NCBI GenBank assembly: GCA_023259055.1 | Contig: JAHFQZ010000003.1 | Coordinates: 124,001-188,000 of the forward strand | Length of the DNA stretch: 64,000 bases | Origin: Nitrosomonadales bacterium | GTDB taxonomy: Bacteria > Pseudomonadota > Gammaproteobacteria > Burkholderiales > Gallionellaceae | Reading direction: 5' to 3' | Part shown: in pieces, positions 1-64,000 of the stretch | Layout of the letters: every line of letters begins with the position of its first letter | How positions within the stretch are numbered: the stretch's first letter is position 1 | Notes under the pieces: model-generated | Seen by the model: the letters and a program-made list of their open reading frames with translations, nothing else | Told to the model about the DNA's origin: nothing | Databases searched by the model: none | Position numbers and translations under genes: made by a program

Positions 1-87
1 CTGTCCTTGTTGGGCGCGTTGCTGGTGTTGGCCCTGGTGTTCACCCCGTGGGTGACTGCGCAGGCGTTACGTATTTCGATGGAGTAA
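1..87 (+). CDS. ccmB: Heme exporter protein CcmB, C-terminal end (partial)
   Basis: The first 28 codons in frame 1 encode a hydrophobic segment ending in WVTAQALRISME and a TAA at 85-87. This resembles the usual CcmB C-terminus, a last membrane helix followed by a short basic/acidic tail. CcmB is the membrane subunit of the CcmAB transporter needed to release holo-CcmE during cytochrome c maturation. The position directly before ccmC supports the call. Most of the gene lies outside the window. Confidence 0.8.
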   Translation: MSLLGALLVLALVFTPWVTAQALRISME

Positions 88-92
88 ACAAG

Positions 93-830
93 TTGGCGAT
101 AAACTGGTTCAAATATTCCGCTCCTACTAACTTCTACGGTCTTGCCGGGAAGATGATTCCGTGGTTCGCGTTTTCCGCCGCGGTTCTGTTTGCCATCGGG
201 TTATATATCGGCTTTGTGGTCGCGCCGGTAGATGCCCAGCAGGGCGAGTTCTACCGCATCATTTTCATTCATGTGCCGTCTTCCATCCTGTCCATGTTCC
301 TTTATCTGGTTATGGCGGGTTATGCGGCGCTGGGTTTGATTTTCAATACTCGACTGTCGGCCATGATGGCCACCGCCATCGCGCCAACCGGTGCGCTGTT
401 CGCTTTTATTTCATTGTGGACTGGCGCATTGTGGGGTAAACCGATGTGGGGTGCGTGGTGGGTTTGGGACGCGCGCCTGACTTCCGAGCTCATTCTGCTG
501 TTTCTGTATCTGGGCTACATCGCTCTGCATGCCTCGATTGATGATCCGCGCCGCGCTGATCGTGCCGCAGCACTGCTGTCCATTGTGGGCTCGGTTAACG
601 TGCCGATCATTTATTTTTCGGTGAAGTGGTGGAATACCCTCCATCAGGGCTCGTCGATAAAATTTACCGGCACATCCATGCATATTGCAATGCAGCAGGC
701 CATGTTCACGGTACTGGTGGCCTGCTGGTTATATGCGATTGCGGTGGTGCTGGCTCGTGTGCGAAGCATTATTCTGGAACGTGAACGGAATACCACCTGG
801 ATCGGCGAATTGCCGGAGGTGCGGTCATGA
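93..830 (+). CDS. ccmC: Heme exporter/translocation protein CcmC
   Basis: Integral membrane protein of about 245 residues that loads heme onto CcmE in the periplasm. It contains the tryptophan-rich heme-handling motif WGAWWVWD in a periplasmic loop, and several membrane helices. I chose the TTG at 93 because GGAG at 81-84 lies 8 nt upstream and the product then begins MAINWFKYS, as expected for the family. An upstream in-frame GTG at 48 would overlap ccmB by 40 nt and looks wrong. The stop overlaps a 33-codon spacer ORF that leads into ccmD. Confidence 0.92.
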   Translation: MAINWFKYSAPTNFYGLAGKMIPWFAFSAAVLFAIGLYIGFVVAPVDAQQGEFYRIIFIHVPSSILSMFLYLVMAGYAALGLIFNTRLSAMMATAIAPTGALFAFISLWTGALWGKPMWGAWWVWDARLTSELILLFLYLGYIALHASIDDPRRADRAAALLSIVGSVNVPIIYFSVKWWNTLHQGSSIKFTGTSMHIAMQQAMFTVLVACWLYAIAVVLARVRSIILERERNTTWIGELPEVRS

Positions 831-924
831 CACGGTGCGCGAATGCGACGGGTGCGGGAATGACCGCATTGCACCTCCTCCCGCAAGCTACTGGCTTTGC
901 CTGTAACGTGTCGGAGGTGCAACA

Positions 925-1107
925 ATGATCGGTCTGGATTTATGGATGAGAGAAAACCCGCTGACTTATGTTTGGCTGGGATCTTATGCGGTTGCGTTAC
1001 TCATTTTTGTGATTGAGATCGCAATGGTGATACATAAAAGAAAAATTACCTTGCAGCAGGTGCGCATGATGCGTGAGGTACAGGACGAAGCCGGAGACGA
1101 TAACTGA
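925..1107 (+). CDS. ccmD: Heme exporter protein CcmD
   Basis: A 60-residue protein with one membrane helix (about residues 15-35, VWLGSYAVALLIFVIEI) followed by a basic cytoplasmic tail. This is the size and layout of CcmD, the small subunit that helps release holo-CcmE from CcmABC. GGAGGT at 912-917 is a strong ribosome binding site. It lies between ccmC and ccmE, as in most System I operons. CcmD is poorly conserved, so position counts as much as sequence here. Confidence 0.85.
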   Translation: MIGLDLWMRENPLTYVWLGSYAVALLIFVIEIAMVIHKRKITLQQVRMMREVQDEAGDDN

Positions 1108-1108
1108 C

Positions 1109-1594
1109 ATGAAGCCGCGCCAGAAAAGATTTGTGTTTATTGCAGTTGCAGTTGCCGCATTGTCATTGGCTGTCGGCTTGGTGCTGTATGCACTGAAAAA
1201 TAATGTCAGCCTGTATTTCACCCCGACACAAGTTTATAATAATGAAGCTCCGCAAGGGCGCAGTTTCCGTATCGGCGGCCTGGTTGAGGAGGGCAGTGTT
1301 CAGCGTGAAAAGGATGGTCTGACGGTGAAGTTTGTGATCACCGACAAGCATAAGAGCATACCGGTCATTTACAAAGGCATCCTGCCGGACTTGTTCAAGG
1401 AAGGCAAAGGGGTGGTTGCGCAGGGCAAGGTCGAGGCTGACGGCATGATGCACGCCGAAGAGGTGCTAGCCAAGCATGACGAGAACTACATGCCGCCCGA
1501 AGCCGCCGACGCACTGAAGAAAGGCGAGACTGCGAATGCTTCCGCCGCTACGTCAACTCCGGCAAGCGCACCCGCGACATCTGCTGTCAAATAA
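1109..1594 (+). CDS. ccmE: Cytochrome c-type biogenesis heme chaperone CcmE
   Basis: Periplasmic heme chaperone of 161 residues. An N-terminal anchor helix (residues 8-28) precedes an OB-fold. The covalent heme-binding histidine is H123 in AKHDENY, with the axial tyrosine Y127. The C-terminal tail is Ala/Thr/Pro-rich and probably disordered. I chose the ATG at 1109, one nucleotide after the ccmD stop, rather than the TTG/GTG-type extension at 1073, because it gives the usual MKPRQKRF start and couples translation to ccmD. Confidence 0.95.
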   Translation: MKPRQKRFVFIAVAVAALSLAVGLVLYALKNNVSLYFTPTQVYNNEAPQGRSFRIGGLVEEGSVQREKDGLTVKFVITDKHKSIPVIYKGILPDLFKEGKGVVAQGKVEADGMMHAEEVLAKHDENYMPPEAADALKKGETANASAATSTPASAPATSAVK

Positions 1595-1612
1595 TTTATT
1601 GAAGGTATTGGT

Positions 1613-3892
1613 ATGATTCCAGAGATCGGACATTTCGCTTTAATTGTTGCCTTGTTCCTGGCGGTTTGCCTGGGCGTATTGCCGATTATCGGCGCGTCAC
1701 GAAACAACACGGTACTGATGGGTGTTGCACGCTCGTTGGCGCACGGCCAGTTTGTGTTTCTCACCATCGCGTTCGGCTGCCTGACTTACGCCTTCGTTGC
1801 CAACGATTTTTCCGTGCTGTATGTCGCGCAGCATTCCAATTCACAGCTTCCCGTTGCATATCGTGTGGCTGCCGTGTGGGGAGGACACGAAGGCTCGTTG
1901 CTGCTGTGGGCGTTCCTTCTTGCCGGTTGGACATTGGCCGTCGCAGTATTCAGCAAACACTTGCCTGAAGAAATGGTGGCGCGCGTACTGGGCGTGATGG
2001 GATTGGTCGCGGTAGGCTTTTTGATGTTCATGCTGTTCACCTCGAATCCGTTCGACCGCTTGCTGCCCGCCGCCGCCGACGGGCGCGACCTGAATCCGTT
2101 GCTGCAGGATCCGGGGTTGGTGATACATCCGCCGATGCTGTACATGGGGTATGTGGGCTTCTCGGTGGCGTTCGCATTCGCTATTGCCGCGCTGCTGGGT
2201 GGGAGAATGGATGCCACCTGGGCGCGCTGGTCGCGCCCCTGGACAACCGTGGCATGGGTGTTTATGACCGCCGGTATTGCGCTTGGCAGCTGGTGGGCTT
2301 ATTACGAATTGGGGTGGGGCGGATGGTGGTTCTGGGATCCGGTGGAGAACGCTTCCTTCATGCCGTGGCTGGTCGGCACTGCGCTGATGCATTCGCTGGC
2401 GGTTACCGAAAAGCGCAGTGCGTTCAAAAGCTGGACAGTGCTGCTGGCTATTGCGGCTTTTTCGCTGAGTTTGTTGGGTACGTTCCTGGTACGTTCCGGC
2501 GTGCTGACATCGGTGCATGCATTTGCAACTGATCCCAAGCGCGGCATTTTTATATTATCTTTTCTGGTAATCGTGATTGGCGCGTCTTTGTTGCTGTTCG
2601 CATGGCGGGCGCCGAAAATCGGTTTGGGCGGCAAGTTTGATCTGATGTCGCGCGAATCGTTGTTACTGTTGAACAACGTGCTGTTGTCGGTTGCGACAGC
2701 CTCGGTATTCATCGGCACACTCTACCCGTTGTTCATGGACGCGCTCGGTTTAGGCAAGCTGTCGGTCGGCCCGCCGTATTTTCATGCGGTGTTTGTGCCG
2801 CTGATGGCACCGATGGTGTTGCTGATGGGTTTGGGGCCGCTGGCGCGCTGGAAAAATTTTTCCGCGCCGGAACTGGCAAAGCACGTGCGTTGGGCATTTG
2901 CAGGTGCGGTGCTGATTGCGCTGCTATTGCCGCTGGCGATGGGCAAATGGACGGCCTTGATTGCTCTGGGTTTGCTGCTGGCGTTCTGGATTATCGCTTC
3001 GGTGCTGTTAAGCCTGCATGATCGCCTGGCAGGGCGCGGCAACTTCATGCAGCGCATGTACGGACAATCGTTGAGCTATTACGGCATGCAGTTTGCGCAT
3101 CTCGGCGTTGCAATATTCATCATCGGTGTGACGATGGTAAAAGGCTACGAAACCGAGCGCGATGTGCGTATGGGTATCGGCGATACGGTGCAGGCAGGTG
3201 GCTATGAATTCCGTTTTAACGGCGTAACGGAAGCTCAAGGCCCCAATTATGTGACGGCCAAAGGGCGCGTTACAGTCAGCAAGGATGGCAAACTGGTCAC
3301 CGAGTTGTTTCCGGAAAAACGCCAATACAATGCATCCGGCATGCCGATGACCGAAGCGGCGATCAGTCCCGGTTTGCTGGGCGATTTGTATGTGTCACTG
3401 GGCGAACCGATACCGGATGGCAGCGGGGCATGGGCGGTACGCGTTTATATCAAACCGTATGTGGACTGGATCTGGGCAGGATGCCTGTTTATGGTGCTGG
3501 GCGGCGTGCTGGCGATCAGCGACCGCCGTTATCGCATTCATCGGAGGGCAGAAGACAAACCAAAGGGAAATCTATTTGGAGGTGTCGGTATGACGGTGTA
3601 TATGAAGAATGACGCAGGGATAATTCGACAAGTCAAAGTTGGATTTTCATGGACGGCATTTTTCTTTGGCGGAGTTCCTTACTTCTTTAGAGGCGTTCCG
3701 CTATATGGCGTAGCTTGGATTTTATTGTCTATGATTACGCTTGGAATTAGTAATTTGATTCTTTGCTTCATTATTAACAAGCAAACAGCCCATTATTATC
3801 TTGAGCATGGCTATAAGCCTATTGGTGATGGTTGGGAAGCCGCTGGATTGGCTTGGGGTGTTGGTCAAGAGCCTAGCGAGGCTAAAAAATGA
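1613..3892 (+). CDS. ccmF: Cytochrome c heme lyase subunit CcmF with an appended HrgC-like membrane domain
   Basis: Residues 1 to about 655 are a normal CcmF, the membrane core of the heme ligation complex with CcmH/CcmI. They include the WWD motif GGWWFWDPVENAS and a late periplasmic domain, and end near AISDRRYRIHRR where most CcmF proteins stop. Reading then continues in frame for about 100 residues with two further hydrophobic segments (SWTAFFFGGVPYFF and WILLSMITLGISNLILCF) and an HYYLEHGYKP motif, resembling small HrgC-type membrane proteins. An internal ATG at 3590 with GGAGGT upstream would start that domain separately. The extra segment is clearly AT-richer than the rest. The gene overlaps ccmG by 4 nt. 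Confidence 0.9.
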   Translation: MIPEIGHFALIVALFLAVCLGVLPIIGASRNNTVLMGVARSLAHGQFVFLTIAFGCLTYAFVANDFSVLYVAQHSNSQLPVAYRVAAVWGGHEGSLLLWAFLLAGWTLAVAVFSKHLPEEMVARVLGVMGLVAVGFLMFMLFTSNPFDRLLPAAADGRDLNPLLQDPGLVIHPPMLYMGYVGFSVAFAFAIAALLGGRMDATWARWSRPWTTVAWVFMTAGIALGSWWAYYELGWGGWWFWDPVENASFMPWLVGTALMHSLAVTEKRSAFKSWTVLLAIAAFSLSLLGTFLVRSGVLTSVHAFATDPKRGIFILSFLVIVIGASLLLFAWRAPKIGLGGKFDLMSRESLLLLNNVLLSVATASVFIGTLYPLFMDALGLGKLSVGPPYFHAVFVPLMAPMVLLMGLGPLARWKNFSAPELAKHVRWAFAGAVLIALLLPLAMGKWTALIALGLLLAFWIIASVLLSLHDRLAGRGNFMQRMYGQSLSYYGMQFAHLGVAIFIIGVTMVKGYETERDVRMGIGDTVQAGGYEFRFNGVTEAQGPNYVTAKGRVTVSKDGKLVTELFPEKRQYNASGMPMTEAAISPGLLGDLYVSLGEPIPDGSGAWAVRVYIKPYVDWIWAGCLFMVLGGVLAISDRRYRIHRRAEDKPKGNLFGGVGMTVYMKNDAGIIRQVKVGFSWTAFFFGGVPYFFRGVPLYGVAWILLSMITLGISNLILCFIINKQTAHYYLEHGYKPIGDGWEAAGLAWGVGQEPSEAKK

Positions 3893-4416
3893 TGCGCTTC
3901 ATACTTCCTTTTATAGTTTTCATGATCATGGCGGCGTTCCTGTATGTCGGGCTGAGCCTGGATCCGCACGAAGTGCCGTCGCCGCTGATCGGCAAAGCGG
4001 CTCCCGCGTTTACGCTGCCGCAATTGCAGGAGCCGTCCAAAAATTTTTCGCCGCAGGACATGAAGGGAAAAGTTTGGCTATTCAACGTCTGGGCATCGTG
4101 GTGCACGGCTTGCGAGAGTGAACACGCGGTACTGTTGGATTTGTCGCGCCAGAATCTTGTGCCGATATACGGAATGGACTACAAGGACAAGCGGCAAGAC
4201 GGAGAGGCTTGGCTACGCGAACGTGGCAACCCATATGCATTGGTCGTGTCCGACGTCGAAGGCCGCGTCGGTATCGATTACGGCGTGTACGGTGTGCCGG
4301 AAACCTATGTGATTGACAAGCAAGGCGTCATCCGGCACAAACAGATTGGTCCGGTGACGCCTCAAAACCTGAGCGAAAAAATCCTCCCGCTGATTAAGGA
4401 GTTGCAAGCCAAATGA
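3889..4416 (+). CDS. ccmG: Thiol:disulfide interchange protein CcmG/DsbE
   Basis: Membrane-anchored periplasmic thioredoxin-like protein (175 residues) that keeps apocytochrome c cysteines reduced for heme attachment. An N-terminal helix (residues 3-22) is followed by a thioredoxin fold with WCTAC at residues 71-75 and the family element FNVWASWC. The cis-proline region is GVYGVPETYVID. Its start codon lies inside the last codons of the extended ccmF, so it is coupled to the fusion reading frame. Confidence 0.94.
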   Translation: MMRFILPFIVFMIMAAFLYVGLSLDPHEVPSPLIGKAAPAFTLPQLQEPSKNFSPQDMKGKVWLFNVWASWCTACESEHAVLLDLSRQNLVPIYGMDYKDKRQDGEAWLRERGNPYALVVSDVEGRVGIDYGVYGVPETYVIDKQGVIRHKQIGPVTPQNLSEKILPLIKELQAK

Positions 4417-4901
4417 AGTACTTGTCCATATTGCTGGTGTGCCTGCTGCCGGCTTTTTCATACGCCAGCCAAGCGACTGATTTGGCTGCCGACCCGGTGC
4501 TGGAAAAGCGCATGATAGGCTTGGCGGAGAATCTTCGTTGCCTGGTTTGCCAAAACGAGTCGCTGGCAAGTTCGCATGCTGAACTTGCCGAAGACTTGCG
4601 CCGCGAAGTACGCGAGCAAATGAAAAAGGGCATGAACGACCAGGAAATAGTCGATTACCTGGTTTCCCGATATGGTGATTTTGTGCTGTATGACCCGCCG
4701 GTAAAAAAATACACGCTGGTTCTCTGGTTCGGCCCGTTCGTGCTGCTGCTGCTGGGCGGCGGCATACTGTTTTACCAGTTGCGCAAACGCAAGAGCCAGA
4801 TTTCTGAGACCGAACTGTCCGATGAAGACGTAAAGCGAGCCGCCGCTTTATTGAACGATTCCCCGGAACTGCAAAACAAACCGAAAGCTCCCCAAGCATG
4901 A
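4413..4901 (+). CDS. ccmH: Cytochrome c-type biogenesis protein CcmH
   Basis: A 162-residue thiol-active subunit of the heme ligation complex. A signal peptide (residues 1-18) is followed by the redox motif LRCLVCQN (Cys43 and Cys46), a three-helix domain and one membrane helix (about 105-125). This is the short CcmH/CycL form; the TPR part is the separate ccmI gene that follows. It overlaps ccmG and ccmI by 4 nt on each side. Confidence 0.94.
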   Translation: MKYLSILLVCLLPAFSYASQATDLAADPVLEKRMIGLAENLRCLVCQNESLASSHAELAEDLRREVREQMKKGMNDQEIVDYLVSRYGDFVLYDPPVKKYTLVLWFGPFVLLLLGGGILFYQLRKRKSQISETELSDEDVKRAAALLNDSPELQNKPKAPQA

Positions 4902-6151
4902 CATTCCTGATAACCTGTGCGGTGCTGCTGATCGTGGCACTGTTGTTCGTGGTGTTGCCTTTGTGGCGCAACACCGGCAATCATAACGATGTGTTGCGCG
5001 ATGCAGCCAATCTGGAAATTCTGCGCGACCAGTCGGCGGAACTCGAAGATGACCTGAGTAACGGCCTGCTGACCCAGGATGCCTACGAACAAGGCAAACG
5101 AGAGCTGCAAGTGCGCCTGCTGGATGAAGTCAAAATTACTGAAGCACCCATCAGCGCTCCGCGCAATCCAGCAAAAATATTGGCGCTTCTGTTGGCTGTG
5201 ATGTTGCCGGTTGCAAGTATTTTGCTGTATGCCAAAATCGGCAACATCAAAGCGATGCTGCCTCAGCAGCAAAGTGGGTCTGCAGAGGGCTTTGGCGTAT
5301 TACGTTCCGAAGCTGCGCTGCAAGAACTGGAAAAAAAGCTGGAAAAGCAGCCGGAAAACCCGGACGGCTGGTGGTTGTTGGCACGTTCATACAGTGAGAT
5401 GAAACGTTATTCAGATGCGGTGCGAGCCTTTGAACAACTTGTCAAACTGGTACCCAACGAATCGCAACTATGGGCAAGCTATGCCGATGTTTATGCGATG
5501 AGTAAGAATCGATCGCTGCTGGGCGAACCAACCAGGTTTCTCGACAAAGCGCTGGAACTTGATGGCAAAAATACATTTGCACTGGCGTTGTCAGGTTCTG
5601 CCGCTATGGAGCGCGGCGATTATGTTGCAGCGATTACCCACTGGCAAAATCTTGTCAACCTGATGCCGCCGGATAGCCCAGAATTGCAAATGATCCGCGA
5701 TGGCATAAAGCAAGCGCAAGAATTTCTTGCGAAGCAAAAGGGCGGAAAGGAAAAGCTGGCACAGCTCTCGTCAGACAAGGGATCCAATAAACCGGCAGCC
5801 GCCCCTGCGGTAACGATTACCGGCAAGGTTTCAATAAGTCCTGCATTGGCTGGCAAAGTTGCACAGACCGACACCGTATTCATCTTCGCGCGTGCTGCAA
5901 AAGGCCCAAAATTGCCACTCGCAGTATTGCGCAAACAAGTGAAAGATTTGCCGCTTCAATTTACGCTTGACGATAGCATGGCGATGCAGCCGAAAATGGG
6001 AATTTCCAATTTTGATCAGGTTGTGGTGCTGGCACGCGTGACAAAATCCAGCGACGCAACAGCTAAAACTGGCGATCTGGAAGGAACAACGGAGGCTATC
6101 AAGCCTGGTTCCAAAGAATTGAATATCGTGATCGACACAGTCGTTCCGTAA
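4898..6151 (+). CDS. ccmI: Cytochrome c maturation protein CcmI (CycH), TPR apocytochrome chaperone
   Basis: A 417-residue protein with two N-terminal membrane helices (about 2-22 and 88-110) separated by a cytoplasmic loop, then TPR repeats in the periplasm (about 130-260) and a C-terminal domain containing VRxLPLQFTLDD-like residues typical of CycH. It captures apocytochrome c tails and presents them to CcmF/CcmH. Last gene of the operon; a strong terminator follows 20 nt after the stop. Confidence 0.92.
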   Translation: MTFLITCAVLLIVALLFVVLPLWRNTGNHNDVLRDAANLEILRDQSAELEDDLSNGLLTQDAYEQGKRELQVRLLDEVKITEAPISAPRNPAKILALLLAVMLPVASILLYAKIGNIKAMLPQQQSGSAEGFGVLRSEAALQELEKKLEKQPENPDGWWLLARSYSEMKRYSDAVRAFEQLVKLVPNESQLWASYADVYAMSKNRSLLGEPTRFLDKALELDGKNTFALALSGSAAMERGDYVAAITHWQNLVNLMPPDSPELQMIRDGIKQAQEFLAKQKGGKEKLAQLSSDKGSNKPAAAPAVTITGKVSISPALAGKVAQTDTVFIFARAAKGPKLPLAVLRKQVKDLPLQFTLDDSMAMQPKMGISNFDQVVVLARVTKSSDATAKTGDLEGTTEAIKPGSKELNIVIDTVVP

Positions 6152-6170
6152 TTTGCGGAAGCATTGTTGC

Positions 6171-6203
6171 GGCGTCTGATCAAAAGATCAGACGCCGTTT
6201 TTA
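6171..6203 (+). terminator. Intrinsic terminator of the ccm operon
   Basis: A perfect 11-bp stem (GGCGTCTGATC with its complement) around an AAAA loop is followed by GTTTTTATTTT. It lies 19 nt after ccmI. The stem is symmetrical, but the T-tract supports plus-strand termination. Confidence 0.93.
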
Positions 6204-6304
6204 TTTTATCGGGGTAATACCTTTACTGCCGGAGATGAGTCAGTTTTGAGCTGTGCCGGATGAAAAGAGCATGTCAGGTATTAGTGTGTGATTATCCGCT
6301 GTGT

Positions 6305-7132
6305 TCATTGTTGCAGCTTTCCTTTTTTGAGCGAATACATTCGCTCATCAGCTTCACGTAATAGTTCTTCAACACTTCTTTTCTTGCCTGTATCGGTTAC
6401 AGAACCTATGGATATAGATATTGGCCAGCCTTGTTCACGAAACATCTTCTCAGTAGCCAGCATAATCCTGGTGATCAATGATTGGCAGGTCTTTTCATCT
6501 GTTGAAGAAAACAATAACACGAACTCATCTCCGCCAATGCGGGAAGCAGTGTCGAGCTTCCTGGAATTTTTGCCGAGGATATCAGACAAAGCTATGAGCG
6601 CTTTGTCGCCGGTATGATGACCGCGGGTATCGTTTAATATTTTGAACTGGTCAATGTCAATAAACAGGATGGAGTAAGGTTCGCCGGATCGCTCACTGCG
6701 CGACCGCTCAACTTCAAATCTTTCGATGAATTCCAAACGATTGGCCAAGCCTGTCAACGGATCCTTGCGTGAATATTCTCTTTCTTTAAATAGCTTCGCC
6801 ATTACCCTGCCAAGAACTGTAAAAGTGATGGCGCGAGTAATAATATTCAATGCAAGTGCGTTCAGCGGAAAAAATGGCCAAACAACCGCCGCCTCTACAG
6901 CGCTCCACGCAACAGCAGAAAACACACCGAAAAAAACAGGAACTCGTGAGTCGGAACGTCGAAGAGCGCGGATTGCGCTTACATGCGCAACCTGAATAAT
7001 CGGCAGGCAATATAGAACGCCAAGGGAATAATATAGCCCAGTTACCTTGTAGTCCAAGTAAGTGATGAGTATTACTTCCGAGATAACAAGAAAGAAACGC
7101 CAGTCCATATGCTTATATATTTTCCTTGCCAT
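6305..7132 (-). CDS. Membrane diguanylate cyclase (GGDEF)
   Basis: A 275-residue protein. The N-terminal half has about four to five predicted membrane segments (residues 10-110) and the C-terminal half is a GGDEF domain (about 120-272) making cyclic-di-GMP from GTP. The active site IGGDEF is at residues 199-204. RKLD at 191-194, six residues upstream, matches the RxxD product-inhibition site. KDPLTGLANR marks the domain start. No partner gene is adjacent and the signal it senses cannot be read. Both flanking genes are on the other strand, so it is probably monocistronic. Confidence 0.93.
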   Translation of the reverse strand: MARKIYKHMDWRFFLVISEVILITYLDYKVTGLYYSLGVLYCLPIIQVAHVSAIRALRRSDSRVPVFFGVFSAVAWSAVEAAVVWPFFPLNALALNIITRAITFTVLGRVMAKLFKEREYSRKDPLTGLANRLEFIERFEVERSRSERSGEPYSILFIDIDQFKILNDTRGHHTGDKALIALSDILGKNSRKLDTASRIGGDEFVLLFSSTDEKTCQSLITRIMLATEKMFREQGWPISISIGSVTDTGKKRSVEELLREADERMYSLKKGKLQQ

Positions 7133-7469
7133 GCAAATGTGTGATGCTAATCATTTGGGTAATTGGTCATTCTGGTCATGATTTCGCGGCAGGATATGAG
7201 CTAATCAGTTAGCTTTAGCATAATTAATTCAATGCCGCTAACAGCATCTGATGGCGCCAAGGAATGACATACTTTATACATGTGCTGTGATTCTACCGCA
7301 CTTGTGAATTCATTGCCGCGACCCGTTCGGGCAGCTTGATCAGTTGTGGGCAAGTTTGTTACTATAAATACAATTTTTCAGTATCGTTGCAGCTGTAGTG
7401 TTGATTCGCAATTGTTCAACAATAGAAATCCTGCGTGCCTTATCAGCAGGCGACGAAAAAAAGGGATGG
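7133..7469. other. Divergent intergenic region between the GGDEF gene and the LuxR-type gene
   Basis: About 340 bp without a convincing gene. It holds a short inverted repeat (AGCTAA, TCAG spacer, TTAGCT, about 7199-7214) that could be an operator for the adjacent LuxR-type regulator, but there is no second copy to support this. An in-frame upstream ATG at 7398 would extend the downstream protein by 24 low-quality residues. Confidence 0.5.
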
Positions 7470-8633
7470 ATGGTGGCTGTTTCCGAAGATACCGCGCTCA
7501 ATCTGGTGGGCAAGGTTTACGATGCCGCGCTGGACGAACAAAAATGGTCGTTGTTTCTCGATGAGTTTGCGAGCGCCGTGGGTGGCTGTTCTGCCATGCT
7601 GCGCTCGGCTGATCTGCAAACCCACAAAGCCGGGTTTGTCGCCAGCGTTGGCTACGATCCCGCTTGGCAGTCGGCCTACTGCAGCCACTACGTCAAGCTG
7701 GATTATTATGCGCCCGCCTTTCAACGGATGACGCTGGGCGTTGCTTTTCCGGGAGAACGGATTGTCAGCCTGACCGAACAGCGCAACACCGAGTTTTACA
7801 ACGATTATGGTATTCCCCAGGACAAGATAAATAACTTGGGCGCCATCCTTGCACGGGATGGCAACCACATGCTGCTGTTTGCCGCCCAGCGCGGCAAACG
7901 CGCCGGTGCGTTCGGCGAAGAACAGGTGCGGCTGATGAACCTCCTCGTGCCGCACGTCACCCGCGCGGTGCAGGTGCACCGCAAACTCGGCAGCATCACT
8001 GTCGAAAAAGAATGGGCGCTCGGTGCGCTGGATCAACTGCGCATGGGCGTGATCCTGACGGACAGCCTCGGTGTGCCGCTGTTCGTCAACCGCACGGCGG
8101 AGCAGATGCTGGCGCCGGACAAGGGAATAAATCTCTGCCAGGGCAGACTGGCATTGAACAATTTATCGGACACCGCGCTGCTACACAAACTCATTGCCAA
8201 TGCGGCACAAGGCGCTGCCACCGGCGGCGACATGCGCATTGCGCTGCCCAACAGGGTTGAAACCTTGCAATGCCTGGTCACGCCGGTTTCGCCGGAGTTT
8301 TCCGAACGCTTGAATATCACTTTCGGATCGGGCTGTGCTGCCATCTTCCTCTCCAAACCGGGCAGCCTGCAACTGCCCCCTAAACGGCTGGCCGTCCTGT
8401 ATGGGCTCAGCCCCGCAGAATCAAGGCTGGCTGCCAAACTTGCCGCATTCAACAGCCTGGAGCAGGCGGCCAATGACTTGGGTATTGCCGTGGGCACTGC
8501 GCGGTCGCAACTCGCCGCCGTGTTCGCCAAGACCGGCGCGAAAGGGCAGGCCGAATTGCTGATGCTGCTGGCGACTGGCACGCTGGCGCACTGCCGGGTT
8601 GAGGCTGATATAAGCTTAGCCAAACTCACATGA
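7470..8633 (+). CDS. LuxR-type helix-turn-helix transcriptional regulator
   Basis: About 387 residues. The long N-terminal part (roughly 1-200) looks like a GAF-type sensor, followed by a PAS-like stretch (LDQLRMGVILTDSLGVPLFVN). The C-terminus carries a LuxR-type HTH: LSPAESRLAAKLA, then LEQAANDLGIAVGTARSQLAAVFAKTG. An ATG at 7470 or GTG at 7473 lies close to an AAGGGA ribosome binding site. This architecture occurs in stand-alone proteobacterial regulators whose ligands are mostly unknown. No autoinducer synthase is nearby. Confidence 0.82.
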   Translation: MVAVSEDTALNLVGKVYDAALDEQKWSLFLDEFASAVGGCSAMLRSADLQTHKAGFVASVGYDPAWQSAYCSHYVKLDYYAPAFQRMTLGVAFPGERIVSLTEQRNTEFYNDYGIPQDKINNLGAILARDGNHMLLFAAQRGKRAGAFGEEQVRLMNLLVPHVTRAVQVHRKLGSITVEKEWALGALDQLRMGVILTDSLGVPLFVNRTAEQMLAPDKGINLCQGRLALNNLSDTALLHKLIANAAQGAATGGDMRIALPNRVETLQCLVTPVSPEFSERLNITFGSGCAAIFLSKPGSLQLPPKRLAVLYGLSPAESRLAAKLAAFNSLEQAANDLGIAVGTARSQLAAVFAKTGAKGQAELLMLLATGTLAHCRVEADISLAKLT

Positions 8634-8843
8634 TTAGCAATAGATAGTCCAATAATATTTGTACGTGACATTAATTACACACATAACGTGTGGACGTTGG
8701 TTTGCTTGGATATTGCGTGCCTTACCTGTGGTTCGCACGCGCCGACAGGTTTTGGGCAGGCTTTTACACAGCCTATGTGCTTCCCGCCTCAGCAAGGCCT
8801 TTGGGTGCGCCTTGGTAGCAGGCCAGGCAGTGTTTGTTGCAGA

Positions 8844-8871
8844 TTGGCGCAATATCATGCCAATATACAAT
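8844..8871 (+). promoter_or_regulatory. Candidate sigma70 promoter for the trpB2-like gene
   Basis: TTGGCG at 8844-8849, a 16-bp spacer and TACAAT at 8866-8871. A small perfect inverted repeat (TTTCAA, TATT, TTGAAA) at 8871-8886 sits at the expected transcription start. The site is inferred only from motif match and position. The rest of 8634-8843 shows no gene. Confidence 0.4.
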
Positions 8872-8917
8872 TTCAATATTTTGAAATTTTCGATCAACCT
8901 CAACTTGCGAGAGTCCC

Positions 8918-10270
8918 ATGTCACAAACAAAAATCCTGCTGGACGAATCTGAAATCCCGACTCACTGGTACAACGTCGTTGCAGATATGCCTAACCCTCC
9001 CGCGCCGCCGCTGGGGCCGGACGGCAATCCTATCGGCCCGGAAGCGCTTACAGCCATTTTTCCAATGAGCCTGATCGAGCAGGAAATGTCCGCGCAGCGC
9101 TGGATCAAGATTCCGGAGAAAGTGCGAGAAATTTACCAATTGTGGCGCCCATCGCCAATGTTCCGCGCCCATCGGCTGGAAGCGGCGCTCGGCACTCCGG
9201 CGAAGATTTACTACAAATACGAGGGCGTTTCACCGGCGGGTTCGCACAAGCCCAATACCGCCATCGCCCAAGCCTATTACAACAAGGAGGCAGGCATCAA
9301 GCGCATCTCCACAGAGACAGGCGCGGGGCAATGGGGCTCCTCGATGGCACTGGCCGGACAGATGTTCGGGCTGGAGGTGCGTGTATACATGGTCAAGGTG
9401 AGCTACCACCAGAAACCCTATCGTCGCTCCATGATGCAAGCGTGGGGCGCGGAAGTGTTCGCCAGTCCGAGCATGGAAACCAATGCAGGGCGCGCAGCGC
9501 TGGCAGAAAATCCGGACAACCAGGGTTCTCTCGGACTGGCAATATCCGAGGCGGTGGAAGACGCGGCGTCGCGCGCTGATACCAATTATGCGCTGGGTTC
9601 GGTGCTGAACCATGTGTTGCTGCACCAGACTGTGATTGGGCTTGAGGCCAAGAAACAATTCGAGAAGGTCGGCGATTATCCGGACATGATTTTCGCGCCC
9701 TGCGGCGGAGGTTCCAATTTTGGCGGTGTTGCTTTCCCGTTTTTCGCCGACAAGGCGGCGGGCAAGAACGTGCGGATGGTGGCAGTCGAGCCGACTTCCT
9801 GCCCGACGCTGACGCGCGGCCACTATGCCTATGATTTCGGCGATACCGCCAAGCTCACCCCGATGACGCTGATGTACACTCTCGGCCATGATTTCATGCC
9901 GCCTGGCATTCATGCTGGCGGGTTGCGCTACCACGGCGATTCGGCGCTGGTGTCGCAGCTCTACCACGAGAAGCTGATTGAGGCAGTGGCAGTACCACAG
10001 CTCGCCACTTTCAAGGCCGGCGTAACTTTTGCACGCGCCGAAGGCATTATCCCTGCGCCGGAATCCAACCACGCCATTGCTGCTTGCATCGACGAGGCGA
10101 TGCGCTGCAAGGAAAGTGGCGAGAAGAAGACACTCTTCTTCAATCTTTCCGGTCACGGGCATTTCGATATGAGCGCCTACGACAGCTATTTCAGCGGCAA
10201 GCTGGAGGATTTTGCCTATCCGGAAGAGGCTATCAAAGCATCACTCGCCCGGTTGCCAAAAGTGGGTTAA
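8918..10270 (+). CDS. TrpB2-type tryptophan synthase beta chain-like PLP enzyme
   Basis: A 450-residue PLP enzyme of fold type II. It has the Schiff-base lysine in GSHKPNTA, the glutamate motif TETGAGQWG and the phosphate-binding glycine loop CGGGSNFGG. Length and N-terminal extension ([13 protein letters not shown]) match the TrpB2 branch rather than the about 400-residue TrpB1 that pairs with TrpA. No trpA or other trp gene is nearby, consistent with TrpB2 acting alone, perhaps in indole salvage or as a serine/threonine-type deaminase. The exact substrate cannot be decided from sequence. Confidence 0.9.
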
Positions 10271-10336
10271 CGAATATTCAGGGGGGAGCATCCACTCCGA
10301 TGGAATTAATCTTTTAGAAGCAGTTTGGCGGTCGTA

Positions 10337-10382
10337 AACCAATGGCTAATCCAGCGTTTATTGCTGGTTTAGTCAGATGGTT
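10337..10382 (-). repeat. Three-tier hairpin repeat, copy G (minus orientation)
   Basis: Read on the minus strand: outer stem AACCA/TGGTT, asymmetric spacers TCT and AT, middle stem GACTAA/TTAGCC (one G-T pair), inner stem CCAGC/GCTGG and loop AATAAAC. The spacers and layout match the copies at 52310 and 52391 although the stem sequences differ. It lies between the convergent trpB2-like and YkgJ-like genes. Confidence 0.75.
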
Positions 10383-10446
10383 GGTGGTTATATCAGCAGT
10401 TACATCAGGCTCGGGATTGCCTTCACCATAGCCATGTGCTTTCGCC

Positions 10447-11352
10447 TCAGCCTAACGAATCACCATACATGTCATCCTGTTCCGTCGCGCGCTTTTCTCT
10501 AGCTTCATTCTCGAACTGCTGCGATTTTTCATGAACACGGCCCCGGCGTTTTTCGGCAGCAGCCTGTTTCAAGGTAATACTGTTTTCGCCGAACAGCACC
10601 TGCCTGAGAAAGCGGAAACCGAACAACATCAGCGCGGTGTCGTCGGCGAAAATTTTGCTGGTTTCATCAGCGGGCAGTTCATAGAGTTCGGTGAATCCCT
10701 CGCTCATCACGAAGCTGCGGAACGTGTCGAGATCGTAGCAGACCATGAAGTACAGTTGCAGGCTGCGCTTGGAGGGTTTGCCCACGGCTGGCCCGGAGGA
10801 TTTTTTCTTGAGGATGAGTTGCCGCCAGCCGCGCGCCAGTTCGTCGTATTCTTCCAATCCCTGTTCACGGCGGTAAGCGTCGATGGTGATTTCTCTCGGT
10901 TCGTTGTGGCCTAAACAGTGCTCTTCTTTGACCAGCGCATAGGATTGGGTGTCGGTGTATTCATCCTGCTTGCGCATCGACAGCAACGCTACCGGGTAAT
11001 AGCGGCAGGCTGTCGGCCGGTCCTCATACACGCTGCAACCTCCGGGAGTCATGAACTGGCAGGCAGTGCCGTTCTCCACCGGTCGCAGCTTTACTCCGGC
11101 GATGCCGTTCTGCTCCATTTCGTAAGGCAGGGTTTAGCGCAGCAGGAATTCGCCAGAGGTGATTCCCAGTTGTTGCTTCAGGCGCAGGATGTCGTAAGGT
11201 GTAAGCGAAATGTCGATGTTGCTGCAACATGCATTCCAGCAGGAGATGCCCTTGCGGCACCGGAACTGAATCATCTTGCTGCCGTCGCACATCTGCGGCA
11301 CGACAGGGCTGCCGGAGAACGGCAGGTCGGCTGCCATGTAGGTATCTGTCAT
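10447..11352 (-). pseudogene. YkgJ-family cysteine-cluster protein interrupted by a stop codon
   Basis: Two consecutive open segments in the same frame are separated by a single TAA at 11134-11136 (plus-strand TTA). The upstream 72 codons carry the N-terminal cysteine cluster (Cys32, Cys38, Cys42, Cys43: C-x5-C-x3-CC). The downstream segment resumes at once with TLPYEMEQNGIAGVKL and contains C-x6-C and CRYYP, also typical of YkgJ-type metal-binding proteins. Without the stop the product would be about 301 residues. Nothing else looks damaged, so this is a recent nonsense mutation, a sequencing error or a recoded stop. The downstream part has an ATG at 11118 but would lack the first cysteine cluster. 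Confidence 0.8.
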
Positions 11353-11505
11353 TTAAATCATTCTGGGAGGTTGTGAAGGAAACGCTGAGCAAGTATCCGC
11401 TTGAAGCAACCCTTGCTGGCATATCCTTAGGCAGTTTGCTTTATTTGACCTCGCGGACAAACATGATGAGCATTCAACCAAGGTTGTTCATTCTTCCGTT
11501 CGTGG

Positions 11506-12774
11506 TTATGAAGCTACAGCCAGCTCATCCCACTCCGTGGTGTAGCGCTGCGACATGTTCCCGCGCCGCATGGACCAGTTTTTGCTGATTCCTTCGCCGA
11601 GCAGTTGCACCGTTCCGCTGCCCATGCGGCGGTTGATCCGGTCGAGGGTGGACATTAGCGATGCGGATTTTTGCTGCGCCGCGACATCATCGAACAGCGT
11701 GCGCGGCCTTGCCGTCGCGGGGATGATCTCGGTGAGCATAACCCCCGCTTTCTGGTACACATAGCCGCTCCGGTATATCTGCCGCAGCCCGCCCAGCGCC
11801 GCATGGCACAGCAAGCGCGTGTCATTGGTTGGCTCGAATAGCGGCAGCAGCATGGCTTGCTGGTATTGCGGATATTTCTCTTTGTGCGGGTTGGTGCGGA
11901 TATAAACCTGGATGCCGCCTGCGAGAGAATGCTGGCTGCGCAGCTTCTCGGCGGCGCGGGTGACATAGGCGATGACCGCCTGTTCCAGATCGGGTAGCAG
12001 CGTAACCGGCACACCAAACGAGCGCGAGCAGATGATCTGCTGGCGGGGCGGGGTGACATCGTCCAGTTCCAGACAGGCTTCGCCATTCAGCTCCGCGACG
12101 GTTCGTTCCAGCATCACGCCGAATTCGGCGCGGATGCGTTTGGCAGGCGCACGTTTCAGCTCCAGCACCGAGTTGATGCCCATCTGCTGCAAGCGGCTGG
12201 TGCTGCGCCTGCCCACGCCCCACACCTCGCCAACTTCGATTTGCGCGAGCAGCGCATCCAGTTCCGGGGATGACATCGCATTGAAGTCGCACACGCTGTC
12301 ATAGCGCTGCTGCTTCTTGGCGACATGGTTGGCGAGCTTCGCCAGCGTCTTGCTCGACGCGATACCCACGCACACCGGAATGCCCACGCATTGCTTGATG
12401 GTGCCGCGCATCGTCTGTGCATATTGTGTCAGATCGGGTATGCCGGTCATATCCAGAAAGGACTCGTCTATCGAATAGATTTCCTGATCGGGGCTCCACT
12501 GCGACAACAGCCGCATCACCCGGTTGGATATGTCGGCATATAGCGTGTAATTCGAGGACAACGCGATGATGCCGTGGCGTTTTGCCAGGTCTTTCAACTG
12601 GAACCACGGCACGGCCATCTTTACGCCGAGGTCTTTGACTTCCTGTGAGCGCGATACTACGCAGCCGTCGTTATTGGAGAGTACCACCACCGGCTTGCCT
12701 TCCAGTCTGGGCTGGAACAGCCGCTCACAGGAGACGAAGAAGTTGTTGCAATCAATTAGCGCAATGGCGCGCAT
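11506..12774 (-). CDS. umuC: Error-prone Y-family DNA polymerase V subunit UmuC
   Basis: 422 residues. The palm motif ALIDCNNFFVSCERLF holds the first catalytic aspartate; YSIDESFLD holds the Asp-Glu pair. A helix-hairpin-helix region and little-finger domain follow, and the C-terminus has the UmuC-type end with GEGISKNWSMRR. It performs translesion synthesis with processed UmuD'. It starts 3 nt after umuD in an operon with the lexA-like repressor upstream. Confidence 0.95.
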   Translation of the reverse strand: MRAIALIDCNNFFVSCERLFQPRLEGKPVVVLSNNDGCVVSRSQEVKDLGVKMAVPWFQLKDLAKRHGIIALSSNYTLYADISNRVMRLLSQWSPDQEIYSIDESFLDMTGIPDLTQYAQTMRGTIKQCVGIPVCVGIASSKTLAKLANHVAKKQQRYDSVCDFNAMSSPELDALLAQIEVGEVWGVGRRSTSRLQQMGINSVLELKRAPAKRIRAEFGVMLERTVAELNGEACLELDDVTPPRQQIICSRSFGVPVTLLPDLEQAVIAYVTRAAEKLRSQHSLAGGIQVYIRTNPHKEKYPQYQQAMLLPLFEPTNDTRLLCHAALGGLRQIYRSGYVYQKAGVMLTEIIPATARPRTLFDDVAAQQKSASLMSTLDRINRRMGSGTVQLLGEGISKNWSMRRGNMSQRYTTEWDELAVAS

Positions 12775-12777
12775 GGA

Positions 12778-13290
12778 TCAAACCTTGTGGACATTCCAGC
12801 GCACCACACCCCAGATCGAAAAATCCTGTTCCGGTTTGATTAGTGTGTCGGCATAAGCAGGGTGTGCGGCTCGCAAGACCTGTCCTTCCGCTGTGTGCAA
12901 CAATTGCTTCACGGTGAATTCGCCATCCAGCACCGCGATCACCACGCAGCCATGCGCAGTAGGCAGGGAGCGATCCACTACCAGCAGATCGCCATCAAAA
13001 ATCCCGAGTCCGCGCATCGAGTCGCCCGCCACGCGCATGAAAAAAGTGCTCTCTGGATGCCGGATCAAATGCTCGTCGAGGCTGATATGCTGCTCTACAT
13101 AATCATCGGCAGGTGAGGGGAAACCCGCAGGTACGGCGCCGCGCAGCAGGGCGCACTGCCGGTGGAACAGCTCCTTGTTGGGATAGGTCAGCGACAGCAG
13201 GCCGTGCGCGGCACGCGGCACTTGTCGGCTTGGTACTTGCCCCGGTGCTGTTCGTCCCGCAGGCAGGGAATGAATAGCGGCTTGCATCAC
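12778..13290 (-). CDS. umuD: SOS mutagenesis protein UmuD (S24 self-cleaving)
   Basis: 170 residues. The segment VPAGFPSPADDYVEQ aligns with the UmuD cleavage region, with Ala55-Gly56 as the predicted self-cleavage bond (Cys-Gly in E. coli). The catalytic Ser91 is in GDSM and Lys128 in GEFTVKQ. The N-terminal arm of about 55 residues is longer than the 24 residues of E. coli UmuD, so the true start may be further in. It is sandwiched between lexA-like and umuC with gaps of only 2-3 nt. Confidence 0.93.
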   Translation of the reverse strand: MMQAAIHSLPAGRTAPGQVPSRQVPRAAHGLLSLTYPNKELFHRQCALLRGAVPAGFPSPADDYVEQHISLDEHLIRHPESTFFMRVAGDSMRGLGIFDGDLLVVDRSLPTAHGCVVIAVLDGEFTVKQLLHTAEGQVLRAAHPAYADTLIKPEQDFSIWGVVRWNVHKV

Positions 13291-13292
13291 GG

Positions 13293-13904
13293 CTACTTCC
13301 GGTACTTGCGGATCAAACCGATCAACACGCCGAATATCTCCAGCGTGCCCTGCGGGCGAATAACCGGATAGGCCTGATTGGCGGGGCGCAGGATAAAATG
13401 GCCGCGCTCCTTATCCAGTGTTTTCAGCGTGAACTCGTTGTCCACGATGGCCACGACGATATCACCCACATTGGCAAGGTTGCGCTTTTCCACCACGGCG
13501 ATATCGCCATCATGGATACCCGCATCGATCATCGAATCGCCCCTGACTGGGATCAGCGTGGTTTCGGATGGCGTATCGACCAGCATCTCATCGATGATGA
13601 AGTATTCGCCTTGAGTGGCGGTTACGGAAACTGGCATCCCTGCCTGGACTGAAGACTCCGCCAGCGGGCGGGCATAAAATTGGCGGGTCGGTACCCAAAC
13701 CCCGTCCGGGGTGCGCTCGATGAAGCCGGCCTCGCTCAAACGGAGCAGAATGGCTTTGACCCAAGACTTGGAAGCGATGCCGAACACCTCGCATAGCTTG
13801 GCGTAAGAAGGAATGCTTTTCCAGTCGGCGTAATAGTCCTGCAGCTTGGCAAGATACTCGGCGTCCCTAGAGCTGAAGTCGGGGGAAGAATTAGAATCAG
13901 TCAT
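13293..13904 (-). CDS. LexA-like self-cleaving repressor heading the umuDC operon
   Basis: 203 residues. The N-terminal winged-helix (about 10-75, with SYAKLCEVFGIASKSWVKAILLRL as recognition region) is joined to an S24 peptidase domain. The predicted cleavage bond is Ala88-Gly89 (VQAGMP), with catalytic Ser124 in GDSM and Lys161 in EFTLKTL. It differs from canonical LexA in the DNA-binding part, so it is best called a LexA-like repressor dedicated to the local SOS operon. Two near-identical operator-like sites lie directly upstream. It is transcribed first, then umuD and umuC. Confidence 0.9.
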   Translation of the reverse strand: MTDSNSSPDFSSRDAEYLAKLQDYYADWKSIPSYAKLCEVFGIASKSWVKAILLRLSEAGFIERTPDGVWVPTRQFYARPLAESSVQAGMPVSVTATQGEYFIIDEMLVDTPSETTLIPVRGDSMIDAGIHDGDIAVVEKRNLANVGDIVVAIVDNEFTLKTLDKERGHFILRPANQAYPVIRPQGTLEIFGVLIGLIRKYRK

Positions 13905-13918
13905 GGCAAAATTGATAC

Positions 13919-13957
13919 AGAACGAACGTGCTGTGAACTGTAAAGAACGAACGTTCT
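13919..13957 (-). promoter_or_regulatory. Tandem SOS-type operators of the lexA-like/umuDC operon
   Basis: Two 14-bp sites spaced 25 bp apart: AGAACGAACGTGCT at 13919-13932 and AGAACGAACGTTCT at 13944-13957. The second fits a GAAC-N4-GTTC dyad; the first is the same with one half-site mismatch. They lie 15 to 53 nt before the lexA-like start codon, where an autoregulatory operator is expected. They differ from the CTGT-N8-ACAG operator of classic proteobacterial LexA. Confidence 0.7.
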
Positions 13958-14011
13958 TTTGTCAACCGGAAAGATTTTGCTGCAGGGAATAAACGGGCAC
14001 AAGTAACGGAG

Positions 14012-14380
14012 CTAAACGCCCTGGAATAAATAGACCGTTAGAACGATACCCAATGCTGCGACGATCAGATTACTGATGACTCCAAGGTCAGTGCGGTAGC
14101 CATCCGGTATTTCGATGGGCTTCAAGGTGCGGAGCAATTTGCGGTATTGCACGGTGGAGTAGGCGGCGGCGACCGCCCCCAGCAGCACGAAGATCAGCCC
14201 AATCCAGAAGGACAGGCCACGCTGCTGTGGCATGCCTTGTTTGGGCAATAGGATGGAAACAAACAGGCCGAACCGTTCGATGACAAATCCGAATGCCATC
14301 AAGGCGAGGCTGGTTCGGTTCCATGCGAGCAACGTGCGCTCGGCGGCGAAAAAGACTCTTGGGTCATTGAGATCAGACAT
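14012..14380 (-). CDS. DUF202/YidH-family membrane protein
   Basis: A 122-residue protein with three membrane helices. It begins MSDLNDPRVFFAAERTLLAWNRTSLALMAFGFVIERF, the DUF202 signature FxAxERTxLAWxRT. The ATG at 14380 has AAAGGA about 7 nt upstream; an earlier GTG/TTG-type start would add 16 unrelated residues. Function is unknown in the family. It follows the DUF4010 gene on the same strand with a gap of about 110 nt. Confidence 0.88.
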   Translation of the reverse strand: MSDLNDPRVFFAAERTLLAWNRTSLALMAFGFVIERFGLFVSILLPKQGMPQQRGLSFWIGLIFVLLGAVAAAYSTVQYRKLLRTLKPIEIPDGYRTDLGVISNLIVAALGIVLTVYLFQGV

Positions 14381-14492
14381 TGGTTTTCCTTTGGAATAAT
14401 GGTGGAGAGATTCAACTCTGAGGTTCAACTATTGGCACCGAGTTGCTCTGATGGGCAAACCGGAGCGGCGAATCTTTCAGGAAGAGATTGTG

Positions 14493-15755
14493 TCATAGCG
14501 CAAACAGCCCCACCAGTACCCCGCAGGCGATTGCGCCGAAGCCGGCGGCGACCTGCCTGGCGAGAGCCCAGCCGCCAATGAAAATCACCATGCCAAACTT
14601 GAAGGTGAGATTGGAAAGGATGGCGAGCGCAATCGCGGTGACGGTCTGTCGCTCGCTCAATTGGCCGAGGTTGAACAGGCGCAGGCTGGACAGGGTGATG
14701 GCATCCACATCGGTCAAACCTGATGCCAATGCCACGGCATACAAACCCCGGCTGCCGGCAATATCCGCCATCCATGCCGAGCCCAGCAATACGACCACAA
14801 ACAGCAAGCCGAAACTGATCGCGGTATGCAGTTCGGCGGGGTTGGAAGTTTCCGGGATGTAGAGCTCGGTTGCCTTGCTCATCTTGCGCCAGTTGTACAA
14901 CGCGACCATCAAACCAAATAACAAGCCGCCAGCAAGCACCGGTAGCAGGCTGGGCAGTGCGCCATAGGCGACTGCGGCGCTGACTACCATCAGGCGCAGC
15001 AGCACTACCATGCCGGCAATCACGATCACCGATGCAGCAAGGTTCAGCATGGCTTGGTTGCCCTTGCCGTGTTTGGCATAAATCATCGTGGTTGCGGTGC
15101 TGGAAACCAGGCCGCCGAAGAAGCCTAGAAGCGGCGCGCCATAGCGGGTTCCCACTACGAGCAGTGCGGCGTAACCGGCGAGACTGATGCCGGAGATCAG
15201 TACCACCATCAGCCAGGCATGATGCGGATTGAAGGCGCCGTAAGGGCCGTAGTTCTGATTGGGCAGGATCGGCAATACGATAAAAGTCAGCACGGAAAAC
15301 TGCAGCACGGCGACCAGGTCGCGGCGCGTCAGTTTCTGCGAAATTCCGCGCAGTTCCGGTTTGAAATAGAGCAGGGTGGTAACGCCTATCGCCAGCATTA
15401 CGGCGAGTTCGGCGAGGCCGTACCAGATCATCGCGCCCAGCCCGTAACACAGCACGAGCGCGACCACGGTAGTCGTGCCCGGATCGTTTTCCTCGCGGGG
15501 GTTGTTGAGGTAGGCGGCGATGATCATGCCTGCCACGGTCAACAGGCCGGCAATCAGCATCCAGGGCGAGCCGAGTTTCGAGGAGAGCAGCGCGGACAAG
15601 GTGCCGAACACGGCGACCAGCGCGAAGGTGCGAAGCCCTGCCTTGGCCGACGGGTTGCGTTCGCGCTCCAAGCCGATCAGCAGACCGATGGCGAGGCTGG
15701 TGAGGAACTGCGGCAGGGCTTCGATGCCGTTGTTTAGAAGAATATTGGTTTCCAT
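14493..15755 (-). CDS. MgtC/SapB and DUF4010 membrane protein
   Basis: 420 residues with about 12 hydrophobic segments. The N-terminus (SLAIGLLIGLERERNPSAKAGLRTFALVAVFGT) is an MgtC/SapB-type domain; the remainder is the DUF4010 region, with repeated GLTDVDAITLS-type turns. It is probably an inner-membrane transporter or regulator; the substrate is unknown. Its start lies 4 nt after the recJ stop, whose end supplies the ribosome binding site GGGGTGAG, so the two are translationally linked. Confidence 0.87.
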   Translation of the reverse strand: METNILLNNGIEALPQFLTSLAIGLLIGLERERNPSAKAGLRTFALVAVFGTLSALLSSKLGSPWMLIAGLLTVAGMIIAAYLNNPREENDPGTTTVVALVLCYGLGAMIWYGLAELAVMLAIGVTTLLYFKPELRGISQKLTRRDLVAVLQFSVLTFIVLPILPNQNYGPYGAFNPHHAWLMVVLISGISLAGYAALLVVGTRYGAPLLGFFGGLVSSTATTMIYAKHGKGNQAMLNLAASVIVIAGMVVLLRLMVVSAAVAYGALPSLLPVLAGGLLFGLMVALYNWRKMSKATELYIPETSNPAELHTAISFGLLFVVVLLGSAWMADIAGSRGLYAVALASGLTDVDAITLSSLRLFNLGQLSERQTVTAIALAILSNLTFKFGMVIFIGGWALARQVAAGFGAIACGVLVGLFAL

Positions 15756-15759
15756 ATAC

Positions 15760-17457
15760 TCACCCCTCTATTTTTTTCCAATGGCGAATAATGAGCTGCA
15801 AACTCTGCGTACCATTGTATTCATTGATGCTCAGGCTGTACACGGCGTGTATTTGCTCAGGCAGCAGCTCATTGTGTCCGAACAGTATCGCTTCAATAAG
15901 TTTACCTTGGGTACTTAAACGAAGTTTGAGATGTTTGTCGCCAACCACACGCTGGTTTTGCACGACGAAGTTATCGTTGAATTGCGGGGCAGGAAAGCCG
16001 TGTCCCCACACTTGTTCATCCAGCAAGCGCGCCACATCCAGGCTCATCCCGGCATGCTCCAGCGCGCCGTCGGTTTCGATGCGCTGCGCCAGGTCGTTTG
16101 CGTTGAGCAACTCGCTGGATACTTGTTCGAAGGCGGCAACAAACTTGTCGAAATCTGCTTCGGCGATGCTCAGGCCAGCAGCGGCTGCATGCCCGCCGAA
16201 TTTCCTGATCAGAGACGGATGGCGTTTGCTGACCAGGTCAAGCGCATCGCGCAGATGCAATCCCGCGATGGAACGCCCCGAGCCTTTCAGTTCGCCGTCT
16301 TGCGAACGCGCAAAGGCGATGGTCGGGCGATGGAATTTATCCTTGAGGCGCGAGGCGAGGATACCGATCACGCCTTGATGCCAGGAGTCGTCGAACAGCG
16401 CGAGGCTGAAGTTGTCGCTGGGGTTGATTTGATCCAAAGCCGCCAGCGCGCTGTCCTGCATCTCCGCTTCGATGCTGCGCCGCTCGCGGTTGAGGGCGTC
16501 CAGTTTTGCGGCAATCTGCGTCGCGGTTGCCGCATCATCGGTCAACAGGCAGTTGATGCCCAGGCTCATGTCATCCAGCCTGCCTGCCGCATTCAGGCGC
16601 GGACCGACGGTGAAGCCCAGGTCTTGGCTGGAGACTTTCGCCGGATTTTTTCCCGCTACTTGCAGCAGCGCGTTGATACCCGCACAGGCGCGCCCGGCGC
16701 GGATGCGTTGCAGGCCCTGTTGCACGAAAATGCGATTGTTCTGATCCAGCTTCACCACATCGGCTACCGTTCCCAGCGCCACTAAATCGAGAAGTTCGGC
16801 GAGTTTGGGTTCGGGCCTGTCGACGAATGCGCCGCGTTCGCGCAGTTCTGCGCGCAAAGCCAGCAGCATGTAGAACATCACGCCGACGCCCGCCAGATGC
16901 TTGCCGGGAAACATGCAGCCGGGCTGATTGGGATTGACGATACAGGCCGCATCGGGCAGCGTATCGCCGGGCAGGTGATGGTCGGTGACGAATACCTGCA
17001 TGCCGAGGCGATTGGCCTCGGCGACGCCTTCAACGCTGGCGATGCCGTTATCCACCGTCAGCAAAATATCCGGCTGCAGGTGAGCGGCTAAATGAACGAT
17101 CTCGGGCGTCAGGCCATAACCGTATTCGAAGCGGTTTGGCACGATGAAATCGATTTGTGCGCCGAAGCTGCGCAATCCGCGCACTGCCACCGCGCAGGCA
17201 GTCGCGCCATCGGCATCGTAATCGGCGATCACCAGGAATTTTTTTCCTGCGGCGATTGCGTCGGCCAGCAAGCTTGCCATTTCCCGTGCATTTTTTAGGC
17301 TGTCAAATGGCAGCAGGCCGGCCAATGAAGTATCCAGTTGCTTGCTGTCGGTGATGCCGCGCGCCGCAAAAATCTTCGCCAAGGCTGATGTATAACCGCT
17401 ATTGAGCAGGTGCTGTTCGGCTGATGCGGGAATGCTGCGCGGGGTGATTTCTGGCAT
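15760..17457 (-). CDS. recJ: Single-stranded-DNA-specific exonuclease RecJ
   Basis: 565 residues, the usual RecJ length. DHH-family phosphoesterase motifs are visible in order: VIADYDADGATA (motif I), LTVDNGI (motif II), VTDHHLPG (motif III) and a later DHHA1 domain with GSGRSIAGLHLRDAL and FGGHAAAAGLSI. It is a 5'-3' ssDNA exonuclease in recombination and mismatch repair. First gene of the recJ-DUF4010-DUF202 group. Confidence 0.96.
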   Translation of the reverse strand: MPEITPRSIPASAEQHLLNSGYTSALAKIFAARGITDSKQLDTSLAGLLPFDSLKNAREMASLLADAIAAGKKFLVIADYDADGATACAVAVRGLRSFGAQIDFIVPNRFEYGYGLTPEIVHLAAHLQPDILLTVDNGIASVEGVAEANRLGMQVFVTDHHLPGDTLPDAACIVNPNQPGCMFPGKHLAGVGVMFYMLLALRAELRERGAFVDRPEPKLAELLDLVALGTVADVVKLDQNNRIFVQQGLQRIRAGRACAGINALLQVAGKNPAKVSSQDLGFTVGPRLNAAGRLDDMSLGINCLLTDDAATATQIAAKLDALNRERRSIEAEMQDSALAALDQINPSDNFSLALFDDSWHQGVIGILASRLKDKFHRPTIAFARSQDGELKGSGRSIAGLHLRDALDLVSKRHPSLIRKFGGHAAAAGLSIAEADFDKFVAAFEQVSSELLNANDLAQRIETDGALEHAGMSLDVARLLDEQVWGHGFPAPQFNDNFVVQNQRVVGDKHLKLRLSTQGKLIEAILFGHNELLPEQIHAVYSLSINEYNGTQSLQLIIRHWKKIEG

Positions 17458-17620
17458 GTGGATAGTCAGCTAATGCGTCTCGAATGGCTTGAGTTTAACA
17501 CCCTACGGGCGCAAGAACATCTGCGAGGTAAATCGTTATGCGGTATTTTGTAGCCTCGTTTTTTTTGGGCAGGTGCGCTAGAATTGCGAACACTTTAGTT
17601 TAAATCGGGCATAGAAAATC

Positions 17621-18853
17621 GTGGCATTGATAGTTCAGAAGTACGGCGGCACATCGGTCGGCAGTCCGGAGCGCATCAAGAACGTGGCGCGTCGCGTTGC
17701 GAAATTCAAGGCACAAGGTCATCAGGTCGTCGTGGTGGTCTCTGCGATGAGCGGCGAAACCAACCGCCTCGTCGCTTTGGCCCATGAAATCCAGAAGCAC
17801 CCCGATCCGCGTGAGCTGGACGTGGTTATCTCCACCGGCGAGCAAGTCACCATCGGCCTGCTGGCGATGGCGCTCAAGGATATCGGACTGAAGGCAAAGA
17901 GCTATACCGGCATGCAAGTCAGGATTCTTACCGACAGCGCCTTCACCAAGGCACGCATCGTCAGTATCGACGAGCAGAATATTCGCACTGACTTGGCCAA
18001 CGACCACGTGGTGGTCGTGGCCGGTTTTCAGGGCGTGGATGAACATGGCAATATCACCACGCTGGGGCGCGGCGGTTCAGATACCACCGGCGTGGCGGTT
18101 GCAGCCGCGCTACGCGCCGACGAATGCCAGATATATACCGACGTAGACGGCGTTTACACCACCGATCCGCGCGTAGTGCCCGAAGCGCGCCGCCTGAAGA
18201 GCATTACCTTTGAGGAAATGCTGGAGATGGCAAGCCTTGGCTCCAAGGTGCTGCAAATTCGCTCGGTGGAATTTGCCGGGAAATACAAGGTCAAGCTGCG
18301 GGTGCTGTCCAGCTTTGAAGAAGAAGGCGAAGGAACGCTGATTACTTTTGAGGAAGGCAATAAAATGGAACAAGCCATTATTTCCGGGATCGCGTTCAAT
18401 CGCGATGAAGCCAAGATCACTGTGCTGGGCGTGCCGGACAAACCCGGCATCGCCTATCAGATTTTAGGGCCAGTCAGCGATGCCAACATCGATGTGGACA
18501 TGATCATCCAGAACGTCGGCGTGGATGGCACCACCGACTTCTCCTTTACCGTGCATCGCAATGAATTTACCAAGGCGATGGATATCCTGAAGAACAAGGT
18601 GCAACCGCACATCGGCGCGCGCGATGTGATCGGCGATAACAAGGCAGCCAAGGTCTCGGTAGTTGGAGTTGGGATGCGCTCGCACGTCGGTATCGCCAGC
18701 AAAATGTTCCGCACTTTGGCGGAAGAGGGCATCAATATCCAGATGATCTCCACCTCGGAAATCAAAATTTCTGTGGTTATAGACGAGAAGTATCTGGAGT
18801 TGGCTGTGCGGGTATTGCACAAGGCGTTTGGTCTTGATCAGGAAGACGCATAA
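17621..18853 (+). CDS. lysC: Aspartate kinase
   Basis: 410 residues. An amino-acid kinase domain starts ALIVQKYGGTSVGS and includes GRGGSDTTGVAVA and DVDGVYTTDPR; two C-terminal ACT domains (about 265-410) provide lysine/threonine feedback. It phosphorylates aspartate, the first step to lysine, threonine and methionine. The start is GTG at 17621. TAGAAT at 17579-17584 may be its -10 box. A tRNA promoter begins 5 nt after the stop codon. Confidence 0.96.
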   Translation: MALIVQKYGGTSVGSPERIKNVARRVAKFKAQGHQVVVVVSAMSGETNRLVALAHEIQKHPDPRELDVVISTGEQVTIGLLAMALKDIGLKAKSYTGMQVRILTDSAFTKARIVSIDEQNIRTDLANDHVVVVAGFQGVDEHGNITTLGRGGSDTTGVAVAAALRADECQIYTDVDGVYTTDPRVVPEARRLKSITFEEMLEMASLGSKVLQIRSVEFAGKYKVKLRVLSSFEEEGEGTLITFEEGNKMEQAIISGIAFNRDEAKITVLGVPDKPGIAYQILGPVSDANIDVDMIIQNVGVDGTTDFSFTVHRNEFTKAMDILKNKVQPHIGARDVIGDNKAAKVSVVGVGMRSHVGIASKMFRTLAEEGINIQMISTSEIKISVVIDEKYLELAVRVLHKAFGLDQEDA

Positions 18854-18857
18854 TCGT

Positions 18858-18886
18858 TTGACCTTTCAGGTCAGTTACATTACTAT
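18858..18886 (+). promoter_or_regulatory. Stable-RNA promoter for tRNA-Ser/tRNA-Arg
   Basis: TTGACC at 18858-18863, exactly 17 bp, then TACTAT at 18881-18886. The sequence directly after is GCGCGGCC, a GC-rich discriminator of the kind seen in stringently controlled stable-RNA promoters. The first tRNA base is 12 nt downstream of the -10 box. Confidence 0.7.
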
Positions 18887-18897
18887 GCGCGGCCTTC

Positions 18898-18991
18898 GGA
18901 GAGGTGGCCGAGAGGTCGAAGGCACGCCCCTGCTAAGGGCGCATACGAGCTTAAACTTGTATCGAGGGTTCGAATCCCTCCCTCTCCGCCA
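18898..18991 (+). tRNA. tRNA-Ser (GCT)
   Basis: The acceptor stem GGAGAGG pairs with CCTCTCC at 18981-18987; the G discriminator and encoded CCA end at 18991. The anticodon GCT is at 18932-18934 within CT-GCT-AA. A long variable arm and GGTTCGAATCC T-arm are typical of tRNA-Ser. It reads AGC/AGU. Confidence 0.97.
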
Positions 18992-19035
18992 GGCACACTA
19001 ATTAACGACACAATCATTACGGCACAACAGTCACC

Positions 19036-19112
19036 GCGCCCGTAGCTCAGCTGGATAGAGTACTTGGCTACGAACCAAGGGGTCGGGCGTTCGAATCGCT
19101 CCGGGCGCACCA
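19036..19112 (+). tRNA. tRNA-Arg (ACG)
   Basis: 77 nt with encoded CCA. The acceptor stem GCGCCCG pairs with CGGGCGC. The anticodon ACG lies in GGCTACGAACC; A34 is normally converted to inosine by TadA to read CGU/CGC/CGA. Cotranscribed with the tRNA-Ser 44 nt upstream. Confidence 0.97.
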
Positions 19113-19120
19113 CAATATCA

Positions 19121-19151
19121 AGGGGTTAGGCCAAAAGCCTGACCCCTTTTT
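19121..19151 (+). terminator. Terminator of the tRNA operon
   Basis: An 11-bp stem (AGGGGTTAGGC against GCCTGACCCCT, one G-U pair) with a CAAAA loop, followed by TTTT TATTTT. It begins 9 nt after the tRNA-Arg CCA. Confidence 0.92.
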
Positions 19152-19200
19152 ATTTTGTGGGCAACCAGCACCGGGCTAGTACACTTGAATTAGAGTTTTT

Positions 19201-19518
19201 TCAAGACAGCATTCGGTAAGGCTCCATCGTTACCGACTCGATCTTGTCCCCGAGCAGAATCACTCGGCCTTCAAGGCGCGTGTCGCCGGTATCGCTGAAT
19301 TCAAAACGATAAGTGCGGCGTAACAACCTTCGACCGGACACGCTACGCACCAGTGCAAGTGCAATTCCGGCAACCGTATCATCAAGAAATTGCACGTTTG
19401 CATTATTACAGGAACGTTTTCCAGCGTCCCGTGCGACCTCAAGGGCGCGCAAACTGTCGAACCAGAACCACCCAAACGCAGTCAGTAATAACAGGAAAAG
19501 CAAACTTGTTATATCCAT
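19201..19518 (-). CDS. DUF3301-family small membrane protein
   Basis: 105 residues. One N-terminal membrane helix (residues 5-20, LLFLLLLTAFGWFWF) is followed by LRALEVARDAGKRSC and VQFLDDTVA, both features of DUF3301, and a C-terminal part with FEFSDTGD and RVILLGDKIESV. Function is unknown. It ends 50 nt after the tRNA terminator on the opposite strand. Confidence 0.85.
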   Translation of the reverse strand: MDITSLLFLLLLTAFGWFWFDSLRALEVARDAGKRSCNNANVQFLDDTVAGIALALVRSVSGRRLLRRTYRFEFSDTGDTRLEGRVILLGDKIESVTMEPYRMLS

Positions 19519-19813
19519 TGTCGATTCATTTCAAAAGCCCCATTGTTTTATTCTAACTGGACGGGCAATTATTTTCTCAGTCAAGCGAAACCAATTCTGC
19601 CGTATGTTTTTTGCGCTCCTGTAACTGGTATGCAATAAGAAATATGTAACTCTCTCATGTTATCGGTGAATACCGGCCATTGATCATTTTCAGAATTCAT
19701 AAATATTCCTTGACGACAATAGCCAAACCAGCGTACAAGGCACCTTGGCGTTTGATTCAAAGTTTTTGCAGTACTGGTTTTTTCCATGTGCAATCTTGAT
19801 TCAAATAGTTTTG
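19519..19813. other. Region between DUF3301 and the cold-shock gene
   Basis: About 295 bp with no gene I can support; a 92-codon minus-strand frame here has no recognisable family. TTGACG at 19710-19715, followed about 18 nt later by TACAAG, is a possible promoter that would give the cold-shock gene a leader of roughly 100 nt. Confidence 0.4.
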
Positions 19814-19835
19814 CGGGGGATTCACCCCGTTTTTT
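19814..19835 (+). promoter_or_regulatory. Terminator-like hairpin in the cold-shock gene leader
   Basis: CGGGG (19814-19818), a 6-nt loop, CCCCG (19825-19829), then six T residues, ending only 4 nt before the AAGGAG ribosome binding site. It has the form of an intrinsic terminator but sits inside the 5' leader of the gene it precedes. It could act as an attenuator or a temperature-dependent structure. Confidence 0.6.
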
Positions 19836-19852
19836 AGTAAGGAGATGTTCAC

Positions 19853-20056
19853 ATGGCAACCGGTACAGTTAAATGGTTCAACGATGCAAAAGGTTTTGGT
19901 TTTGTTACCCCTGATGATGGCAGCGAAGATTTGTTTGCGCATTTTTCCGCAATCAATATGAGCGGCTTCAAGTCACTCAAAGAAGGCCAGAAGGTAACCT
20001 TTGAAGTAACGCAAGGCCCCAAGGGTAAGCAAGCATCCAATATCCAGGCTCCTTAA
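19853..20056 (+). CDS. Cold-shock protein, CspA family
   Basis: 67 residues, the standard single cold-shock domain. RNP1 is KGFGFVTP and RNP2 is DLFAHFS; the start is [11 protein letters not shown]. It binds single-stranded RNA/DNA and melts RNA hairpins. AAGGAG at 19839-19844 is 8 nt upstream of the ATG. A strong terminator follows 17 nt after the stop, so it is monocistronic. Members of the family vary in cold inducibility; the leader hairpin is the only regulatory clue. Confidence 0.97.
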
Positions 20057-20073
20057 ACGGTTCTTGTGTTGTT

Positions 20074-20107
20074 AAAAAGCCCGGCATGAAAATGCCGGGC
20101 TTTTTTT
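20074..20107 (+). terminator. Terminator after the cold-shock gene
   Basis: A perfect 14-bp stem (AAAAAGCCCGGCAT and complement) with a GAAA tetraloop, running into seven T residues. The A-tract on the left also makes it usable from the minus strand. Confidence 0.95.
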
Positions 20108-20244
20108 GTCCTGATTGCCCAACTTGTCGCCTTGAAACATAAATGTTATTTAATACGCAAATTCGGACATCAAGGCAGTGAAATAAACTCTTTTCAGTGC
20201 CCATACTTATCTCTTCTGGCGTGCCAATATCAAATTATCCATAA

Positions 20245-20276
20245 ACAAAAGCCGCACGATTTTCATCATGCGGCTT
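20245..20276 (-). terminator. Terminator of rne
   Basis: On the minus strand a 12-bp stem (AAGCCGCATGAT against ATCGTGCGGCTT, one G-T pair) with a GAAA loop is followed by TTGTTTAT. It lies 20 nt after the rne stop codon. The rest of 20108-20244 shows nothing I can name. Confidence 0.85.
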
Positions 20277-20295
20277 CGTTATTTGCAAACTGAAA

Positions 20296-22890
20296 CTATG
20301 CTTGCGGGCGTTGCGTCTCGATCTGCACCAGAGGTTCATTCTCTATATACACTTCATGCTGGCGCGTGCGGCGGCGCGTTACCGGTTCTTTCGTGTAACC
20401 CGCGGGAATGTTCGCTATAGCTTGCAGCTTGCCGGGGTCGGTCTCGATTTGCACCAAGCCTTCGCCGCTGCTTGTCGCTACGGGTGCTGTAATTTTACTT
20501 GTCACCATTTCAGCCACGGGCGTTGTGATTTCACTTGATACTACAGCTGCCACTGGCGCAGTAATTTCATGTAACACCACTGCTGCCACTTCCTGCTGCG
20601 TTACAGTTGTTGGCATGGCGATGTATTCGCTTGGCGTTACGGGGGGCGTCCAGCCTTCGGGGTAGGCGACGTACTCGGAAGGTTTCGATTTTGCCGTGGC
20701 TGTGTCGACTGGCGCAGCGGCTGCGGCGGCTTGTTCAACGACAGCAGTTTCGCCATTGATTTCCGGCATCATCTCTCCGCCCTGTACGGCGACTTCGCGG
20801 CGTTGGCGCTCGCGTTGACCTCCACGGCGACCGCGGCGGCGACCGCCCTCGCGTGCGCCGCCCTCTTCGGCTTGTTCGGCGGCAGGTGCGGCAATCTGAG
20901 TTTCCAGCACGGGTTTTTCTGCTGGTTGCGGTATGGGTGCTGCACGTGGTGGGCGCGGAGGCCGAGGCTGGCGCGGTTCACCTTGTGGGCGTGGTTCGCG
21001 ACCACCCTGCTGGCGCGGCTCTTGAGATTTTGTTGCGGCTTCGACCGGCGCCTGCTTGTCGCCACGCTCGCGGCGTGCGCTGCCCCCTTCGCTGCGTTCT
21101 CCGCGTTCACGGCGCTTGCCGCCTTCCCCTCGCTCGCTACGCTCGCTGCGATCGCGGCGCGGCTGGTTGCGTGCCGCGCTTGCAACAGGCTTGGCCTTGG
21201 GCTGTTCCTCTGCCCCCAGCGCTTTGATCCAGCCAAATAATTTACCGAGAATTGAAGGCTTGGTCTCTTCAGCTTTCATCGGCGCGGGTTGAGCCGGGGT
21301 AATGCCTTGCACTACTGCTTTTGCGCGCGTGGCTTTTTGCTGCTCCTGTGCGGAGGTCAGCGGCTTTTCTTCAACCGGTTTTTCCACCAGCTTGTAGCTG
21401 GCCTGTAGTACTTCGCCCGTCATGTCATCCTGGCGCAGGCGGCTGATGCTGTAGTTGGGCGTTTCCAGGAACTGATTGGGGATCAGCGTGATCGCCACTT
21501 TCAGGCGCGATTCGATGCGATGAATGTCGGAACGTTTTTCATTGAGCAGGAAGGTGGCGACATCCACCGGCACTTGCACGTGAATTGCCATGCTGCTTTC
21601 CTTCATCGCCTCTTCCTGGATGATGCGCAGGATGTGCAGGGCGGAAGATTCGGTGCCGCGGATATGGCCGATGCCGCTGCAACGCGGGCAGGCGATGTAG
21701 TTACTCTCGCCCAAGCTGGGAGCCAAACGCTGGCGCGACAGCTCCAGCAGGCCGAAGCGCGAAATCTTGGCTGTCTGCACGCGGGCGCGGTCGTAGTGCA
21801 AAGAGTCACGTAAACGGTTCTCTACGTCGCGCTGGTTGCGGCTGCTTTCCATGTCGATGAAGTCGATCACGATCAGCCCGCCTAGGTCGCGCAAGCGCAA
21901 CTGGCGGGCAATTTCTTCCGCAGCCTCGAGGTTGGTGTTGAGTGCGGTAGCCTCGATGTCCGAGCCTTTGGTGGAGCGCGCCGAGTTGATGTCGATGGAG
22001 GTCAGCGCTTCGGTATGGTCGATCACGATGGCTCCGCCGGAAGGCAGGCGCACTTCACGTGCATGTGCCGATTCGATCTGGTGCTCGATCTGGAAGCGCG
22101 AGAACAGCGGCACATCGTCCACATAGCGCTTGATGCGATCCACGTTGTTCGGCATGACCGTGCTCATGAATGCCAAGGCTTGCTGGTAGACCTCTTCAGT
22201 GTCGATCAGGATTTCGCCGATTTCCGGGTTGAAGTAGTCGCGGATGGCGCGAACCACGAGGCTGCTTTCCAGATAGATCAGTGACGGGGCTTTTTCTGAT
22301 TCTGCCGCGCCTTCGATCGCATCCCACAGTTGCTTGAGGTAGTCGAGATCCCATTGCAACTCTTCCTCGTTGCGGCCGATACCGGCGGTGCGCGCGATGA
22401 TGCTCATGCCTTGCGGCACTTCGACGTGCGACAGCACTTCGCGCAATTCGTCGCGTTCTTCGCCTTCGATACGGCGCGATACCCCGCCGCCGCTCGGATT
22501 GTTCGGCATCAGTACGATGTAGCGGCCGGCCAGGCTGATGAAAGTGGTCAGTGCAGCGCCCTTGTTGCCGCGCTCGTCTTTTTCCACCTGCACCAGTAAC
22601 TCCTGTCCCTCGCGCAAGGCTTCCTTGATCGATGGGCGGTTGCTGCTTCCGGACTGAAAATACTGCGGAGAAACTTCCTTGAAGGGCAAAAAGCCGTGCC
22701 GGTTGCCGCCGTATTCGACGAAACAGGCTTCGAGGCTGGGCTCGAGACGGGTGATGACTGCCTTGTAGATATTGCTTTTGCGTTGTTCCTTACCGGCGGT
22801 TTCAATGTCAAGGTCGATGAGTTTCTGACCGTCAACAATGGCGACGCGGAGTTCTTCCGGCTGCGTCGCATTGAATAGCATGCGTTTCAT
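20296..22890 (-). CDS. rne: Ribonuclease E
   Basis: 864 residues. MKRMLFNATQPEELRVAIVDGQ is the family N-terminus; an S1 domain (about 35-120) precedes the catalytic core with metal-binding aspartates in LTSIDINSARST and VIDFIDM, and the zinc-link CPRCSG. The C-terminal part (from about 510) is a low-complexity Arg/Glu/Pro-rich scaffold. Near the end, imperfect repeats of about 13 residues of the form EI(T)(A/T)PVA occur three times. It starts mRNA decay and processes rRNA and tRNA. The upstream 470-bp divergent region gives room for the long autoregulatory leader known in enterobacteria. Confidence 0.96.
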   Translation of the reverse strand: MKRMLFNATQPEELRVAIVDGQKLIDLDIETAGKEQRKSNIYKAVITRLEPSLEACFVEYGGNRHGFLPFKEVSPQYFQSGSSNRPSIKEALREGQELLVQVEKDERGNKGAALTTFISLAGRYIVLMPNNPSGGGVSRRIEGEERDELREVLSHVEVPQGMSIIARTAGIGRNEEELQWDLDYLKQLWDAIEGAAESEKAPSLIYLESSLVVRAIRDYFNPEIGEILIDTEEVYQQALAFMSTVMPNNVDRIKRYVDDVPLFSRFQIEHQIESAHAREVRLPSGGAIVIDHTEALTSIDINSARSTKGSDIEATALNTNLEAAEEIARQLRLRDLGGLIVIDFIDMESSRNQRDVENRLRDSLHYDRARVQTAKISRFGLLELSRQRLAPSLGESNYIACPRCSGIGHIRGTESSALHILRIIQEEAMKESSMAIHVQVPVDVATFLLNEKRSDIHRIESRLKVAITLIPNQFLETPNYSISRLRQDDMTGEVLQASYKLVEKPVEEKPLTSAQEQQKATRAKAVVQGITPAQPAPMKAEETKPSILGKLFGWIKALGAEEQPKAKPVASAARNQPRRDRSERSERGEGGKRRERGERSEGGSARRERGDKQAPVEAATKSQEPRQQGGREPRPQGEPRQPRPPRPPRAAPIPQPAEKPVLETQIAAPAAEQAEEGGAREGGRRRGRRGGQRERQRREVAVQGGEMMPEINGETAVVEQAAAAAAPVDTATAKSKPSEYVAYPEGWTPPVTPSEYIAMPTTVTQQEVAAVVLHEITAPVAAVVSSEITTPVAEMVTSKITAPVATSSGEGLVQIETDPGKLQAIANIPAGYTKEPVTRRRTRQHEVYIENEPLVQIETQRPQA

Positions 22891-23360
22891 TATGTTGTCT
22901 CCCGCGCTCTGACACGGGCGAGACCAAGCTACGCGCGTTTAGGTGCGCCAGATAAGCGATCAGTGAGCAATCGTGCAATAAGTCTTGTATTGTGCAAACG
23001 GTTGGTCAAATCAGTTCTCTCTAAATAGTAGCTGGTCTTAAAAAATCGTTCTCTGGAACTTCTGTATCAGTGGTTGCAGGTGCATTGCAGTATCACATTG
23101 CATTTGCTTCGCCTACTGTGTCAAAAGTCCATTAGGGGTGAGGCAGCAATATTGGCTGCTTCACAAAAAATCCACAGGTGCTTTGAGCGCATAAATCAAT
23201 TACTATCACTGCTGGTTCCGGTGAGTGATATTAACCGGGCTGCGGCTGGAAGGGTGGCGGCGCAATGCGCCGTCGCTTGCACCAAAATTCTTCCTGGCGG
23301 GGATAAAACCTCCCAAACTTACCCAATTCCAAAACGCGCGAGCGGTGAAGTATAAGCAAA
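22891..23360. other. Divergent rne/rluC intergenic region
   Basis: 470 bp without a supported gene. It probably holds the rne leader on the minus strand. The only clear structure is a short hairpin, CGGCGC-AAT-GCGCCG, at 23258-23272, on the rluC side. A 93-codon plus-strand frame from 23074 has no recognisable domain and poor coding character. Confidence 0.6.
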
Positions 23361-24305
23361 ATGAATGGTTTAAGCAAAGACTCTGTGAATTTTGTCGAAA
23401 TTGACGAAAGCGGCGAAGCGCAGCGCATCGACAATTTTCTGTTCAAGCATCTGAAAGGTGTGCCCAAAAGCCACGTCTACCGCATCCTGCGAGGTGAAGT
23501 GCGGGTCAACAAAAAGCGCGTCGACCAGACCTATCGCCTGAAACTGGGCGACCTGCTGCGCATCCCGCCGATCCGCGTGGCGGAAAAACACGAGCCGGAA
23601 CAGGTGCACATCCCGGCGGTGGAATTCCCGATCATTTATGAGGACGACGCGCTGGTCGCGGTGAACAAACCTTCCGGCGTGGCGGTGCATGGCGGCAGTG
23701 GAGTGAGCTTCGGGGTCATCGAACAGATGCGCCAAGCCCGCCCGCAGGCAAAATTTCTCGAGCTGGTGCACCGCCTCGACCGCGAAACATCAGGCGTGCT
23801 GCTGCTGGCGAAGAAACGCTCGGCACTTACCGCGATGCACGAGATCATGCGCGAGGGCAACAGCGACAAGCGCTATTTCGCGCTGGTGCTGGGGCAGTGG
23901 AAAAACGCCAAACAGCACGTCAAGTTGCCGCTGCACAAATTCGATACCCCGCAGGGCGAGAAGCGCGTGATGGTCAGGGAGGACGGACAAGCCTCGCATA
24001 CGATCTTCACGTTGCTGAAGAGCTGGCCGGAATTTTCTCTTCTTGAAGCCCAGCTCAAGACCGGGCGCACCCACCAGATTCGCGTGCATCTGTCGCATCT
24101 CGGATTTCCGATAGCAGGTGACGACAAGTACGGCGACTTCGCGAGAAACAAGGAATTGATGAAGAAGGGGCTGAAGCGGATGTTCCTGCATGCCCACAGT
24201 ATCGCCTTTGCGCATCCGTTGACGGGGGAGCCGATGCAATTGGTTGCGCCTTTGGCGAAGGAGTTGGAGAGTTTTATTGCGAAGTTGGATGCGCAGTCAC
24301 ACTAG
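23361..24305 (+). CDS. rluC: 23S rRNA pseudouridine synthase RluC
   Basis: 314 residues. An S4 RNA-binding domain (about 18-75, RIDNFLFKHLKGVPKSHVYRILR) is followed by the RluA-family catalytic domain with the nucleophilic aspartate in VHRLDRETSG and the late motif KTGRTHQIRVH. It makes pseudouridines at 955, 2504 and 2580 (E. coli numbering). Divergent from rne, an arrangement also seen in enterobacteria. Confidence 0.95.
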   Translation: MNGLSKDSVNFVEIDESGEAQRIDNFLFKHLKGVPKSHVYRILRGEVRVNKKRVDQTYRLKLGDLLRIPPIRVAEKHEPEQVHIPAVEFPIIYEDDALVAVNKPSGVAVHGGSGVSFGVIEQMRQARPQAKFLELVHRLDRETSGVLLLAKKRSALTAMHEIMREGNSDKRYFALVLGQWKNAKQHVKLPLHKFDTPQGEKRVMVREDGQASHTIFTLLKSWPEFSLLEAQLKTGRTHQIRVHLSHLGFPIAGDDKYGDFARNKELMKKGLKRMFLHAHSIAFAHPLTGEPMQLVAPLAKELESFIAKLDAQSH

Positions 24306-24361
24306 ATTTTCCGTTCGCCCTGAGGTATCGAAGGGTGAAGCGTGCACAACATAAATCAAAA

Positions 24362-24394
24362 TCAACACCGCCGGACTACCCGCGGCGGTGTTGA
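24362..24394. terminator. Bidirectional terminator-like hairpin between rluC and rlmM
   Basis: An 11-bp perfect stem (TCAACACCGCC and complement) with an 11-nt loop lies between the convergent rluC and rlmM. T-rich sequence follows on both sides but is interrupted, so efficiency is uncertain. Confidence 0.6.
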
Positions 24395-24423
24395 CTTTGA
24401 TCTAGCCTGAAAATTAAACAGGC

Positions 24424-24467
24424 GTAGGGTGCATTCCATGCACCATGGTGCGCACAGCGCACCCTAC
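24424..24467. repeat. Intergenic inverted repeat (GTAGGGTGC ... GCACCCTAC)
   Basis: 9-bp arms GTAGGGTGC and GCACCCTAC enclose further self-complementary DNA (CACCATGGTG). It lies just after the rlmM stop codon. A related arm pair, AGGGTGGGCA ... TGCCCACCCT, is at 33611-33743. It looks like a dispersed intergenic repeat of unknown role. Confidence 0.7.
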
Positions 24468-24477
24468 AAATGCGTCT

Positions 24478-25554
24478 TCAACCCTTGGTCTTCGTCAAAA
24501 ACACCGTTACTTCCTCGCGGTCGTGATAAAGCTGCTTCGCCATCATCCGGTAATTGATGCCTTCTTCATCCAGCCGCTTGCGGATACCGCCAAACGCACC
24601 GTCGAGCGCGATGAGCCGCTGCTTCATCGGCAGTTTAAGATTGAAGATCGCGTGCTTGCACAAGCCTGCTGCGAACCATTCGCCGATCAGCTCAGCGACT
24701 CGTGAGGGCTTTTCCACCATGTCGCACACCAGCCAGTCCACCGCTTTGCGCGGCGCGTATTTGAAGCCGTCTTGCTTGAGGTGTTGCACCAGCGGATGAT
24801 TCGCCAGCACGCCCTTCATCGGGCCGTTGTCCACTGCGGTGACGCGGATGCCGCGCTTGACCAGTTGCCAAGTCCATCCGCCGGGAGCAGCACCCAAATC
24901 GACCGCGGTCATGCCTTGGCGCAGCAGGCGCGTCTGTTCGCTGCGATCCATGAACACTTCGATGGCCTCGGCCAGTTTCATCGTTGAGCGGCTCGGCGCT
25001 TCGGGCGGCATCGACTGGCGCACGATGCCCATGATGGCATCTGCGCTGTTGTGCGGATCGCTGGTGCCGATCATCACGGATGATTTGTCGGGGAAGAAGA
25101 TATGCAGGCGTGGCTGCTGTTTGTTAATGTTTGGAATATCTTCTTGCAGCTTGCCTTGTTCGCGTAGCGCACTTTCCAGCAACGGCTGAAAACGTCGGGT
25201 AAAGGTGGACAATAGTTTTCCTTCGTTGGTGTCCGGCGCTTCCAGCCACAATGTGCCGAAGCTGCCGGGAATGTCAGCGATAGCGTTGAGGATGGGCGTC
25301 AGGCGGTCGCGCTCTGAAAGGGCGGCAATGGTGTGATTCAAGCGGATCAGCTGACGCGCAAAAATCAGTTCGCCGTAGGACAGCGACTGATCATTGAGTG
25401 AGACGACGACATAGCCGCTGTCGGCGAGTATGGAGGGTTGCTCACCGAGAACCGGACGTTGCTGCCGCGCCTGTCGCAAGGCTTCCTGCGCGCAATCCTG
25501 TTCGAAGCCGGGGCGGCAATATAACAACCATAAAGTGTTTGGAGATTTGTTCAT
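24478..25554 (-). CDS. rlmM: 23S rRNA C2498 2'-O-ribose methyltransferase RlmM
   Basis: About 358 residues. The SAM-binding motif AVDLGAAPGGWTWQL is followed by the active-site region VDWLVCDMVEKPSRV and FNLKLPMKQR. A THUMP-like N-terminal domain includes YCRPGFEQDCAQE. The ATG at 25554 gives MNKSPNTLW; an alternative 18 nt upstream adds MCHNAN. It is convergent with rluC and divergent from the HAD gene. Confidence 0.93.
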   Translation of the reverse strand: MNKSPNTLWLLYCRPGFEQDCAQEALRQARQQRPVLGEQPSILADSGYVVVSLNDQSLSYGELIFARQLIRLNHTIAALSERDRLTPILNAIADIPGSFGTLWLEAPDTNEGKLLSTFTRRFQPLLESALREQGKLQEDIPNINKQQPRLHIFFPDKSSVMIGTSDPHNSADAIMGIVRQSMPPEAPSRSTMKLAEAIEVFMDRSEQTRLLRQGMTAVDLGAAPGGWTWQLVKRGIRVTAVDNGPMKGVLANHPLVQHLKQDGFKYAPRKAVDWLVCDMVEKPSRVAELIGEWFAAGLCKHAIFNLKLPMKQRLIALDGAFGGIRKRLDEEGINYRMMAKQLYHDREEVTVFLTKTKG

Positions 25555-25675
25555 ATTCGCATTGTGGCACAAGTTCAGGGTCTCAATTCTTAGTGGCCAT
25601 ACCTGTTTGGTTATCGAAATTGAATTGGAATATGCCTGAAGGTGTTAATATTCACGCCTCTTTTTTGGCTTTAAT

Positions 25676-26335
25676 GTGATGAGCAAACGTTACGATTTGA
25701 TTGTATTCGACTGGGATGGCACGGTGATGGATTCGACTGCGGCGATCGCGGGCTCGATTCAGGCTGCGTGCCGCGGCCTTGCCTTGCCTGTTCCTGATGA
25801 TGAAACTGCGCGCCAGGTGATCGGCCTCGGCCTGGAACAGGCGTTGCGCCGTGCTGTGCCCAATATCCCCGAGTCCAAGCGCCCCGATCTGATGGCACTC
25901 TACCGGCATCATTTTATAGTGCAGAGTGAATCGATCCCTTTGTACGAAGGTGCGCGCGAGACAATAGATGAGCTGCACAAGGCGGGATATTTGCTGGCAG
26001 TGGCGACTGGCATGAGTCGTGCGGGTCTGGAAAGAGCACTGAATGCCTCCGGCCTGAAAAAATATTTTCACGCCACCCGCACGGCGGATGTGGCTTTCTC
26101 CAAACCCGATCCGGCGATGTTGCTGGAGTTGATCAAGGAGCTGGCGGTTGATACAAAACGCACCTTGATGGTGGGCGATACCACGCACGATCTGTTGATG
26201 GCGCAAAATGCCAACGTGGATGCGGTGGGGATGTTGCATGGCGCACACCTGCCGGAACAGTTACGGGCGTTAAAGCCGTTGGCGTTGGTAGAGGATTTTG
26301 CGGAACTGAGAACGTGGTTAAAAGACAATGCCTGA
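25676..26335 (+). CDS. HAD-IA hydrolase, phosphoglycolate phosphatase-like
   Basis: 219 residues. Motif I is FDWDGTVMDS, the motif II region VATGMSR, motif III K (FSKPDP) and motif IV VGDTTHD. A helical cap lies between motifs I and II. The family covers phosphoglycolate and other small phosphomonoester phosphatases; the substrate cannot be fixed. A GTG at 25676 and an ATG at 25679 are both possible starts. It overlaps or abuts sppA, suggesting cotranscription. Confidence 0.88.
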   Translation: MMSKRYDLIVFDWDGTVMDSTAAIAGSIQAACRGLALPVPDDETARQVIGLGLEQALRRAVPNIPESKRPDLMALYRHHFIVQSESIPLYEGARETIDELHKAGYLLAVATGMSRAGLERALNASGLKKYFHATRTADVAFSKPDPAMLLELIKELAVDTKRTLMVGDTTHDLLMAQNANVDAVGMLHGAHLPEQLRALKPLALVEDFAELRTWLKDNA

Positions 26336-26357
26336 TGAATTACCTAAAGGAATCACG

Positions 26358-27311
26358 ATGACAGACCAAAACAACAACTGGGAACGCGGTGTGCTGGAAA
26401 AGCTGGCGATGTCGGCGTTGCAGGAACAACGCCGCGCAAGGCACTGGAGTATTTTTTTCAAGGTGCTGACGTTCGGTTACCTGTTTATTATTTTGTTCAT
26501 CTTCATGGGCTGGATAAACAAAGGTGAGTCTGCGCTGGGCACCGGCAAACATACCGCACTGGTGGATATGTATGGAGTGATTTCATCGGATAGCGCTGCG
26601 AGCGCCGACAATCTGATTCCAAGTTTGCAGGAAGCATTCAAGGACAAGGGCACGCAGGGAGTGATCCTGCGCATCAACAGCCCCGGCGGCAGCCCGGTGC
26701 AGGCGGGGCAGATCAATGACGAGATACGTCGTTTGCGCGCCATGTATCCGGCTATTCCGTTGTATGTGGTGGTCGAGGATATTTGTGCATCGGGCGGTTA
26801 TTACGTGGCTGCTGCTGCGGACAAGATTTTTGTCGACAAGGCCAGTTTGATCGGTTCGATCGGAGTTTTGATGGACGGCTTCGGTTTTACCGGTACGATG
26901 GCGAAGCTCGGTGTGGAGCGCCGCCTGATAACGGCAGGAGCCAATAAGGGGTTTCTCGATCCGTTCTCGCCGAGCGATCAGGCGCAGCAGGTATACGCCA
27001 AGCAGATGATCGCGGAAATTCACCAGCAGTTCATTGATGTGGTGAGGCATGGGCGCGGCAAGCGCCTCAAGGAAACGCCGGATACCTTTAGCGGTCTGAT
27101 ATGGAATGGACAAAAGGGTGTGGAATTGGGTTTGGCGGATGGTTACGGCAGCCTCGAATCGGTGGCGCGCGATGTCATCAAAGCCGAGAAAATCGTGGAC
27201 TTCACTACAAAGGAAAATTTCGCGGACCGTTTGGCAAAACGATTGGGCGCCGGAGTAGCGAGCGCATTGCCGGGCTTTTCCGCGCAGACGAACGGGGTGA
27301 GTTTACGTTGA
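26358..27311 (+). CDS. sppA: Signal peptide peptidase SppA-type S49 serine protease
   Basis: About 317 residues. One N-terminal membrane helix (about 30-52 from MTDQNNN) is followed by the S49 fold: INSPGGSPVQAG, catalytic Ser in ICASGGYYVA, and the Lys region DKASLIGSIGVLMDGFGF. It degrades cleaved signal peptides in the membrane. I chose the ATG at 26358 with AAAGGA 7 nt upstream; an in-frame start at 26328 would overlap the HAD gene. Confidence 0.92.
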   Translation: MTDQNNNWERGVLEKLAMSALQEQRRARHWSIFFKVLTFGYLFIILFIFMGWINKGESALGTGKHTALVDMYGVISSDSAASADNLIPSLQEAFKDKGTQGVILRINSPGGSPVQAGQINDEIRRLRAMYPAIPLYVVVEDICASGGYYVAAAADKIFVDKASLIGSIGVLMDGFGFTGTMAKLGVERRLITAGANKGFLDPFSPSDQAQQVYAKQMIAEIHQQFIDVVRHGRGKRLKETPDTFSGLIWNGQKGVELGLADGYGSLESVARDVIKAEKIVDFTTKENFADRLAKRLGAGVASALPGFSAQTNGVSLR

Positions 27312-27365
27312 TGAGTGTGTGTCAGCCCGAGCTGTTGCTCGGTCCCCTATAACAGCTACCATCTG

Positions 27366-28868
27366 ATGAAGTCTTTCAATCTGTTCAAATATACCTTGCT
27401 GGCGACACTTGCCATCAAGCTTGCTCTTGCTTATGTCCTGCCGATGTCGGGCGATGAAGCTTATTTCATCGTCTGGGCAAAGCATCTGGATTTCGGTTAT
27501 TACGACCACCCGCCCATGGTCGGCTGGATACTGCACTTGCTGCTTTATCTCGGCAGTTCGGAAGTGATTCTGCGTCTGCCAGCTATCCTGCTGACAACGC
27601 TGATCGGTTTGGGCATCTATCAACTGCTTAAGTCGCAAGATGAAACCAGGGCAGCGCTCGTCGCGACACTTTTCCTGGTTGCGCCACTCAATATCTTGAA
27701 TGTGCTGGTCTCGACGGATACTCCGCTCATCCTGTTCGTGTTTTTGTCGGTGGCATCGTTGTTCAAAGCGCAGCATGAACAAAGCAAGCTCTGGTATGCC
27801 TTGTCAGGCGTCTTTCTGGGCATGGCTTTTCTGTCGAAATATTTTGCCGTGCTGCTGATAATCGGATATCTGGCCTATTTTATTTTTTCGAGCAGAAGCA
27901 AAGAAAAGACACATGGGCTGATCCTGCTTCTGCTTGCTGCGCTGCCATTCGCGCTCATCAATCTATATTGGAACTACACCCATTGCTGGGACAACATCCT
28001 GTTCAATCTTTATAACCGGAACGAAGGCGAACAGGCTTCCATCGGCAAGGTCGCCGTTTTTTTCGGTACCCAGATTTATCTGATCACTCCGCCGGCTATT
28101 TATTTCCTGTTCAAGCACCGCGCGGAATTCAGGCAAAAAATCAGACTCGACCACTTCGATTTGTTCGCCTACACATTTCTGCTGCCGATGGCTGTCTTCA
28201 CATTGCTGTCCGTGAAAAATGACATCGGACTTCACTGGGTGCTGGCGTTTTACTCTTTCTTTTATTTGCTGCTTGGCCTGTACCTGACTCGCGAGGAATT
28301 GCTCAAGTTGTTCAAGTTCACGGTCTGGTTCAGCGCCGCGCATCTTGCGGCAATCGTCGTTATCGCCGTTTTGCCGATGGAAACCTGGAAGCAGAACAAG
28401 CTGTATGACGGCATCGTGTTCATGTTCCAGAATGAGGCGATCGTCGAGAAGATCAGGCCCTATGAGCAGCAACAGTTTCTGCTTGCCTCCGATGGCTATA
28501 CACCAGCCGCTATTGTTTCCTACCACTACGGCAAGAATTTTATGGTGTTCGGCAGTGGCTCCCGTTATGCGCGGCAGGACGACATGATCACCGATTACCG
28601 CCAGTTCGACGGGCGCAACATCCTGATCCTGAAAAAATCCGCGCCCGACCTGATGCAATATGTTCCTTATTTCAAGAGCGTGGAAAGCAGGCAGTTCGAA
28701 TTGCGCGGCGTTACTTTTTATTTCGTGCTTGGTTACGGCTTCGATTACGGCAGCTACAAAGAACTTGTGCTTAAGCCGGCGAAGGAAACGTATTACAAAA
28801 TCCCGGCGTTCCTTCCTCACGCACCCTGTTATTTTTGTGAGAAATATTTTCCGGAAGAGGTGCGTTAA
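27366..28868 (+). CDS. GT39/ArnT-PMT-like glycosyltransferase, polytopic membrane protein
   Basis: About 500 residues with around 10-12 membrane helices. The N-terminal periplasmic loop has MSGDEAYFIVWAKHLDFGYYDHPPMVGW, where the Asp-Glu pair after helix 1 is the catalytic hallmark of GT-C/GT39 enzymes that use polyprenyl-phosphate sugars. It heads an operon with DprE1-, DprE2- and UbiA-like genes, which suggests decaprenyl- or undecaprenyl-phospho-arabinose as donor. The acceptor (lipid A, pilin, other glycan) is unknown. Start at ATG 27366, without a strong ribosome binding site. Confidence 0.87.
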   Translation: MKSFNLFKYTLLATLAIKLALAYVLPMSGDEAYFIVWAKHLDFGYYDHPPMVGWILHLLLYLGSSEVILRLPAILLTTLIGLGIYQLLKSQDETRAALVATLFLVAPLNILNVLVSTDTPLILFVFLSVASLFKAQHEQSKLWYALSGVFLGMAFLSKYFAVLLIIGYLAYFIFSSRSKEKTHGLILLLLAALPFALINLYWNYTHCWDNILFNLYNRNEGEQASIGKVAVFFGTQIYLITPPAIYFLFKHRAEFRQKIRLDHFDLFAYTFLLPMAVFTLLSVKNDIGLHWVLAFYSFFYLLLGLYLTREELLKLFKFTVWFSAAHLAAIVVIAVLPMETWKQNKLYDGIVFMFQNEAIVEKIRPYEQQQFLLASDGYTPAAIVSYHYGKNFMVFGSGSRYARQDDMITDYRQFDGRNILILKKSAPDLMQYVPYFKSVESRQFELRGVTFYFVLGYGFDYGSYKELVLKPAKETYYKIPAFLPHAPCYFCEKYFPEEVR

Positions 28869-30224
28869 ATGGCTACGCTAGTCAAGGCTATCTCCGGTTG
28901 GGGGCGTTACCCGCTGCAAACCTGCGAACTGGAGCGCCCGGAACGTTATGCCGATCTTCTTTCCGATGCGGACAGCCTGATTGCGCGCGGTCAGGGGCGC
29001 AGCTATGGCGATGCGGCGCTGAACGAGAATCGGCGGGTGCTGCTGACGGAACGGGTTAACCGTCTGCTGGAATTCGACATTGAGAAGGGCGTCCTGCGCG
29101 CCGAGGCTGGAGCGACGCTGGCTGAAATCCTGGAGGTGATCGTGCCAAAGGGCTGGTTCCTGCCAGTTACGCCGGGCACAAAATTCGTTTCACTGGGCGG
29201 CTGCGTGGCGGCGGATGTGCATGGCAAGAATCACCACAATGACGGCTCCTTCGGCGATCACGTTATAGCCATTGAGCTGATCCTTGCCGATGGCAGCCGC
29301 GTAGCGTGTTCTGCTTCTGAAAATGCTGAGCTCTTCTGGGCCACCGTGGGTGGCATGGGGCTGACCGGCATCATCGGCGAAGTGAAGTTAAAGCTTATTC
29401 CAATACAAAGCTCACACATGATGGTGCAGCATCATGCCGCCGCTAATCTGGAACAGCTTTTCCAGCTTCTGCAAAATCCGGCCATGGATGACCGCTACAC
29501 TGTTGCCTGGATCGACAGCTTGGCAACCGGTAAAAATCTGGGGCGTGGTATCGCGATGTGCGGCCATCATGCGGCCGTGGATGAGCTACCTGCCGGTTTT
29601 GGCAATGCGCTGGCCACCAAGCCGGAACGCAGCCGCACGATGCCGTTCGATCTTCCGGGCTGGGCGCTGAACACATTGAGCATCGGCGCATTCAACGCGC
29701 TCTTTTACCGGCGCGAAGGCAATAAACAGCAACCATTCCTGACCGGTTACGATCCGTATTTTTATCCGCTGGATGCGATCGGACACTGGAACCGGCTGTA
29801 CGGCAAACGCGGTTTCGTGCAATACCAGTGCGTGATCCCGGACGGTGTAGCATTCGACGGAATCAGGGCATTGCTGCAGGAGCTGTCCGGCAGCCGCCGT
29901 CCTTCTTTCCTTGCAGTGCTGAAGCGTTTTGGCGCGCAGGGCAGGGGGCTGCTGTCCTTCCCGATGGCGGGTTATACCTTGGCGCTGGATTTACCGATCC
30001 GAGACGAGGGTTTGTTCGCGTTGCTGAACAAGCTGGATGAGATCGTTTTACGGCACGGCGGACGTGTGTATCTCGCCAAGGACGCGCGACTTTCCGCTGA
30101 CTCGTTCCGCGCGATGTATCCGCGTTATGGCGAATGGCTGAAGATCAAGAATGCGGTCGATCCGCAGAATCGTTTCAGTTCCAGTTTGGCGCGCCGCCTT
30201 CAAATAGGGGAGGGCACACTATGA
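28869..30224 (+). CDS. DprE1-like FAD-dependent decaprenylphosphoryl-ribose 2'-oxidase
   Basis: 451 residues of the VAO/FAD-binding type. GRSYGDAA and GGCVAADVHGKNHHNDGSFGDH match the FAD-binding core of mycobacterial DprE1, and the C-terminal part aligns with its substrate domain (RGFVQYQ, AKDARLSADSF). The position equivalent to the benzothiazinone-target Cys387 appears to be Ala (GYTLALDLPI against a family GWNICVDFPI). With the SDR gene it overlaps by 4 nt, it would epimerise polyprenylphosphoryl-ribose to arabinose through a 2'-keto intermediate. Confidence 0.85.
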   Translation: MATLVKAISGWGRYPLQTCELERPERYADLLSDADSLIARGQGRSYGDAALNENRRVLLTERVNRLLEFDIEKGVLRAEAGATLAEILEVIVPKGWFLPVTPGTKFVSLGGCVAADVHGKNHHNDGSFGDHVIAIELILADGSRVACSASENAELFWATVGGMGLTGIIGEVKLKLIPIQSSHMMVQHHAAANLEQLFQLLQNPAMDDRYTVAWIDSLATGKNLGRGIAMCGHHAAVDELPAGFGNALATKPERSRTMPFDLPGWALNTLSIGAFNALFYRREGNKQQPFLTGYDPYFYPLDAIGHWNRLYGKRGFVQYQCVIPDGVAFDGIRALLQELSGSRRPSFLAVLKRFGAQGRGLLSFPMAGYTLALDLPIRDEGLFALLNKLDEIVLRHGGRVYLAKDARLSADSFRAMYPRYGEWLKIKNAVDPQNRFSSSLARRLQIGEGTL

Positions 30225-30958
30225 GTGAAGCAGTATTGATCCTCGGCGCCACTTCCGCGATTGCTAGTGCCACCGCTGCCGCCTTTGCCGCGCGCGGCGC
30301 AGCCCTGTACCTGGCGTCGCGTGACATCGGAGAATTGGCGCGCATCGCTGCCGACTTGCGCATTCGCTACAACGTGGAGGTTCATCATGGTTTGTTTGAT
30401 GCAGAAGCGACCGAATCCCATGAGGCGTTTTTTCAAGCCGTGATCGAAGCAATGCCGAATCTTTCCGGCGTGGTACTGGCTTTCGGCTACCTCGGCGACC
30501 AGCAGGCGGCGCGCGATTTCAACGTGGGAGCAAAAATTATTGCCAGCAACTTTACCGGGGCGGCCTCCATCCTGAGCCACTGCGCCAATTATTTCGAGCC
30601 GCTGAAACGCGGCTTCATCATCGGCATTTCTTCGGTAGCCGGAGATCGGGGCAGACAGAGCAACTATGTGTATGGCGCAGCAAAAGGCGCGCTCAGCCTG
30701 TACCTGCAAGGGCTGCGCAACCGCTTGTTTGCCAGCGGCGTGCGGGTCATCACCGTCAAGCCGGGGTTCGTGGATACCGCGATGACGTTCGGATTGCCCG
30801 GACTGTTTCTGGTCGCTTCCCCGCAAGCTGTCGGCGAGCGCATAGTGCGCACCCTGGAAAAATCGGCGGATGTGGTTTACCTGCCATGGTTCTGGCGTTA
30901 CATCATGCTGATCATCCAGCATATCCCGGAACCGATATTCAAGCGGCTGAAATTGTGA
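30221..30958 (+). CDS. DprE2-like short-chain dehydrogenase
   Basis: About 245 residues. An SDR Rossmann motif (ILGATSAIASATAAAFAARGA), the catalytic Ser in ISSVAGDRGR and YVYGAAKGALSLY (YxxxK) are all visible. The C-terminus ends with a hydrophobic helix (YIMLIIQHI), consistent with membrane association. Expected to reduce the 2'-keto intermediate made by the DprE1-like partner. Its ATG overlaps the previous stop as ATGA. Confidence 0.87.
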   Translation: MSEAVLILGATSAIASATAAAFAARGAALYLASRDIGELARIAADLRIRYNVEVHHGLFDAEATESHEAFFQAVIEAMPNLSGVVLAFGYLGDQQAARDFNVGAKIIASNFTGAASILSHCANYFEPLKRGFIIGISSVAGDRGRQSNYVYGAAKGALSLYLQGLRNRLFASGVRVITVKPGFVDTAMTFGLPGLFLVASPQAVGERIVRTLEKSADVVYLPWFWRYIMLIIQHIPEPIFKRLKL

Positions 30959-31593
30959 GCGTGGAGGCAAGCAAGCCGGTTGTGGCGGCATTCGATTTCG
31001 ACGGCACGCTGACGCGGCGCGACACGCTGCTGCCATTTCTGCTGCATGCGCTCGGCACGGCGGCGGTTATGCGCCATGCGCTCGTTCTGTCTCCGACGCT
31101 GGCGGGTTACGCCCTGGGTCTGATCCGCAATGATGTCGCGAAAGAACGGGTGTTTGCCCAGACCATTTCCGGCACCGGTATTGATGTGCTGCGCGACAAG
31201 GCGGCGGAGTTTGCCGAGCACAAACTGCCGGGGCTGGTCCGCCCCGAAGCGCTTCGCCGTTTCGACTGGCACAGGAAGCAGGGACACCGCTGCGTCGTGA
31301 TCAGCGCATCGCTGGAACTCTACGTCAAACCATGGGCACTGAAGACGGGATTCGATGACGTAATGGCATCGCGTCTCGAAACGCGTGAGGATGGCACTAT
31401 TACCGGAAATCTTTCGGGAGGAAATTGTTTCGGCATCGAGAAAGTCAGACGGCTTGAAGCATTGCTGGGTGCAAGGAGTGGTTATACCCTATATGCTTAC
31501 GGCGACAGCCGGGGCGACAGGGAGTTGCTGTCCGCTGCCGACCATGCATATTATCGGCGAATGCCGGGTGAGGGACATGAAAACTCTATTTGA
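30955..31593 (+). CDS. HAD-IB phosphatase, probably decaprenylphosphoryl-5-phosphoribose phosphatase
   Basis: 212 residues starting with GTG overlapping the SDR stop (GTGA). Motif I is AAFDFDGTLTRRDTL, motif II VISASLELY, and motif IV YGDSRGDREL. It belongs to the SerB-like HAD-IB group. Placed between the SDR and the UbiA gene, it would remove the 5-phosphate after phosphoribose transfer, a step assigned to a different phosphatase family in mycobacteria. Assignment of substrate is by context only. Confidence 0.82.
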   Translation: MSVEASKPVVAAFDFDGTLTRRDTLLPFLLHALGTAAVMRHALVLSPTLAGYALGLIRNDVAKERVFAQTISGTGIDVLRDKAAEFAEHKLPGLVRPEALRRFDWHRKQGHRCVVISASLELYVKPWALKTGFDDVMASRLETREDGTITGNLSGGNCFGIEKVRRLEALLGARSGYTLYAYGDSRGDRELLSAADHAYYRRMPGEGHENSI

Positions 31594-32449
31594 ATTGCTG
31601 CGCCTGATGCGTCCCTACCAGTGGGTGAAGAACACTTTTGTGTTTATCGGCCTATTGTTCGGTCATGCCTGGCAGGATACCCATCTGGTGATGCAGGTAG
31701 TGATCGCCTTCGTCGCGTTTTGTCTTGTATCCAGCGCGGTCTACACCATCAACGATGTCGTCGACCTGGAACAGGACCGCCGCCATCCCAAGAAATCCCG
31801 GCGGCCGTTGCCATCGGGAAGCGTATCCATTTCCTCGGCAATCATGCTTGCCGCGCTGCTGGGGGTGCTGGGTTTCGGATTTGCTTATTTTTCTTCGCCG
31901 GCAGTGCTTGTCATTCTGGCCGGATATGCGCTGATGAATATTGCCTATTCTTTCCGGCTCAAGCACGTGGTGATTCTGGATGTTTTTATTATTGCCACCG
32001 GCTTCATGTTGCGCATACTCGCCGGCACATTGGGGGTAGGCATTCCGCCCTCGCAATGGCTGCTGCTGTGCGGTTTGATGGTGACGCTGTTCCTGGGCTT
32101 CACCAAACGGCGTGCGGAAATCATCGCGCTGACCGAAGACAAGACCTCGCATCGCAAGGTGCTGGAACATTACAGCCCGGTGCTGCTGGACAAGATGATC
32201 GGCATCACTGCCGCCGGCCTGATCATGAGCTACAGCCTTTACACGATGAACCCCGACACGATACGCATCCATAACACGCCCAACCTGATTTATACCGTGC
32301 CGTTCGTGATGTACGGCGTGTTTCGCTATATCTATTTGCTGCACCACCAGAGCCGGGGAGGCGATCCGTCGCACGATCTGGTGCGTGACCATCACCTGCT
32401 GATTGTGGTCGGCGGGTGGCTGGCCGCGACGATCTGGCTGATCGCCTGA
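31577..32449 (+). CDS. UbiA-family decaprenyl-phosphate phosphoribosyltransferase
   Basis: 290 residues with eight to nine membrane helices. The first UbiA aspartate motif is NDVVDLEQDRRHP; the second conserved region is FTKRRAEI. It starts MKTLFELLRLMRPYQWVKNTFVF, as in the Rv3806c/DPPR-synthase branch rather than ubiquinone or heme O synthesis. It would transfer ribose-5-phosphate from PRPP to a polyprenyl phosphate, the committed step of the pathway. The ATG at 31577 with GAGGG upstream overlaps the HAD gene by 17 nt. Confidence 0.87.
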   Translation: MKTLFELLRLMRPYQWVKNTFVFIGLLFGHAWQDTHLVMQVVIAFVAFCLVSSAVYTINDVVDLEQDRRHPKKSRRPLPSGSVSISSAIMLAALLGVLGFGFAYFSSPAVLVILAGYALMNIAYSFRLKHVVILDVFIIATGFMLRILAGTLGVGIPPSQWLLLCGLMVTLFLGFTKRRAEIIALTEDKTSHRKVLEHYSPVLLDKMIGITAAGLIMSYSLYTMNPDTIRIHNTPNLIYTVPFVMYGVFRYIYLLHHQSRGGDPSHDLVRDHHLLIVVGGWLAATIWLIA

Positions 32450-32510
32450 TTCCATCTCTATTTCATCGGTGAAACTGTGTTGGCTTCCTCGCTCACTCCT
32501 GATGAAACAA

Positions 32511-32560
32511 CTAGCCATTCGACTAGGCTATCAAAATACGATAGCCAAGTCGCTGGTTAT
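32511..32560 (+). repeat. Three-tier hairpin repeat, copy A
   Basis: Outer stem TAGCCA/TGGTTA, spacers TTC and GC, middle stem GACT/AGTC, inner stem GGCTATC/GATAGCC, loop AAAATAC. It lies between the UbiA gene and the YbhN-like gene. Compared with copy B only the third inner pair from the loop changes (A-T versus G-C), keeping pairing. Confidence 0.85.
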
Positions 32561-32637
32561 AGCCGTGCTACATGTACTGTCAGCGTCGCTCGCTTGTCGC
32601 CGCCTTGTTTGACCTTCGAAATAAAAATGGAATAAAC

Positions 32638-33612
32638 ATGGCTGAATCCCGTTCGCGTCCCACCCTGAGCGGTTGGCGTTTCCGTGCGCTGTTGCTGATC
32701 GTGCTGCTGAGCGCGGCCGGCTATCTGGTGTTTTCGATATGGGGTGGCTGGCAGGAAGTGGTGGCCGCGATTGCCCGCGTCGGTATTATCGGCATTGCCA
32801 TTGCGCTTTCGCTCTCGCTGGTAAATTACGGCGTTCGTTTTGTGCGCTGGCAGAAATTCCTTGCACTGCTCGGCCATCGGGTGCATGCCCCGGAAAGCCT
32901 GCGCATCTACATTGCGGGATTCGGCCTGACGATCCTTCCCGGTAAGGCAGGCGAGACGATACGCAGCGTATTTCTCAAACATCATGGCGTTCCCTATCCG
33001 CAAAGCCTGGCAGCCTTTTTCTCGGAACAGTTATCCAACCTGATCAGCATGCTGCTGCTGACCAGCATCGGCCTGTGGGTCTATCCTCCGGCCAAACCGC
33101 TGGCGCTGATTCTTGCCGTATTGATCCTGGCCGGACTGGTGATCCTGCAACAAACCAGATGGCTGCAAAGGCTCAAGACCATCGCGCATGACAAGCTGCC
33201 TGCGCGTCCGACACATTTCGTCACCTCTGCCGTTGAAATCGTGCTGCACTCGGGACGCTGTTTCAGCCTGCCGATGCTGCTGTATGGCATCGCACTCGGA
33301 TTGATCGCCTGGGGCGCGGAGGGAATGGCTTTCTACTACATCATGCATGTCCTCGGCAGCAATATTTCGCTGCAAACCGCGCTGTTCATTTACTCTTTCT
33401 CGATGCTGGTCGGCGCGCTCAGCTTCCTGCCCGGCGGTCTGGGTGGAACAGAAGCCACGATGGTGGCGCTGTTGATGCTCAACAGCATCGGTCAGCCCGA
33501 GGCTGTAGCTGCGACCGTGCTGATTCGGCTGGCCACATTATGGTTTGCCGTCGGGTTGGGAATCATTGCGCTTACGCTGCCAGAGCGGATAAAACAAGCC
33601 GACTATTCGTAG
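32638..33612 (+). CDS. YbhN/AglD-type membrane protein (LPG synthase transmembrane-domain family)
   Basis: About 324 residues with around eight membrane helices. It has GLTILPGKAGETIRSVFLKHHGVPYPQSLAAFFSEQL and SFLPGGLGGTEATMVALLML, both signatures of the lysylphosphatidylglycerol-synthase TM family, without the catalytic domain. Members are linked to lipid or polyprenyl-sugar flipping. Following the arabinose operon on the same strand, it may flip the lipid-linked sugar to the periplasm; this is inference. The ATG at 32638 gives MAESRSRP. Confidence 0.82.
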   Translation: MAESRSRPTLSGWRFRALLLIVLLSAAGYLVFSIWGGWQEVVAAIARVGIIGIAIALSLSLVNYGVRFVRWQKFLALLGHRVHAPESLRIYIAGFGLTILPGKAGETIRSVFLKHHGVPYPQSLAAFFSEQLSNLISMLLLTSIGLWVYPPAKPLALILAVLILAGLVILQQTRWLQRLKTIAHDKLPARPTHFVTSAVEIVLHSGRCFSLPMLLYGIALGLIAWGAEGMAFYYIMHVLGSNISLQTALFIYSFSMLVGALSFLPGGLGGTEATMVALLMLNSIGQPEAVAATVLIRLATLWFAVGLGIIALTLPERIKQADYS

Positions 33613-33743
33613 GGTGGGCAGACAGGGTTCTCGTCTGATGTAGCCACTAGCCATTCGACTAGGCTGTCAAAAGACGACAGCCAAGTCGCTGGTTATGCCC
33701 ACGCGGTTTGGTATCCGCGTGGGCACAAAATCGTGCCCACCCT
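33611..33743. repeat. Inverted repeat (AGGGTGGGCA ... TGCCCACCCT) containing a nested hairpin repeat
   Basis: 10-bp perfect outer arms at 33611-33620 and 33734-33743. Inside the right part is a second perfect hairpin, GCCCACGCGG/CCGCGTGGGC (33697-33724). Between the arms lies copy B of the three-tier repeat. The region separates the convergent YbhN-like and tesA genes. Confidence 0.8.
33647..33696 (+). repeat. Three-tier hairpin repeat, copy B
   Basis: Outer stem TAGCCA/TGGTTA, spacers TTC and GC, middle GACT/AGTC, inner GGCTGTC/GACAGCC, loop AAAAGAC. It sits inside the inverted repeat 33611-33743. Confidence 0.85.
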
Positions 33744-33754
33744 CCTTGGTTTGG

Positions 33755-34372
33755 CTACAACAGAGGTTCCAATTTCTGCATTACGTTCTGCATAATGCGC
33801 GGCTGCCCTTGTGCGGTGGGATGCAGGTTGTCGGCCTGAAACTCTTCTGGTGCAACACCTTCCAGCAGGAACGGCAGCAGCCCGACATGGTGTTTTGACG
33901 CCAGCCTTGAATATATGTTCTCGAATTCCGTGATGTAAGGCTTACCGTAGTTCGGCGGCAGTTTCATGCCGATCAGTAGCACCTTGGCGCGGGAGCGCTT
34001 TGCCTGTTTGACGATCTCGCCGAGATTGGCTTCGATGTCCGCAGTCTTGTAACCGCGCAGCCCGTCGTTCGCGCCCAGTTCCACGATCACAATTGCCGGG
34101 CGATGTTGCTGCAAGGCTTTGTCGATGCGTTGCAGCCCGCCAAAAGCGGTCTCGCCGCTGATGCTCGCGTTCACGATGTCGAATCCGGGATGGGTATGCT
34201 CAAGCTCCAGTTGCATCAGATGCACCCAACTTTTTTCTGCTGCAATGCCGTATCCGGCTGATAAACTGTCGCCGAATACCAGGATGTTTTTTGCGGCATA
34301 AGCGGTGCAGGGCAGCCACAGTGCGCTGACCAATAAAATAACTTTCAGAACCGGCAAGGAAAAATTCTTCAT
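33755..34372 (-). CDS. tesA: Arylesterase/thioesterase I/lysophospholipase (TesA, GDSL)
   Basis: 205 residues. The signal peptide (1-26) is followed by block I FGDSLSAGYG (Ser36), block III GANDGLRG and block V DNLHPTAQGQ. A periplasmic multi-specific esterase. In many Proteobacteria tesA is divergent from ybbAP, as here. Its start codon touches the first base of a MITE-like element, whose terminal AGAGG (minus strand, 34378-34382) lies 5 nt upstream and can serve as ribosome binding site. Confidence 0.93.
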   Translation of the reverse strand: MKNFSLPVLKVILLVSALWLPCTAYAAKNILVFGDSLSAGYGIAAEKSWVHLMQLELEHTHPGFDIVNASISGETAFGGLQRIDKALQQHRPAIVIVELGANDGLRGYKTADIEANLGEIVKQAKRSRAKVLLIGMKLPPNYGKPYITEFENIYSRLASKHHVGLLPFLLEGVAPEEFQADNLHPTAQGQPRIMQNVMQKLEPLL

Positions 34373-34513
34373 GGGTGCCTCTAGAAATTCAGAGTTCGCT
34401 CAAATGCAAGGCGCGGGAAAAATTTCGCAGCGCCGCATATGTATGATATGTAAGCAAGAAATTTTTCCCGCAACGCAGCAGTTGAGATGAAATCTGGATT
34501 TATAGGGGTGCCC
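34373..34513. mobile_element. MITE-like palindromic element, copy 1, filling the tesA-ybbA intergenic region
   Basis: 141 bp, with terminal inverted repeats GGGTGCCTCTA... and ...TATAGGGGTGCCC and an overall near-palindromic body (GGGAAAAATTTC and GAAATTTTTCCC arms around CATATG). A second copy in inverted orientation is at 42374-42515. It has no coding capacity. It runs exactly from the base after the tesA ATG to the base before the ybbA ATG. Confidence 0.82.
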
Positions 34514-35179
34514 ATGGCAGAGATTGTGCAGGCAATTGATCTAAGCAAGCAAGTACTAAGCGGCGAACAGCCGCTGACAATCTTGCACGAGGTCAATTTT
34601 GCAGTCGAAGCGGGTGACAGCCTGTCGATCGTCGGCGCCTCCGGTTCCGGCAAATCCACGTTGCTAGGCCTGCTGGCCGGGCTGGACGAGCCGAGCAGCG
34701 GCAGCGTGCGGCTCGACGGCGCGGATTTGTTCGCGCTGGACGAAGACGGCCGCGCCAGACTGCGCGGCGAACTGGTGGGCTTTGTGTTCCAGTCCTTCCA
34801 GTTGCTGCCTGCACTCTCCGCGCTGGAAAACGTCATGCTGCCGCTGGAGCTGCGCGGAACACAGGATGCGCGATCACGCGCTACAGAATCGCTGCGACAG
34901 GTCGGCCTGAGCGAACGCGCCCACCATCTTCCCAAACACCTTTCAGGCGGCGAGCAGCAGCGCGTCGCGCTGGCCCGCGCCTTCGTCACCCAACCCAAAA
35001 TTCTGTTCGCCGACGAACCCACCGGCAATCTCGATGCCGCCACCGGCGCGCAGGTCATCGAATTGCTGCTGGAACTCAACCGCGCACAGGGCACGACTCT
35101 GATCCTGGTCACCCACGACGAAGCGCTGGCACGGCGTTGCGGCAGGCAGCTGCGGCTGGAGGCGGGTCGGGTGGTTTAG
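34514..35179 (+). CDS. ybbA: ABC transporter ATP-binding protein YbbA
   Basis: 221 residues. Walker A is GASGSGKST, Q-loop VFQSFQLLPALSALENVMLPLEL, signature LSGGEQQRVALARAF, Walker B ILFADEPTGNLD and H-loop VTHD. It belongs to the MacB/LolD-like group and pairs with the FtsX-type permease YbbP. The ATG at 34514 lies 5 nt after AGGGG (34504-34508) in the MITE end. Unusually, its permease gene is not adjacent but 4.4 kb downstream. Confidence 0.93.
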   Translation: MAEIVQAIDLSKQVLSGEQPLTILHEVNFAVEAGDSLSIVGASGSGKSTLLGLLAGLDEPSSGSVRLDGADLFALDEDGRARLRGELVGFVFQSFQLLPALSALENVMLPLELRGTQDARSRATESLRQVGLSERAHHLPKHLSGGEQQRVALARAFVTQPKILFADEPTGNLDAATGAQVIELLLELNRAQGTTLILVTHDEALARRCGRQLRLEAGRVV

Positions 35180-35195
35180 TGATGCCCTCTCCTTT

Positions 35196-35318
35196 CCCGT
35201 CATTCCGGCGCAGGCCGGAATCCAGCCTATCGAAAATCTCCCGCGCAACGCGCGGAACAAAACCGAACTGCATATTTGATAAACCCAACTGGATTCCGGC
35301 CTGCGCCGGAATGACGGG
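35196..35318. repeat. Palindrome pair 1 (REP-like, ATTCC type) upstream of the GIY-YIG gene
   Basis: Two 30-bp near-palindromes, 35196-35225 and 35289-35318, are exact inverted copies of one another, 63 nt apart. Each half is itself a hairpin: ATTCCGGC, GCAG, GCCGGAAT. Flanks are CCCGTC and CCAG. Confidence 0.9.
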
Positions 35319-35335
35319 GTTTGGAGGCGCGGAGA

Positions 35336-35626
35336 ATGATTAGGCAGCCTTGCGTTTATTTACTGGCCAGCAAACGTAACGGCACGTTGTATGTTGGTGT
35401 AACCTCAGACTTGGTCAAGCGTGTGTGGGGACACAAGAACCATGTTGTCGATGGCTTCACTAAAAAGTATAACGTTTGCGATCTGGTTTGGTATGAAGTG
35501 CATGAAACGATGGAGTCAGCCATTCAGCGAGAAAAGGCGATCAAGGAATGGCAACGGGCGTGGAAGTTGAAAGTGATTGAAGAATTCAATCCAGAATGGA
35601 AAGATTTATATGACACAGTTTGTTAG
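35336..35626 (+). CDS. GIY-YIG nuclease domain protein
   Basis: A 96-residue single-domain protein. CVYLLASKRNGTLYVGVTSDLVKRV has the GIY-YIG pair (VYL ... YVG) and the catalytic Arg; FTKKYNVCDLVWYE and the conserved Glu/Asn end (EFNPEWKDLY) follow. Small proteins of this type are widespread in Proteobacteria and of unknown role. It is framed on both sides by pairs of REP-like palindromes and sits inside the interrupted ybbA-ybbP operon. ATG at 35336; no strong ribosome binding site beyond GGAG at 35331-35334. Confidence 0.9.
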   Translation: MIRQPCVYLLASKRNGTLYVGVTSDLVKRVWGHKNHVVDGFTKKYNVCDLVWYEVHETMESAIQREKAIKEWQRAWKLKVIEEFNPEWKDLYDTVC

Positions 35627-35664
35627 TGACGATCGAAGAAACAAACCATGCAATTTTCGCTTAG

Positions 35665-35779
35665 CCCGTCATACCGGCGCTGGCCGGTATCCAGCGTTTT
35701 TTCAAATACGCCGTTGCTTTTGTCCGCGTGTTGCACGGGCTATTCAACTGACTGGATACCGGCCTGCGCCGGTATGACG
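35665..35779. repeat. Palindrome pair 2 (REP-like, ATACC type) downstream of the GIY-YIG gene
   Basis: Near-palindromes at 35665-35694 and 35752-35779 in inverted orientation. The hairpin is ATACCGGC, GCTG or GCAG, GCCGGTAT. Compared with pair 1, T-A changes at the third stem position are compensated on the other arm. Confidence 0.9.
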
Positions 35780-35787
35780 AAATCTGA

Positions 35788-38700
35788 ATGATTGACCTCA
35801 AAATGACCGGCCAATTTTCCGATTTCTACAACAACCTCGATGCCGATCCTGCCAAGCGGGGCAAGCAGTTCGAGCACTTCGTCAAATGGTTCCTCAAAGC
35901 CGATCCCGAATGGTCAACTCAAGTTGATCAAGTATGGTTGTGGGATGAATGGCCGGGGCGCTGGGGTGCGGACTGCGGGATTGACCTTGTGTTTCGCCAC
36001 AAGAACGGCGAGCACTGGGCGGTGCAGACCAAGTGCTACTCGCGCGACTACGACATCACCAAACATGACGTCGATAAATTCCTCAGTGAATCCAGCCGTA
36101 AGGAAATAATTGTACATCGCCTGCTGATTGCTACCACCGACGGTATCGGCGCGAACGCTAGAAAAACTTGCGATGATCATGGCGTCATCCGTTTTCTGCT
36201 GTCCGACTTCGATAAATCCGCGCTGGATTATCCCGCCAACTTCGCTGCTCTGCCGCAAGCCAAACGCAAACCCCGCCCCGAACCGCGCGACCACCAAAAC
36301 GAAGCCAGAGCGGCCGTGGTGCGAGGCCTGCAAAACGCCGACCGTGGCCAGCTCATCATGGCTTGCGGCACGGGCAAAACTTACGTCACGCTGTGGATCA
36401 AGGAAGCACTAAACGCGCAACGCACCTTGGTGCTGGTTCCGTCCCTGGGGCTGCTGTCCCAGCTTCTGCGCGAATGGACATTCGCCGCCGCCACCCCGTT
36501 TGAAGTGCTGTGCGTCTGCTCGGATCAAACCGTCGGTGCAAAGGGGCACGACGAAGCTATCCATAGCGTGGCTGATCTAGCTTTCCCCGTCACCTCCGAT
36601 GCTGAGGAAGTAAAGAATTTCCTCAGCGGCACAGGCAACCGTGTGGTGTTCTCCACCTACCAATCTTCCTTCATCATTAAAGATGCCCAAGCCGACTCGG
36701 CCATTCCCGCGTTCGATCTGGCAGTGGCGGACGAAGCCCACCGTTGCGCGGGCAAGGTCGGCAACGACTTCACTGCCATTCTCGACAACGGCCAGATACG
36801 CAGCACAAAAAGGTTATTCGCCACCGCCACCCCGCGCACCTACTCCAGCACCGTCCATAAAGCCGCCGAAGATCGCGGCGTCGAAGTGGTCGGCATGGAC
36901 AACGCCGCCCTGTTAGGCGAAGTGCTGTATGCCCTGCCGTTCGGCAAAGCCATCGAGCGCAAACTGCTCACCGATTACCGCGTCGTCATCATCGGCGTGG
37001 ACGACCCCACCATCGCGCAGTGGATCGCCAAGCGCGAACTGATCACTACCGGAACGGGTATCGAGACAGACAGCGAATCGCTCGCCGCCCAGATCGGCCT
37101 ACTCAAAGCCATCAAGGACTACGACCTCAAGCGCATCATAAGCTTCCACAGCCGCGTCAAGCGCGCCGAAGCCTTCACCACCGACATACAAAACACCATG
37201 CAGTGGATCAGCGACGAACATCGCCCCAGCGGAACCCTGCGCACCGACTTCGTCTCCGGCAACATGCCCGCCAACAAACGCAAGATCAAACTCGACCAAC
37301 TAAAAGCATTGGGTGCAGACGAACGCGGTGTGCTGAGCAATGCGCGCTGCCTGTCCGAAGGTGTGGACGTGCCATCGCTCGACGGCGTGGCGTTCATCGA
37401 TCCGCGCAGCAGCCAGGTGGACATCATCCAGGCCGTGGGTCGCGCCATACGACTGAGTCCGGACAAGAAGGCGGGAACCATCGTCCTCCCGGTATTCCTT
37501 AAAGTTGGCGAAGATGCTGCAAGCACGATAGAGGAGAGCAACTTCAAGCCGATTTGGGAGGTATTGGATGCGTTGAAGGCGCACGATGATGTGCTGGCTT
37601 GTGAGCTGGACCAGATTAGAACTGAGATGGGCAGAAAGTCGGGTTCAGCTTTTAATCCGAGAGACCTCAATAAAATCACCATTGACCTGCCTGCTACAGT
37701 GGATGCGAATTTCAGCAGCGCACTACGCACTTATCTAGTTGAGCAAGTCACGGAGTCTTGGAACTTCTCGTTTGGATTGTTGGAGGCCTTCGTCGAACGT
37801 GAGGGGCATTGCTTGCCTCCACAGCGATACAAAACAGATGCTGGATATCACCTTGGAAGGTGGGTCAGTGGTCAGCGACAAACAAATGACAGACTATCGC
37901 CAGAGCGCAAAGTACGGTTGGAATCATTATCCGGTTGGGTTTGGGATGCAATTTCGGAGCAGTGGGAAATAGGATTTCGCCATCTCAAAGAATTCGCAGA
38001 ACGCGAGGGATATGCAAAGGTTCCTGCGGTATATAAAGCAGACGATGGATACCACCTTGGTGAATGGGTAGGAAGTCAGCGGAGAGCAAAAGACAGCCTG
38101 CCGCCGGAGTACAAGGTGCGGCTGGATGCAGTACCCGGTTGGAGTTGGGATGCTTTGTCAGATAAGTGGGAAGAAGGGTTTCTCTATCTCAAAGAATTTG
38201 CAGGTCGAGAGGGGCATTGTTCGCCCCCTCAGCGATATAAAACAAATGATGGATATCGCCTTGGTGGTTGGGTAAGTCACCAACGAATATACAAAAATAA
38301 TTTGTCAGCGGAGCGCAAAGCACGGCTGGAAGCACTACCCGGTTGGGTTTGGGATGTGATAGCTGAGCAGTGGGAAGAAGGGTTTCGCCGTCTCAAAGAA
38401 TTCACGGATCAAGAGGGATATGCCAAGGCTCCTGGTGATTACAAAACGGCAGATGGATTCAGTCTTGGCGGCTGGGTAAGTGAACGGCGGAAAGCACAAG
38501 ATAACCTGCCAGCGGAGCGCAAAGCACGGCTAGAAGCATTGCCCGGTTGGGTTTGGGCAGAACGGGTTTCGCTTGAGCGGAAACAATGGGATGAATGGTT
38601 CAACTACCTTAAAGAATTTGCAGATCGAGAAGGACATACCAAGGTACCTAGCGATTACAAAACAGCAGATGGATATAGCCTTGGGCGATTTGTACTTAGC

Positions 38701-39600
38701 CAACGAGCAACAAAAGACGATTTATCATCGGAGCGTAAAGCACGGCTGGAAGCATTACCGGAATGGAGTTGGAATACTTTGTCAGATAAGTGGGAGGAAG
38801 GATTTCGCTATCTCAAAGAATTCGCAGATCGTGAGGGGCATGCCAATGTACCAGGCAATTACAAAACGGCAGATGGATACTGCCTTGGTGGTTGGGTAAG
38901 TCACCAACGAGAAAAAAAAGACAACCTGTCAGTGGAACGTAAAGTTCGGCTGGAAACATTACCTGGCTGGGTTTGGGATGCAATATTAGAGCAATGGGAA
39001 GAAGGGTTTCGCTATCTCAAAGAATTTACAGTTCGAGAGGATCATGCCAAAGTTCCACAAGATTATAAAACGGCAGATGGATATCGCCTTGGTCAGTGGG
39101 TAGGTGTTCAGCGAAAAAGAAAAGACAATCCATCACCGGAACGAAAAGCACGGCTGGAAGCATTACCCGGTTGGGTTTGGGAGGCAACTTCGAAGCAGTG
39201 GGAAGAAGGGTTTCGTTATCTCAAAGAATTCGCAGATCGTGAGGGGCATTGTTTGGTTCCAGGGCTATACAGAACAGATGATGGATACCGCCTTGGTCAG
39301 TGGGTAGGTGTTCAGCGAAAAAGAAAAGATAACCCGTCTCCCGAACGCAAGGCTCAGCTTGAATCATTGCCGGGATGGAGTTGGGATACTTTGTCAGATA
39401 AGTGGGAAGAAGGGTTTCGTTTTCTCAAGGAGTTCGCAGATCAAGAGGGACATGCTAGGGTTCCTCAGCGATATAAAACGGCAGATGGATACCGTCTTGG
39501 TCAGTGGGGTAGTGTCCAACGAGAAAATAAAGACAATGTGTCAGCAGAGCGTAAAGCACGGCTGGAAGTATTACCCGGTTGGGTTTGGCAGGTAAAGTGA
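35788..39600 (+). CDS. PD-(D/E)xK-like nuclease/DEAH helicase with nine helicase-associated repeats
   Basis: 1270 residues. N-terminal part (about 20-135): restriction-endonuclease-like with GIDLV (Asp66) and VQTK (Gln80, Lys82). Helicase: Walker A ACGTGKT (192-198), DEAH at 315-318, ATATPR (345-350), and motif [10 protein letters not shown] (about 548-555). From about residue 653 to the end there are nine tandem units of about 68 residues (unit 4 has 72) with a W-GF--L-EF--REGH--VP--YK--DGY-LG-WV--QR pattern, typical of the helicase-associated domain. No methyltransferase or specificity subunit is adjacent. The repeat half is lower in GC than the catalytic half. It stops 2 nt before ybbP. 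Probably an accessory, possibly defence, enzyme. Confidence 0.88.
37741..39597 (+). repeat. Tandem 204-bp coding repeats (nine helicase-associated units)
   Basis: Nine coding units, eight of 204 bp and one of 216 bp, give the 68-residue domains. DNA identity is highest between units 7 and 8 (both contain [18 protein letters not shown]), suggesting recent duplication; unit 1 is most diverged. Confidence 0.9.
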
Positions 39601-39602
39601 AA

Positions 39603-42125
39603 ATGAACCTCCTCCGCCTATCACTCAACCTGCTGCGCCGCGACTGGCGCGCCGGGGAATGGCGCGTGCTGCTGCTGGCGCTGGTGCTGGCGGTGGGTAG
39701 TCTTTCCACCGTCGGGCTGTTCGCCGACCGCGTGCGGCAGGCGTTGCAGCAGGAGGCACAGAGCCTGATCGGGGCGGATATGCGCATCACTTCGATGCGC
39801 CCTTTTCCGCCAGCCTATCGTGCTGCGGCGCAGATGCGAGGGTTGCAGACGGTGTTGAGCATGTCTTTTCCGAGCATGGTGGTGTTTGGCGAACAAAACC
39901 TGCTGAGTGAAATCCAGCTGGTCGAGCCGGGTTACCCGCTGCGCGGCAAGATCACGATCGACGACGGCAGCGCGCATGTTGCGCAGCATATTCCCGCGCC
40001 GGGCACGATCTGGGCGAGCCAGCGTCTGTTGCGCCGGCTTGAGATACGGCTGGGCGACGAAGTCAGTATCGGCAGGCAACGCTTCGTCGTGGCGGCTGCC
40101 ATCGTGCGCGACATCGATCAGTCGATCGGGTTTGCCAGTTTTGCGCCGCGCGTGTTGCTGAATGCGCAGGACCTTGCTGCAACGGGCCTGGATCAGGAAG
40201 GCAGCCGCATCAATTACCGGTTGCTGATCGCGGGAGATGCGCGGCAGGTTGCCGAGCTGCGCGACGAGCTGAAAAGTAAACTGACCGACTATCAGAGGCT
40301 GGAAGATGTGCGCGATGCACGACCGGAAATTCGCACCGCGCTGGAACGCGCCGAGCATTTCCTCGGGCTCGCCGCGCTGACAGCGGCGATCCTCGCGGGT
40401 GCGGCGATGGCGCTGGCGTCGCGGCGTTTCGTGCTGCGCCATCTGGACGGCTGCGCGGTGATGCGCTGCCTCGGCGCGCAACAGGGGCAGGTGCTGCGAC
40501 TGTTCCTCTACCAGTTCCTGCTGCTGGGCGTGGTTGCGGTGCTGCTCGGTTGTGCGCTGGGTTATGCCACGCAGGCCGTGCTGGTCGGGTTCATCGAATC
40601 GATGCGCGAGGCGGAGTTGCCGCAGCCGACCGTGTTGCCCGCGCTCAAAGCGGTCGCAAGTGGCTTCGCGTTGTTGCTCGGTTTTGCCTTCCTGCCGTTG
40701 CTGCAATTGCGCAAGGTGTCGCCGCTGCGTGTGCTGCGCCGCGAGCTGGGCGCGCCGCAAACCAGTACGGGCATGGTGTATGGACTGGCGGTGCTGGTGC
40801 TGGCAGGTTTGTTCCTGTGGCAGGCGGGCTCGTTCGAACTGGGCTTCGCGATGCTGGGCGGGCTGCTTGCGGGCCTGCTGCTGTTCGGCGGACTGGCGGG
40901 GTTAATGCTCTATGGATTGGCGCGTTACTCATCCGTCTTTCATCCGCAGTTACGCCATGCCCTTAACAATCTGGCGCGGCACGGGCGCGAATCGGCGCTG
41001 CAGGTGGTGGCGCTTGGCTTGGGTGGCATGGCATTGCTGTTGTTGACGCTGGTGCGCGGTGATCTCCTGCAAAGCTGGCAGGGCAAGCTGCCGCCGGAAA
41101 CGCCGAACCGTTTTGTGGTTAACATCCAGCCCGATCAACGACAACCCTTGCTCGATTTTTTCGCGCGGCAGTCCGTACCGCAGCCGGAGTTGCTGCCAAT
41201 GGTGCGCGGCAGGCTGATCGCCATTAATGCCGCTCCGATCATGGGCGACAACTATCCCGATCCGCGCGCCCGCGAGCTGGTGGAGCGCGATTTCAACCTG
41301 TCCTGGGCCGAGCAGATGCCGGGCTGGAACGAGCTGGTGAGCGGCAGTTGGTGGATACCTCAAAGTGTGAAAGCACTGGATTACGGCCTTCGCCGGAATG
41401 ACGAAATTTCAGGTGAGCGCAAGGAGCTTTCGGTGGAAGAGGGCATCGCCGAAAGGCTCGGCATCCATCTTGGCGACGAGCTCACCTACGAGGTGGCGGG
41501 CAGCCGCTTCACCGCGCGGGTGGTCAATCTGCGCAAGGTGCAATGGGATTCGATGAAGGTGAATTTCTTTGTGATCACCACGCCGGAGCTGCTCAGGGAT
41601 TATCCGGTGAGCTATCTCACCAGCTTCTATCTTCCGCCGGACAAGGTTCGAGTTGGCGATCAACTGGTGCGGGAATTCCCCACGATGCTGGTGATCGACA
41701 CCGGCGCGTTGATCGCGCAGATACGCGGCATCATGGACCAGATCGCGCAAACCATCACAGTGGTGTTCCTGTTCACACTGTTTAGCGGCCTTGCGGTGCT
41801 GTATGCCGCGCTGCTTGCCACGCAGGACGAGCGCATCCGCGAGGCGGCGATCCTGCGTACTCTGGGTGCGGACAGCCGTTACCTCCGCCGCTTGCATCTG
41901 GGCGAATTTGCCGTGCTGGGGTTGCTGAGCGGCCTGTTCTCCGCCGGTGGCGCGGTGCTGCTGGGCTGGGTGCTGGCGCGCTTCGTCCTGGAAATCCCGT
42001 ATCACGCAAGCACAGTCATCTGGCCGGTCGGCGGATTGGGCGGCATGGTGGTGGTGATGCTGGCTGGCTGGCTGGGTACGCGGCGATTGACCGTGCTGCC
42101 ACCGCTGGTAATATTGCGGGAATAG
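39603..42125 (+). CDS. ybbP: FtsX-type ABC transporter permease YbbP
   Basis: About 840 residues. Membrane helix 1 is at the N-terminus, two FtsX/MacB-type helix bundles (about 255-440 and 710-840) and periplasmic domains. It partners YbbA in a lipoprotein- or lipid-related exporter of unknown substrate. The ATG at 39603 lies 2 nt after the helicase stop. Residues 592-604 (ALDYGLRRNDEIS) are encoded by a REP-like half-palindrome and interrupt the normal sequence between GSWW and SVEEGIAERLG. Confidence 0.92.
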   Translation: MNLLRLSLNLLRRDWRAGEWRVLLLALVLAVGSLSTVGLFADRVRQALQQEAQSLIGADMRITSMRPFPPAYRAAAQMRGLQTVLSMSFPSMVVFGEQNLLSEIQLVEPGYPLRGKITIDDGSAHVAQHIPAPGTIWASQRLLRRLEIRLGDEVSIGRQRFVVAAAIVRDIDQSIGFASFAPRVLLNAQDLAATGLDQEGSRINYRLLIAGDARQVAELRDELKSKLTDYQRLEDVRDARPEIRTALERAEHFLGLAALTAAILAGAAMALASRRFVLRHLDGCAVMRCLGAQQGQVLRLFLYQFLLLGVVAVLLGCALGYATQAVLVGFIESMREAELPQPTVLPALKAVASGFALLLGFAFLPLLQLRKVSPLRVLRRELGAPQTSTGMVYGLAVLVLAGLFLWQAGSFELGFAMLGGLLAGLLLFGGLAGLMLYGLARYSSVFHPQLRHALNNLARHGRESALQVVALGLGGMALLLLTLVRGDLLQSWQGKLPPETPNRFVVNIQPDQRQPLLDFFARQSVPQPELLPMVRGRLIAINAAPIMGDNYPDPRARELVERDFNLSWAEQMPGWNELVSGSWWIPQSVKALDYGLRRNDEISGERKELSVEEGIAERLGIHLGDELTYEVAGSRFTARVVNLRKVQWDSMKVNFFVITTPELLRDYPVSYLTSFYLPPDKVRVGDQLVREFPTMLVIDTGALIAQIRGIMDQIAQTITVVFLFTLFSGLAVLYAALLATQDERIREAAILRTLGADSRYLRRLHLGEFAVLGLLSGLFSAGGAVLLGWVLARFVLEIPYHASTVIWPVGGLGGMVVVMLAGWLGTRRLTVLPPLVILRE
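41376..41412 (+). repeat. REP-like half-palindrome inside the ybbP coding sequence
   Basis: The segment starts CTGGATTACGGCC and continues TTCGCCGGAATGACGAAAT; it matches the right-hand arms at 35289 and 35752 with few changes. It is in frame and codes for LDYGLRRNDEI. Confidence 0.8.
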
Positions 42126-42169
42126 TAATTCGGCAATTTTTATGGATTTACATCGAAAGAATAATAATT

Positions 42170-42385
42170 ATGGCTAATATTATCCGCGTGTTTTTCTTGG
42201 CAACCATTACCTTGGTCTTAGGGTGCAGCGCTGAAACGGCCAAACGAACCACCTATGAAACCTTGCAAAATGTCCGCCAACAGGAGTGTTTGAAAAACAA
42301 GTCGCCGAATTGCGAGAAGCGGGAATATTACGATGACTATGAGCGGAAGCGGAAAGAGCTGGATTCGCCCAAAGGGCACCTCTAA
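42170..42385 (+). CDS. Small putative lipoprotein
   Basis: 71 residues. The signal peptide ends in a lipobox LVLGC (Cys19), then a charged tail with two further cysteines (ECLKNKSPNCEKREYYDDYERKRKELDSPKGHL broken here only by its family anonymity). The last four codons and the stop lie inside the MITE copy at 42374, so the original C-terminus may have been different. No known function; it follows ybbP on the same strand. Confidence 0.7.
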   Translation: MANIIRVFFLATITLVLGCSAETAKRTTYETLQNVRQQECLKNKSPNCEKREYYDDYERKRKELDSPKGHL

Positions 42386-42515
42386 AAATCCAGATTTCAT
42401 CCCAACTGCTGCGTTGCGGAAAAAATTTCTTGCTTGCATATCAAGACATATGCGGCGCGGCGAAACTTTTTCCGCGCCTTGCATTTGGGCGAACTCTGAA
42501 TTTTTAGAGGCACCC
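42374..42515. mobile_element. MITE-like palindromic element, copy 2
   Basis: 142 bp with ends GGGCACCTCTAAAAATC and TTTTTAGAGGCACCC. Reverse-complemented, it aligns over its whole length with 34373-34513. No clear target-site duplication is visible at either copy. Its left end supplies the stop codon of the lipoprotein gene. Confidence 0.82.
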
Positions 42516-42649
42516 TAAATAACATGTCTTTTCGCCTGGTTTGGGGGCAAGGCGCGAGGATTTGGCTGGCTTGCCGGGTTACGCTACGCTAGCCCGACCT
42601 GCTGCCTCAGCCAAATTCACATGCATGCCGGATAAGGTGTCGGATAAGG
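42516..42649. other. Region between MITE copy 2 and the rpsB promoter
   Basis: 134 bp with no gene. The only structure seen is a run of short GC-rich inverted stretches (GGGTTACGCTACGCTAGCCC) without a T-tract. Confidence 0.4.
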
Positions 42650-42679
42650 TTGAGTGAAGCGCTGCATTGGTGGTAGAAT
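42650..42679 (+). promoter_or_regulatory. Promoter of the rpsB operon
   Basis: TTGAGT at 42650-42655, 18-bp spacer, TAGAAT at 42674-42679, followed by GCGCGCC, a GC-rich discriminator. The predicted transcript begins near 42686, at the foot of a hairpin. Confidence 0.65.
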
Positions 42680-42686
42680 GCGCGCC

Positions 42687-42706
42687 GCTCCGGGATGGTC
42701 CGGAGC
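42687..42706 (+). promoter_or_regulatory. Hairpin at the start of the rpsB leader
   Basis: GCTCCGG (42687-42693), 6-nt loop, CCGGAGC (42700-42706). The leader then runs about 85 nt to the rpsB ATG at 42792. It could be part of S2 autoregulation, known for rpsB-tsf in E. coli; the structure itself is not shown to be homologous. Confidence 0.55.
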
Positions 42707-42791
42707 AAATTTCCCGCTCGCGCAAGTTGGGGTGCTCATCAAGAGTCAAGCTGGCGTGCGGTAGTCAATAACCCTTACGATTGGAGTAATC

Positions 42792-43526
42792 ATGGCTGTA
42801 ACTATGCGTCAAATGCTGGAGGCTGGTGTGCATTTCGGACACCAGACACGTTTCTGGAATCCCAAGATGGCACCGTACATCTTCGGCCACCGCAACAAAA
42901 TTCACATCATCAACCTGGAAAAAACCGTCACGATGTTCGCCGAGGCTGAGTCTTTCGTGCGCAAATTGTCCGCGAAGAAGGGCACTGTGTTATTCGTCGC
43001 GACCAAGCGCCAGGCGCGCGACATATTGCAGGAAGAGGCTGTACGTGCTGAGTCCCCGTTCGTGAATCATCGCTGGTTGGGCGGTATGCTGACCAACTAC
43101 AAGACTGTACAGGAATCCATAAAGCGCCTGCGCGAATTGGAACAGATGACAGCCGATGGCGCATCCGAGAAGCTTTCCAAGAAGGAGGCGTTGGTGATGA
43201 AGCGCGAGCTGGAAAAGCTGAATCGCAGCCTGGGAGGCATCAAGGATATGCAAGGCTTGCCGACTGCGCTGTTCGTAATCGATGTGGGTTACCAGAAGGG
43301 CGCTATCGTTGAAGCCCAGAAACTGGGCATTCCGGTGATCGGCATTGTCGATACCAACAATTCTCCTCTCGGTGTGGACTACATCATTCCGGGTAACGAC
43401 GACTCCACACAGGCAATTCGTTTGTACGCTCGCGCTATTGCCGACGCGGTGCTGGAAGGACGTGCTCAAGCCATGAATGAATTGGTCGAGCAAGTTTCCG
43501 AACAAGCAGCCGGACAAGCCGCCTAG
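42792..43526 (+). CDS. rpsB: 30S ribosomal protein S2
   Basis: 244 residues beginning [30 protein letters not shown], the diagnostic S2 N-terminus, with [14 protein letters not shown] and [18 protein letters not shown]. The C-terminal end is short and Glu/Gln/Ala-rich. First gene of the cluster and followed by an attenuator-type hairpin before tsf. Confidence 0.98.
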
Positions 43527-43544
43527 GCTTTAACAAGGCGCACA

Positions 43545-43568
43545 AAGGGGCGCAAGCCCCTTTTTTTA
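43545..43568 (+). terminator. Attenuator/terminator between rpsB and tsf
   Basis: AAAGGGGC, GCAA tetraloop, GCCCCTTT and seven T residues. It lies 18 nt after rpsB and 24 nt before tsf, as the rpsB-tsf partial terminator does in E. coli, and would lower tsf and downstream expression relative to S2. Confidence 0.88.
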
Positions 43569-43591
43569 TAAGTATTTTATGGAGTTTGAAG

Positions 43592-44491
43592 ATGGCAGAA
43601 ATTACTGCAAGTATGGTCAAGGAACTGCGCGAGGCAACCGGCCTCGGCATGATGGAATGCAAAAAGGCGCTGGTTGAATCCAACGGCGACTTCAAGGCGG
43701 CTGAAGAACAATTGCGCATCAAGAGCGGTGCCAAGGCGAGTAAGGCATCTGCCCGCGTGACCGCCGAAGGTGTGGTCAGCGCGTTCATCGCGGTGGGCGG
43801 CAAGAGTGGTGCGTTGGTGGAAGTGAACTGCGAAACCGATTTCGTGGCCAAGAATGATGACTTTATTGCATTCACAAAAAATGTTGCCGAGACGGTGGCA
43901 AAGAATAACCCGGCCGACATCGAAGCATTGTCCGGTATGGCGATTGCCAATGGTTCCGCCAGCATAGAAGAGACCCGCAAGGCGCTGATAATGAAGCTGG
44001 GCGAAAACGTGAGCATTCGCCGTTTCAAGCGTTACGCGACATCCGCCGGCAAGCTGGCCAGCTACCTGCATGGCAGCAAGATTGGCGTGCTGCTGGACTA
44101 TACCGGCGGTGACGAGGCTCTGGGCCGCGACATTTGCATGCACATTGCGGCGAGCAAACCGAAGTCGATTGACGCTTCGGGCGTGAACCAGGAAGAGATA
44201 GCCACCGAACGCCGTATCGCCATCGAGAAGGCGCGTGAAGCCGGCAAGCCTGATGCGATGCTTGAAAAAATCGCCGAAGGTACGGTGCAGAAATTCCTCA
44301 AGGAAGTGACGCTGATGGGGCAGGTGTTCGTCAAGGCGGAAGACGGCAAACAGACCATCGAGCAATTGCTGAAAAGCAAGGGCGTTTCGGTGACCGCATT
44401 CCAGATGTTTGTGGTCGGCGAAGGCATCGAGAAGAAAGTCGAGGACTACGCGGCTGAAGTGGCTGCTGCGGCAGCGGCTGCCAAGGGCTGA
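43592..44491 (+). CDS. tsf: Elongation factor Ts
   Basis: 299 residues. [29 protein letters not shown] is the family N-terminus; [12 protein letters not shown] and [14 protein letters not shown] follow. Nucleotide exchange factor for EF-Tu. I use the ATG at 43592 preceded by GGAGTTTGAAG rather than the TTG/ATG two codons earlier. Confidence 0.98.
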
Positions 44492-44495
44492 CATC

Positions 44496-45215
<720 letters not shown>

Positions 45216-45230
45216 TTTTGGAGACAAACC

Positions 45231-45788
45231 ATGATTGCTGACATCAAAAAAACAACCGAGCAAAAAATGCAAAAGTCGCTGGATGCGTTGAAAGCCGATT
45301 TGGGCAAGGTGCGCACCGGACGTGCGCATACCGGCCTGCTGGATCATGTAATGGTGGATTACTACGGAAGCCCGACCCTGGTCACGCAAGTTGCGAACAT
45401 CACCCTGGTCGACTCGCGCACTATTGGTGTGCAGCCTTGGGAAAAGAATATGGTCGGACCGGTCGAGCGCGCTATCCGCGATTCCGACTTGGGGCTGAAT
45501 CCGGCTACCAACGGCGATATGATCCGCGTGCCGATGCCGATGCTGACCGAAGAACGCCGCCGCGACTTGATCAAGGTGATCAAGTCAGAGGGCGAAAACG
45601 CTAAAATTGCGGTGCGTAATATTCGCCGCGATGCCAACCATTCGCTCAAGGAAGCCCTCAAGAATAAAGAGATTGCCGAAGATGTGGAGCGGCGTTTGCA
45701 GGATGAAGTACAAAAGTTAACCGATCGCTTTGTTGCTGAAATCGATAAGGCATTGGCAGCTAAAGAAGCCGACCTGATGGCCGTTTAG
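45231..45788 (+). CDS. frr: Ribosome recycling factor
   Basis: 185 residues. [30 protein letters not shown] and the C-terminal coiled helices [24 protein letters not shown] are diagnostic. Splits post-termination ribosomes with EF-G. Follows pyrH by 15 nt with GGAG before the ATG. Confidence 0.98.
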
Positions 45789-45809
45789 TTCCAACCGTTA
45801 TCTGGAATA

Positions 45810-46589
45810 ATGGCAAATCTCCCACCTAGTTCCACCCGCATCATCCCGGATATCGCCCGCATCCCGCGCCATATTGCCATCATTATGGATGGCAACGGGC
45901 GCTGGGCGAAACAGCGTTTCATGCCGCGTGTCATGGGGCATCAGCGGGGTGTGGAAGCATTGCGCGAGGTGGTGAAAAGCTGCCGTGAGCTGGATGTGGA
46001 GTACCTGACTGTATTTGCATTCAGCAGCGAAAACTGGCGGCGTCCTGCCGACGAAGTTTCCTTCCTGATGGCGCTGTTTCATAAAATGCTGGATCGCGAA
46101 GTCGCCAAGCTGCACCAGAATAATATCCGTTTAAAGATCATCGGAGACCGTAGCCGCTTCGATAGCAAGCTCAGGCAGACTATGCAGGATGCCGAGCAAC
46201 TCACTGCCGGCAACACTGCACTGACGCTTACCATTGCCGCCAATTACGGCGGACGCTGGGATGTGATGCATGCTGTGCAGGCCATGCTCAAGGAACATCC
46301 TCACCTGGCACAAGGTTTTACAGAAGAGGATTTATCGCCGTATCTTTCCATGTGCGATGCTCCCGAACCGGATTTGTTCATCCGCACTGGTGGCGAGCAG
46401 CGTATCAGCAACTTCATGCTATGGCAGCTGGCCTATACCGAATTGTATTTCACAGATGTACTTTGGCCGGCATTCGGGCGCAAGGAGCTTGATGCGGCGA
46501 TTACCTCGTATCAAAAGCGCGAGCGGCGTTTTGGCCGAACCAGTGATCAGTTGGTGGGTGAGCCTTTGAAAGGAAAGGCTGATGCTTAA
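45810..46589 (+). CDS. uppS: Undecaprenyl (polyprenyl) diphosphate synthase
   Basis: 259 residues, cis-prenyltransferase family. P-loop aspartate in [13 protein letters not shown], then [10 protein letters not shown] and the C-terminal substrate motif [15 protein letters not shown] with YTELYF. Makes the C55 carrier for peptidoglycan, O-antigen and, by inference, the lipid-linked arabinose made by the 27-33 kb operon. Overlaps cdsA by 8 nt. Confidence 0.96.
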
Positions 46590-47412
46590 GTTGCGGGTGA
46601 TTACGGCACTCGTTCTGCTGCTGCTTTTTTTGTTGGCGCTGTTTGCCTTGCCTGTTTCCGGTTGGACTGCGTTGGTTGTTGTTGTAGTGATGCAGGGCGC
46701 TTCTGAATGGTCAAGATTGTCAAAGCTCACAGGCAGAAAAGCATATGTTTTCTGGGTGTTGACGCTGGTGATGCTACTTGGTCTGGTCTGGTTCGATGCC
46801 GCGCACACACCGGAGCAGCAATTCTTCATCCATTTGCTGGTCTATGCGGTGTCTGCTTTGCTATGGTTGATTGTCGTGCCAACCTGGCTGATGATGGGCT
46901 GGAAGATAGAACATCCGCCGTTGATGGCATTGGTCGGTTGGGCAGTGCTGATTCCTACGGGTTTGGCGATGATGGATTTGCGTTTCTTCGATCCTAGCCC
47001 CTGGGTATTGTTATTCGTGATGGGATTGGTTTCGGCGGCAGATATTTCCGCCTACTTCGCCGGACGAAAATTCGGCAAAAACAAACTTGCTCCCAGTATC
47101 AGCCCCGGCAAGACTTGGGAGGGTGTTGCAGGCGCGATGCTTGGAGTGTCTGTCTATGTGGTGCTGGTATGGAGTTTCAGCCTTTTTTTCAGCCGGCGCG
47201 AATTGTTGCCTGTATTGCTGTTGGCGTCATGGTGGTGGGTCGCTCTGGCGATCATCGGAGATTTGTTCGAATCGGCGATCAAGCGCCAAGCCGGTGTTAA
47301 GGACAGCGGTGCGCTGCTGCCCGGCCACGGCGGGCTGCTGGACCGAATTGATGCGCTGACTTCGACTTTACCCCTCGCCGCGCTGGCGATTTTATTGCAG
47401 CGTTTTGGCTGA
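46582..47412 (+). CDS. cdsA: Phosphatidate cytidylyltransferase
   Basis: 276 residues with about eight membrane helices and the C-terminal CdsA signature [26 protein letters not shown]. Also [12 protein letters not shown]. Makes CDP-diacylglycerol for phospholipid synthesis. Tightly packed between uppS and dxr. Confidence 0.95.
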
Positions 47413-47417
47413 AACTT

Positions 47418-48599
47418 ATGCAACGTCTGACAATATTAGGTTCGACAGGCAGTATTGGCACCAGCACGCTGGATGTGGTGGCGCGTCACCCCGAAAAATT
47501 CCAAATCATTGCGCTGACGGCAAACCACCAAGTTGAATTGTTGTTCCGGCAATGCAAGCAATTTAATCCGCGTTATGCAGTGATGCTGAATGAAGATGCC
47601 GCGGCACAGTTGCGGCGGATGGTTAGTGAAGCCGGTTTAATCACCGAGGTGTTGAACGGTGCGGCAGCGTTGGAGCAGGTTGCCGTGTTGCCGGAAGTCG
47701 AGACGGTGATGGCGGCTATCGTAGGCGCTGCAGGCTTGCAGCCGACACTGGCAGCGGCTCGCGCCGGGAAAAAAATCCTGCTGGCGAACAAGGAAACGCT
47801 GGTGATGGCTGGCAACGTGTTCATGGATGCCGTTCGTGCCAGCGGTTCTGTGCTGTTGCCCATTGATAGCGAACACAATGCGATTTTTCAGTCTTTGCCA
47901 CACGGTTATGATGGCGACCTGGCGGGCAACGGTGTGCGCCGTATCCTGCTCACTGCTTCCGGAGGGCCGTTCCGCGATATGCCCCTCTGCGAATTGCATA
48001 ATGTCACGCCGGAGCAGGCGTGCGCACATCCCAACTGGGTTATGGGGCGCAAGATTTCGGTGGATTCCGCAACCATGATGAACAAGGGCTTGGAAGTGAT
48101 TGAGGCGCACTGGCTGTTCAATGCAAGCGCCGATGACATTCAGGTGGTGGTGCATCCGCAGAGCGTGGTTCATTCGCTGGTCGAATATGTGGATGGCTCA
48201 GTGATGGCGCAGCTCGGCAATCCTGATATGCGCACACCGATTGCCTATGGCCTGGCTTACCCTGAGCGCATCGATTCAGGCGTGGCGCCGCTGGATTTAT
48301 TCAAAGTGGCGACAATGAATTTTTTCGCACCGGACTTTGCTCGATTCCCCTGTGTGTCGCTGGCGTACCAGGCACTGCGTTCGGCAGGGACTGCTCCCGC
48401 AGTTTTGAATGCCGCAAACGAAGTGGCGGTAGCCGCTTTTCTCGATAAACAAATACCTTTCCTGTCCATTCCGAGCGTCATCGAGGCGGTGCTGGATGCG
48501 TTGCCTGTCAAAGCGGTCGGCTGCTTGGACGATGTGCTAAGCGCGGATGCCGAAGCTCGCCGTGCTGCACAACAACAAATTCAGCGGCTGGCCAAATGA
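47418..48599 (+). CDS. dxr: 1-deoxy-D-xylulose 5-phosphate reductoisomerase
   Basis: 393 residues. NADPH-binding [15 protein letters not shown], metal/substrate site [13 protein letters not shown], and ASGGPFRD are present. Second step of the MEP isoprenoid pathway, feeding the UppS product line in the same cluster. Overlaps rseP by 4 nt. Confidence 0.97.
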
Positions 48600-49951
48600 T
48601 TACATTATTGGCATTTGTCGGTGCGATTTCGATATTGGTGGTGTTCCATGAGCTCGGACACTTTTTGGTCGCGCGCCGTTGCGGCGTGAAAGTGCAGCGT
48701 TTCTCACTGGGTTTTGGCTATGTGATTTACAGCAAACGCTTTGCCAACAGTGATACCGAATGGGTGATTTCTGCAATTCCGCTGGGTGGCTACGTCAAGA
48801 TGGTGGACGAGCGCGAGGGCGAAGTGGTTCCGGAAGACCTGAAATATGCCTTTAATCGTAAACCTGTGTCACAGCGGATAGCGATCGTGGTTGCTGGCCC
48901 AGTGGCGAATTTTTTGCTGGCCATCGTGTTGTACTGGGCATTGTTCATCTACGGTGTGCAAGGGCTAAGGCCAGTGCTGGGCGATGTGCCGCCGGGCTCT
49001 CCGGCTGCCATTGCTCAAATACAATCTGGCGAAACCATTGTCAGCATCAATGGCGAGACGATTCCGAGTTGGAATGAGTTGCGCTGGACGCTGCTGGATC
49101 TTTCCCTTAAGCAAGGAGAAGTCAAGATTGAAGCGCGTGGTGCGCAGGGTGAACAGCTATTGCATCTGCTTGACATAAGCGGTTTGGAAGCAAAAGATCT
49201 GGATGGCGAGTTCCTCGACAAGCTTGGACTGCGCCCCTATCAGCCGACTATTCTGCCGGTTATCGGCAAAGTTGCCGAAGGCAGCGTGGCACAGCTTGCA
49301 GGCCTGAAAGATGGTGATGTGATTTCGCGTGCCAATGGCGTGACGATGATGCATTGGAGCGATGTGGTGGATGCCATACGCGCTCGGCCTGGTCAAACCA
49401 TGCAGCTCGAAATTCAGCGCGGAGAGGCGATACTGAATGTGTTGCTTGTTCCAAAAGCCGTTACTGAGTCCGGCAAGACAATCGGCATGATCGGCGTGGC
49501 CCCCAAAGTGGACAGGCAGGCATGGCAAGCGATGTTCACCGAGGTCAGCTATGCACCTCTTGATGCGCTTGTCAGATCTTTGCGCAAAACTTGGGAAACA
49601 ACGGTCATCAGCCTGAAAATGATGGGCAAGATGGTGATTGGCGAGATTTCAATGAAGAATTTGAGCGGTCCGATCACTATCGCCAATTACGCCGGCCAGT
49701 CCGCCGAAATGGGCATGGCGGCTTACTTTGGCTTCCTTGCCTTGATCAGCATCAGTCTCGGCGTGCTGAATTTGCTGCCTATTCCCTTATTGGATGGCGG
49801 GCACTTGCTGTATTATGTCGCCGAATTGGTCAAGGGTAGTCCGGTTTCCGAGCGAGCTTGGGAAATCGGCCAGAATATCGGCATCGCACTGCTTGGTATG
49901 CTGATGGTCTTTGCCATATACAACGATATTAACCGCCTTGTTTCAGGTTAA
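48596..49951 (+). CDS. rseP: Site-2 intramembrane metalloprotease RseP
   Basis: 451 residues. Zinc motif [16 protein letters not shown] near the N-terminus (HExxH at about 18-22) and the third ligand in [15 protein letters not shown] near the end; two PDZ-like domains lie between (about 115-210 and 210-295). Cleaves RseA to activate the envelope stress sigma factor in the model pathway. Placed just before bamA, as usual. Confidence 0.96.
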
Positions 49952-49954
49952 AAA

Positions 49955-52231
49955 ATGAAATTAAAAAAACTGGCGGGGTTGATTCTCCTGCTTTGCACCT
50001 CTCATGCCCGGGCAATAGTGCCTTTTGTCGTCAAAGATATTCGCGTTGAGGGTATTCAACGCACTGAAGCCGGCACGGTGTTCAGTTATTTGCCTGTCAA
50101 GGTTGGCGATACCATGGACGATCAACAGGCATCGCTGGCGATTCACGCCTTGTACGCCACCGGGTTCTTTAAGGATGTTAGTGTTAAAGTCGAACGCGGC
50201 GTGCTGATCGTGCAAGTGCACGAGCGGCCTTCGATTGCGAGTATTGTGATCAATGGGGTTAAGGATTTTCCAAAAGATCAGCTTAAGGAAAATATGAAAT
50301 TTGCCGGGCTGGCCGAAGCGCGTATTTTCGATAAAGGTGCGCTTGATAAAGCTACCCAGGAGTTGAAACGCCAATATGTTGCTCGAGGCAAATATGGTGT
50401 TAATGTTACGACTACCGTCACTGAGCTGGAACGCAATCGCGTCAGCATCGTGTTTGAGGTTGTGGAAGGCAAAGCTTCCAAAATCAAGCAAATCAACCTG
50501 GTTGGCAATCATGCATACAAAGAAGAAGAGTTGCTGGATTTGATGAAGCTCAGCACGCCCGGTTGGTTTAGCTGGTTCAGTAGTAGCGACCAGTATTCCA
50601 AGCAAAAACTGTCGGCCGATATAGAAATGCTGCGATCATTTTATATGGATAACGGTTACATGGAATTCAATATTGATTCCACCCAGGTTTCGATCACTCC
50701 GAACAAGAAGGATGTTTACATAACCATCAACTTCAGCGAGGGTGCAAAATATACTATCGCCAAGGTGGGCGTGTCCAGCGATACACGCATACCGAAAGAC
50801 GAAATCGAAAAGCTCGTGAAGCTGAAAGCGCGGGATACTTTTTCTCGTAAAGATCTGATTGAAACCAACAAGCTGATTGGCGAACGTTTGGGGCGTGAAG
50901 GCTATGCTTTTTCCAACGTAAATGCGATTCCGGAAATTGACAAGGAAAAACACGAGGTTTCTTTTAATATCATGGTGGATCCCGGTCAGCGCGTATATAT
51001 TCGCCGTATCAATATTGCAGGCAACGACAAGACACGCGATGAAGTCATACGCCGCGAATTTCGCCAAGTCGAGGGAGAATGGTTTGATGTGGATAAGATC
51101 AAAAAATCCAAACAGCGTGTGGATAAACTGGATTTTTTTGGCGAAGTGAATATTGAAACGCCATCTGTGCAGGGTGCGGCTGACCAAATGGATGTGAACT
51201 TGTCGGTAAAGGAGAAATCGACCGGAAATATTTCGATAGGTGCGGGTTATTCAAGTGGTGAAGGTCTTGTGTTAAGCGGCGCTGTTACTCAGGCCAATTT
51301 GTTCGGCACCGGAAATCATATTTCCACACAAATCAATACCGGCAAAATCAATCAGGTATATTCGCTTTCGTACACAAACCCCTATTTCACCGATGAGGGG
51401 GTGAGTCGCGGGTTCGATGTTTATAAGCGCAATACCGATACTATAAGCACTGCATTGAGCCAATACTCTTCCCATACTTTAGGTGGTGGTGTTCGTTTTG
51501 GCGTGCCGATAGCTGATGATGAGTCGGTTAGCTATGGTTTGGCGGTTGAAAGAACAGAACTGGGTTTGACGGCATCAAGTCCTTTGCGATTAACGAAATA
51601 CGTCAAAGATTTTGGTGCAATTAACCGCAGTTTGCCAGGAACAATTGGTTGGGGTAAGGATAGCCGTGACAGCGCAATTTATACTACAGAAGGGACTGTA
51701 CAGCGTGCCTTTGCAGAAATAGCCCTGCCAGTGTGGGATATGCGATATTGGAAGCTTAATTACCAGTATCAGTTGTATTATCCGGCGAACAGAAATATGA
51801 CCTTGTTGCTGAATGGCGAAGCAGGTGTTGCTGACGGTTATAAAGGCAAACAATTGCCGTTCTTCAAGAATTTTTACGCCGGTGGCCCCGGTTCGGTACG
51901 CGGTTATGACCCCAATTCGCTTGGTCCGCGAGATACGTCGAATGCGGTATTGGGCGGCAAGCGTCGTATAGTTGGCGGAGCAGAGCTAATGATGCCATTT
52001 CCGGGGATGGAGAAGGAAAAATCGGTTCGTTTGAGCGGATTTTTTGATGCGGGTGCGGTATACGGGTCGGGTGATTTGCCGGGTAGCGCCGGATTGCGCT
52101 ATTCTGCCGGAGCAGCCTTTACATGGTTGTCTCCTGTGGGCCCGCTTAAATTCAGTTATGCTTTGCCAATCAAGAGGAAACCGGTCGATATGATACAGAA
52201 ATTCCAGTTTACTTTGGGTTCGATGTTCTGA
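49955..52231 (+). CDS. bamA: Outer-membrane protein assembly factor BamA
   Basis: 758 residues. Signal peptide 1-20 (ending SHARA), five POTRA domains (about 22-420) and a 16-strand barrel. Conserved lid motif VRGYDPNSLGPRD and C-terminal Phe (KFQFTLGSMF). Central insertase for outer-membrane proteins. Starts 4 nt after rseP; four hairpin repeats follow before skp. Confidence 0.97.
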   Translation: MKLKKLAGLILLLCTSHARAIVPFVVKDIRVEGIQRTEAGTVFSYLPVKVGDTMDDQQASLAIHALYATGFFKDVSVKVERGVLIVQVHERPSIASIVINGVKDFPKDQLKENMKFAGLAEARIFDKGALDKATQELKRQYVARGKYGVNVTTTVTELERNRVSIVFEVVEGKASKIKQINLVGNHAYKEEELLDLMKLSTPGWFSWFSSSDQYSKQKLSADIEMLRSFYMDNGYMEFNIDSTQVSITPNKKDVYITINFSEGAKYTIAKVGVSSDTRIPKDEIEKLVKLKARDTFSRKDLIETNKLIGERLGREGYAFSNVNAIPEIDKEKHEVSFNIMVDPGQRVYIRRINIAGNDKTRDEVIRREFRQVEGEWFDVDKIKKSKQRVDKLDFFGEVNIETPSVQGAADQMDVNLSVKEKSTGNISIGAGYSSGEGLVLSGAVTQANLFGTGNHISTQINTGKINQVYSLSYTNPYFTDEGVSRGFDVYKRNTDTISTALSQYSSHTLGGGVRFGVPIADDESVSYGLAVERTELGLTASSPLRLTKYVKDFGAINRSLPGTIGWGKDSRDSAIYTTEGTVQRAFAEIALPVWDMRYWKLNYQYQLYYPANRNMTLLLNGEAGVADGYKGKQLPFFKNFYAGGPGSVRGYDPNSLGPRDTSNAVLGGKRRIVGGAELMMPFPGMEKEKSVRLSGFFDAGAVYGSGDLPGSAGLRYSAGAAFTWLSPVGPLKFSYALPIKRKPVDMIQKFQFTLGSMF

Positions 52232-52239
52232 TAAAACTA

Positions 52240-52287
52240 CTAAGTATTGGCTAAGCCAGCAAAGAACGCTGGCAAGCCACTACTTAT
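52240..52287 (+). repeat. Three-tier hairpin repeat, copy C
   Basis: Outer TAAGTA/TACTTA, middle GGCT/AGCC, inner GCCAGC/GCTGGC, loop AAAGAAC. All three stems differ from copies A and B yet are perfectly paired. Confidence 0.85.
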
Positions 52288-52309
52288 GATGAAACTACTG
52301 GTGAAACAA

Positions 52310-52359
52310 CTAGCCATCTGACTAGGCTGTCCAAAAACGACAGCAAAGTCATTGGTTAT
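52310..52359 (+). repeat. Three-tier hairpin repeat, copy D
   Basis: Outer TAGCCA/TGGTTA, spacers TCT and AT, middle GACT/AGTC, inner GCTGTC/GACAGC, loop CAAAAAC. Confidence 0.85.
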
Positions 52360-52390
52360 AGCCATTTCATTAGGACGCCAAAAGGCTTTG

Positions 52391-52438
52391 CATAGCCATC
52401 TGACTAAGTTGGTAAACTACACCCCAAGTCATTGGTTA
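52391..52438 (+). repeat. Three-tier hairpin repeat, copy E (degenerate inner stem)
   Basis: Outer TAGCCA/TGGTTA, spacers TCT and AT, middle GACT/AGTC; the inner stem is weak (GTTGGT against ACCCC). A further partial right half (AGTGGCTGGTTAT) lies at 52448-52460. Confidence 0.7.
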
Positions 52439-52470
52439 ACGGCGACCAGTGGCTGGTTATGATAAAACTA

Positions 52471-52520
52471 CGAGCCATTCGGCTAGGAGGATAAAAAACA
52501 TCATCCAAGTCGCTGGTTAT
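52471..52520 (+). repeat. Three-tier hairpin repeat, copy F
   Basis: Outer AGCCA/TGGTT, spacers TTC and GC, middle GGCT/AGTC (one G-T pair), inner GGAGGAT/ATCATCC with one mismatch, loop AAAAAAC. It ends 19 nt before the skp start codon. Confidence 0.8.
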
Positions 52521-52539
52521 GAAATGCAAGGAGTAAGTC

Positions 52540-53061
52540 ATGAAGTTGATAATCAAAGCAGGGATGTTTGCCGTTTTGCTTGGTGCGGGATTGGTTTGTG
52601 CTGAAGATTTCAAAGTTGGTGTAGTTGATACCGAGCGGATCTTGCGTGAGTCTGTTCCCGCAAAGAAAGCTGAAAGAAAAATCGAAAAGGAATTTTCCGG
52701 ACGCGATCAGGAAATCAAGAAGCTGATGAAGCAGACCAAAGAATTGCAGACCTTGCTGGAAAAAGATGACGGAAAACTTTCGGATGCTGATCGTCGCAAC
52801 AAGGAGCGTGAGTTGACCTCCATGAACGTGAACTTGCAACGAATGCAACGCGAGTTTCGCGAAGATTTGAATTTGCGCAAGAACGAAGAGTTGGCCATCG
52901 TGTTGGAGATGGCTAACAAGGCAATCCAGGCGATTGCCGAAGCGGAAAAATACGATCTTATTTTGCAGGAGGCGGTGTATCGCAATCCAAAAATTGACAT
53001 CACAGACAGTGTGATCAAGCATTTTGCCAATGACAAGTCCGACAGCAAGGACAGCAAGTAA
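52540..53061 (+). CDS. skp: Periplasmic chaperone Skp/OmpH
   Basis: 173 residues. Signal peptide 1-21, then [28 protein letters not shown] and long amphipathic helices (about 45-140) forming the tentacles of the trimer. Holds unfolded outer-membrane proteins for BamA. AAGGAG at 52528-52533 is the ribosome binding site. Confidence 0.93.
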
Positions 53062-53078
53062 ACAGGTGGCTTCATCGC

Positions 53079-54116
53079 ATGACAGTTTCTTACAGGTTGT
53101 CTGAGATCGCATCGCAGTTGGGCGGGCGCGTAATAGGCGATGCCGGGGTGCGCGTCACCCAAATCGCCACGCTGGAAGCAGCACAGCCCGATCAAATCAG
53201 CTTTCTCACCAACAGCAAATACCGCGCACAGCTTGCCACTACCCGTGCTGGAGCTGTAATTCTTGCGGAAACTGATGCTGACGCCACAGAATTGCCGCGC
53301 ATCATTACGGATAATCCTTATGCGTATTTCGCCAAGGTTTCTGCAATGCTCAACCCTTTGCCGGAAGCCAAACCGGGCGTGCATCCCAGTGCGGTGATCG
53401 GCGCGGGTGCGAAGATAGATGCAACTGCCAGCATTGCCGCGACCGCCGTGATAGGCGAGGGTGCATCGATAGGTGCGTTCAGCGTGATAGGCGAGGGTTG
53501 CTGTATCGGTGCGAATGTGGTCATCGGCAACCGCGCGCGGCTTTACCCGCGAGTGGTGATTTATCGCGGATGCGTGATAGGGGATAACCTGATCGCGCAT
53601 TCAGGTGCGGTAATCGGCGCCGATGGCTTCGGCATCGCGATGGATGAGGGCCGCTGGATCAAGATACCGCAAATCGGCCGGGTGGTTATCGGCAACGATG
53701 TGGAGATCGGCGCTAACACAACTATAGATCGGGGCGCATTGGACGATACCGTGATCGAAGACGGCGTGAAGCTGGATAACCAGATTCAGGTAGCGCATAA
53801 CGTGCGCATTGGCGCGCACACAGCAATCGCAGGTTGCGTCGGCATTGCGGGTAGCACCACCATCGGACGATACTGCAGGATCGGGGGCAGCGCCGGGATA
53901 CTGGGACATTTGCATATTGCGGATCACGTGGAAATTGCGGCATTTTCTCTGATAGGAAAATCCATCCGCGAAGCCGGTTCATATGCAGCCATTTTTCCGT
54001 TCAGCAAGACCGATGACTGGCGCAAAAATGCTGTGCATCTGCGCCATCTTGACGATCTGGTGAAGCGCATCAAGGCATTGGAACAAGAGCTTGATTCAAT
54101 AAAACAGAAACAGTAA
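53079..54116 (+). CDS. lpxD: UDP-3-O-acylglucosamine N-acyltransferase LpxD
   Basis: 345 residues. N-terminal uridine-binding domain with ISFLTNSKY, then a left-handed beta-helix of hexapeptide repeats (about 105-290) with catalytic His in QVAHNVRIG and a C-terminal helix. Third step of lipid A synthesis. Confidence 0.96.
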
Positions 54117-54144
54117 GACAGGCATCGTTAAAAAGGAAAGACTG

Positions 54145-54597
54145 ATGAGCATAGAAATGGATATTCACGAAATTCTCGAGTTATTGCCGCACCGCTATCC
54201 GTTTTTGCTGATAGACCGCGTGCTGTCGATAGAACCGGACAAGAGCATCGTGGCGCTGAAAAATGTGACCATTAACGAACCGTTTTTTCCCGGACACTAT
54301 CCACACCATCCGGTGATGCCCGGCGTGTTGATGATAGAAGCGATGGCACAAGCCTCTGCCTTGTTGTCATTCAAATCCATGGGCGGAGGCAAACTGGATA
54401 AAAAATCGGTGTACTATTTTGCAGGTATCGATGGCGCACGGTTCAAGCGTCCTGTCGGTCCTGGCGATCAAATGATTATCAAGTCGACCCTGATTCGCAG
54501 CATGCGCGGTTTGTTCAAGTTCGGTGCAACCATCGAAGTGGACGGTCAATTGGCAGCTGAAGCGGAAGTAATGTGTACGATTAAATCGGTGTCGTAA
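54145..54597 (+). CDS. fabZ: (3R)-hydroxyacyl-ACP dehydratase FabZ
   Basis: 150 residues, hot-dog fold. [21 protein letters not shown] and the active-site region [23 protein letters not shown] with His and Glu. Competes with LpxA/LpxD for hydroxyacyl-ACP. Overlaps lpxA by 1 nt. Confidence 0.97.
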
Positions 54598-55367
54598 TGC
54601 GGCATCCAACCGCTATTATTCACCCCGGTGCCATGCTCGCCGACGATGTCGAAGTGGGTGCATATTCCATCATCGGCGAGCACGTCGAGATCGGCGCCGG
54701 TACAGTGATCGGCCCGCATGTGGTGCTTAACGGGCATACGCGCATTGGGCGGAACAATCGCATTTTTCAATTCTGTTCCCTGGGCGAAATCCCGCAGGAC
54801 AAGAAATACGCAAACGAACCGACCAGTCTTGAAATCGGCGATCACAACACTATCCGCGAGTTCTGCACATTCAATATCGGCACTGTGCAGGACGTCGGTG
54901 TGACGCGAATCGGGAACCACAACTGGATCATGGCTTATGTGCATGTGGCGCACGATTGCCAAGTAGGCAACCACACCATTCTCGCCAATTGTACTCAACT
55001 GGCCGGTCATGTGACGGTCGGCGACTATGCGATATTGGGCGGTTTCACCGGAGTTCATCAGTTCGTCAAAGTCGGCGCGCACATCATTACCGGCGTGAGC
55101 ACGGTGTTGTTGCAGGATCTCCCGCCCTATGTGCTGGCTTCGGGCAATCCTTCTGTGCCGCATGGCATTAATTCCGAAGGATTGAAGCGGCGCGGATTTT
55201 CCAGCACATCCATCATGGCGATCAAGCGCGCCTACAAAACGCTATATAGATCCGGCCTCAGCCTGGATGAAGCCAAAGCCGCGATACAGTCGCAGCTGGC
55301 CGAGCATGCCGAGCTGCAACCCCTGGTGGATTTTCTTGCTGCCTCATCGCGCGGCATTATTCGTTGA
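54597..55367 (+). CDS. lpxA: UDP-N-acetylglucosamine acyltransferase LpxA
   Basis: 256 residues of hexapeptide beta-helix (about 5-190) with catalytic His in [12 protein letters not shown] and the C-terminal helical domain [25 protein letters not shown]. First step of lipid A synthesis. Confidence 0.97.
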
Positions 55368-55392
55368 TTTATCCCAATAAGAAGCAGTTCTA

Positions 55393-55511
55393 TCCACAGA
55401 TTACGCAGATTAGATGGATTACAAACAGATACCAATAAATCCTGTTCATCCGTTTGTGGGCGATGCAGATAATGCGTTGTTTAATCTGCGTGGATCTGTG
55501 TAATCTGCGGA
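55393..55511. repeat. Large imperfect inverted repeat between lpxA and lpxB
   Basis: Left arm TCCACAGATTACGCAGATTA (55393-55412) and right arm ending TAATCTGCGGA are complementary in blocks; the right arm contains two copies of the motif (AATCTGCG and GTAATCTGCGG). The loop is about 65 nt. It resembles intergenic repeats that recur in many genomes. No coding content. Confidence 0.75.
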
Positions 55512-55535
55512 CTGCAGTTTTTCAAAGGTTTTTCC

Positions 55536-56690
55536 ATGCAGCAGAAAAAAATCGTAATCGGTATAGTCGCGGGCGAAGCATCCGGCGATCTGCTCGGCAG
55601 CCACTTGATGGCAGCCCTGAAGGAAGCTCGCCCGGATGTTCAGTTCATCGGGATCGGCGGAGCCAAAATGAAATCCGTTGGCATGGAAGTGATGTTCCCG
55701 ATGGAAAAACTGGCGGTGAACGGCTACATCGAAGTGCTGCGCCACTACCGCGAGCTCGTCGGCATTCGCCGCAAGCTGCGTGATTATTTCATCGCCAATC
55801 GCCCCGATTTGTTCATTGCGATCGACGCGCCGGATTTCAATCTTGATCTGGAGCTTGCTCTCAAGCGGCATAACATTCCCACCATCCACTACGTCAGTCC
55901 GTCAATATGGGCGTGGCGCGGCGAGCGCATTCATAAAATCAAGCGAGCTGTTTCGCATATGCTTGCGTTGTTCCCCCATGAATCAAAGATTTATCAGCAA
56001 GCAGGCGTGCCGGTTGATTATGTCGGACATCCGCTTGCCGATATGTTGCCGGAACAGCCGAATCGCGATGTGATGCGCGAGACGATGCGTATTCCGCTAC
56101 AGGCAAAAGTTTTTGCATTTCTTCCCGGCAGCCGTCAGAGCGAAGTCAAGCGACTGGCACACACTTATATTGAAACCGCCAAGTTGATATTGAAAACATT
56201 GCCGGGCGCACGCTTTCTGGTACCGCTGATTAGCCGCGAAACCCGTGGAATATTCGAGCAGGCTATTTATGATTGCGATGCGCAGGAGTTGCCTATCTCC
56301 TTGCTGTTCGGACATGCGCAGGATGCCATGATTGCTGCCGATGGTGTACTTGTTGCATCAGGCACAGCCACGTTGGAAGCGGCGTTGCTCAAGCGCCCGA
56401 TGGTGATTACCTATCGGCTGAATTCCTTGTCGTGGCGGCTGATGAGGCCAAAGGGATATCAGCCTTATTTTGGCTTGCCAAATATTTTGTGCGGACGCTT
56501 TGTCGTGCCCGAATTGATGCAGGAAGATGCCACACCGGAAAATCTTGCCCAGGCGCTACTCAATCTGGTCAATGACAAGGATGCGGTCATGCAGTTGGAA
56601 CAGACCTTCACCGCATTGCATCGGACGCTACGCCAGAATACCGCGCAGAAGGCGGCTGCGGCCATCCTGCCGTATCTGCCAGCCGCATAA
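55536..56690 (+). CDS. lpxB: Lipid-A-disaccharide synthase LpxB
   Basis: 384 residues, GT19. IVAGEASGDLLGSHLM at the N-terminus, YVSPSIWAWRGERIHKI, PHESKIYQ and LPGSRQSEVKRL are diagnostic. Joins lipid X to UDP-2,3-diacylglucosamine. Separated from lpxA by an inverted repeat rather than overlapping. Confidence 0.97.
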   Translation: MQQKKIVIGIVAGEASGDLLGSHLMAALKEARPDVQFIGIGGAKMKSVGMEVMFPMEKLAVNGYIEVLRHYRELVGIRRKLRDYFIANRPDLFIAIDAPDFNLDLELALKRHNIPTIHYVSPSIWAWRGERIHKIKRAVSHMLALFPHESKIYQQAGVPVDYVGHPLADMLPEQPNRDVMRETMRIPLQAKVFAFLPGSRQSEVKRLAHTYIETAKLILKTLPGARFLVPLISRETRGIFEQAIYDCDAQELPISLLFGHAQDAMIAADGVLVASGTATLEAALLKRPMVITYRLNSLSWRLMRPKGYQPYFGLPNILCGRFVVPELMQEDATPENLAQALLNLVNDKDAVMQLEQTFTALHRTLRQNTAQKAAAAILPYLPAA

Positions 56691-56705
56691 ATTCTCCTCG
56701 CCCGC

Positions 56706-57347
56706 TTGCGGGGAGGGGCCAAGGGGAGAGGAAAAATCAGCCAATCAATTATCCTGATATGTGGCGTAGATGAAGCTGGACGTGGCCCGTTGGCCGGTCC
56801 GGTGAGTGCCGCAGCAGTGATCCTCGACGCGACTAATCCCATCGAAGGCTTGGCCGATTCGAAAAAACTATCCGAACGGCAACGCGACAAGCTCGCGCCC
56901 ATCATCCGCGAACGGGCGCTGGCTTGGGCGGTGGCCTATGCCGAAGTCGACGAGATCGACCAGCTCAACATCCTGCAAGCCACGCTGCTGGCGATGCGCC
57001 GCGCCGTACTGGCTTTGAACATCCAGCCGCAGCAAGTGCTGGTGGACGGCCTGTATTGCCCGCAGACCGGCATACCCAGCCAGGCGATAGTGAAAGGCGA
57101 CAGCAAAGTCGCCGCGATTTCTGCTGCCTCGATCCTCGCGAAAACCGCACGCGACGCGCTGATGCTGCAACTGCATGAACAGTATCCTCACTACGGTTTT
57201 GCCGACCACAAGGGTTATCCCACTGCGGCGCACCTTGCCGCCTTGCGCGAGCATGGTGTGTCTGCCGTGCATCGCAGGAGTTTCAGGCCGGTGCGCGAGT
57301 TGCTGCTGGTTGGCTGTGCGGGGAAATTATCGAATAGCGATTATTGA
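56706..57347 (+). CDS. rnhB: Ribonuclease HII
   Basis: Up to 213 residues. The catalytic motif is [20 protein letters not shown], with further acidic residues in ILVDGLY and [21 protein letters not shown]. No ATG or GTG lies at a suitable place; TTG at 56706, CTG at 56754 or an unusual ATT at 56748 (giving M-I-L-I-C-G-V-D-E) are the options. The 5' end overlaps a GC-rich palindrome (CCTCGCCCGC, TT, GCGGGGAGG). Removes ribonucleotides from DNA. Convergent with msrA. Confidence 0.93.
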
Positions 57348-57352
57348 AAATA

Positions 57353-57880
57353 TTACTTTTCTTCGCCTAGACCAAGCCTCCTCACATAGTGGCAGGTATA
57401 GCCGAGCGGATTCTTGACCAGATACTTCTGGTGGTATTCCTCGGCGCGGTAAAACTCTTTGAACGGCACGACTTCGGTGACGACTTTGGCTTTCCAGTCG
57501 CCGGAGGCATCCACGATTTTGATGACTTCCTCGGCGGTGTGTTTCTGTTCCTCGTTGATATAGAAAATCGCCGAGCGGTATTGCGTGCCGATGTCGTTGC
57601 CTTGCTGGTTGCGGGTGGTGGGGTTGTGCATGCGGAAAAATTCAAACAGCAGGTGGCGATAAGTCAGCCGTTTCGGGTCGAACACGATCTTCAGTGATTC
57701 GGCGTGGCCCGTGCGTCCTGTATGCACTTGTTCGTAGTTCGCATCCGGTGTGACGCCGCCAGTGTAGCCAACTTCGGTTTCCAGCACGCCAGGAATCTCC
57801 CGCACCAGTTCTTCCATGCCCCAGAAGCAGCCGCCTGCGAGGTAGGCGGTTTGTTGTTTGATGTGGTCAGTGGCGAACAT
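57353..57880 (-). CDS. msrA: Peptide-methionine (S)-S-oxide reductase MsrA
   Basis: 175 residues. The active site GCFWGMEE lies near the N-terminus; YTGGVTPDANYEQVHTG and GTQYRSAIFY follow. Repairs oxidised methionine. Ends 5 nt from rnhB on the opposite strand. Confidence 0.96.
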   Translation of the reverse strand: MFATDHIKQQTAYLAGGCFWGMEELVREIPGVLETEVGYTGGVTPDANYEQVHTGRTGHAESLKIVFDPKRLTYRHLLFEFFRMHNPTTRNQQGNDIGTQYRSAIFYINEEQKHTAEEVIKIVDASGDWKAKVVTEVVPFKEFYRAEEYHQKYLVKNPLGYTCHYVRRLGLGEEK

Positions 57881-57964
57881 GGTTGCTCCTGCTGTTTGCG
57901 CAAAGGCTGTGTGGCGGGAATCAGGATGGCAGAGCGAAAAACAGGCGGAAAAGTATTTTCATGC

Positions 57965-58417
57965 TCAGCCACGCCGTAGTTTTTTCATGGCTTGTTGCGC
58001 TTCCATCTTTCCTTCGCGTTCTTTTTCAGTTGCTCTCTTGTCATGCTGTTTCTTACCTTTCGCCAAGCCGATTTCCAGTTTGACGCGGCCATTCTTGTAG
58101 TGCATATCCAGCGGCATCAGCGTGTAGCCGGCGCGCTGCACCTTGCCGATAATTTTGTCGATTTCCTGCTTGTGCAGCAATAGCTTGCGGGTGCGCACCG
58201 GATCGGGATGGATGTGCGTGGAAGCGTTCAGCAGCGGGCTGATGTGTGAGCCGAATAAATACAGCGCGCCGTCTTTCACGGTGACGTAGGCTTCCTTGAG
58301 TTGCGCCCGCCCGGCGCGGATGGCCTTGACTTCCCAGCCTTCCAGCATGATGCCTGCTTCATATTTGTCTTCAATGAAATACTCATGGAAGGCTTTTTTG
58401 TTCTGGATAATGCTCAT
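57965..58417 (-). CDS. smpB: SsrA-binding protein SmpB
   Basis: 150 residues. [43 protein letters not shown] and the Lys/Arg-rich C-terminal tail are diagnostic. Works with tmRNA in ribosome rescue. Divergent from ratA, the common proteobacterial smpB/ratA arrangement. Confidence 0.97.
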
Positions 58418-58484
58418 ATCAGGTGAGTTTTGCGGTGTGTTCGGCTATTCTACCAGCCTTTGGTTTTGCGACTTCAGGCTGTCA

Positions 58485-58922
58485 ATGGCGTTAATAGAAA
58501 AAACGGTACTGGTTCCGCACAGCGCGGAGCAGATGTTTAACCTAGTAGACCGAGTGGAAGAATACCCGCAGTTCCTGCCGTGGTGCGGCGGATCGAGCGT
58601 TTCCAAACTGGATGGTACGACGGTGCATGCCACGGTGCACATCAATTACCACCATATCAAACAACATTTCACTACCGAAAACGTGCGCACACCGCCGCAT
58701 CAGATCGACATGACCCTGAAGGATGGGCCGTTTCAGCATCTGGACGGTCATTGGCGGTTTATCCCGTTGAGCGATTCAGCCTGTAAAATAGAATTCCGCC
58801 TGCACTATGAGTTTTCCAGCAAACTGCTGGAAAAGCTGGTCGGGCCGGTTTTCCATTACATTGCCAACAGTTTTGTGGATGCTTTTATCCATCGTGCAGA
58901 AAAGGTTTATACGAAAACATGA
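58485..58922 (+). CDS. ratA: RatA/COQ10-like START-domain protein
   Basis: 145 residues. MALIEKTVLVPHSAEQMFNLVDRVEEYPQFLPWC and the VGPVFHYIANSFVDAFIHRAEKVY end match the RatA/COQ10 family. Reported roles are ubiquinone binding and, in E. coli, interference with ribosome subunit association. ATG at 58485. Overlaps rnfH by 4 nt; smpB is divergent. Confidence 0.92.
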   Translation: MALIEKTVLVPHSAEQMFNLVDRVEEYPQFLPWCGGSSVSKLDGTTVHATVHINYHHIKQHFTTENVRTPPHQIDMTLKDGPFQHLDGHWRFIPLSDSACKIEFRLHYEFSSKLLEKLVGPVFHYIANSFVDAFIHRAEKVYTKT

Positions 58923-59230
58923 GTGGCAAAATCAGTATCGAAGTGGTGTATGCGCTGCCCGATGAGCAAACGCTGTTCAAGCAATCAGTGCCTCAAGGGG
59001 CAACGGCAGCAGAAGCCATCAAGCTTTGCGGGATACTCGACAAGTATCCCGAGATCGACTTGAACACCAACAAACTGGGTATCTTCGGCAAGCTGGTCAA
59101 GGCCGACACCGTGCTGCGCGACAAGGATCGCATCGAAATTTACCGTCCGCTGATTGCCGATCCCAAGGAAGTGCGCCGCAAGCGCGCTGAAGAGGGTAAA
59201 GCCATGAAAAAAAGCGGCGGCGAAATCTGA
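58919..59230 (+). CDS. RnfH-family protein
   Basis: 103 residues, ubiquitin-like fold (UPF0125). ISIEVVYALPDEQTLFKQSVPQGATAAEAI and DRIEIYRPLIADPKEVRRKRAEEG are family features. Function unknown; co-occurs with ratA. Overlaps ratA (ATGA) and the PHP gene by one nucleotide. Confidence 0.92.
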   Translation: MSGKISIEVVYALPDEQTLFKQSVPQGATAAEAIKLCGILDKYPEIDLNTNKLGIFGKLVKADTVLRDKDRIEIYRPLIADPKEVRRKRAEEGKAMKKSGGEI

Positions 59231-60102
59231 TGCTCGATTACGACCTGCATTGCCATTCCAATATTTCCGACGGCACGCTCACCCCGGCCGAATTGGTGCA
59301 TCGGGCTGCCGAACGCGGCGTAAAGGTACTGGCGCTGACCGATCATGATGACATGGATGGGCTGGAGGAGGCGCGTGCCGCTGCCATACAACATGGCATG
59401 ACCTTCATCAATGGCGTGGAGATTTCCGTAACATGGCGCACCCATACCGTGCATATCGTCGGCTTGGGCATCGATCCGGCTTATCCTCCGTTGGCGGAAG
59501 GATTGCGCAGTGTGCGCAGCGGGCGCGGTGAGCGCGCCAGGAAAATGTCCGAGGAACTTGCCAAGATTGGAATCGGCGGCGTGCTGCAAGGCGCGTATCA
59601 ATATGCGGAAAATCCAAACATGATAGGCCGCACCCATTTTGCGCGCTATCTGGTTGAAGCCGGCCATTGCAAGGATGTAAAGAGCGTGTTCAGCCGTTAT
59701 CTGGTGAAGGGTAAGCCGGGTTATGTGCCGCACCAATGGGCAGCGCTGGCGGATACGGTGAACTGGGTGCGAGGCAGCGGCGGCGTGGCGGTACTGGCGC
59801 ACCCTGGCCGTTATATGGTCGGGCGCAACAGCATGGGCAAGAAGACCATGCATGAGTTGCTTGCCGATTTCGTCAAATGCGGCGGGCAGGCGATCGAAGT
59901 GGTGAGCGGTAGCCACACGCCGGAGCAGTATGCCGAGTTTGCCCGGTATGCCGCAGAATTTAACCTGATGTGCTCATGCGGTTCGGATTTTCACGGTCCG
60001 GGTGAGAGCTACCGTGATGTAGGAAAGATGCCGGATTTCCCGCTGGGTTGCACACCGGTGTGGCAGCTTTGGGAACATGACGCCGCTTCGAAGGCAGACT
60101 GA
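59230..60102 (+). CDS. PHP-domain phosphoesterase (YciV/RNase AM-like)
   Basis: 290 residues. Metal-binding motifs YDLHCHSNISDGTL (motif I), LTDHDDMDG (II), NGVEIS (III), AHPGRY (IV) and GSDFHGP (V) are all present. The family includes an exoribonuclease that matures rRNA 5' ends and 3',5'-nucleotide phosphatases. It overlaps its neighbours by one base on each side. Confidence 0.92.
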   Translation: MLDYDLHCHSNISDGTLTPAELVHRAAERGVKVLALTDHDDMDGLEEARAAAIQHGMTFINGVEISVTWRTHTVHIVGLGIDPAYPPLAEGLRSVRSGRGERARKMSEELAKIGIGGVLQGAYQYAENPNMIGRTHFARYLVEAGHCKDVKSVFSRYLVKGKPGYVPHQWAALADTVNWVRGSGGVAVLAHPGRYMVGRNSMGKKTMHELLADFVKCGGQAIEVVSGSHTPEQYAEFARYAAEFNLMCSCGSDFHGPGESYRDVGKMPDFPLGCTPVWQLWEHDAASKAD

Positions 60103-60731
60103 TGGCACAATTTTTCACCATCCACCCCGACAACCCTAACCCGCGCCTGATTCGGCAAGCGGCTGAAGTGCTGCGCAGCGGCGGCATCGTGGTATACCCC
60201 ACCGATTCCTGCTATGCGCTTGGCTGTCACTTGGGCGACAAGGATGCAGTGACGCGCATTCGCCATATACGCCAGTTGGACGAACAGCATTACCTGACCC
60301 TGATGTGCCGCGACCTGTCGGAAATCTCGTACTATGCACGCGTGGACAACAGCAAATTTCGCCTGTTGAAAAGCAATACGCCAGGCAGTTACACTTTCAT
60401 ACTGGAAGCGACCAAGGAAGTACCGAAACGCTTGCAGCATCCCAAGCGCAGTACCATTGGCATCCGTATTCCAGACCATCCGGTAGCGCTGGCGCTGCTG
60501 GAAGAGCTGGGTGAGCCGATGTCCAGCTCAACACTGATATTGCCGGACGAAGAGTGGCCGTTGAACGATGCCGAACGGATTCGCGAATTGCTGGAAAAGA
60601 AAGTAGATCTGGTGATTGACGGCGGTGCGGTCGGTTCGGATTTCACTACCGTGATCGATTTGACCGGCGATAGTCCGATCTTGCTGCGCCGCGGCAAGGG
60701 TGACATCGCACCTTTTGGAATTGAGGAATAA
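60102..60731 (+). CDS. YciO/Sua5-like L-threonylcarbamoyladenylate synthase family protein
   Basis: 209 residues. The YrdC core shows RQAAEVLRSGGIVVYPTDSCYALGC, RHIRQLDEQHYLTLMCRDL and PGSYTFILEATKEVPKRL. The YciO branch is a paralog of TsaC whose role is unsettled. Lies directly after the PHP gene, as yciV-yciO do in E. coli. Confidence 0.9.
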   Translation: MAQFFTIHPDNPNPRLIRQAAEVLRSGGIVVYPTDSCYALGCHLGDKDAVTRIRHIRQLDEQHYLTLMCRDLSEISYYARVDNSKFRLLKSNTPGSYTFILEATKEVPKRLQHPKRSTIGIRIPDHPVALALLEELGEPMSSSTLILPDEEWPLNDAERIRELLEKKVDLVIDGGAVGSDFTTVIDLTGDSPILLRRGKGDIAPFGIEE

Positions 60732-61378
60732 TGCAACCAGACCAATTAATTCAACTCATCTCTCTTGCGGCGATTCCGGTACTGTTCGCCATCACGCTGC
60801 ATGAAGCGGCGCACGGGTATGTGGCGCGTCATTTCGGTGATATGACCGCCTACCAGCAGGGCCGTATCAGTCTGAATCCGCTGCGCCACATCGATCCGGT
60901 CGGCACGATCCTGTTCCCGCTGCTTACCCTGTGGATGGGCGGCATCCTGTTTGGCTGGGCCAAGCCGGTGCCGGTCAATTTTGCCGCGTTGCGCAATCCC
61001 AAAAAGGATATGTTGTGGGTGGCGATTGCCGGACCGGCCTCGAATTTATTCATGGCGCTTTGCTGGGCATTTCTCTATAAAATGGCGATGTTGTTTCAGG
61101 GAAATTATTTTGCCGAGCCGCTGATGGGCATGGCCGAATGGGGAATCAGGATCAATGTCGTGCTGATGGCATTGAATATGCTGCCATTGCCGCCTCTGGA
61201 TGGCGGACGCGTTGCGGTCAGCTTGCTGCCGCATCGCCAGGCGTATCAGCTGGCGAGAATAGAGCCGTATGGCATGTTCATCCTGATCTTTCTGGCGGTC
61301 ACGCCGGTGTTGAGTTTGATACTCTCACCGCTGGTGAACCTGATGTTCAAATTGCTTTCGTTGTTATTTGGGATTTAA
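60731..61378 (+). CDS. Site-2 protease family membrane metalloprotease (M50)
   Basis: 215 residues with about six membrane helices. Zinc motif ITLHEAAHGYVARHFGD and the second ligand region LPLPPLDGGRVAVS. No PDZ domain, so it is the small M50 type of unknown substrate. First codon overlaps the yciO-like stop. Confidence 0.9.
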   Translation: MQPDQLIQLISLAAIPVLFAITLHEAAHGYVARHFGDMTAYQQGRISLNPLRHIDPVGTILFPLLTLWMGGILFGWAKPVPVNFAALRNPKKDMLWVAIAGPASNLFMALCWAFLYKMAMLFQGNYFAEPLMGMAEWGIRINVVLMALNMLPLPPLDGGRVAVSLLPHRQAYQLARIEPYGMFILIFLAVTPVLSLILSPLVNLMFKLLSLLFGI

Positions 61379-61384
61379 TAGAAA

Positions 61385-62587
61385 ATGTTTGCTGATCGAG
61401 TGTTATCGGGTATGCGTCCTACCGGAAGTTTGCATCTGGGGCATTACCACGGGGTGTTGAAAAATTGGGTGCAGATGCAACACGAATACGAATGCCTGTT
61501 TTTCGTGGCCGACTGGCACGCGCTGACCACGCATTACGACACTCCGCAAATCATTGAACAAAGCGTGTGGGACATGGTGGTGGACTGGCTGGCTGCCGGG
61601 GTCGATCCTGCCCACGCCACGCTGTTTATCCAGTCACGCGTGCCGGAACACGCCGAGCTGCACTTGCTGCTGTCGATGATTACCCCGCTGGGCTGGCTGG
61701 AGCGCGTGCCGACCTACAAGGATCAGCAGGAAAAACTCTCCGAGAAAGACCTGAGCACTTACGGTTTCCTCGGTTACCCGCTGCTGCAAAGCGCGGATAT
61801 CCTGATTTACCGCGCCACCCAGGTGCCGGTGGGCGAGGACCAAGTGCCGCATATTGAATTCACCCGCGAAATTGCGCGCCGCTTCAACCACATATACGGA
61901 CGCGAACCCGGTTTTGAGGAAAGGGCTGAAGCGGCGGTCAAAAAGCTCGGCGGAAAAAAGGCCAAGCTGTTTGCCGAGCTACGCACCCGTTATCAGGAGC
62001 ATGGTGATGACGAAGCATTGGAATCCGCTAAATCCTTATTGGATGAGCAACAGAGCCTGAGTCACGGCGACCGCGAACGTCTGTTCGGTTATCTGGAAGG
62101 CGGCGGCAAGATGATCCTGTCCGAGCCCCGTGCGATGCTTACCGCCGCCTCGAAAATGCCCGGACTGGACGGGCAGAAAATGTCCAAGTCCTACGACAAC
62201 ACCATCACGCTGCGCGAGGACGAGGCCAGCGTCAGCAAGAAAATCCGCACCATGCCGACCGATCCGGCGCGCATCCGCCGCACCGATGTCGGCGACCCCG
62301 ATAAATGCCCGGTGTGGCCGTTGCATCTGGTGTATTCCAGCGAGCAGACGAAACAATGGGTAATTCAGGGCTGCAAGAGCGCCGGCATCGGCTGCATCGA
62401 ATGCAAACAGCCGGTGATCGACGCTGTGCTCGAAGAGCAGCGCCCGATGCGCGAGCGTGCACAACAGTATCTGGACGACCCGGCGCTGGTTCGCAACATT
62501 ATCGCCGACGGCTGCGAGAAGGCGCGCAAACTGGCTTCCGAGACCATGCGCGATGTGCGCGAAGCGATGGGGCTGAGCTACAGCTAA
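61385..62587 (+). CDS. trpS: Tryptophanyl-tRNA synthetase
   Basis: 400 residues. HIGH-type motif GSLHLGHYHGVLKNW and KMSKSYDNTI. An extra segment of about 60 residues (REPGFEERAEAAVKKLGGKK ...) lies before KMSKS, as in the longer TrpS form found in beta- and other proteobacteria. Same operon as the M50, scpA and scpB genes. Confidence 0.96.
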   Translation: MFADRVLSGMRPTGSLHLGHYHGVLKNWVQMQHEYECLFFVADWHALTTHYDTPQIIEQSVWDMVVDWLAAGVDPAHATLFIQSRVPEHAELHLLLSMITPLGWLERVPTYKDQQEKLSEKDLSTYGFLGYPLLQSADILIYRATQVPVGEDQVPHIEFTREIARRFNHIYGREPGFEERAEAAVKKLGGKKAKLFAELRTRYQEHGDDEALESAKSLLDEQQSLSHGDRERLFGYLEGGGKMILSEPRAMLTAASKMPGLDGQKMSKSYDNTITLREDEASVSKKIRTMPTDPARIRRTDVGDPDKCPVWPLHLVYSSEQTKQWVIQGCKSAGIGCIECKQPVIDAVLEEQRPMRERAQQYLDDPALVRNIIADGCEKARKLASETMRDVREAMGLSYS

Positions 62588-62593
62588 CCGGCG

Positions 62594-63400
62594 ATGAGCG
62601 AACAGCAATTCCTGCTTCATCCACTTGCGCGCATTCACGGCGAACCGCTGCTGGAGCTGCCGCAGGATTTATACATTCCGCCGGACGCGTTGGAGCTGGT
62701 TCTGGAGAACTTCCAGGGGCCGCTTGACTTGTTGCTGTACCTGATCCGCAAGCACAACCTCGATGTGCTGGACATTCCGATGGCGGAATTGACCCGGCAA
62801 TACATGACCTACATCGAGATGATGCATCAACATCGCCTGGAACTGGCGGCAGAGTATTTGCTGATGGCCGCGGTGCTGATCGAAATAAAATCGCGCATGT
62901 TGCTGCCGCGCCCGCCCAAGGCCAGCGAAGAAGAAGGTGAAGACCCGCGCGTTGAATTGATGCGCCGCTTACTGGAATACGAGCAAATGAAACTCGCCGC
63001 GCAAAAACTAAACGAACTGCCACAAGCCGGGCGCGATTTCGAGATCGTGCAAGTGCTGATTGAAAATACCGTGCAGGAACGTCTGCCGGAAGTCAGCGTG
63101 GAAGATTTGCGCCAGGCATGGCTGGGCCTGTTAGCTCGCGCCAAGCTCAATAAGCATCACAAAGTGCGCCGCGAACAATTGTCGGTGCGCGAACAGATGA
63201 CACATGTTCTGCGAAGTTTGCATGGAGGCGAGTTTATCGCGTTCGACAAGCTGTTTGATGTGCATGGTGGCGTGCCGAAACTTGTTGTCACCTTCATTGC
63301 CATCCTCGAACTGGCCAAAGAATTTCTGGTGGAAATCCAGCAAAGCGAAACATTGGGGAGCATTTATGTCAGAACAAGCCGAGCCATTACCGCAGAATGA
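62594..63400 (+). CDS. scpA: Segregation and condensation protein A
   Basis: 268 residues. Kleisin N-terminus [35 protein letters not shown] and a winged-helix C-terminus. Bridges SMC heads together with ScpB. Overlaps scpB by 35 nt. Confidence 0.95.
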
Positions 63401-64000
63401 AGCGCCACTGCTCGTGGAGACCGAATCCAGTCTGGACGAGGTTTCGATTAGCACGGATCTGTTTGGCGGAAAAATGAACACGGGGCAGTTCAAGCTCATA
63501 CTCGAGGCCGCGCTGATGACCACCACGGAACCCCTGCCGGTTTCGGAGCTGAAGAAGCTCAGTGATGTGTCGCTGGACAATCGCCAGATGGAAGCCCTGC
63601 TCGAAGAGCTTGCGCATGACTGGCAAGGGCGCAGCGTTGAACTAAACCGCGTGGCCAGCGGCTGGCGGTTCCGCGCCAATCCGGAAATGCAGCAATACCT
63701 TGATCGGCTCAACCCGCAAAAACCGCCGCGCTACTCGCGCGCCGTGCTTGAAACGCTTGCCATCATCGCCTATCACCAACCGGTCACACGCGGCGACATC
63801 GAGGAAATACGCGGCGTCGCAGTCTCTTCACAAGTCCTCAAAACGCTGGAAGCCCGCGGCTGGGTAGAAGTGGTTGGCACACGCGATGCACCCGGTAAAC
63901 CCGAATTATTTGCCACCACCAAGCAATTTCTCGATGATCTGAACCTGCGAGCCTTGCAGGAACTTCCCTCGCTGGAAGAAATCGGCGCGTTGCTGGAACA
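63366..64000 (+). CDS. scpB: Segregation and condensation protein B (partial, runs off the window)
   Basis: The ATG at 63366 opens a frame that stays open to the window end (about 211 codons). Two winged-helix domains are visible: [21 protein letters not shown] and [31 protein letters not shown]. The N-terminal 40 residues are acidic and variable. Partner of ScpA in the SMC condensin complex. Confidence 0.93.

Follow-up and report, generated by a model that had tools for sequence, protein, structure and literature searches.

A Type ISP-related nuclease-motor protein with a variable array of helicase-associated units, a candidate modular reader of DNA

Background

What is a nuclease-motor protein for, if it carries a string of helicase-associated (HA) units where related restriction enzymes carry the parts that read and methylate DNA? 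The question is raised by one gene, at 35788..39600 on the plus strand of the 64,000-nucleotide stretch of DNA analysed here (the window). HA repeats (PF03457) are widespread and annotated merely as 'helicase associated'. The pattern at this locus, a Type ISP motor whose DNA-reading half is replaced by a hypervariable repeat array, offers a concrete and testable function for them. A first-pass annotation, made from the letters of the sequence, had proposed a candidate stand-alone defence enzyme with an expandable recognition array.

Domain architecture

The gene is a single uninterrupted open frame of 1270 aa; an alternative start ATG at 35803 (Met6) agrees with the start of most homologues. 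Pfam assigns Mrr_cat_2 to residues 37-150 (E 7e-32), ResIII to 165-350 and Helicase_C to 448-556, followed by HA (PF03457, E 1e-141), for which nine stretches score above the curated cut-off of 28.4 bits. All HA matches of the genome lie inside this gene. The Mrr-type PD-(D/E)xK nuclease domain thus occupies 35896..36237, with D66, Q80 and K82 as its characteristic residues. The SF2 helicase-like motor (36262..37626, aa about 159-613) is supported by Pfam, by homology to LlaBIII and LlaGI, by a Foldseek match to 4xqk and by the invariant motifs ACGTGKT (192-198), DEAH (315-318), TATP (346-349) and QAVGRAIR (548-555). These results bear out the first-pass description of an N-terminal PD-(D/E)xK-like domain, a DEAH helicase core and nine HA units in one 1270-residue protein.

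Relationship to Type ISP enzymes

In the Type ISP enzymes LlaBIII (PDB 4xqk) and LlaGI (5ffj), as in the window protein, an Mrr nuclease and an SF2 motor share a single chain, with fold and active-site motifs in common. Residues 9-658 of LlaBIII align to aa 5-613 of the window protein over 609 residues (E 4e-87), and LlaGI aligns less fully. An AlphaFold model of aa 1-782 (pLDDT 86.5) is matched best in the PDB by LlaBIII 4xqk (Foldseek E 7e-47, TM 0.67 on the query); SauUSI is among the structural matches, and the motor additionally matches RadD and XPB. In the model, D66 and Q80-x-K82 are located at the strand pair 67-71/76-82. These residues, on which the nuclease assignment had been based at first pass, are invariant in eight homologues and likewise in a wider set of 27, drawn from Proteobacteria, Actinomycetota, Planctomycetota, Verrucomicrobiota, Chlamydiae and others, in which the Walker lysine, the DEAH box and the Q-G-R of QAVGR are also invariant. 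Relatives of the window protein come from Gallionella-group and other beta- and gammaproteobacterial genomes.

Beyond the motor, the two architectures part. After this core, Type ISP enzymes found in the search, such as L102, carry the coupler PF22240, an N6-methyltransferase and Type_ISP_C (PF18135, E 4e-107 in L102), whereas the window protein has tandem HA units in place of this half. The coupler, strong in L102, goes unmatched here at E 0.1; there is likewise no methyltransferase Pfam match, and the Type_ISP_C specificity domain is absent. The [ND]PP[YFW] motif, present in Type ISP homologues, is absent from the HA homologues scanned. Because coupler, N6-methyltransferase and PF18135 are all missing, we regard the window protein, on its sequence, as related to Type ISP enzymes and not as one of them. 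In LlaBIII, binding to the target triggers translocation, and two converging enzymes nick the DNA, giving a break (PMC7049714). Such a collision mechanism is established for LlaBIII (PMC7049714); since coupler, methyltransferase and TRD have been lost, the LlaBIII coupling path cannot be assumed for the window protein.

The HA array and its variable face

The nine HA units, all on the plus strand, span aa 652-1267. They comprise unit 1 (37741..37944, aa 652-719), which belongs to a separate conserved lineage, unit 2 (37945..38148, aa 720-787), unit 3 (38149..38352, aa 788-855), unit 4 (38353..38556, aa 856-923), unit 5 (38569..38772, aa 928-995), unit 6 (38773..38976, aa 996-1063; AlphaFold), unit 7 (38977..39180, aa 1064-1131), unit 8 (39181..39384, aa 1132-1199) and unit 9 (39385..39588, aa 1200-1267). 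Each is about 68 aa long, as first described, the sole exception in spacing being a period of 72 at unit 5, which is preceded by four extra residues. An AlphaFold model of four units is very confident (pLDDT 95.3); in each unit, a long loop connects helix 1 (2-21) to helix 2 (38-47), and helix 3 spans 54-61.

Column entropy across 129 units from two core lineages peaks at positions 28, 29, 40, 43, 44, 47 and 48, which flank YKT/LG on both sides and follow QR. Variability had been placed at first pass after QR, before ERK and around EGH; the last two correspond to columns of moderate variability, 54 and 25, respectively. In each of six unit groups, among them Mycobacterium and Verrucomicrobia arrays, columns 40, 43, 44 and 47 are near the top by entropy, as is column 48 in most; correlations of column entropy among the six groups run from 0.62 to 0.90. 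On helix 2 the variable columns are spaced i, i+3, i+4, i+7, i+8, which is a single helix face, and the opposite face (W41, Q45, R46) is nearly fixed. A basic and aromatic frame (R46, K49, R56, W41) is conserved in the units.

The composition of the variable face is distinctive: it is 3.7% acidic, 18% basic and 46% N/Q/H/S/T, whereas exposed helix-1 positions are 36.6% acidic. The net charge of the array is zero. Among the 129 units, 127 of the seven-residue signatures are distinct. When near-neighbour units of the two lineages are compared, the seven main columns have a pN/pS of about 1.07 and the frame one of 0.26; a value near 1 does not prove positive selection when pS is saturated. Taken with the variable helix face and the near-absence of acids, this contrast makes the array look like a diversifying recognition surface, much as the first-pass annotation had suggested. 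The face bears the marks expected of nucleic-acid reading, from which we infer that it may read bases.

For four HA units, Foldseek gave no match under 0.001 and VIA-align a best Z of 4.2. The solved HA entry 2kta was absent among the matches listed despite its sequence similarity, so the fold search is uninformative. PDB entry 2kta, annotated 'putative helicase', is the only PDB chain related in sequence to single HA units (E 5e-9) and, unlike the window array, is a lone 74-residue chain of one isolated HA domain, with neither nucleic acid nor array. We found no solved DNA-bound relative of HA and no paper on 2kta.

Array turnover and unit exchange

Unit number and sequence are far from constant among homologues. 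Proteins with the same core carry 2-13 HA units, and the four copies that lie at the same site as the window gene, between ybbA and ybbP (G000, G048, G057 and G036), have 9, 6, 5 and 6, respectively. Among Gallionella-group relatives with cores 85-90% identical to that of the window protein, arrays are non-collinear and only unit 1 tends to keep its position; the other units have best matches of 53-75%, out of order. The nearest neighbour of a first unit is another first unit in 19 of 19 cases. Units 7 and 8, already noted at first pass to share an identical block, have a 41-nt identical run at codons 37-50, which covers the recognition helix, although the remainder of the two units has 48 mismatches (codon-shuffle P 0.0006). 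Identical DNA runs of at least 40 nt occur in 7 of 350 unit pairs within proteins versus 1 of 7906 between proteins.

Arrays are also swapped. The core of L049 is 82.6% identical to that of the window protein, yet its HA array is of another subtype (B); a similar array is present in L052, whose core belongs to the other lineage, and subtype B is thus found on both. In Planctomycetota, L082 and L084 combine this core with repeats of an unrelated kind that have no Pfam match. In these (L082 1827-5252, L084 7004-10390) we see about six copies of a repeat of ~65 residues, ETWxxIDxALRxGxRGLPGGSSLAKLLAEHRGVRN. The core tree, in which long branches meet, is compatible with one joining of HA arrays to the core or with two. 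HA state changes are overcounted by one row of the tree table, L079, which is scored as methyltransferase and whose HA units belong to a neighbouring frame.

A Mycobacterium pair with cores 98% identical has nine collinear units that are 96-100% identical, and this one very close pair has no accelerated change at the helix face. Because its arrays are near-identical, turnover is judged slow relative to strains, not a strain-level process. The idea of an expandable array thus holds as regards unit number across homologues and does not extend to close strains, at least in this one pair.

Base composition

As first noted, the two halves of the gene differ in composition: GC3 is 0.64 in the nuclease, 0.72 in the helicase and 0.385 in the array, falling at the core-array border. 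Most beta- and gammaproteobacterial relatives show the drop too, on each of two core lineages that share only about 37% identity; in Mycobacterium, Verrucomicrobia and AT-rich genomes it is slight or missing. Since the break is common to the whole lineage, it is to all appearances an old lineage feature and no proof of recent fusion, and assembly from two sources, as the first-pass annotation had read it, is borne out only in part and is not supported as a recent event. The pattern would fit low-GC3 arrays that belong to an old pool and pass from core to core.

Genomic setting

The gene is inserted between a ybbA-like ABC ATPase (34487..35179, plus strand) on the left and a ybbP-like permease (39579..42125, plus strand) on the right, names that we presume from homology to E. 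coli. In several relatives without the insertion, ybbA and ybbP are adjacent; the junction, which in relatives is empty or otherwise filled, has the look of an accessory-gene site. That of G012 (L140 770-1500), the closest relative, has two short frames that by eye resemble a toxin-antitoxin pair. A small GIY-YIG protein (35321..35626, plus strand) is encoded between the left flank and the gene, and adjoins the gene in G048 too. Sequences resembling inverted repeats (CCCGTCATTCCGGCGCAGGCCGGAATCCAG and similar) lie on both sides of the GIY-YIG gene, at 35179-35320 and 35650-35780, the latter stretch stopping just before the nuclease-helicase start.

Copies at other sites adjoin ffh, yceG, ribonucleotide reductase or aminotransferase genes, and the identified neighbours are mostly housekeeping genes, not a defence island. 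No conserved partner gene was found in 26 loci, save the common ybbA-ybbP site and a few two-locus matches. Because no neighbour family recurs in these loci, the protein appears to act alone, in keeping with the earlier remark that no methyltransferase or specificity genes accompany it. Defence-like neighbours turn up singly: a NACHT gene on a Rhodococcus plasmid and, adjoining L088, a DUF4917 gene with weak SIR2/AbiH matches. The ribonucleotide reductase gene beside a Gallionella homologue (L059 3738-7700) contains an intein with a LAGLIDADG domain. In six Gallionella-group homologues (L043, L046, L047, L048, L049 and L058), short in-frame palindromic repeat-like inserts (e.g. LPPLGEGWDEGG) interrupt the motor domain at three recurrent points, about 203-213, 421-426 and 509-518 in window numbering; they keep the frame open and differ between genomes, and the window copy is without them. 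Three assemblies (G040:C174, G003:C234 and G043:C39) break within the gene core, which may reflect several copies or repeats.

Possible functions

Our favoured reading, to which we give somewhat better than even odds, is that the protein is a stand-alone, translocating, modification-independent restriction-like nuclease whose array would read DNA in modules. The HA array would bind DNA, each unit turning its helix-2 face (40, 43, 44, 47, 48) and loop 28-29 to the bases, and the target would be a composite one, defined by the units in the string. Binding would load the Type ISP-like SF2 motor, which would then translocate along dsDNA until two motors converge or stall; at that point the N-terminal Mrr nuclease would nick both strands, in the manner of LlaBIII. 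The host's own DNA could be spared if the long composite target is missing from its genome, with no need for host methylation, and the target would be phage or plasmid DNA. The simplest account would be that HA units read the target and that translocation and cleavage on collision follow, without self-methylation, because motor and nuclease are as in LlaBIII and the array replaces the methylating and reading half. A role in defence is suggested by the motor family, by presence or absence at an accessory site and by the swapping of modules.

The array might instead be a sequence-tolerant DNA clamp or processivity device on a repair or DNA-processing enzyme, with neutral surface drift behind its variability. 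The resemblance of the motor to RadD and XPB, the conserved basic and aromatic frame and the zero net charge of the array would all suit such an enzyme, and a pN/pS near 1 can mean relaxed constraint. Drift, however, would hardly confine variable columns to one helix face common to six unit groups, nor exclude from it the acids that are common at other exposed positions. Arrays that are swapped and turned over while cores remain 85-90% identical, and a gene that is present or absent at an accessory site, also argue against this, and we consider it unlikely. Variable-surfaced repeat arrays often serve as ligand sensors, for instance the TPR arrays of Avs proteins. On that analogy the HA array could sense phage proteins or another ligand and so activate the nuclease; a NACHT gene does lie near a homologue on a Rhodococcus plasmid. 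The variable face, however, is acid-poor and rich in N/Q/S/T/K/R, which points to nucleic acid, and the array sits where Type ISP enzymes have their DNA-reading MTase-TRD, leaving a ligand sensor decidedly improbable.

Slightly less credible again is a Type IV-like enzyme acting on modified or altered DNA, with HA units as readers of the modification. An Mrr-type nuclease with no methyltransferase, a weak PADLOC match to mREase_IV and the structural match to SauUSI lean towards it, but a modification pocket should conserve the columns of the face, and these are the most variable part of every unit. Presence or absence between ybbA and ybbP, the GIY-YIG gene next door and the different sites occupied by other copies could also bring to mind a selfish nuclease of the homing kind, with an array directed at the vacant site where its gene inserts. 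Such an array should be shared by same-site copies; theirs differ in unit number, and their units are no more alike than elsewhere. Homing to the insertion site is accordingly disfavoured and strikes us as very improbable.

A stronger claim, that of a DNA code read one unit at a time, we put forward tentatively and at somewhat less than even odds. On this view HA arrays would be modular DNA-binding repeats of a new natural class, able to read sequence, and would take the place of the methyltransferase-specificity half in Type ISP enzymes. A single protein could then restrict without modification, its target changing as units are reshuffled, converted or swapped. TALE and zinc-finger arrays are modular DNA-reading repeats. 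They share with the HA array a near-identical tandem scaffold, hypervariable fixed columns, varying repeat number and inter-repeat recombination, whereas their sequences are unrelated to it; the tandem layout, the variable residues in fixed columns and the varying unit number are all seen here. Were each unit of the array to read its own part of the DNA, nature would have a repeat-based reader with no sequence kinship to TALEs and zinc fingers. It would also have a means of restriction that dispenses with self-methylation, which may let a cell destroy chosen foreign DNA without marking its own.

Known systems and database searches

PADLOC-DB contains no full match to a described defence protein, the best matches covering the N-terminal half of Type IIG/I enzymes only. 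A search of viral contigs with the core found no relative, and 24 phage records match in the motor or core half only, none covering 80% of the query. In the open literature we found no paper on nuclease-motor-HA proteins; a search on PF03457 gave one paper, on plants and unrelated. A comparable layout is seen in HA-domain SF2 helicases (PF03457) without a nuclease match, on many plasmids of Streptomyces, Rhodococcus and Pseudomonas: as in the window protein, the SF2 motor comes before tandem HA units. Plasmid records that match the window protein number in the hundreds; among the matches listed, however, most leave out the nuclease, starting no earlier than query residue 133. On a Tsukamurella plasmid (L165 4380-8046), three HA-domain genes without helicase annotation lie just upstream of an HA-type DEAD/DEAH helicase.

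What the first reader, a model, noticed from the sequence alone, without database searches (positions are those of the whole stretch)
52232..52539. Four tandem covarying hairpins between bamA and skp
The 308-bp gap is almost filled by copies C, D, E and F of a roughly 50-nt element: outer 5-6 bp stem, asymmetric bulge (3 nt against 2 nt), 4-bp middle stem, A/A mismatch, 6-7 bp inner stem and a 7-nt A-rich loop ending in C. Copy C shares almost no stem bases with D, yet every stem is paired. Such compensatory change is strong evidence for selection on structure, either as RNA (mRNA processing, decay or translation control between bamA and skp) or as folded single-stranded DNA recognised by an enzyme.
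Basis: seen in the sequence. Interest (0 to 1): 0.75.

Follow-up and report, generated by a model that had tools for sequence, protein, structure and literature searches.

The report
Self-nesting mobile DNA hairpins in Gallionella
The hairpins between bamA and skp are copies of a 56-60-letter mobile DNA element that has spread through Gallionella-type iron bacteria by inserting at exact spots, including into its own copies, and the short tag in front of each hairpin goes with the kind of spot it lands in.

Summary
The bamA-skp gap contains five elements, not four.

The structure is real and covaries, but it is not a local bamA-skp device. It is a genus-wide mobile family: 71 covariance-model hits in this 2.6-Mb genome, present in 72 of 76 genomes of the genus, absent from 24 other families of the order.

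Each unit is a short leader plus a 46-48-nt hairpin. It inserts precisely, with no target duplication, as matching empty sites show (68 type-1, 60 type-2 candidates). Leader TGATGRAACWAC goes with insertion between C and T. Leader GCTTTGCA goes with insertion at R|ACG, often inside hairpin loops, including the element's own. The bamA-skp gap varies from 15 to 313 nt among relatives and often has no element.

Best explanation: a REP-like, non-autonomous single-strand transposon whose leader sets the target, as guide sequences do in IS200/IS605. The enzyme was not found. A Y1/HUH transposase of the RAYT type is likeliest, but the element lacks the GT[AG]G foot of REPs and no Y1 gene carries flanking copies. 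No prior description was found in the searched library.

The parts
52229..52240 (+). leader of copy C (TGATAAAACTAC); its first three bases are the bamA stop codon
   Evidence: sequence; model R1 hit 52229-52287; every orthologous gap with a recognisable type-1 element has a TGA stop, element-free ones TAA, TAG or TGA
52241..52286 (+). hairpin of copy C (divergent stem AAGTA/TACTT)
   Evidence: z -5.9; only seen at this site in three genomes
52287..52298 (+). type-1 leader TGATGAAACTAC belonging to the outer E hairpin (separated from it by insertion of D)
   Evidence: nesting pattern: two leaders followed by two hairpins
52299..52310 (+). type-1 leader TGGTGAAACAAC of copy D
52311..52358 (+). 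hairpin of copy D
   Evidence: z -4.5
52359..52384 (+). 5' half of the outer E hairpin, up to the loop
   Evidence: joined with 52439-52459 it matches an uninterrupted copy (88%, locus L133)
52385..52392 (+). type-2 leader GCTTTGCA of the nested element
   Evidence: empty-site comparison CAAAAG|ACG
   Evidence: model R1 hit; weak fold
52439..52459 (+). 3' half of the outer E hairpin
52460..52471 (+). type-1 leader of copy F
52472..52519 (+). hairpin of copy F
   Evidence: z -2.4
32500..32559 (+). solitary type-1 copy (leader + hairpin)
33636..33695 (+). solitary type-1 copy (leader + hairpin)
10335..10395 (-). type-1 copy with two leaders, divergent
   Evidence: 60.6 bits

Best explanation
It is a short non-autonomous mobile DNA element that works like a REP or an IS200/IS605 end. 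One unit is a 5' leader plus a 46-48-nt hairpin ending in TGGTTA. Shown by sequence: precise insertion without target duplication; the right end always after GGTTA; type-1 leader TGATGRAACWAC (12 nt, sometimes 13) with C|T targets; type-2 leader GCTTTGCA (8 nt) with R|ACG targets, often in hairpin loops; insertion into its own copies, at the leader-hairpin junction (AC|TA) or in the loop. Inferred: a Y1/HUH-type transposase binds the folded single strand, cuts before the leader and after GGTTA, and rejoins the piece at a target picked by the leader, which acts like the guide tetranucleotide 5' of the hairpin foot in IS200/IS605. Between bamA and skp, an insertion at TTC|TGA rebuilt the stop codon because the element itself begins with TGA, so BamA stayed intact and the gap became a landing pad for four more elements.
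For: Dispersal: 71 hits in the own genome; 72 of 76 genomes of the genus, 0 of 24 other families of the order. Junctions: 119 of 138 insertions have C at -1; without imposing T, +1 is T in 191 of 204. Empty sites: 68 type-1 insertions with candidates, e.g. GAGGAC|TGTC, CCTCC|TCGCAATGACG, GTTAC|TGGC; 60 of 77 type-2, with A or G at -1 in 96% and ACG following (79/88/78%), e.g. CAAAAG|ACG, GCACGGA|ACGCAG. Type-2 junctions lie in a predicted hairpin loop in 52% against 25% for shuffled flanks; type 1 does not (25% against 31%). Nesting: clean two-leader/two-hairpin and three/three arrays. Covariation. Literature: TnpAREP binds single-stranded hairpins and cuts at CT (PMC8266576); in IS200/IS605 a guide 5' of the hairpin foot sets the cleavage site (PMC6006769). 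Copy number correlates with group-2-like RAYT genes (rho 0.68, n=47).
Against: No Y1 gene with flanking type-1 copies was found. G078 and G087 have about 70 and 49 copies without a full-length group-2-like RAYT, though each has another Y1 gene; G021 and G079 (83% complete) have at least 71 copies and no PF01797 match. RAYTs here sit beside their own GTAG-type REPs. The element has no GT[AG]G at the 5' foot. The RAYT correlation is not corrected for phylogeny, and integron integrase also correlates (rho 0.57). Position-by-position pairing between leader and target was not demonstrated. The strand bias expected of lagging-strand targeting is strong in one genome (17:4) but not in two others (29:22). 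As DNA the strand opposite to the leader-first one folds better in 159 of 170 copies, so which strand is processed is open.
Confidence: 0.6

Rival explanations
1. A cis-acting RNA array that controls processing, decay or translation of the bamA-skp mRNA, kept by selection at this locus.
For: The array lies between co-directional genes and folds stably. Type-1 copies between two same-direction genes more often point with the genes (45 against 23).
Against: The gap has no such element in many relatives (15-60 nt) and 1-5 elements in others. Most copies lie at unrelated sites. Departures from pairing are more often A/C than G/T on the gene-sense strand (119 against 38, conserved column 15/58 left out), the reverse of what selection on sense RNA predicts. 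Hairpins E and F of the window array are decaying.
Confidence: 0.06
2. Integron-type recombination: the hairpins are attC-like sites moved by an integron integrase.
For: A full integron integrase is present in 38 of 76 genomes, including this one, and correlates with copy number. attC sites are folded single-stranded hairpins (own knowledge).
Against: Insertion is at C|T or R|ACG, not at the G|TT core of attC. G010 has about 63 copies with no full-length integrase. The repeat found beside the own genome's integrase is different (ends GTTAGGG). Elements are not concentrated near integrases (7 hits at E<0.001 in 140 kb). No cassette genes lie between copies.
Confidence: 0.06
3. Another recombinase, not a Y1 transposase (an IS110-type enzyme with bridge RNA, or an undescribed one), moves the element.
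For: No single Y1 subfamily is present in all high-copy genomes. IS110-family IS621 also uses a CT core (PMC11208160 appeared; details from own knowledge).
Against: An IS110-type exchange leaves the same dinucleotide core on both sides (own knowledge); here the left junction is C|T but the right is A|T, and type 2 has R|G and A|A. The unit is far smaller than an element carrying a bridge RNA. Not tested further.
Confidence: 0.2
4. Replication slippage or simple duplication of palindromes, with no dedicated enzyme.
For: Palindromes are prone to rearrangement (own knowledge); locus L276 carries a tandem duplication of one REP-plus-element block.
Against: Constant ends, a fixed junction at more than 200 sites and clean empty sites need sequence-specific cutting.
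Confidence: 0.02

Closest known systems
REP elements and their RAYT (TnpAREP) transposases, group 2 / subclass 2.2
   Same: Short intergenic imperfect hairpin with conserved stem irregularities, tens of copies per genome, species-group specific; insertion at CT matches the published CT cleavage of TnpAREP (PMC8266576). Group-2-like RAYT genes occur in most high-copy genomes.
   Different: No GT[AG]G at the 5' foot (CWAC or TGCA instead), no RAYT flanked by copies, a leader of 8 or 12 nt, exact 56-60-nt insertions with empty sites, and two leader classes with two targets.
IS200/IS605 insertion sequences (IS608, ISDra2) and miniature derivatives
   Same: Insertion without target duplication, different sequences cut at left and right, subterminal hairpin, target apparently linked to a short sequence 5' of the hairpin.
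   Different: No gene, only one hairpin instead of two, hairpin ends flush at the right cut, target only 2-4 nt, type 2 enriched in hairpin loops.
Integron attC sites
   Same: Folded hairpin with bulges, one unit per insertion.
   Different: No GTTRRRY/RYYYAAC boxes with a G|TT cut, no cassettes; the genus has separate integrons.
Rickettsia palindromic elements and other intragenic palindromes
   Same: Mobile palindrome that can stay open in frame; one copy is read through in gatB.
   Different: Unrelated sequence (own knowledge, not compared here); mostly intergenic here.

Membership tests
REP / REPtron | GT[AG]G tetranucleotide at the 5' foot of the hairpin | tested here: not met
   5' foot is C(T/A/C)AC (type 1) or TGCA (type 2) on the leader-first strand; on the other strand GTAG-like bases lie 3' of the hairpin
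REP / REPtron | a tnpAREP gene flanked by copies of the element | tested here: not met
   no Y1 gene examined has flanking type-1 copies; nearby Y1 genes have their own GTAG-type REPs
REP / REPtron | single-strand cleavage at CT by TnpAREP | not testable with these tools
   insertion at C|T fits, but activity needs biochemistry
REP / REPtron | high-copy, dispersed, intergenic, imperfect hairpin | tested here: met
IS200/IS605 | insertion with no target-site duplication | tested here: met
   empty sites
IS200/IS605 | target determined by a guide 5' of the hairpin foot | tested here: inconclusive
   two leader classes go with two target classes; base-pairing within type 1 not demonstrated
IS200/IS605 | own tnpA gene between two hairpins | tested here: not met
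   units are 56-60 nt with no gene
IS200/IS605 | insertion into the lagging-strand template | tested here: inconclusive
   17:4 in the single-contig genome G063, 29:22 in G000 plus G026
integron attC | GTTRRRY / RYYYAAC boxes and G|TT recombination point | tested here: not met
   junctions are C|T or R|A
classical MITE | terminal inverted repeats with target-site duplication | tested here: not met
   leader is not repeated at the right end and no duplication is seen
Rfam RNA families | match above a gathering score | tested here: not met
   only two tRNAs in the window

The most novel reading that the evidence does not exclude
A single-strand hairpin transposon with an exchangeable targeting tag: the same hairpin carries one of two unrelated 5' leaders, and the leader alone decides whether it enters C|T sites or R|ACG sites in hairpin loops, including its own. 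The enzyme would be a Y1 relative with a non-GTAG guide code, or a recombinase not yet described.
Probability: 0.35. Interest if true: 0.78.

Novelty: new variant of a known kind. Interest (0 to 1): 0.6.

Why it matters
How REP-like hairpins spread has long been unclear, because insertions with clear ends and empty sites are rarely seen. Here more than 100 insertions have candidate empty sites, exact ends are visible, and nature offers two leader classes with two targets. That makes the guide idea for REP-like elements directly testable in a simple cleavage assay. It also shows that strong stem covariation in an intergenic array can come from a mobile DNA family rather than from a local regulatory RNA.

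Tried and rejected
Local RNA regulator: rejected as the main cause because the gap is variable or without elements in relatives. Integron attC: rejected on junction, distribution and the different repeat at the integron. A DUF559 gene linked to some copies proved to be flanked by another repeat family in which the element merely sits. The Y1 gene about 80 bp from one copy (C4:150 kb) appears to belong with a GTAGGGGCGATT-type repeat, into which that copy inserted. Leader-to-target base covariation within type 1 gave nothing clear: part of the apparent T at -1 comes from 13-nt leaders. Plasmid and phage collections gave no match. Two literature searches that included Gallionella found no description of this repeat.

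Full report
What is in the gap. bamA (Omp85/POTRA) ends with TGA at 52229-52231 and skp (OmpH) starts at 52540. Reading the 308 nt between them with copies from elsewhere gives five units, not four: leader C + hairpin C; leader + leader + hairpin D + hairpin E-outer; a second element (leader GCTTTGCA + hairpin E-inner) inside the E-outer loop; leader F + hairpin F. The region folds with z -5.9. As single-stranded DNA, C and D fold well, F moderately and E-inner poorly, so at least one copy is decaying.

It is a dispersed family. A BLAST search of the own genome found 44 matches on both strands. A covariance model from 36 copies (61 positions, 18 pairs) found 71. The covariation is real: 91% of cells paired, 13 of 18 pairs with double changes, score 0.273 against 0.114 +/- 0.009 for shuffles and at most 0.085 for slid structures. 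Related copies are not independent, so this counts pair types rather than separate events. A pattern scan of 84,980 species genomes returned at least 118 stretches, those listed mostly titled Gallionella, Gallionellaceae, Gallionellales or Nitrosomonadales.

It is mobile, and its ends are exact. In 138 distinct insertions the base before the leader is C in 119. In a looser set of 204, where T was not imposed, the base after the hairpin is T in 191. Nearly half of the exceptions at -1 are a 13-nt leader (TGGGTGAAACAAC and similar), which restores C|T; most of the rest have T at -1. Joining the two flanks gives a sequence found uninterrupted elsewhere for 68 insertions, for example GAGGAC|TGTCTGAG, CCTCC|TCGCAATGACG, GTTAC|TGGCGAAGCC and CCCTC|TCCCGCAAGCGGG. 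A few of these matches are short (20-25 nt), but many run over 40-60 nt at above 90% identity. Nothing is duplicated or lost.

Two leaders, two targets. A second class has leader GCTTTGCA and the same hairpin. It was found in 38 of 76 genomes with no match for the reversed control pattern. Of 77 flanks, -1 is A (64%) or G (32%) and the right flank reads ACG (79/88/78%); 60 have candidate empty sites, such as CAAAAG|ACG (the loop of the element itself), GCACGGA|ACGCAG and GGGCGGGTTTG|AAACCCGCC. In 52% the junction lies in a predicted hairpin loop, against 25% for shuffled flanks; type 1 shows no such enrichment (25% against 31%). The right end after GGTTA is the same in both classes. The leader is thus what differs along with the target. 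In IS200/IS605 the cleavage site is set by base interactions between a guide tetranucleotide 5' of the hairpin foot and the target (PMC6006769), and REPs are thought to use GTAG similarly (PMC8266576). I infer a guide role for the leader; pairing was not shown.

Self-nesting. Arrays with two leaders then two hairpins, or three then three, occur cleanly six times, as expected if a unit inserts at the AC|TA junction between another unit's leader and hairpin. The bamA-skp array follows this: D was inserted into the E-outer unit, and a type-2 element into the E-outer loop; the order of these two events is not known.

Why bamA-skp. All orthologous gaps with recognisable type-1 elements have bamA ending in TGA, whereas element-free gaps have TAA, TAG or TGA. 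Insertion at TTC|TGA recreates TGA, because the element begins TGATG or TGATA, so BamA keeps its C-terminal Phe. Orthologous gaps measure 15 to 313 nt: 15, 17 or 18 nt without elements, 90 with one, 229 with three hairpins, 239 with four. Copy C was seen in three genomes, at this site only. This is the history of a landing site, not a conserved regulator.

Which strand and which enzyme. Departures from pairing are more often A/C than G/T on the leader-first strand (119 against 38, with the nearly invariant G-T of columns 15/58 left out), and the opposite strand folds better as DNA in 159 of 170 copies. This speaks against selection on a sense RNA but may partly reflect composition. Orientation follows the leading-strand direction 17:4 in the single-contig genome G063 (positions, GC skew) but 29:22 in two others, so strand preference in insertion is open. 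Copy number correlates with group-2-like RAYT genes (rho 0.68) and with integron integrase (rho 0.57) in 47 genomes at least 90% complete; shared ancestry was not removed. Exceptions exist both ways: G078 and G087 have many copies and no full-length group-2-like RAYT, and G001 and G022 have RAYTs and few or no copies. No Y1 gene with flanking type-1 copies was found, and the RAYTs looked at have their own GTAG-type repeats. The Y1 identity is therefore an inference from mechanism: hairpin, no duplication, different left and right cuts, CT preference.

Integron alternative. Half of the genus, including this genome, carries a full integron integrase. The element lacks the G|TT recombination point, the repeat beside the own integrase is different, and elements are not concentrated there.

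Placement. It works like a REP or IS200/IS605 end but fails defining features of each (GT[AG]G foot, flanked tnpA gene, own transposase), so I do not file it as a member. I call it a new variant of the single-strand hairpin transposon kind. Two literature searches including Gallionella found no description; subscription journals are mostly not covered.

Noticed in passing
L174 5258-5692, L210 145-513, L238 1467-1778, L086 1071-1934: DUF559 (PF04480) endonuclease-like genes are flanked by CCCTCTCCC(C)GCAAGCGGGAGAGGG-type intergenic repeats; these repeats may have their own mobilising system.
   Followed up: partly
L279 3145-3204: A type-1 element is inserted in frame inside gatB, adding about 20 residues without a stop.
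   Followed up: partly
own genome G000:C5:12475-13416; 38 of 76 genomes of the genus: Full-length integron integrases are common in this genus.
   Followed up: partly
L276 1323-2003, L279 1471-2016: Group-2-like RAYT genes sit beside their own GTAG-type REPs (GTAGGGCGGGT..., GTAGGGTGGATA...); in L279 the RAYT lies just upstream of gatB.
   Followed up: partly
window 32500-33695: Two solitary copies in the same orientation flank a 346-aa ORF (32572-33612).
   Followed up: no
L305, L338, L326, L402 and others: Type-2 elements often sit at the tip of GTAG-type REP hairpins, so one repeat family interrupts another.
   Followed up: partly
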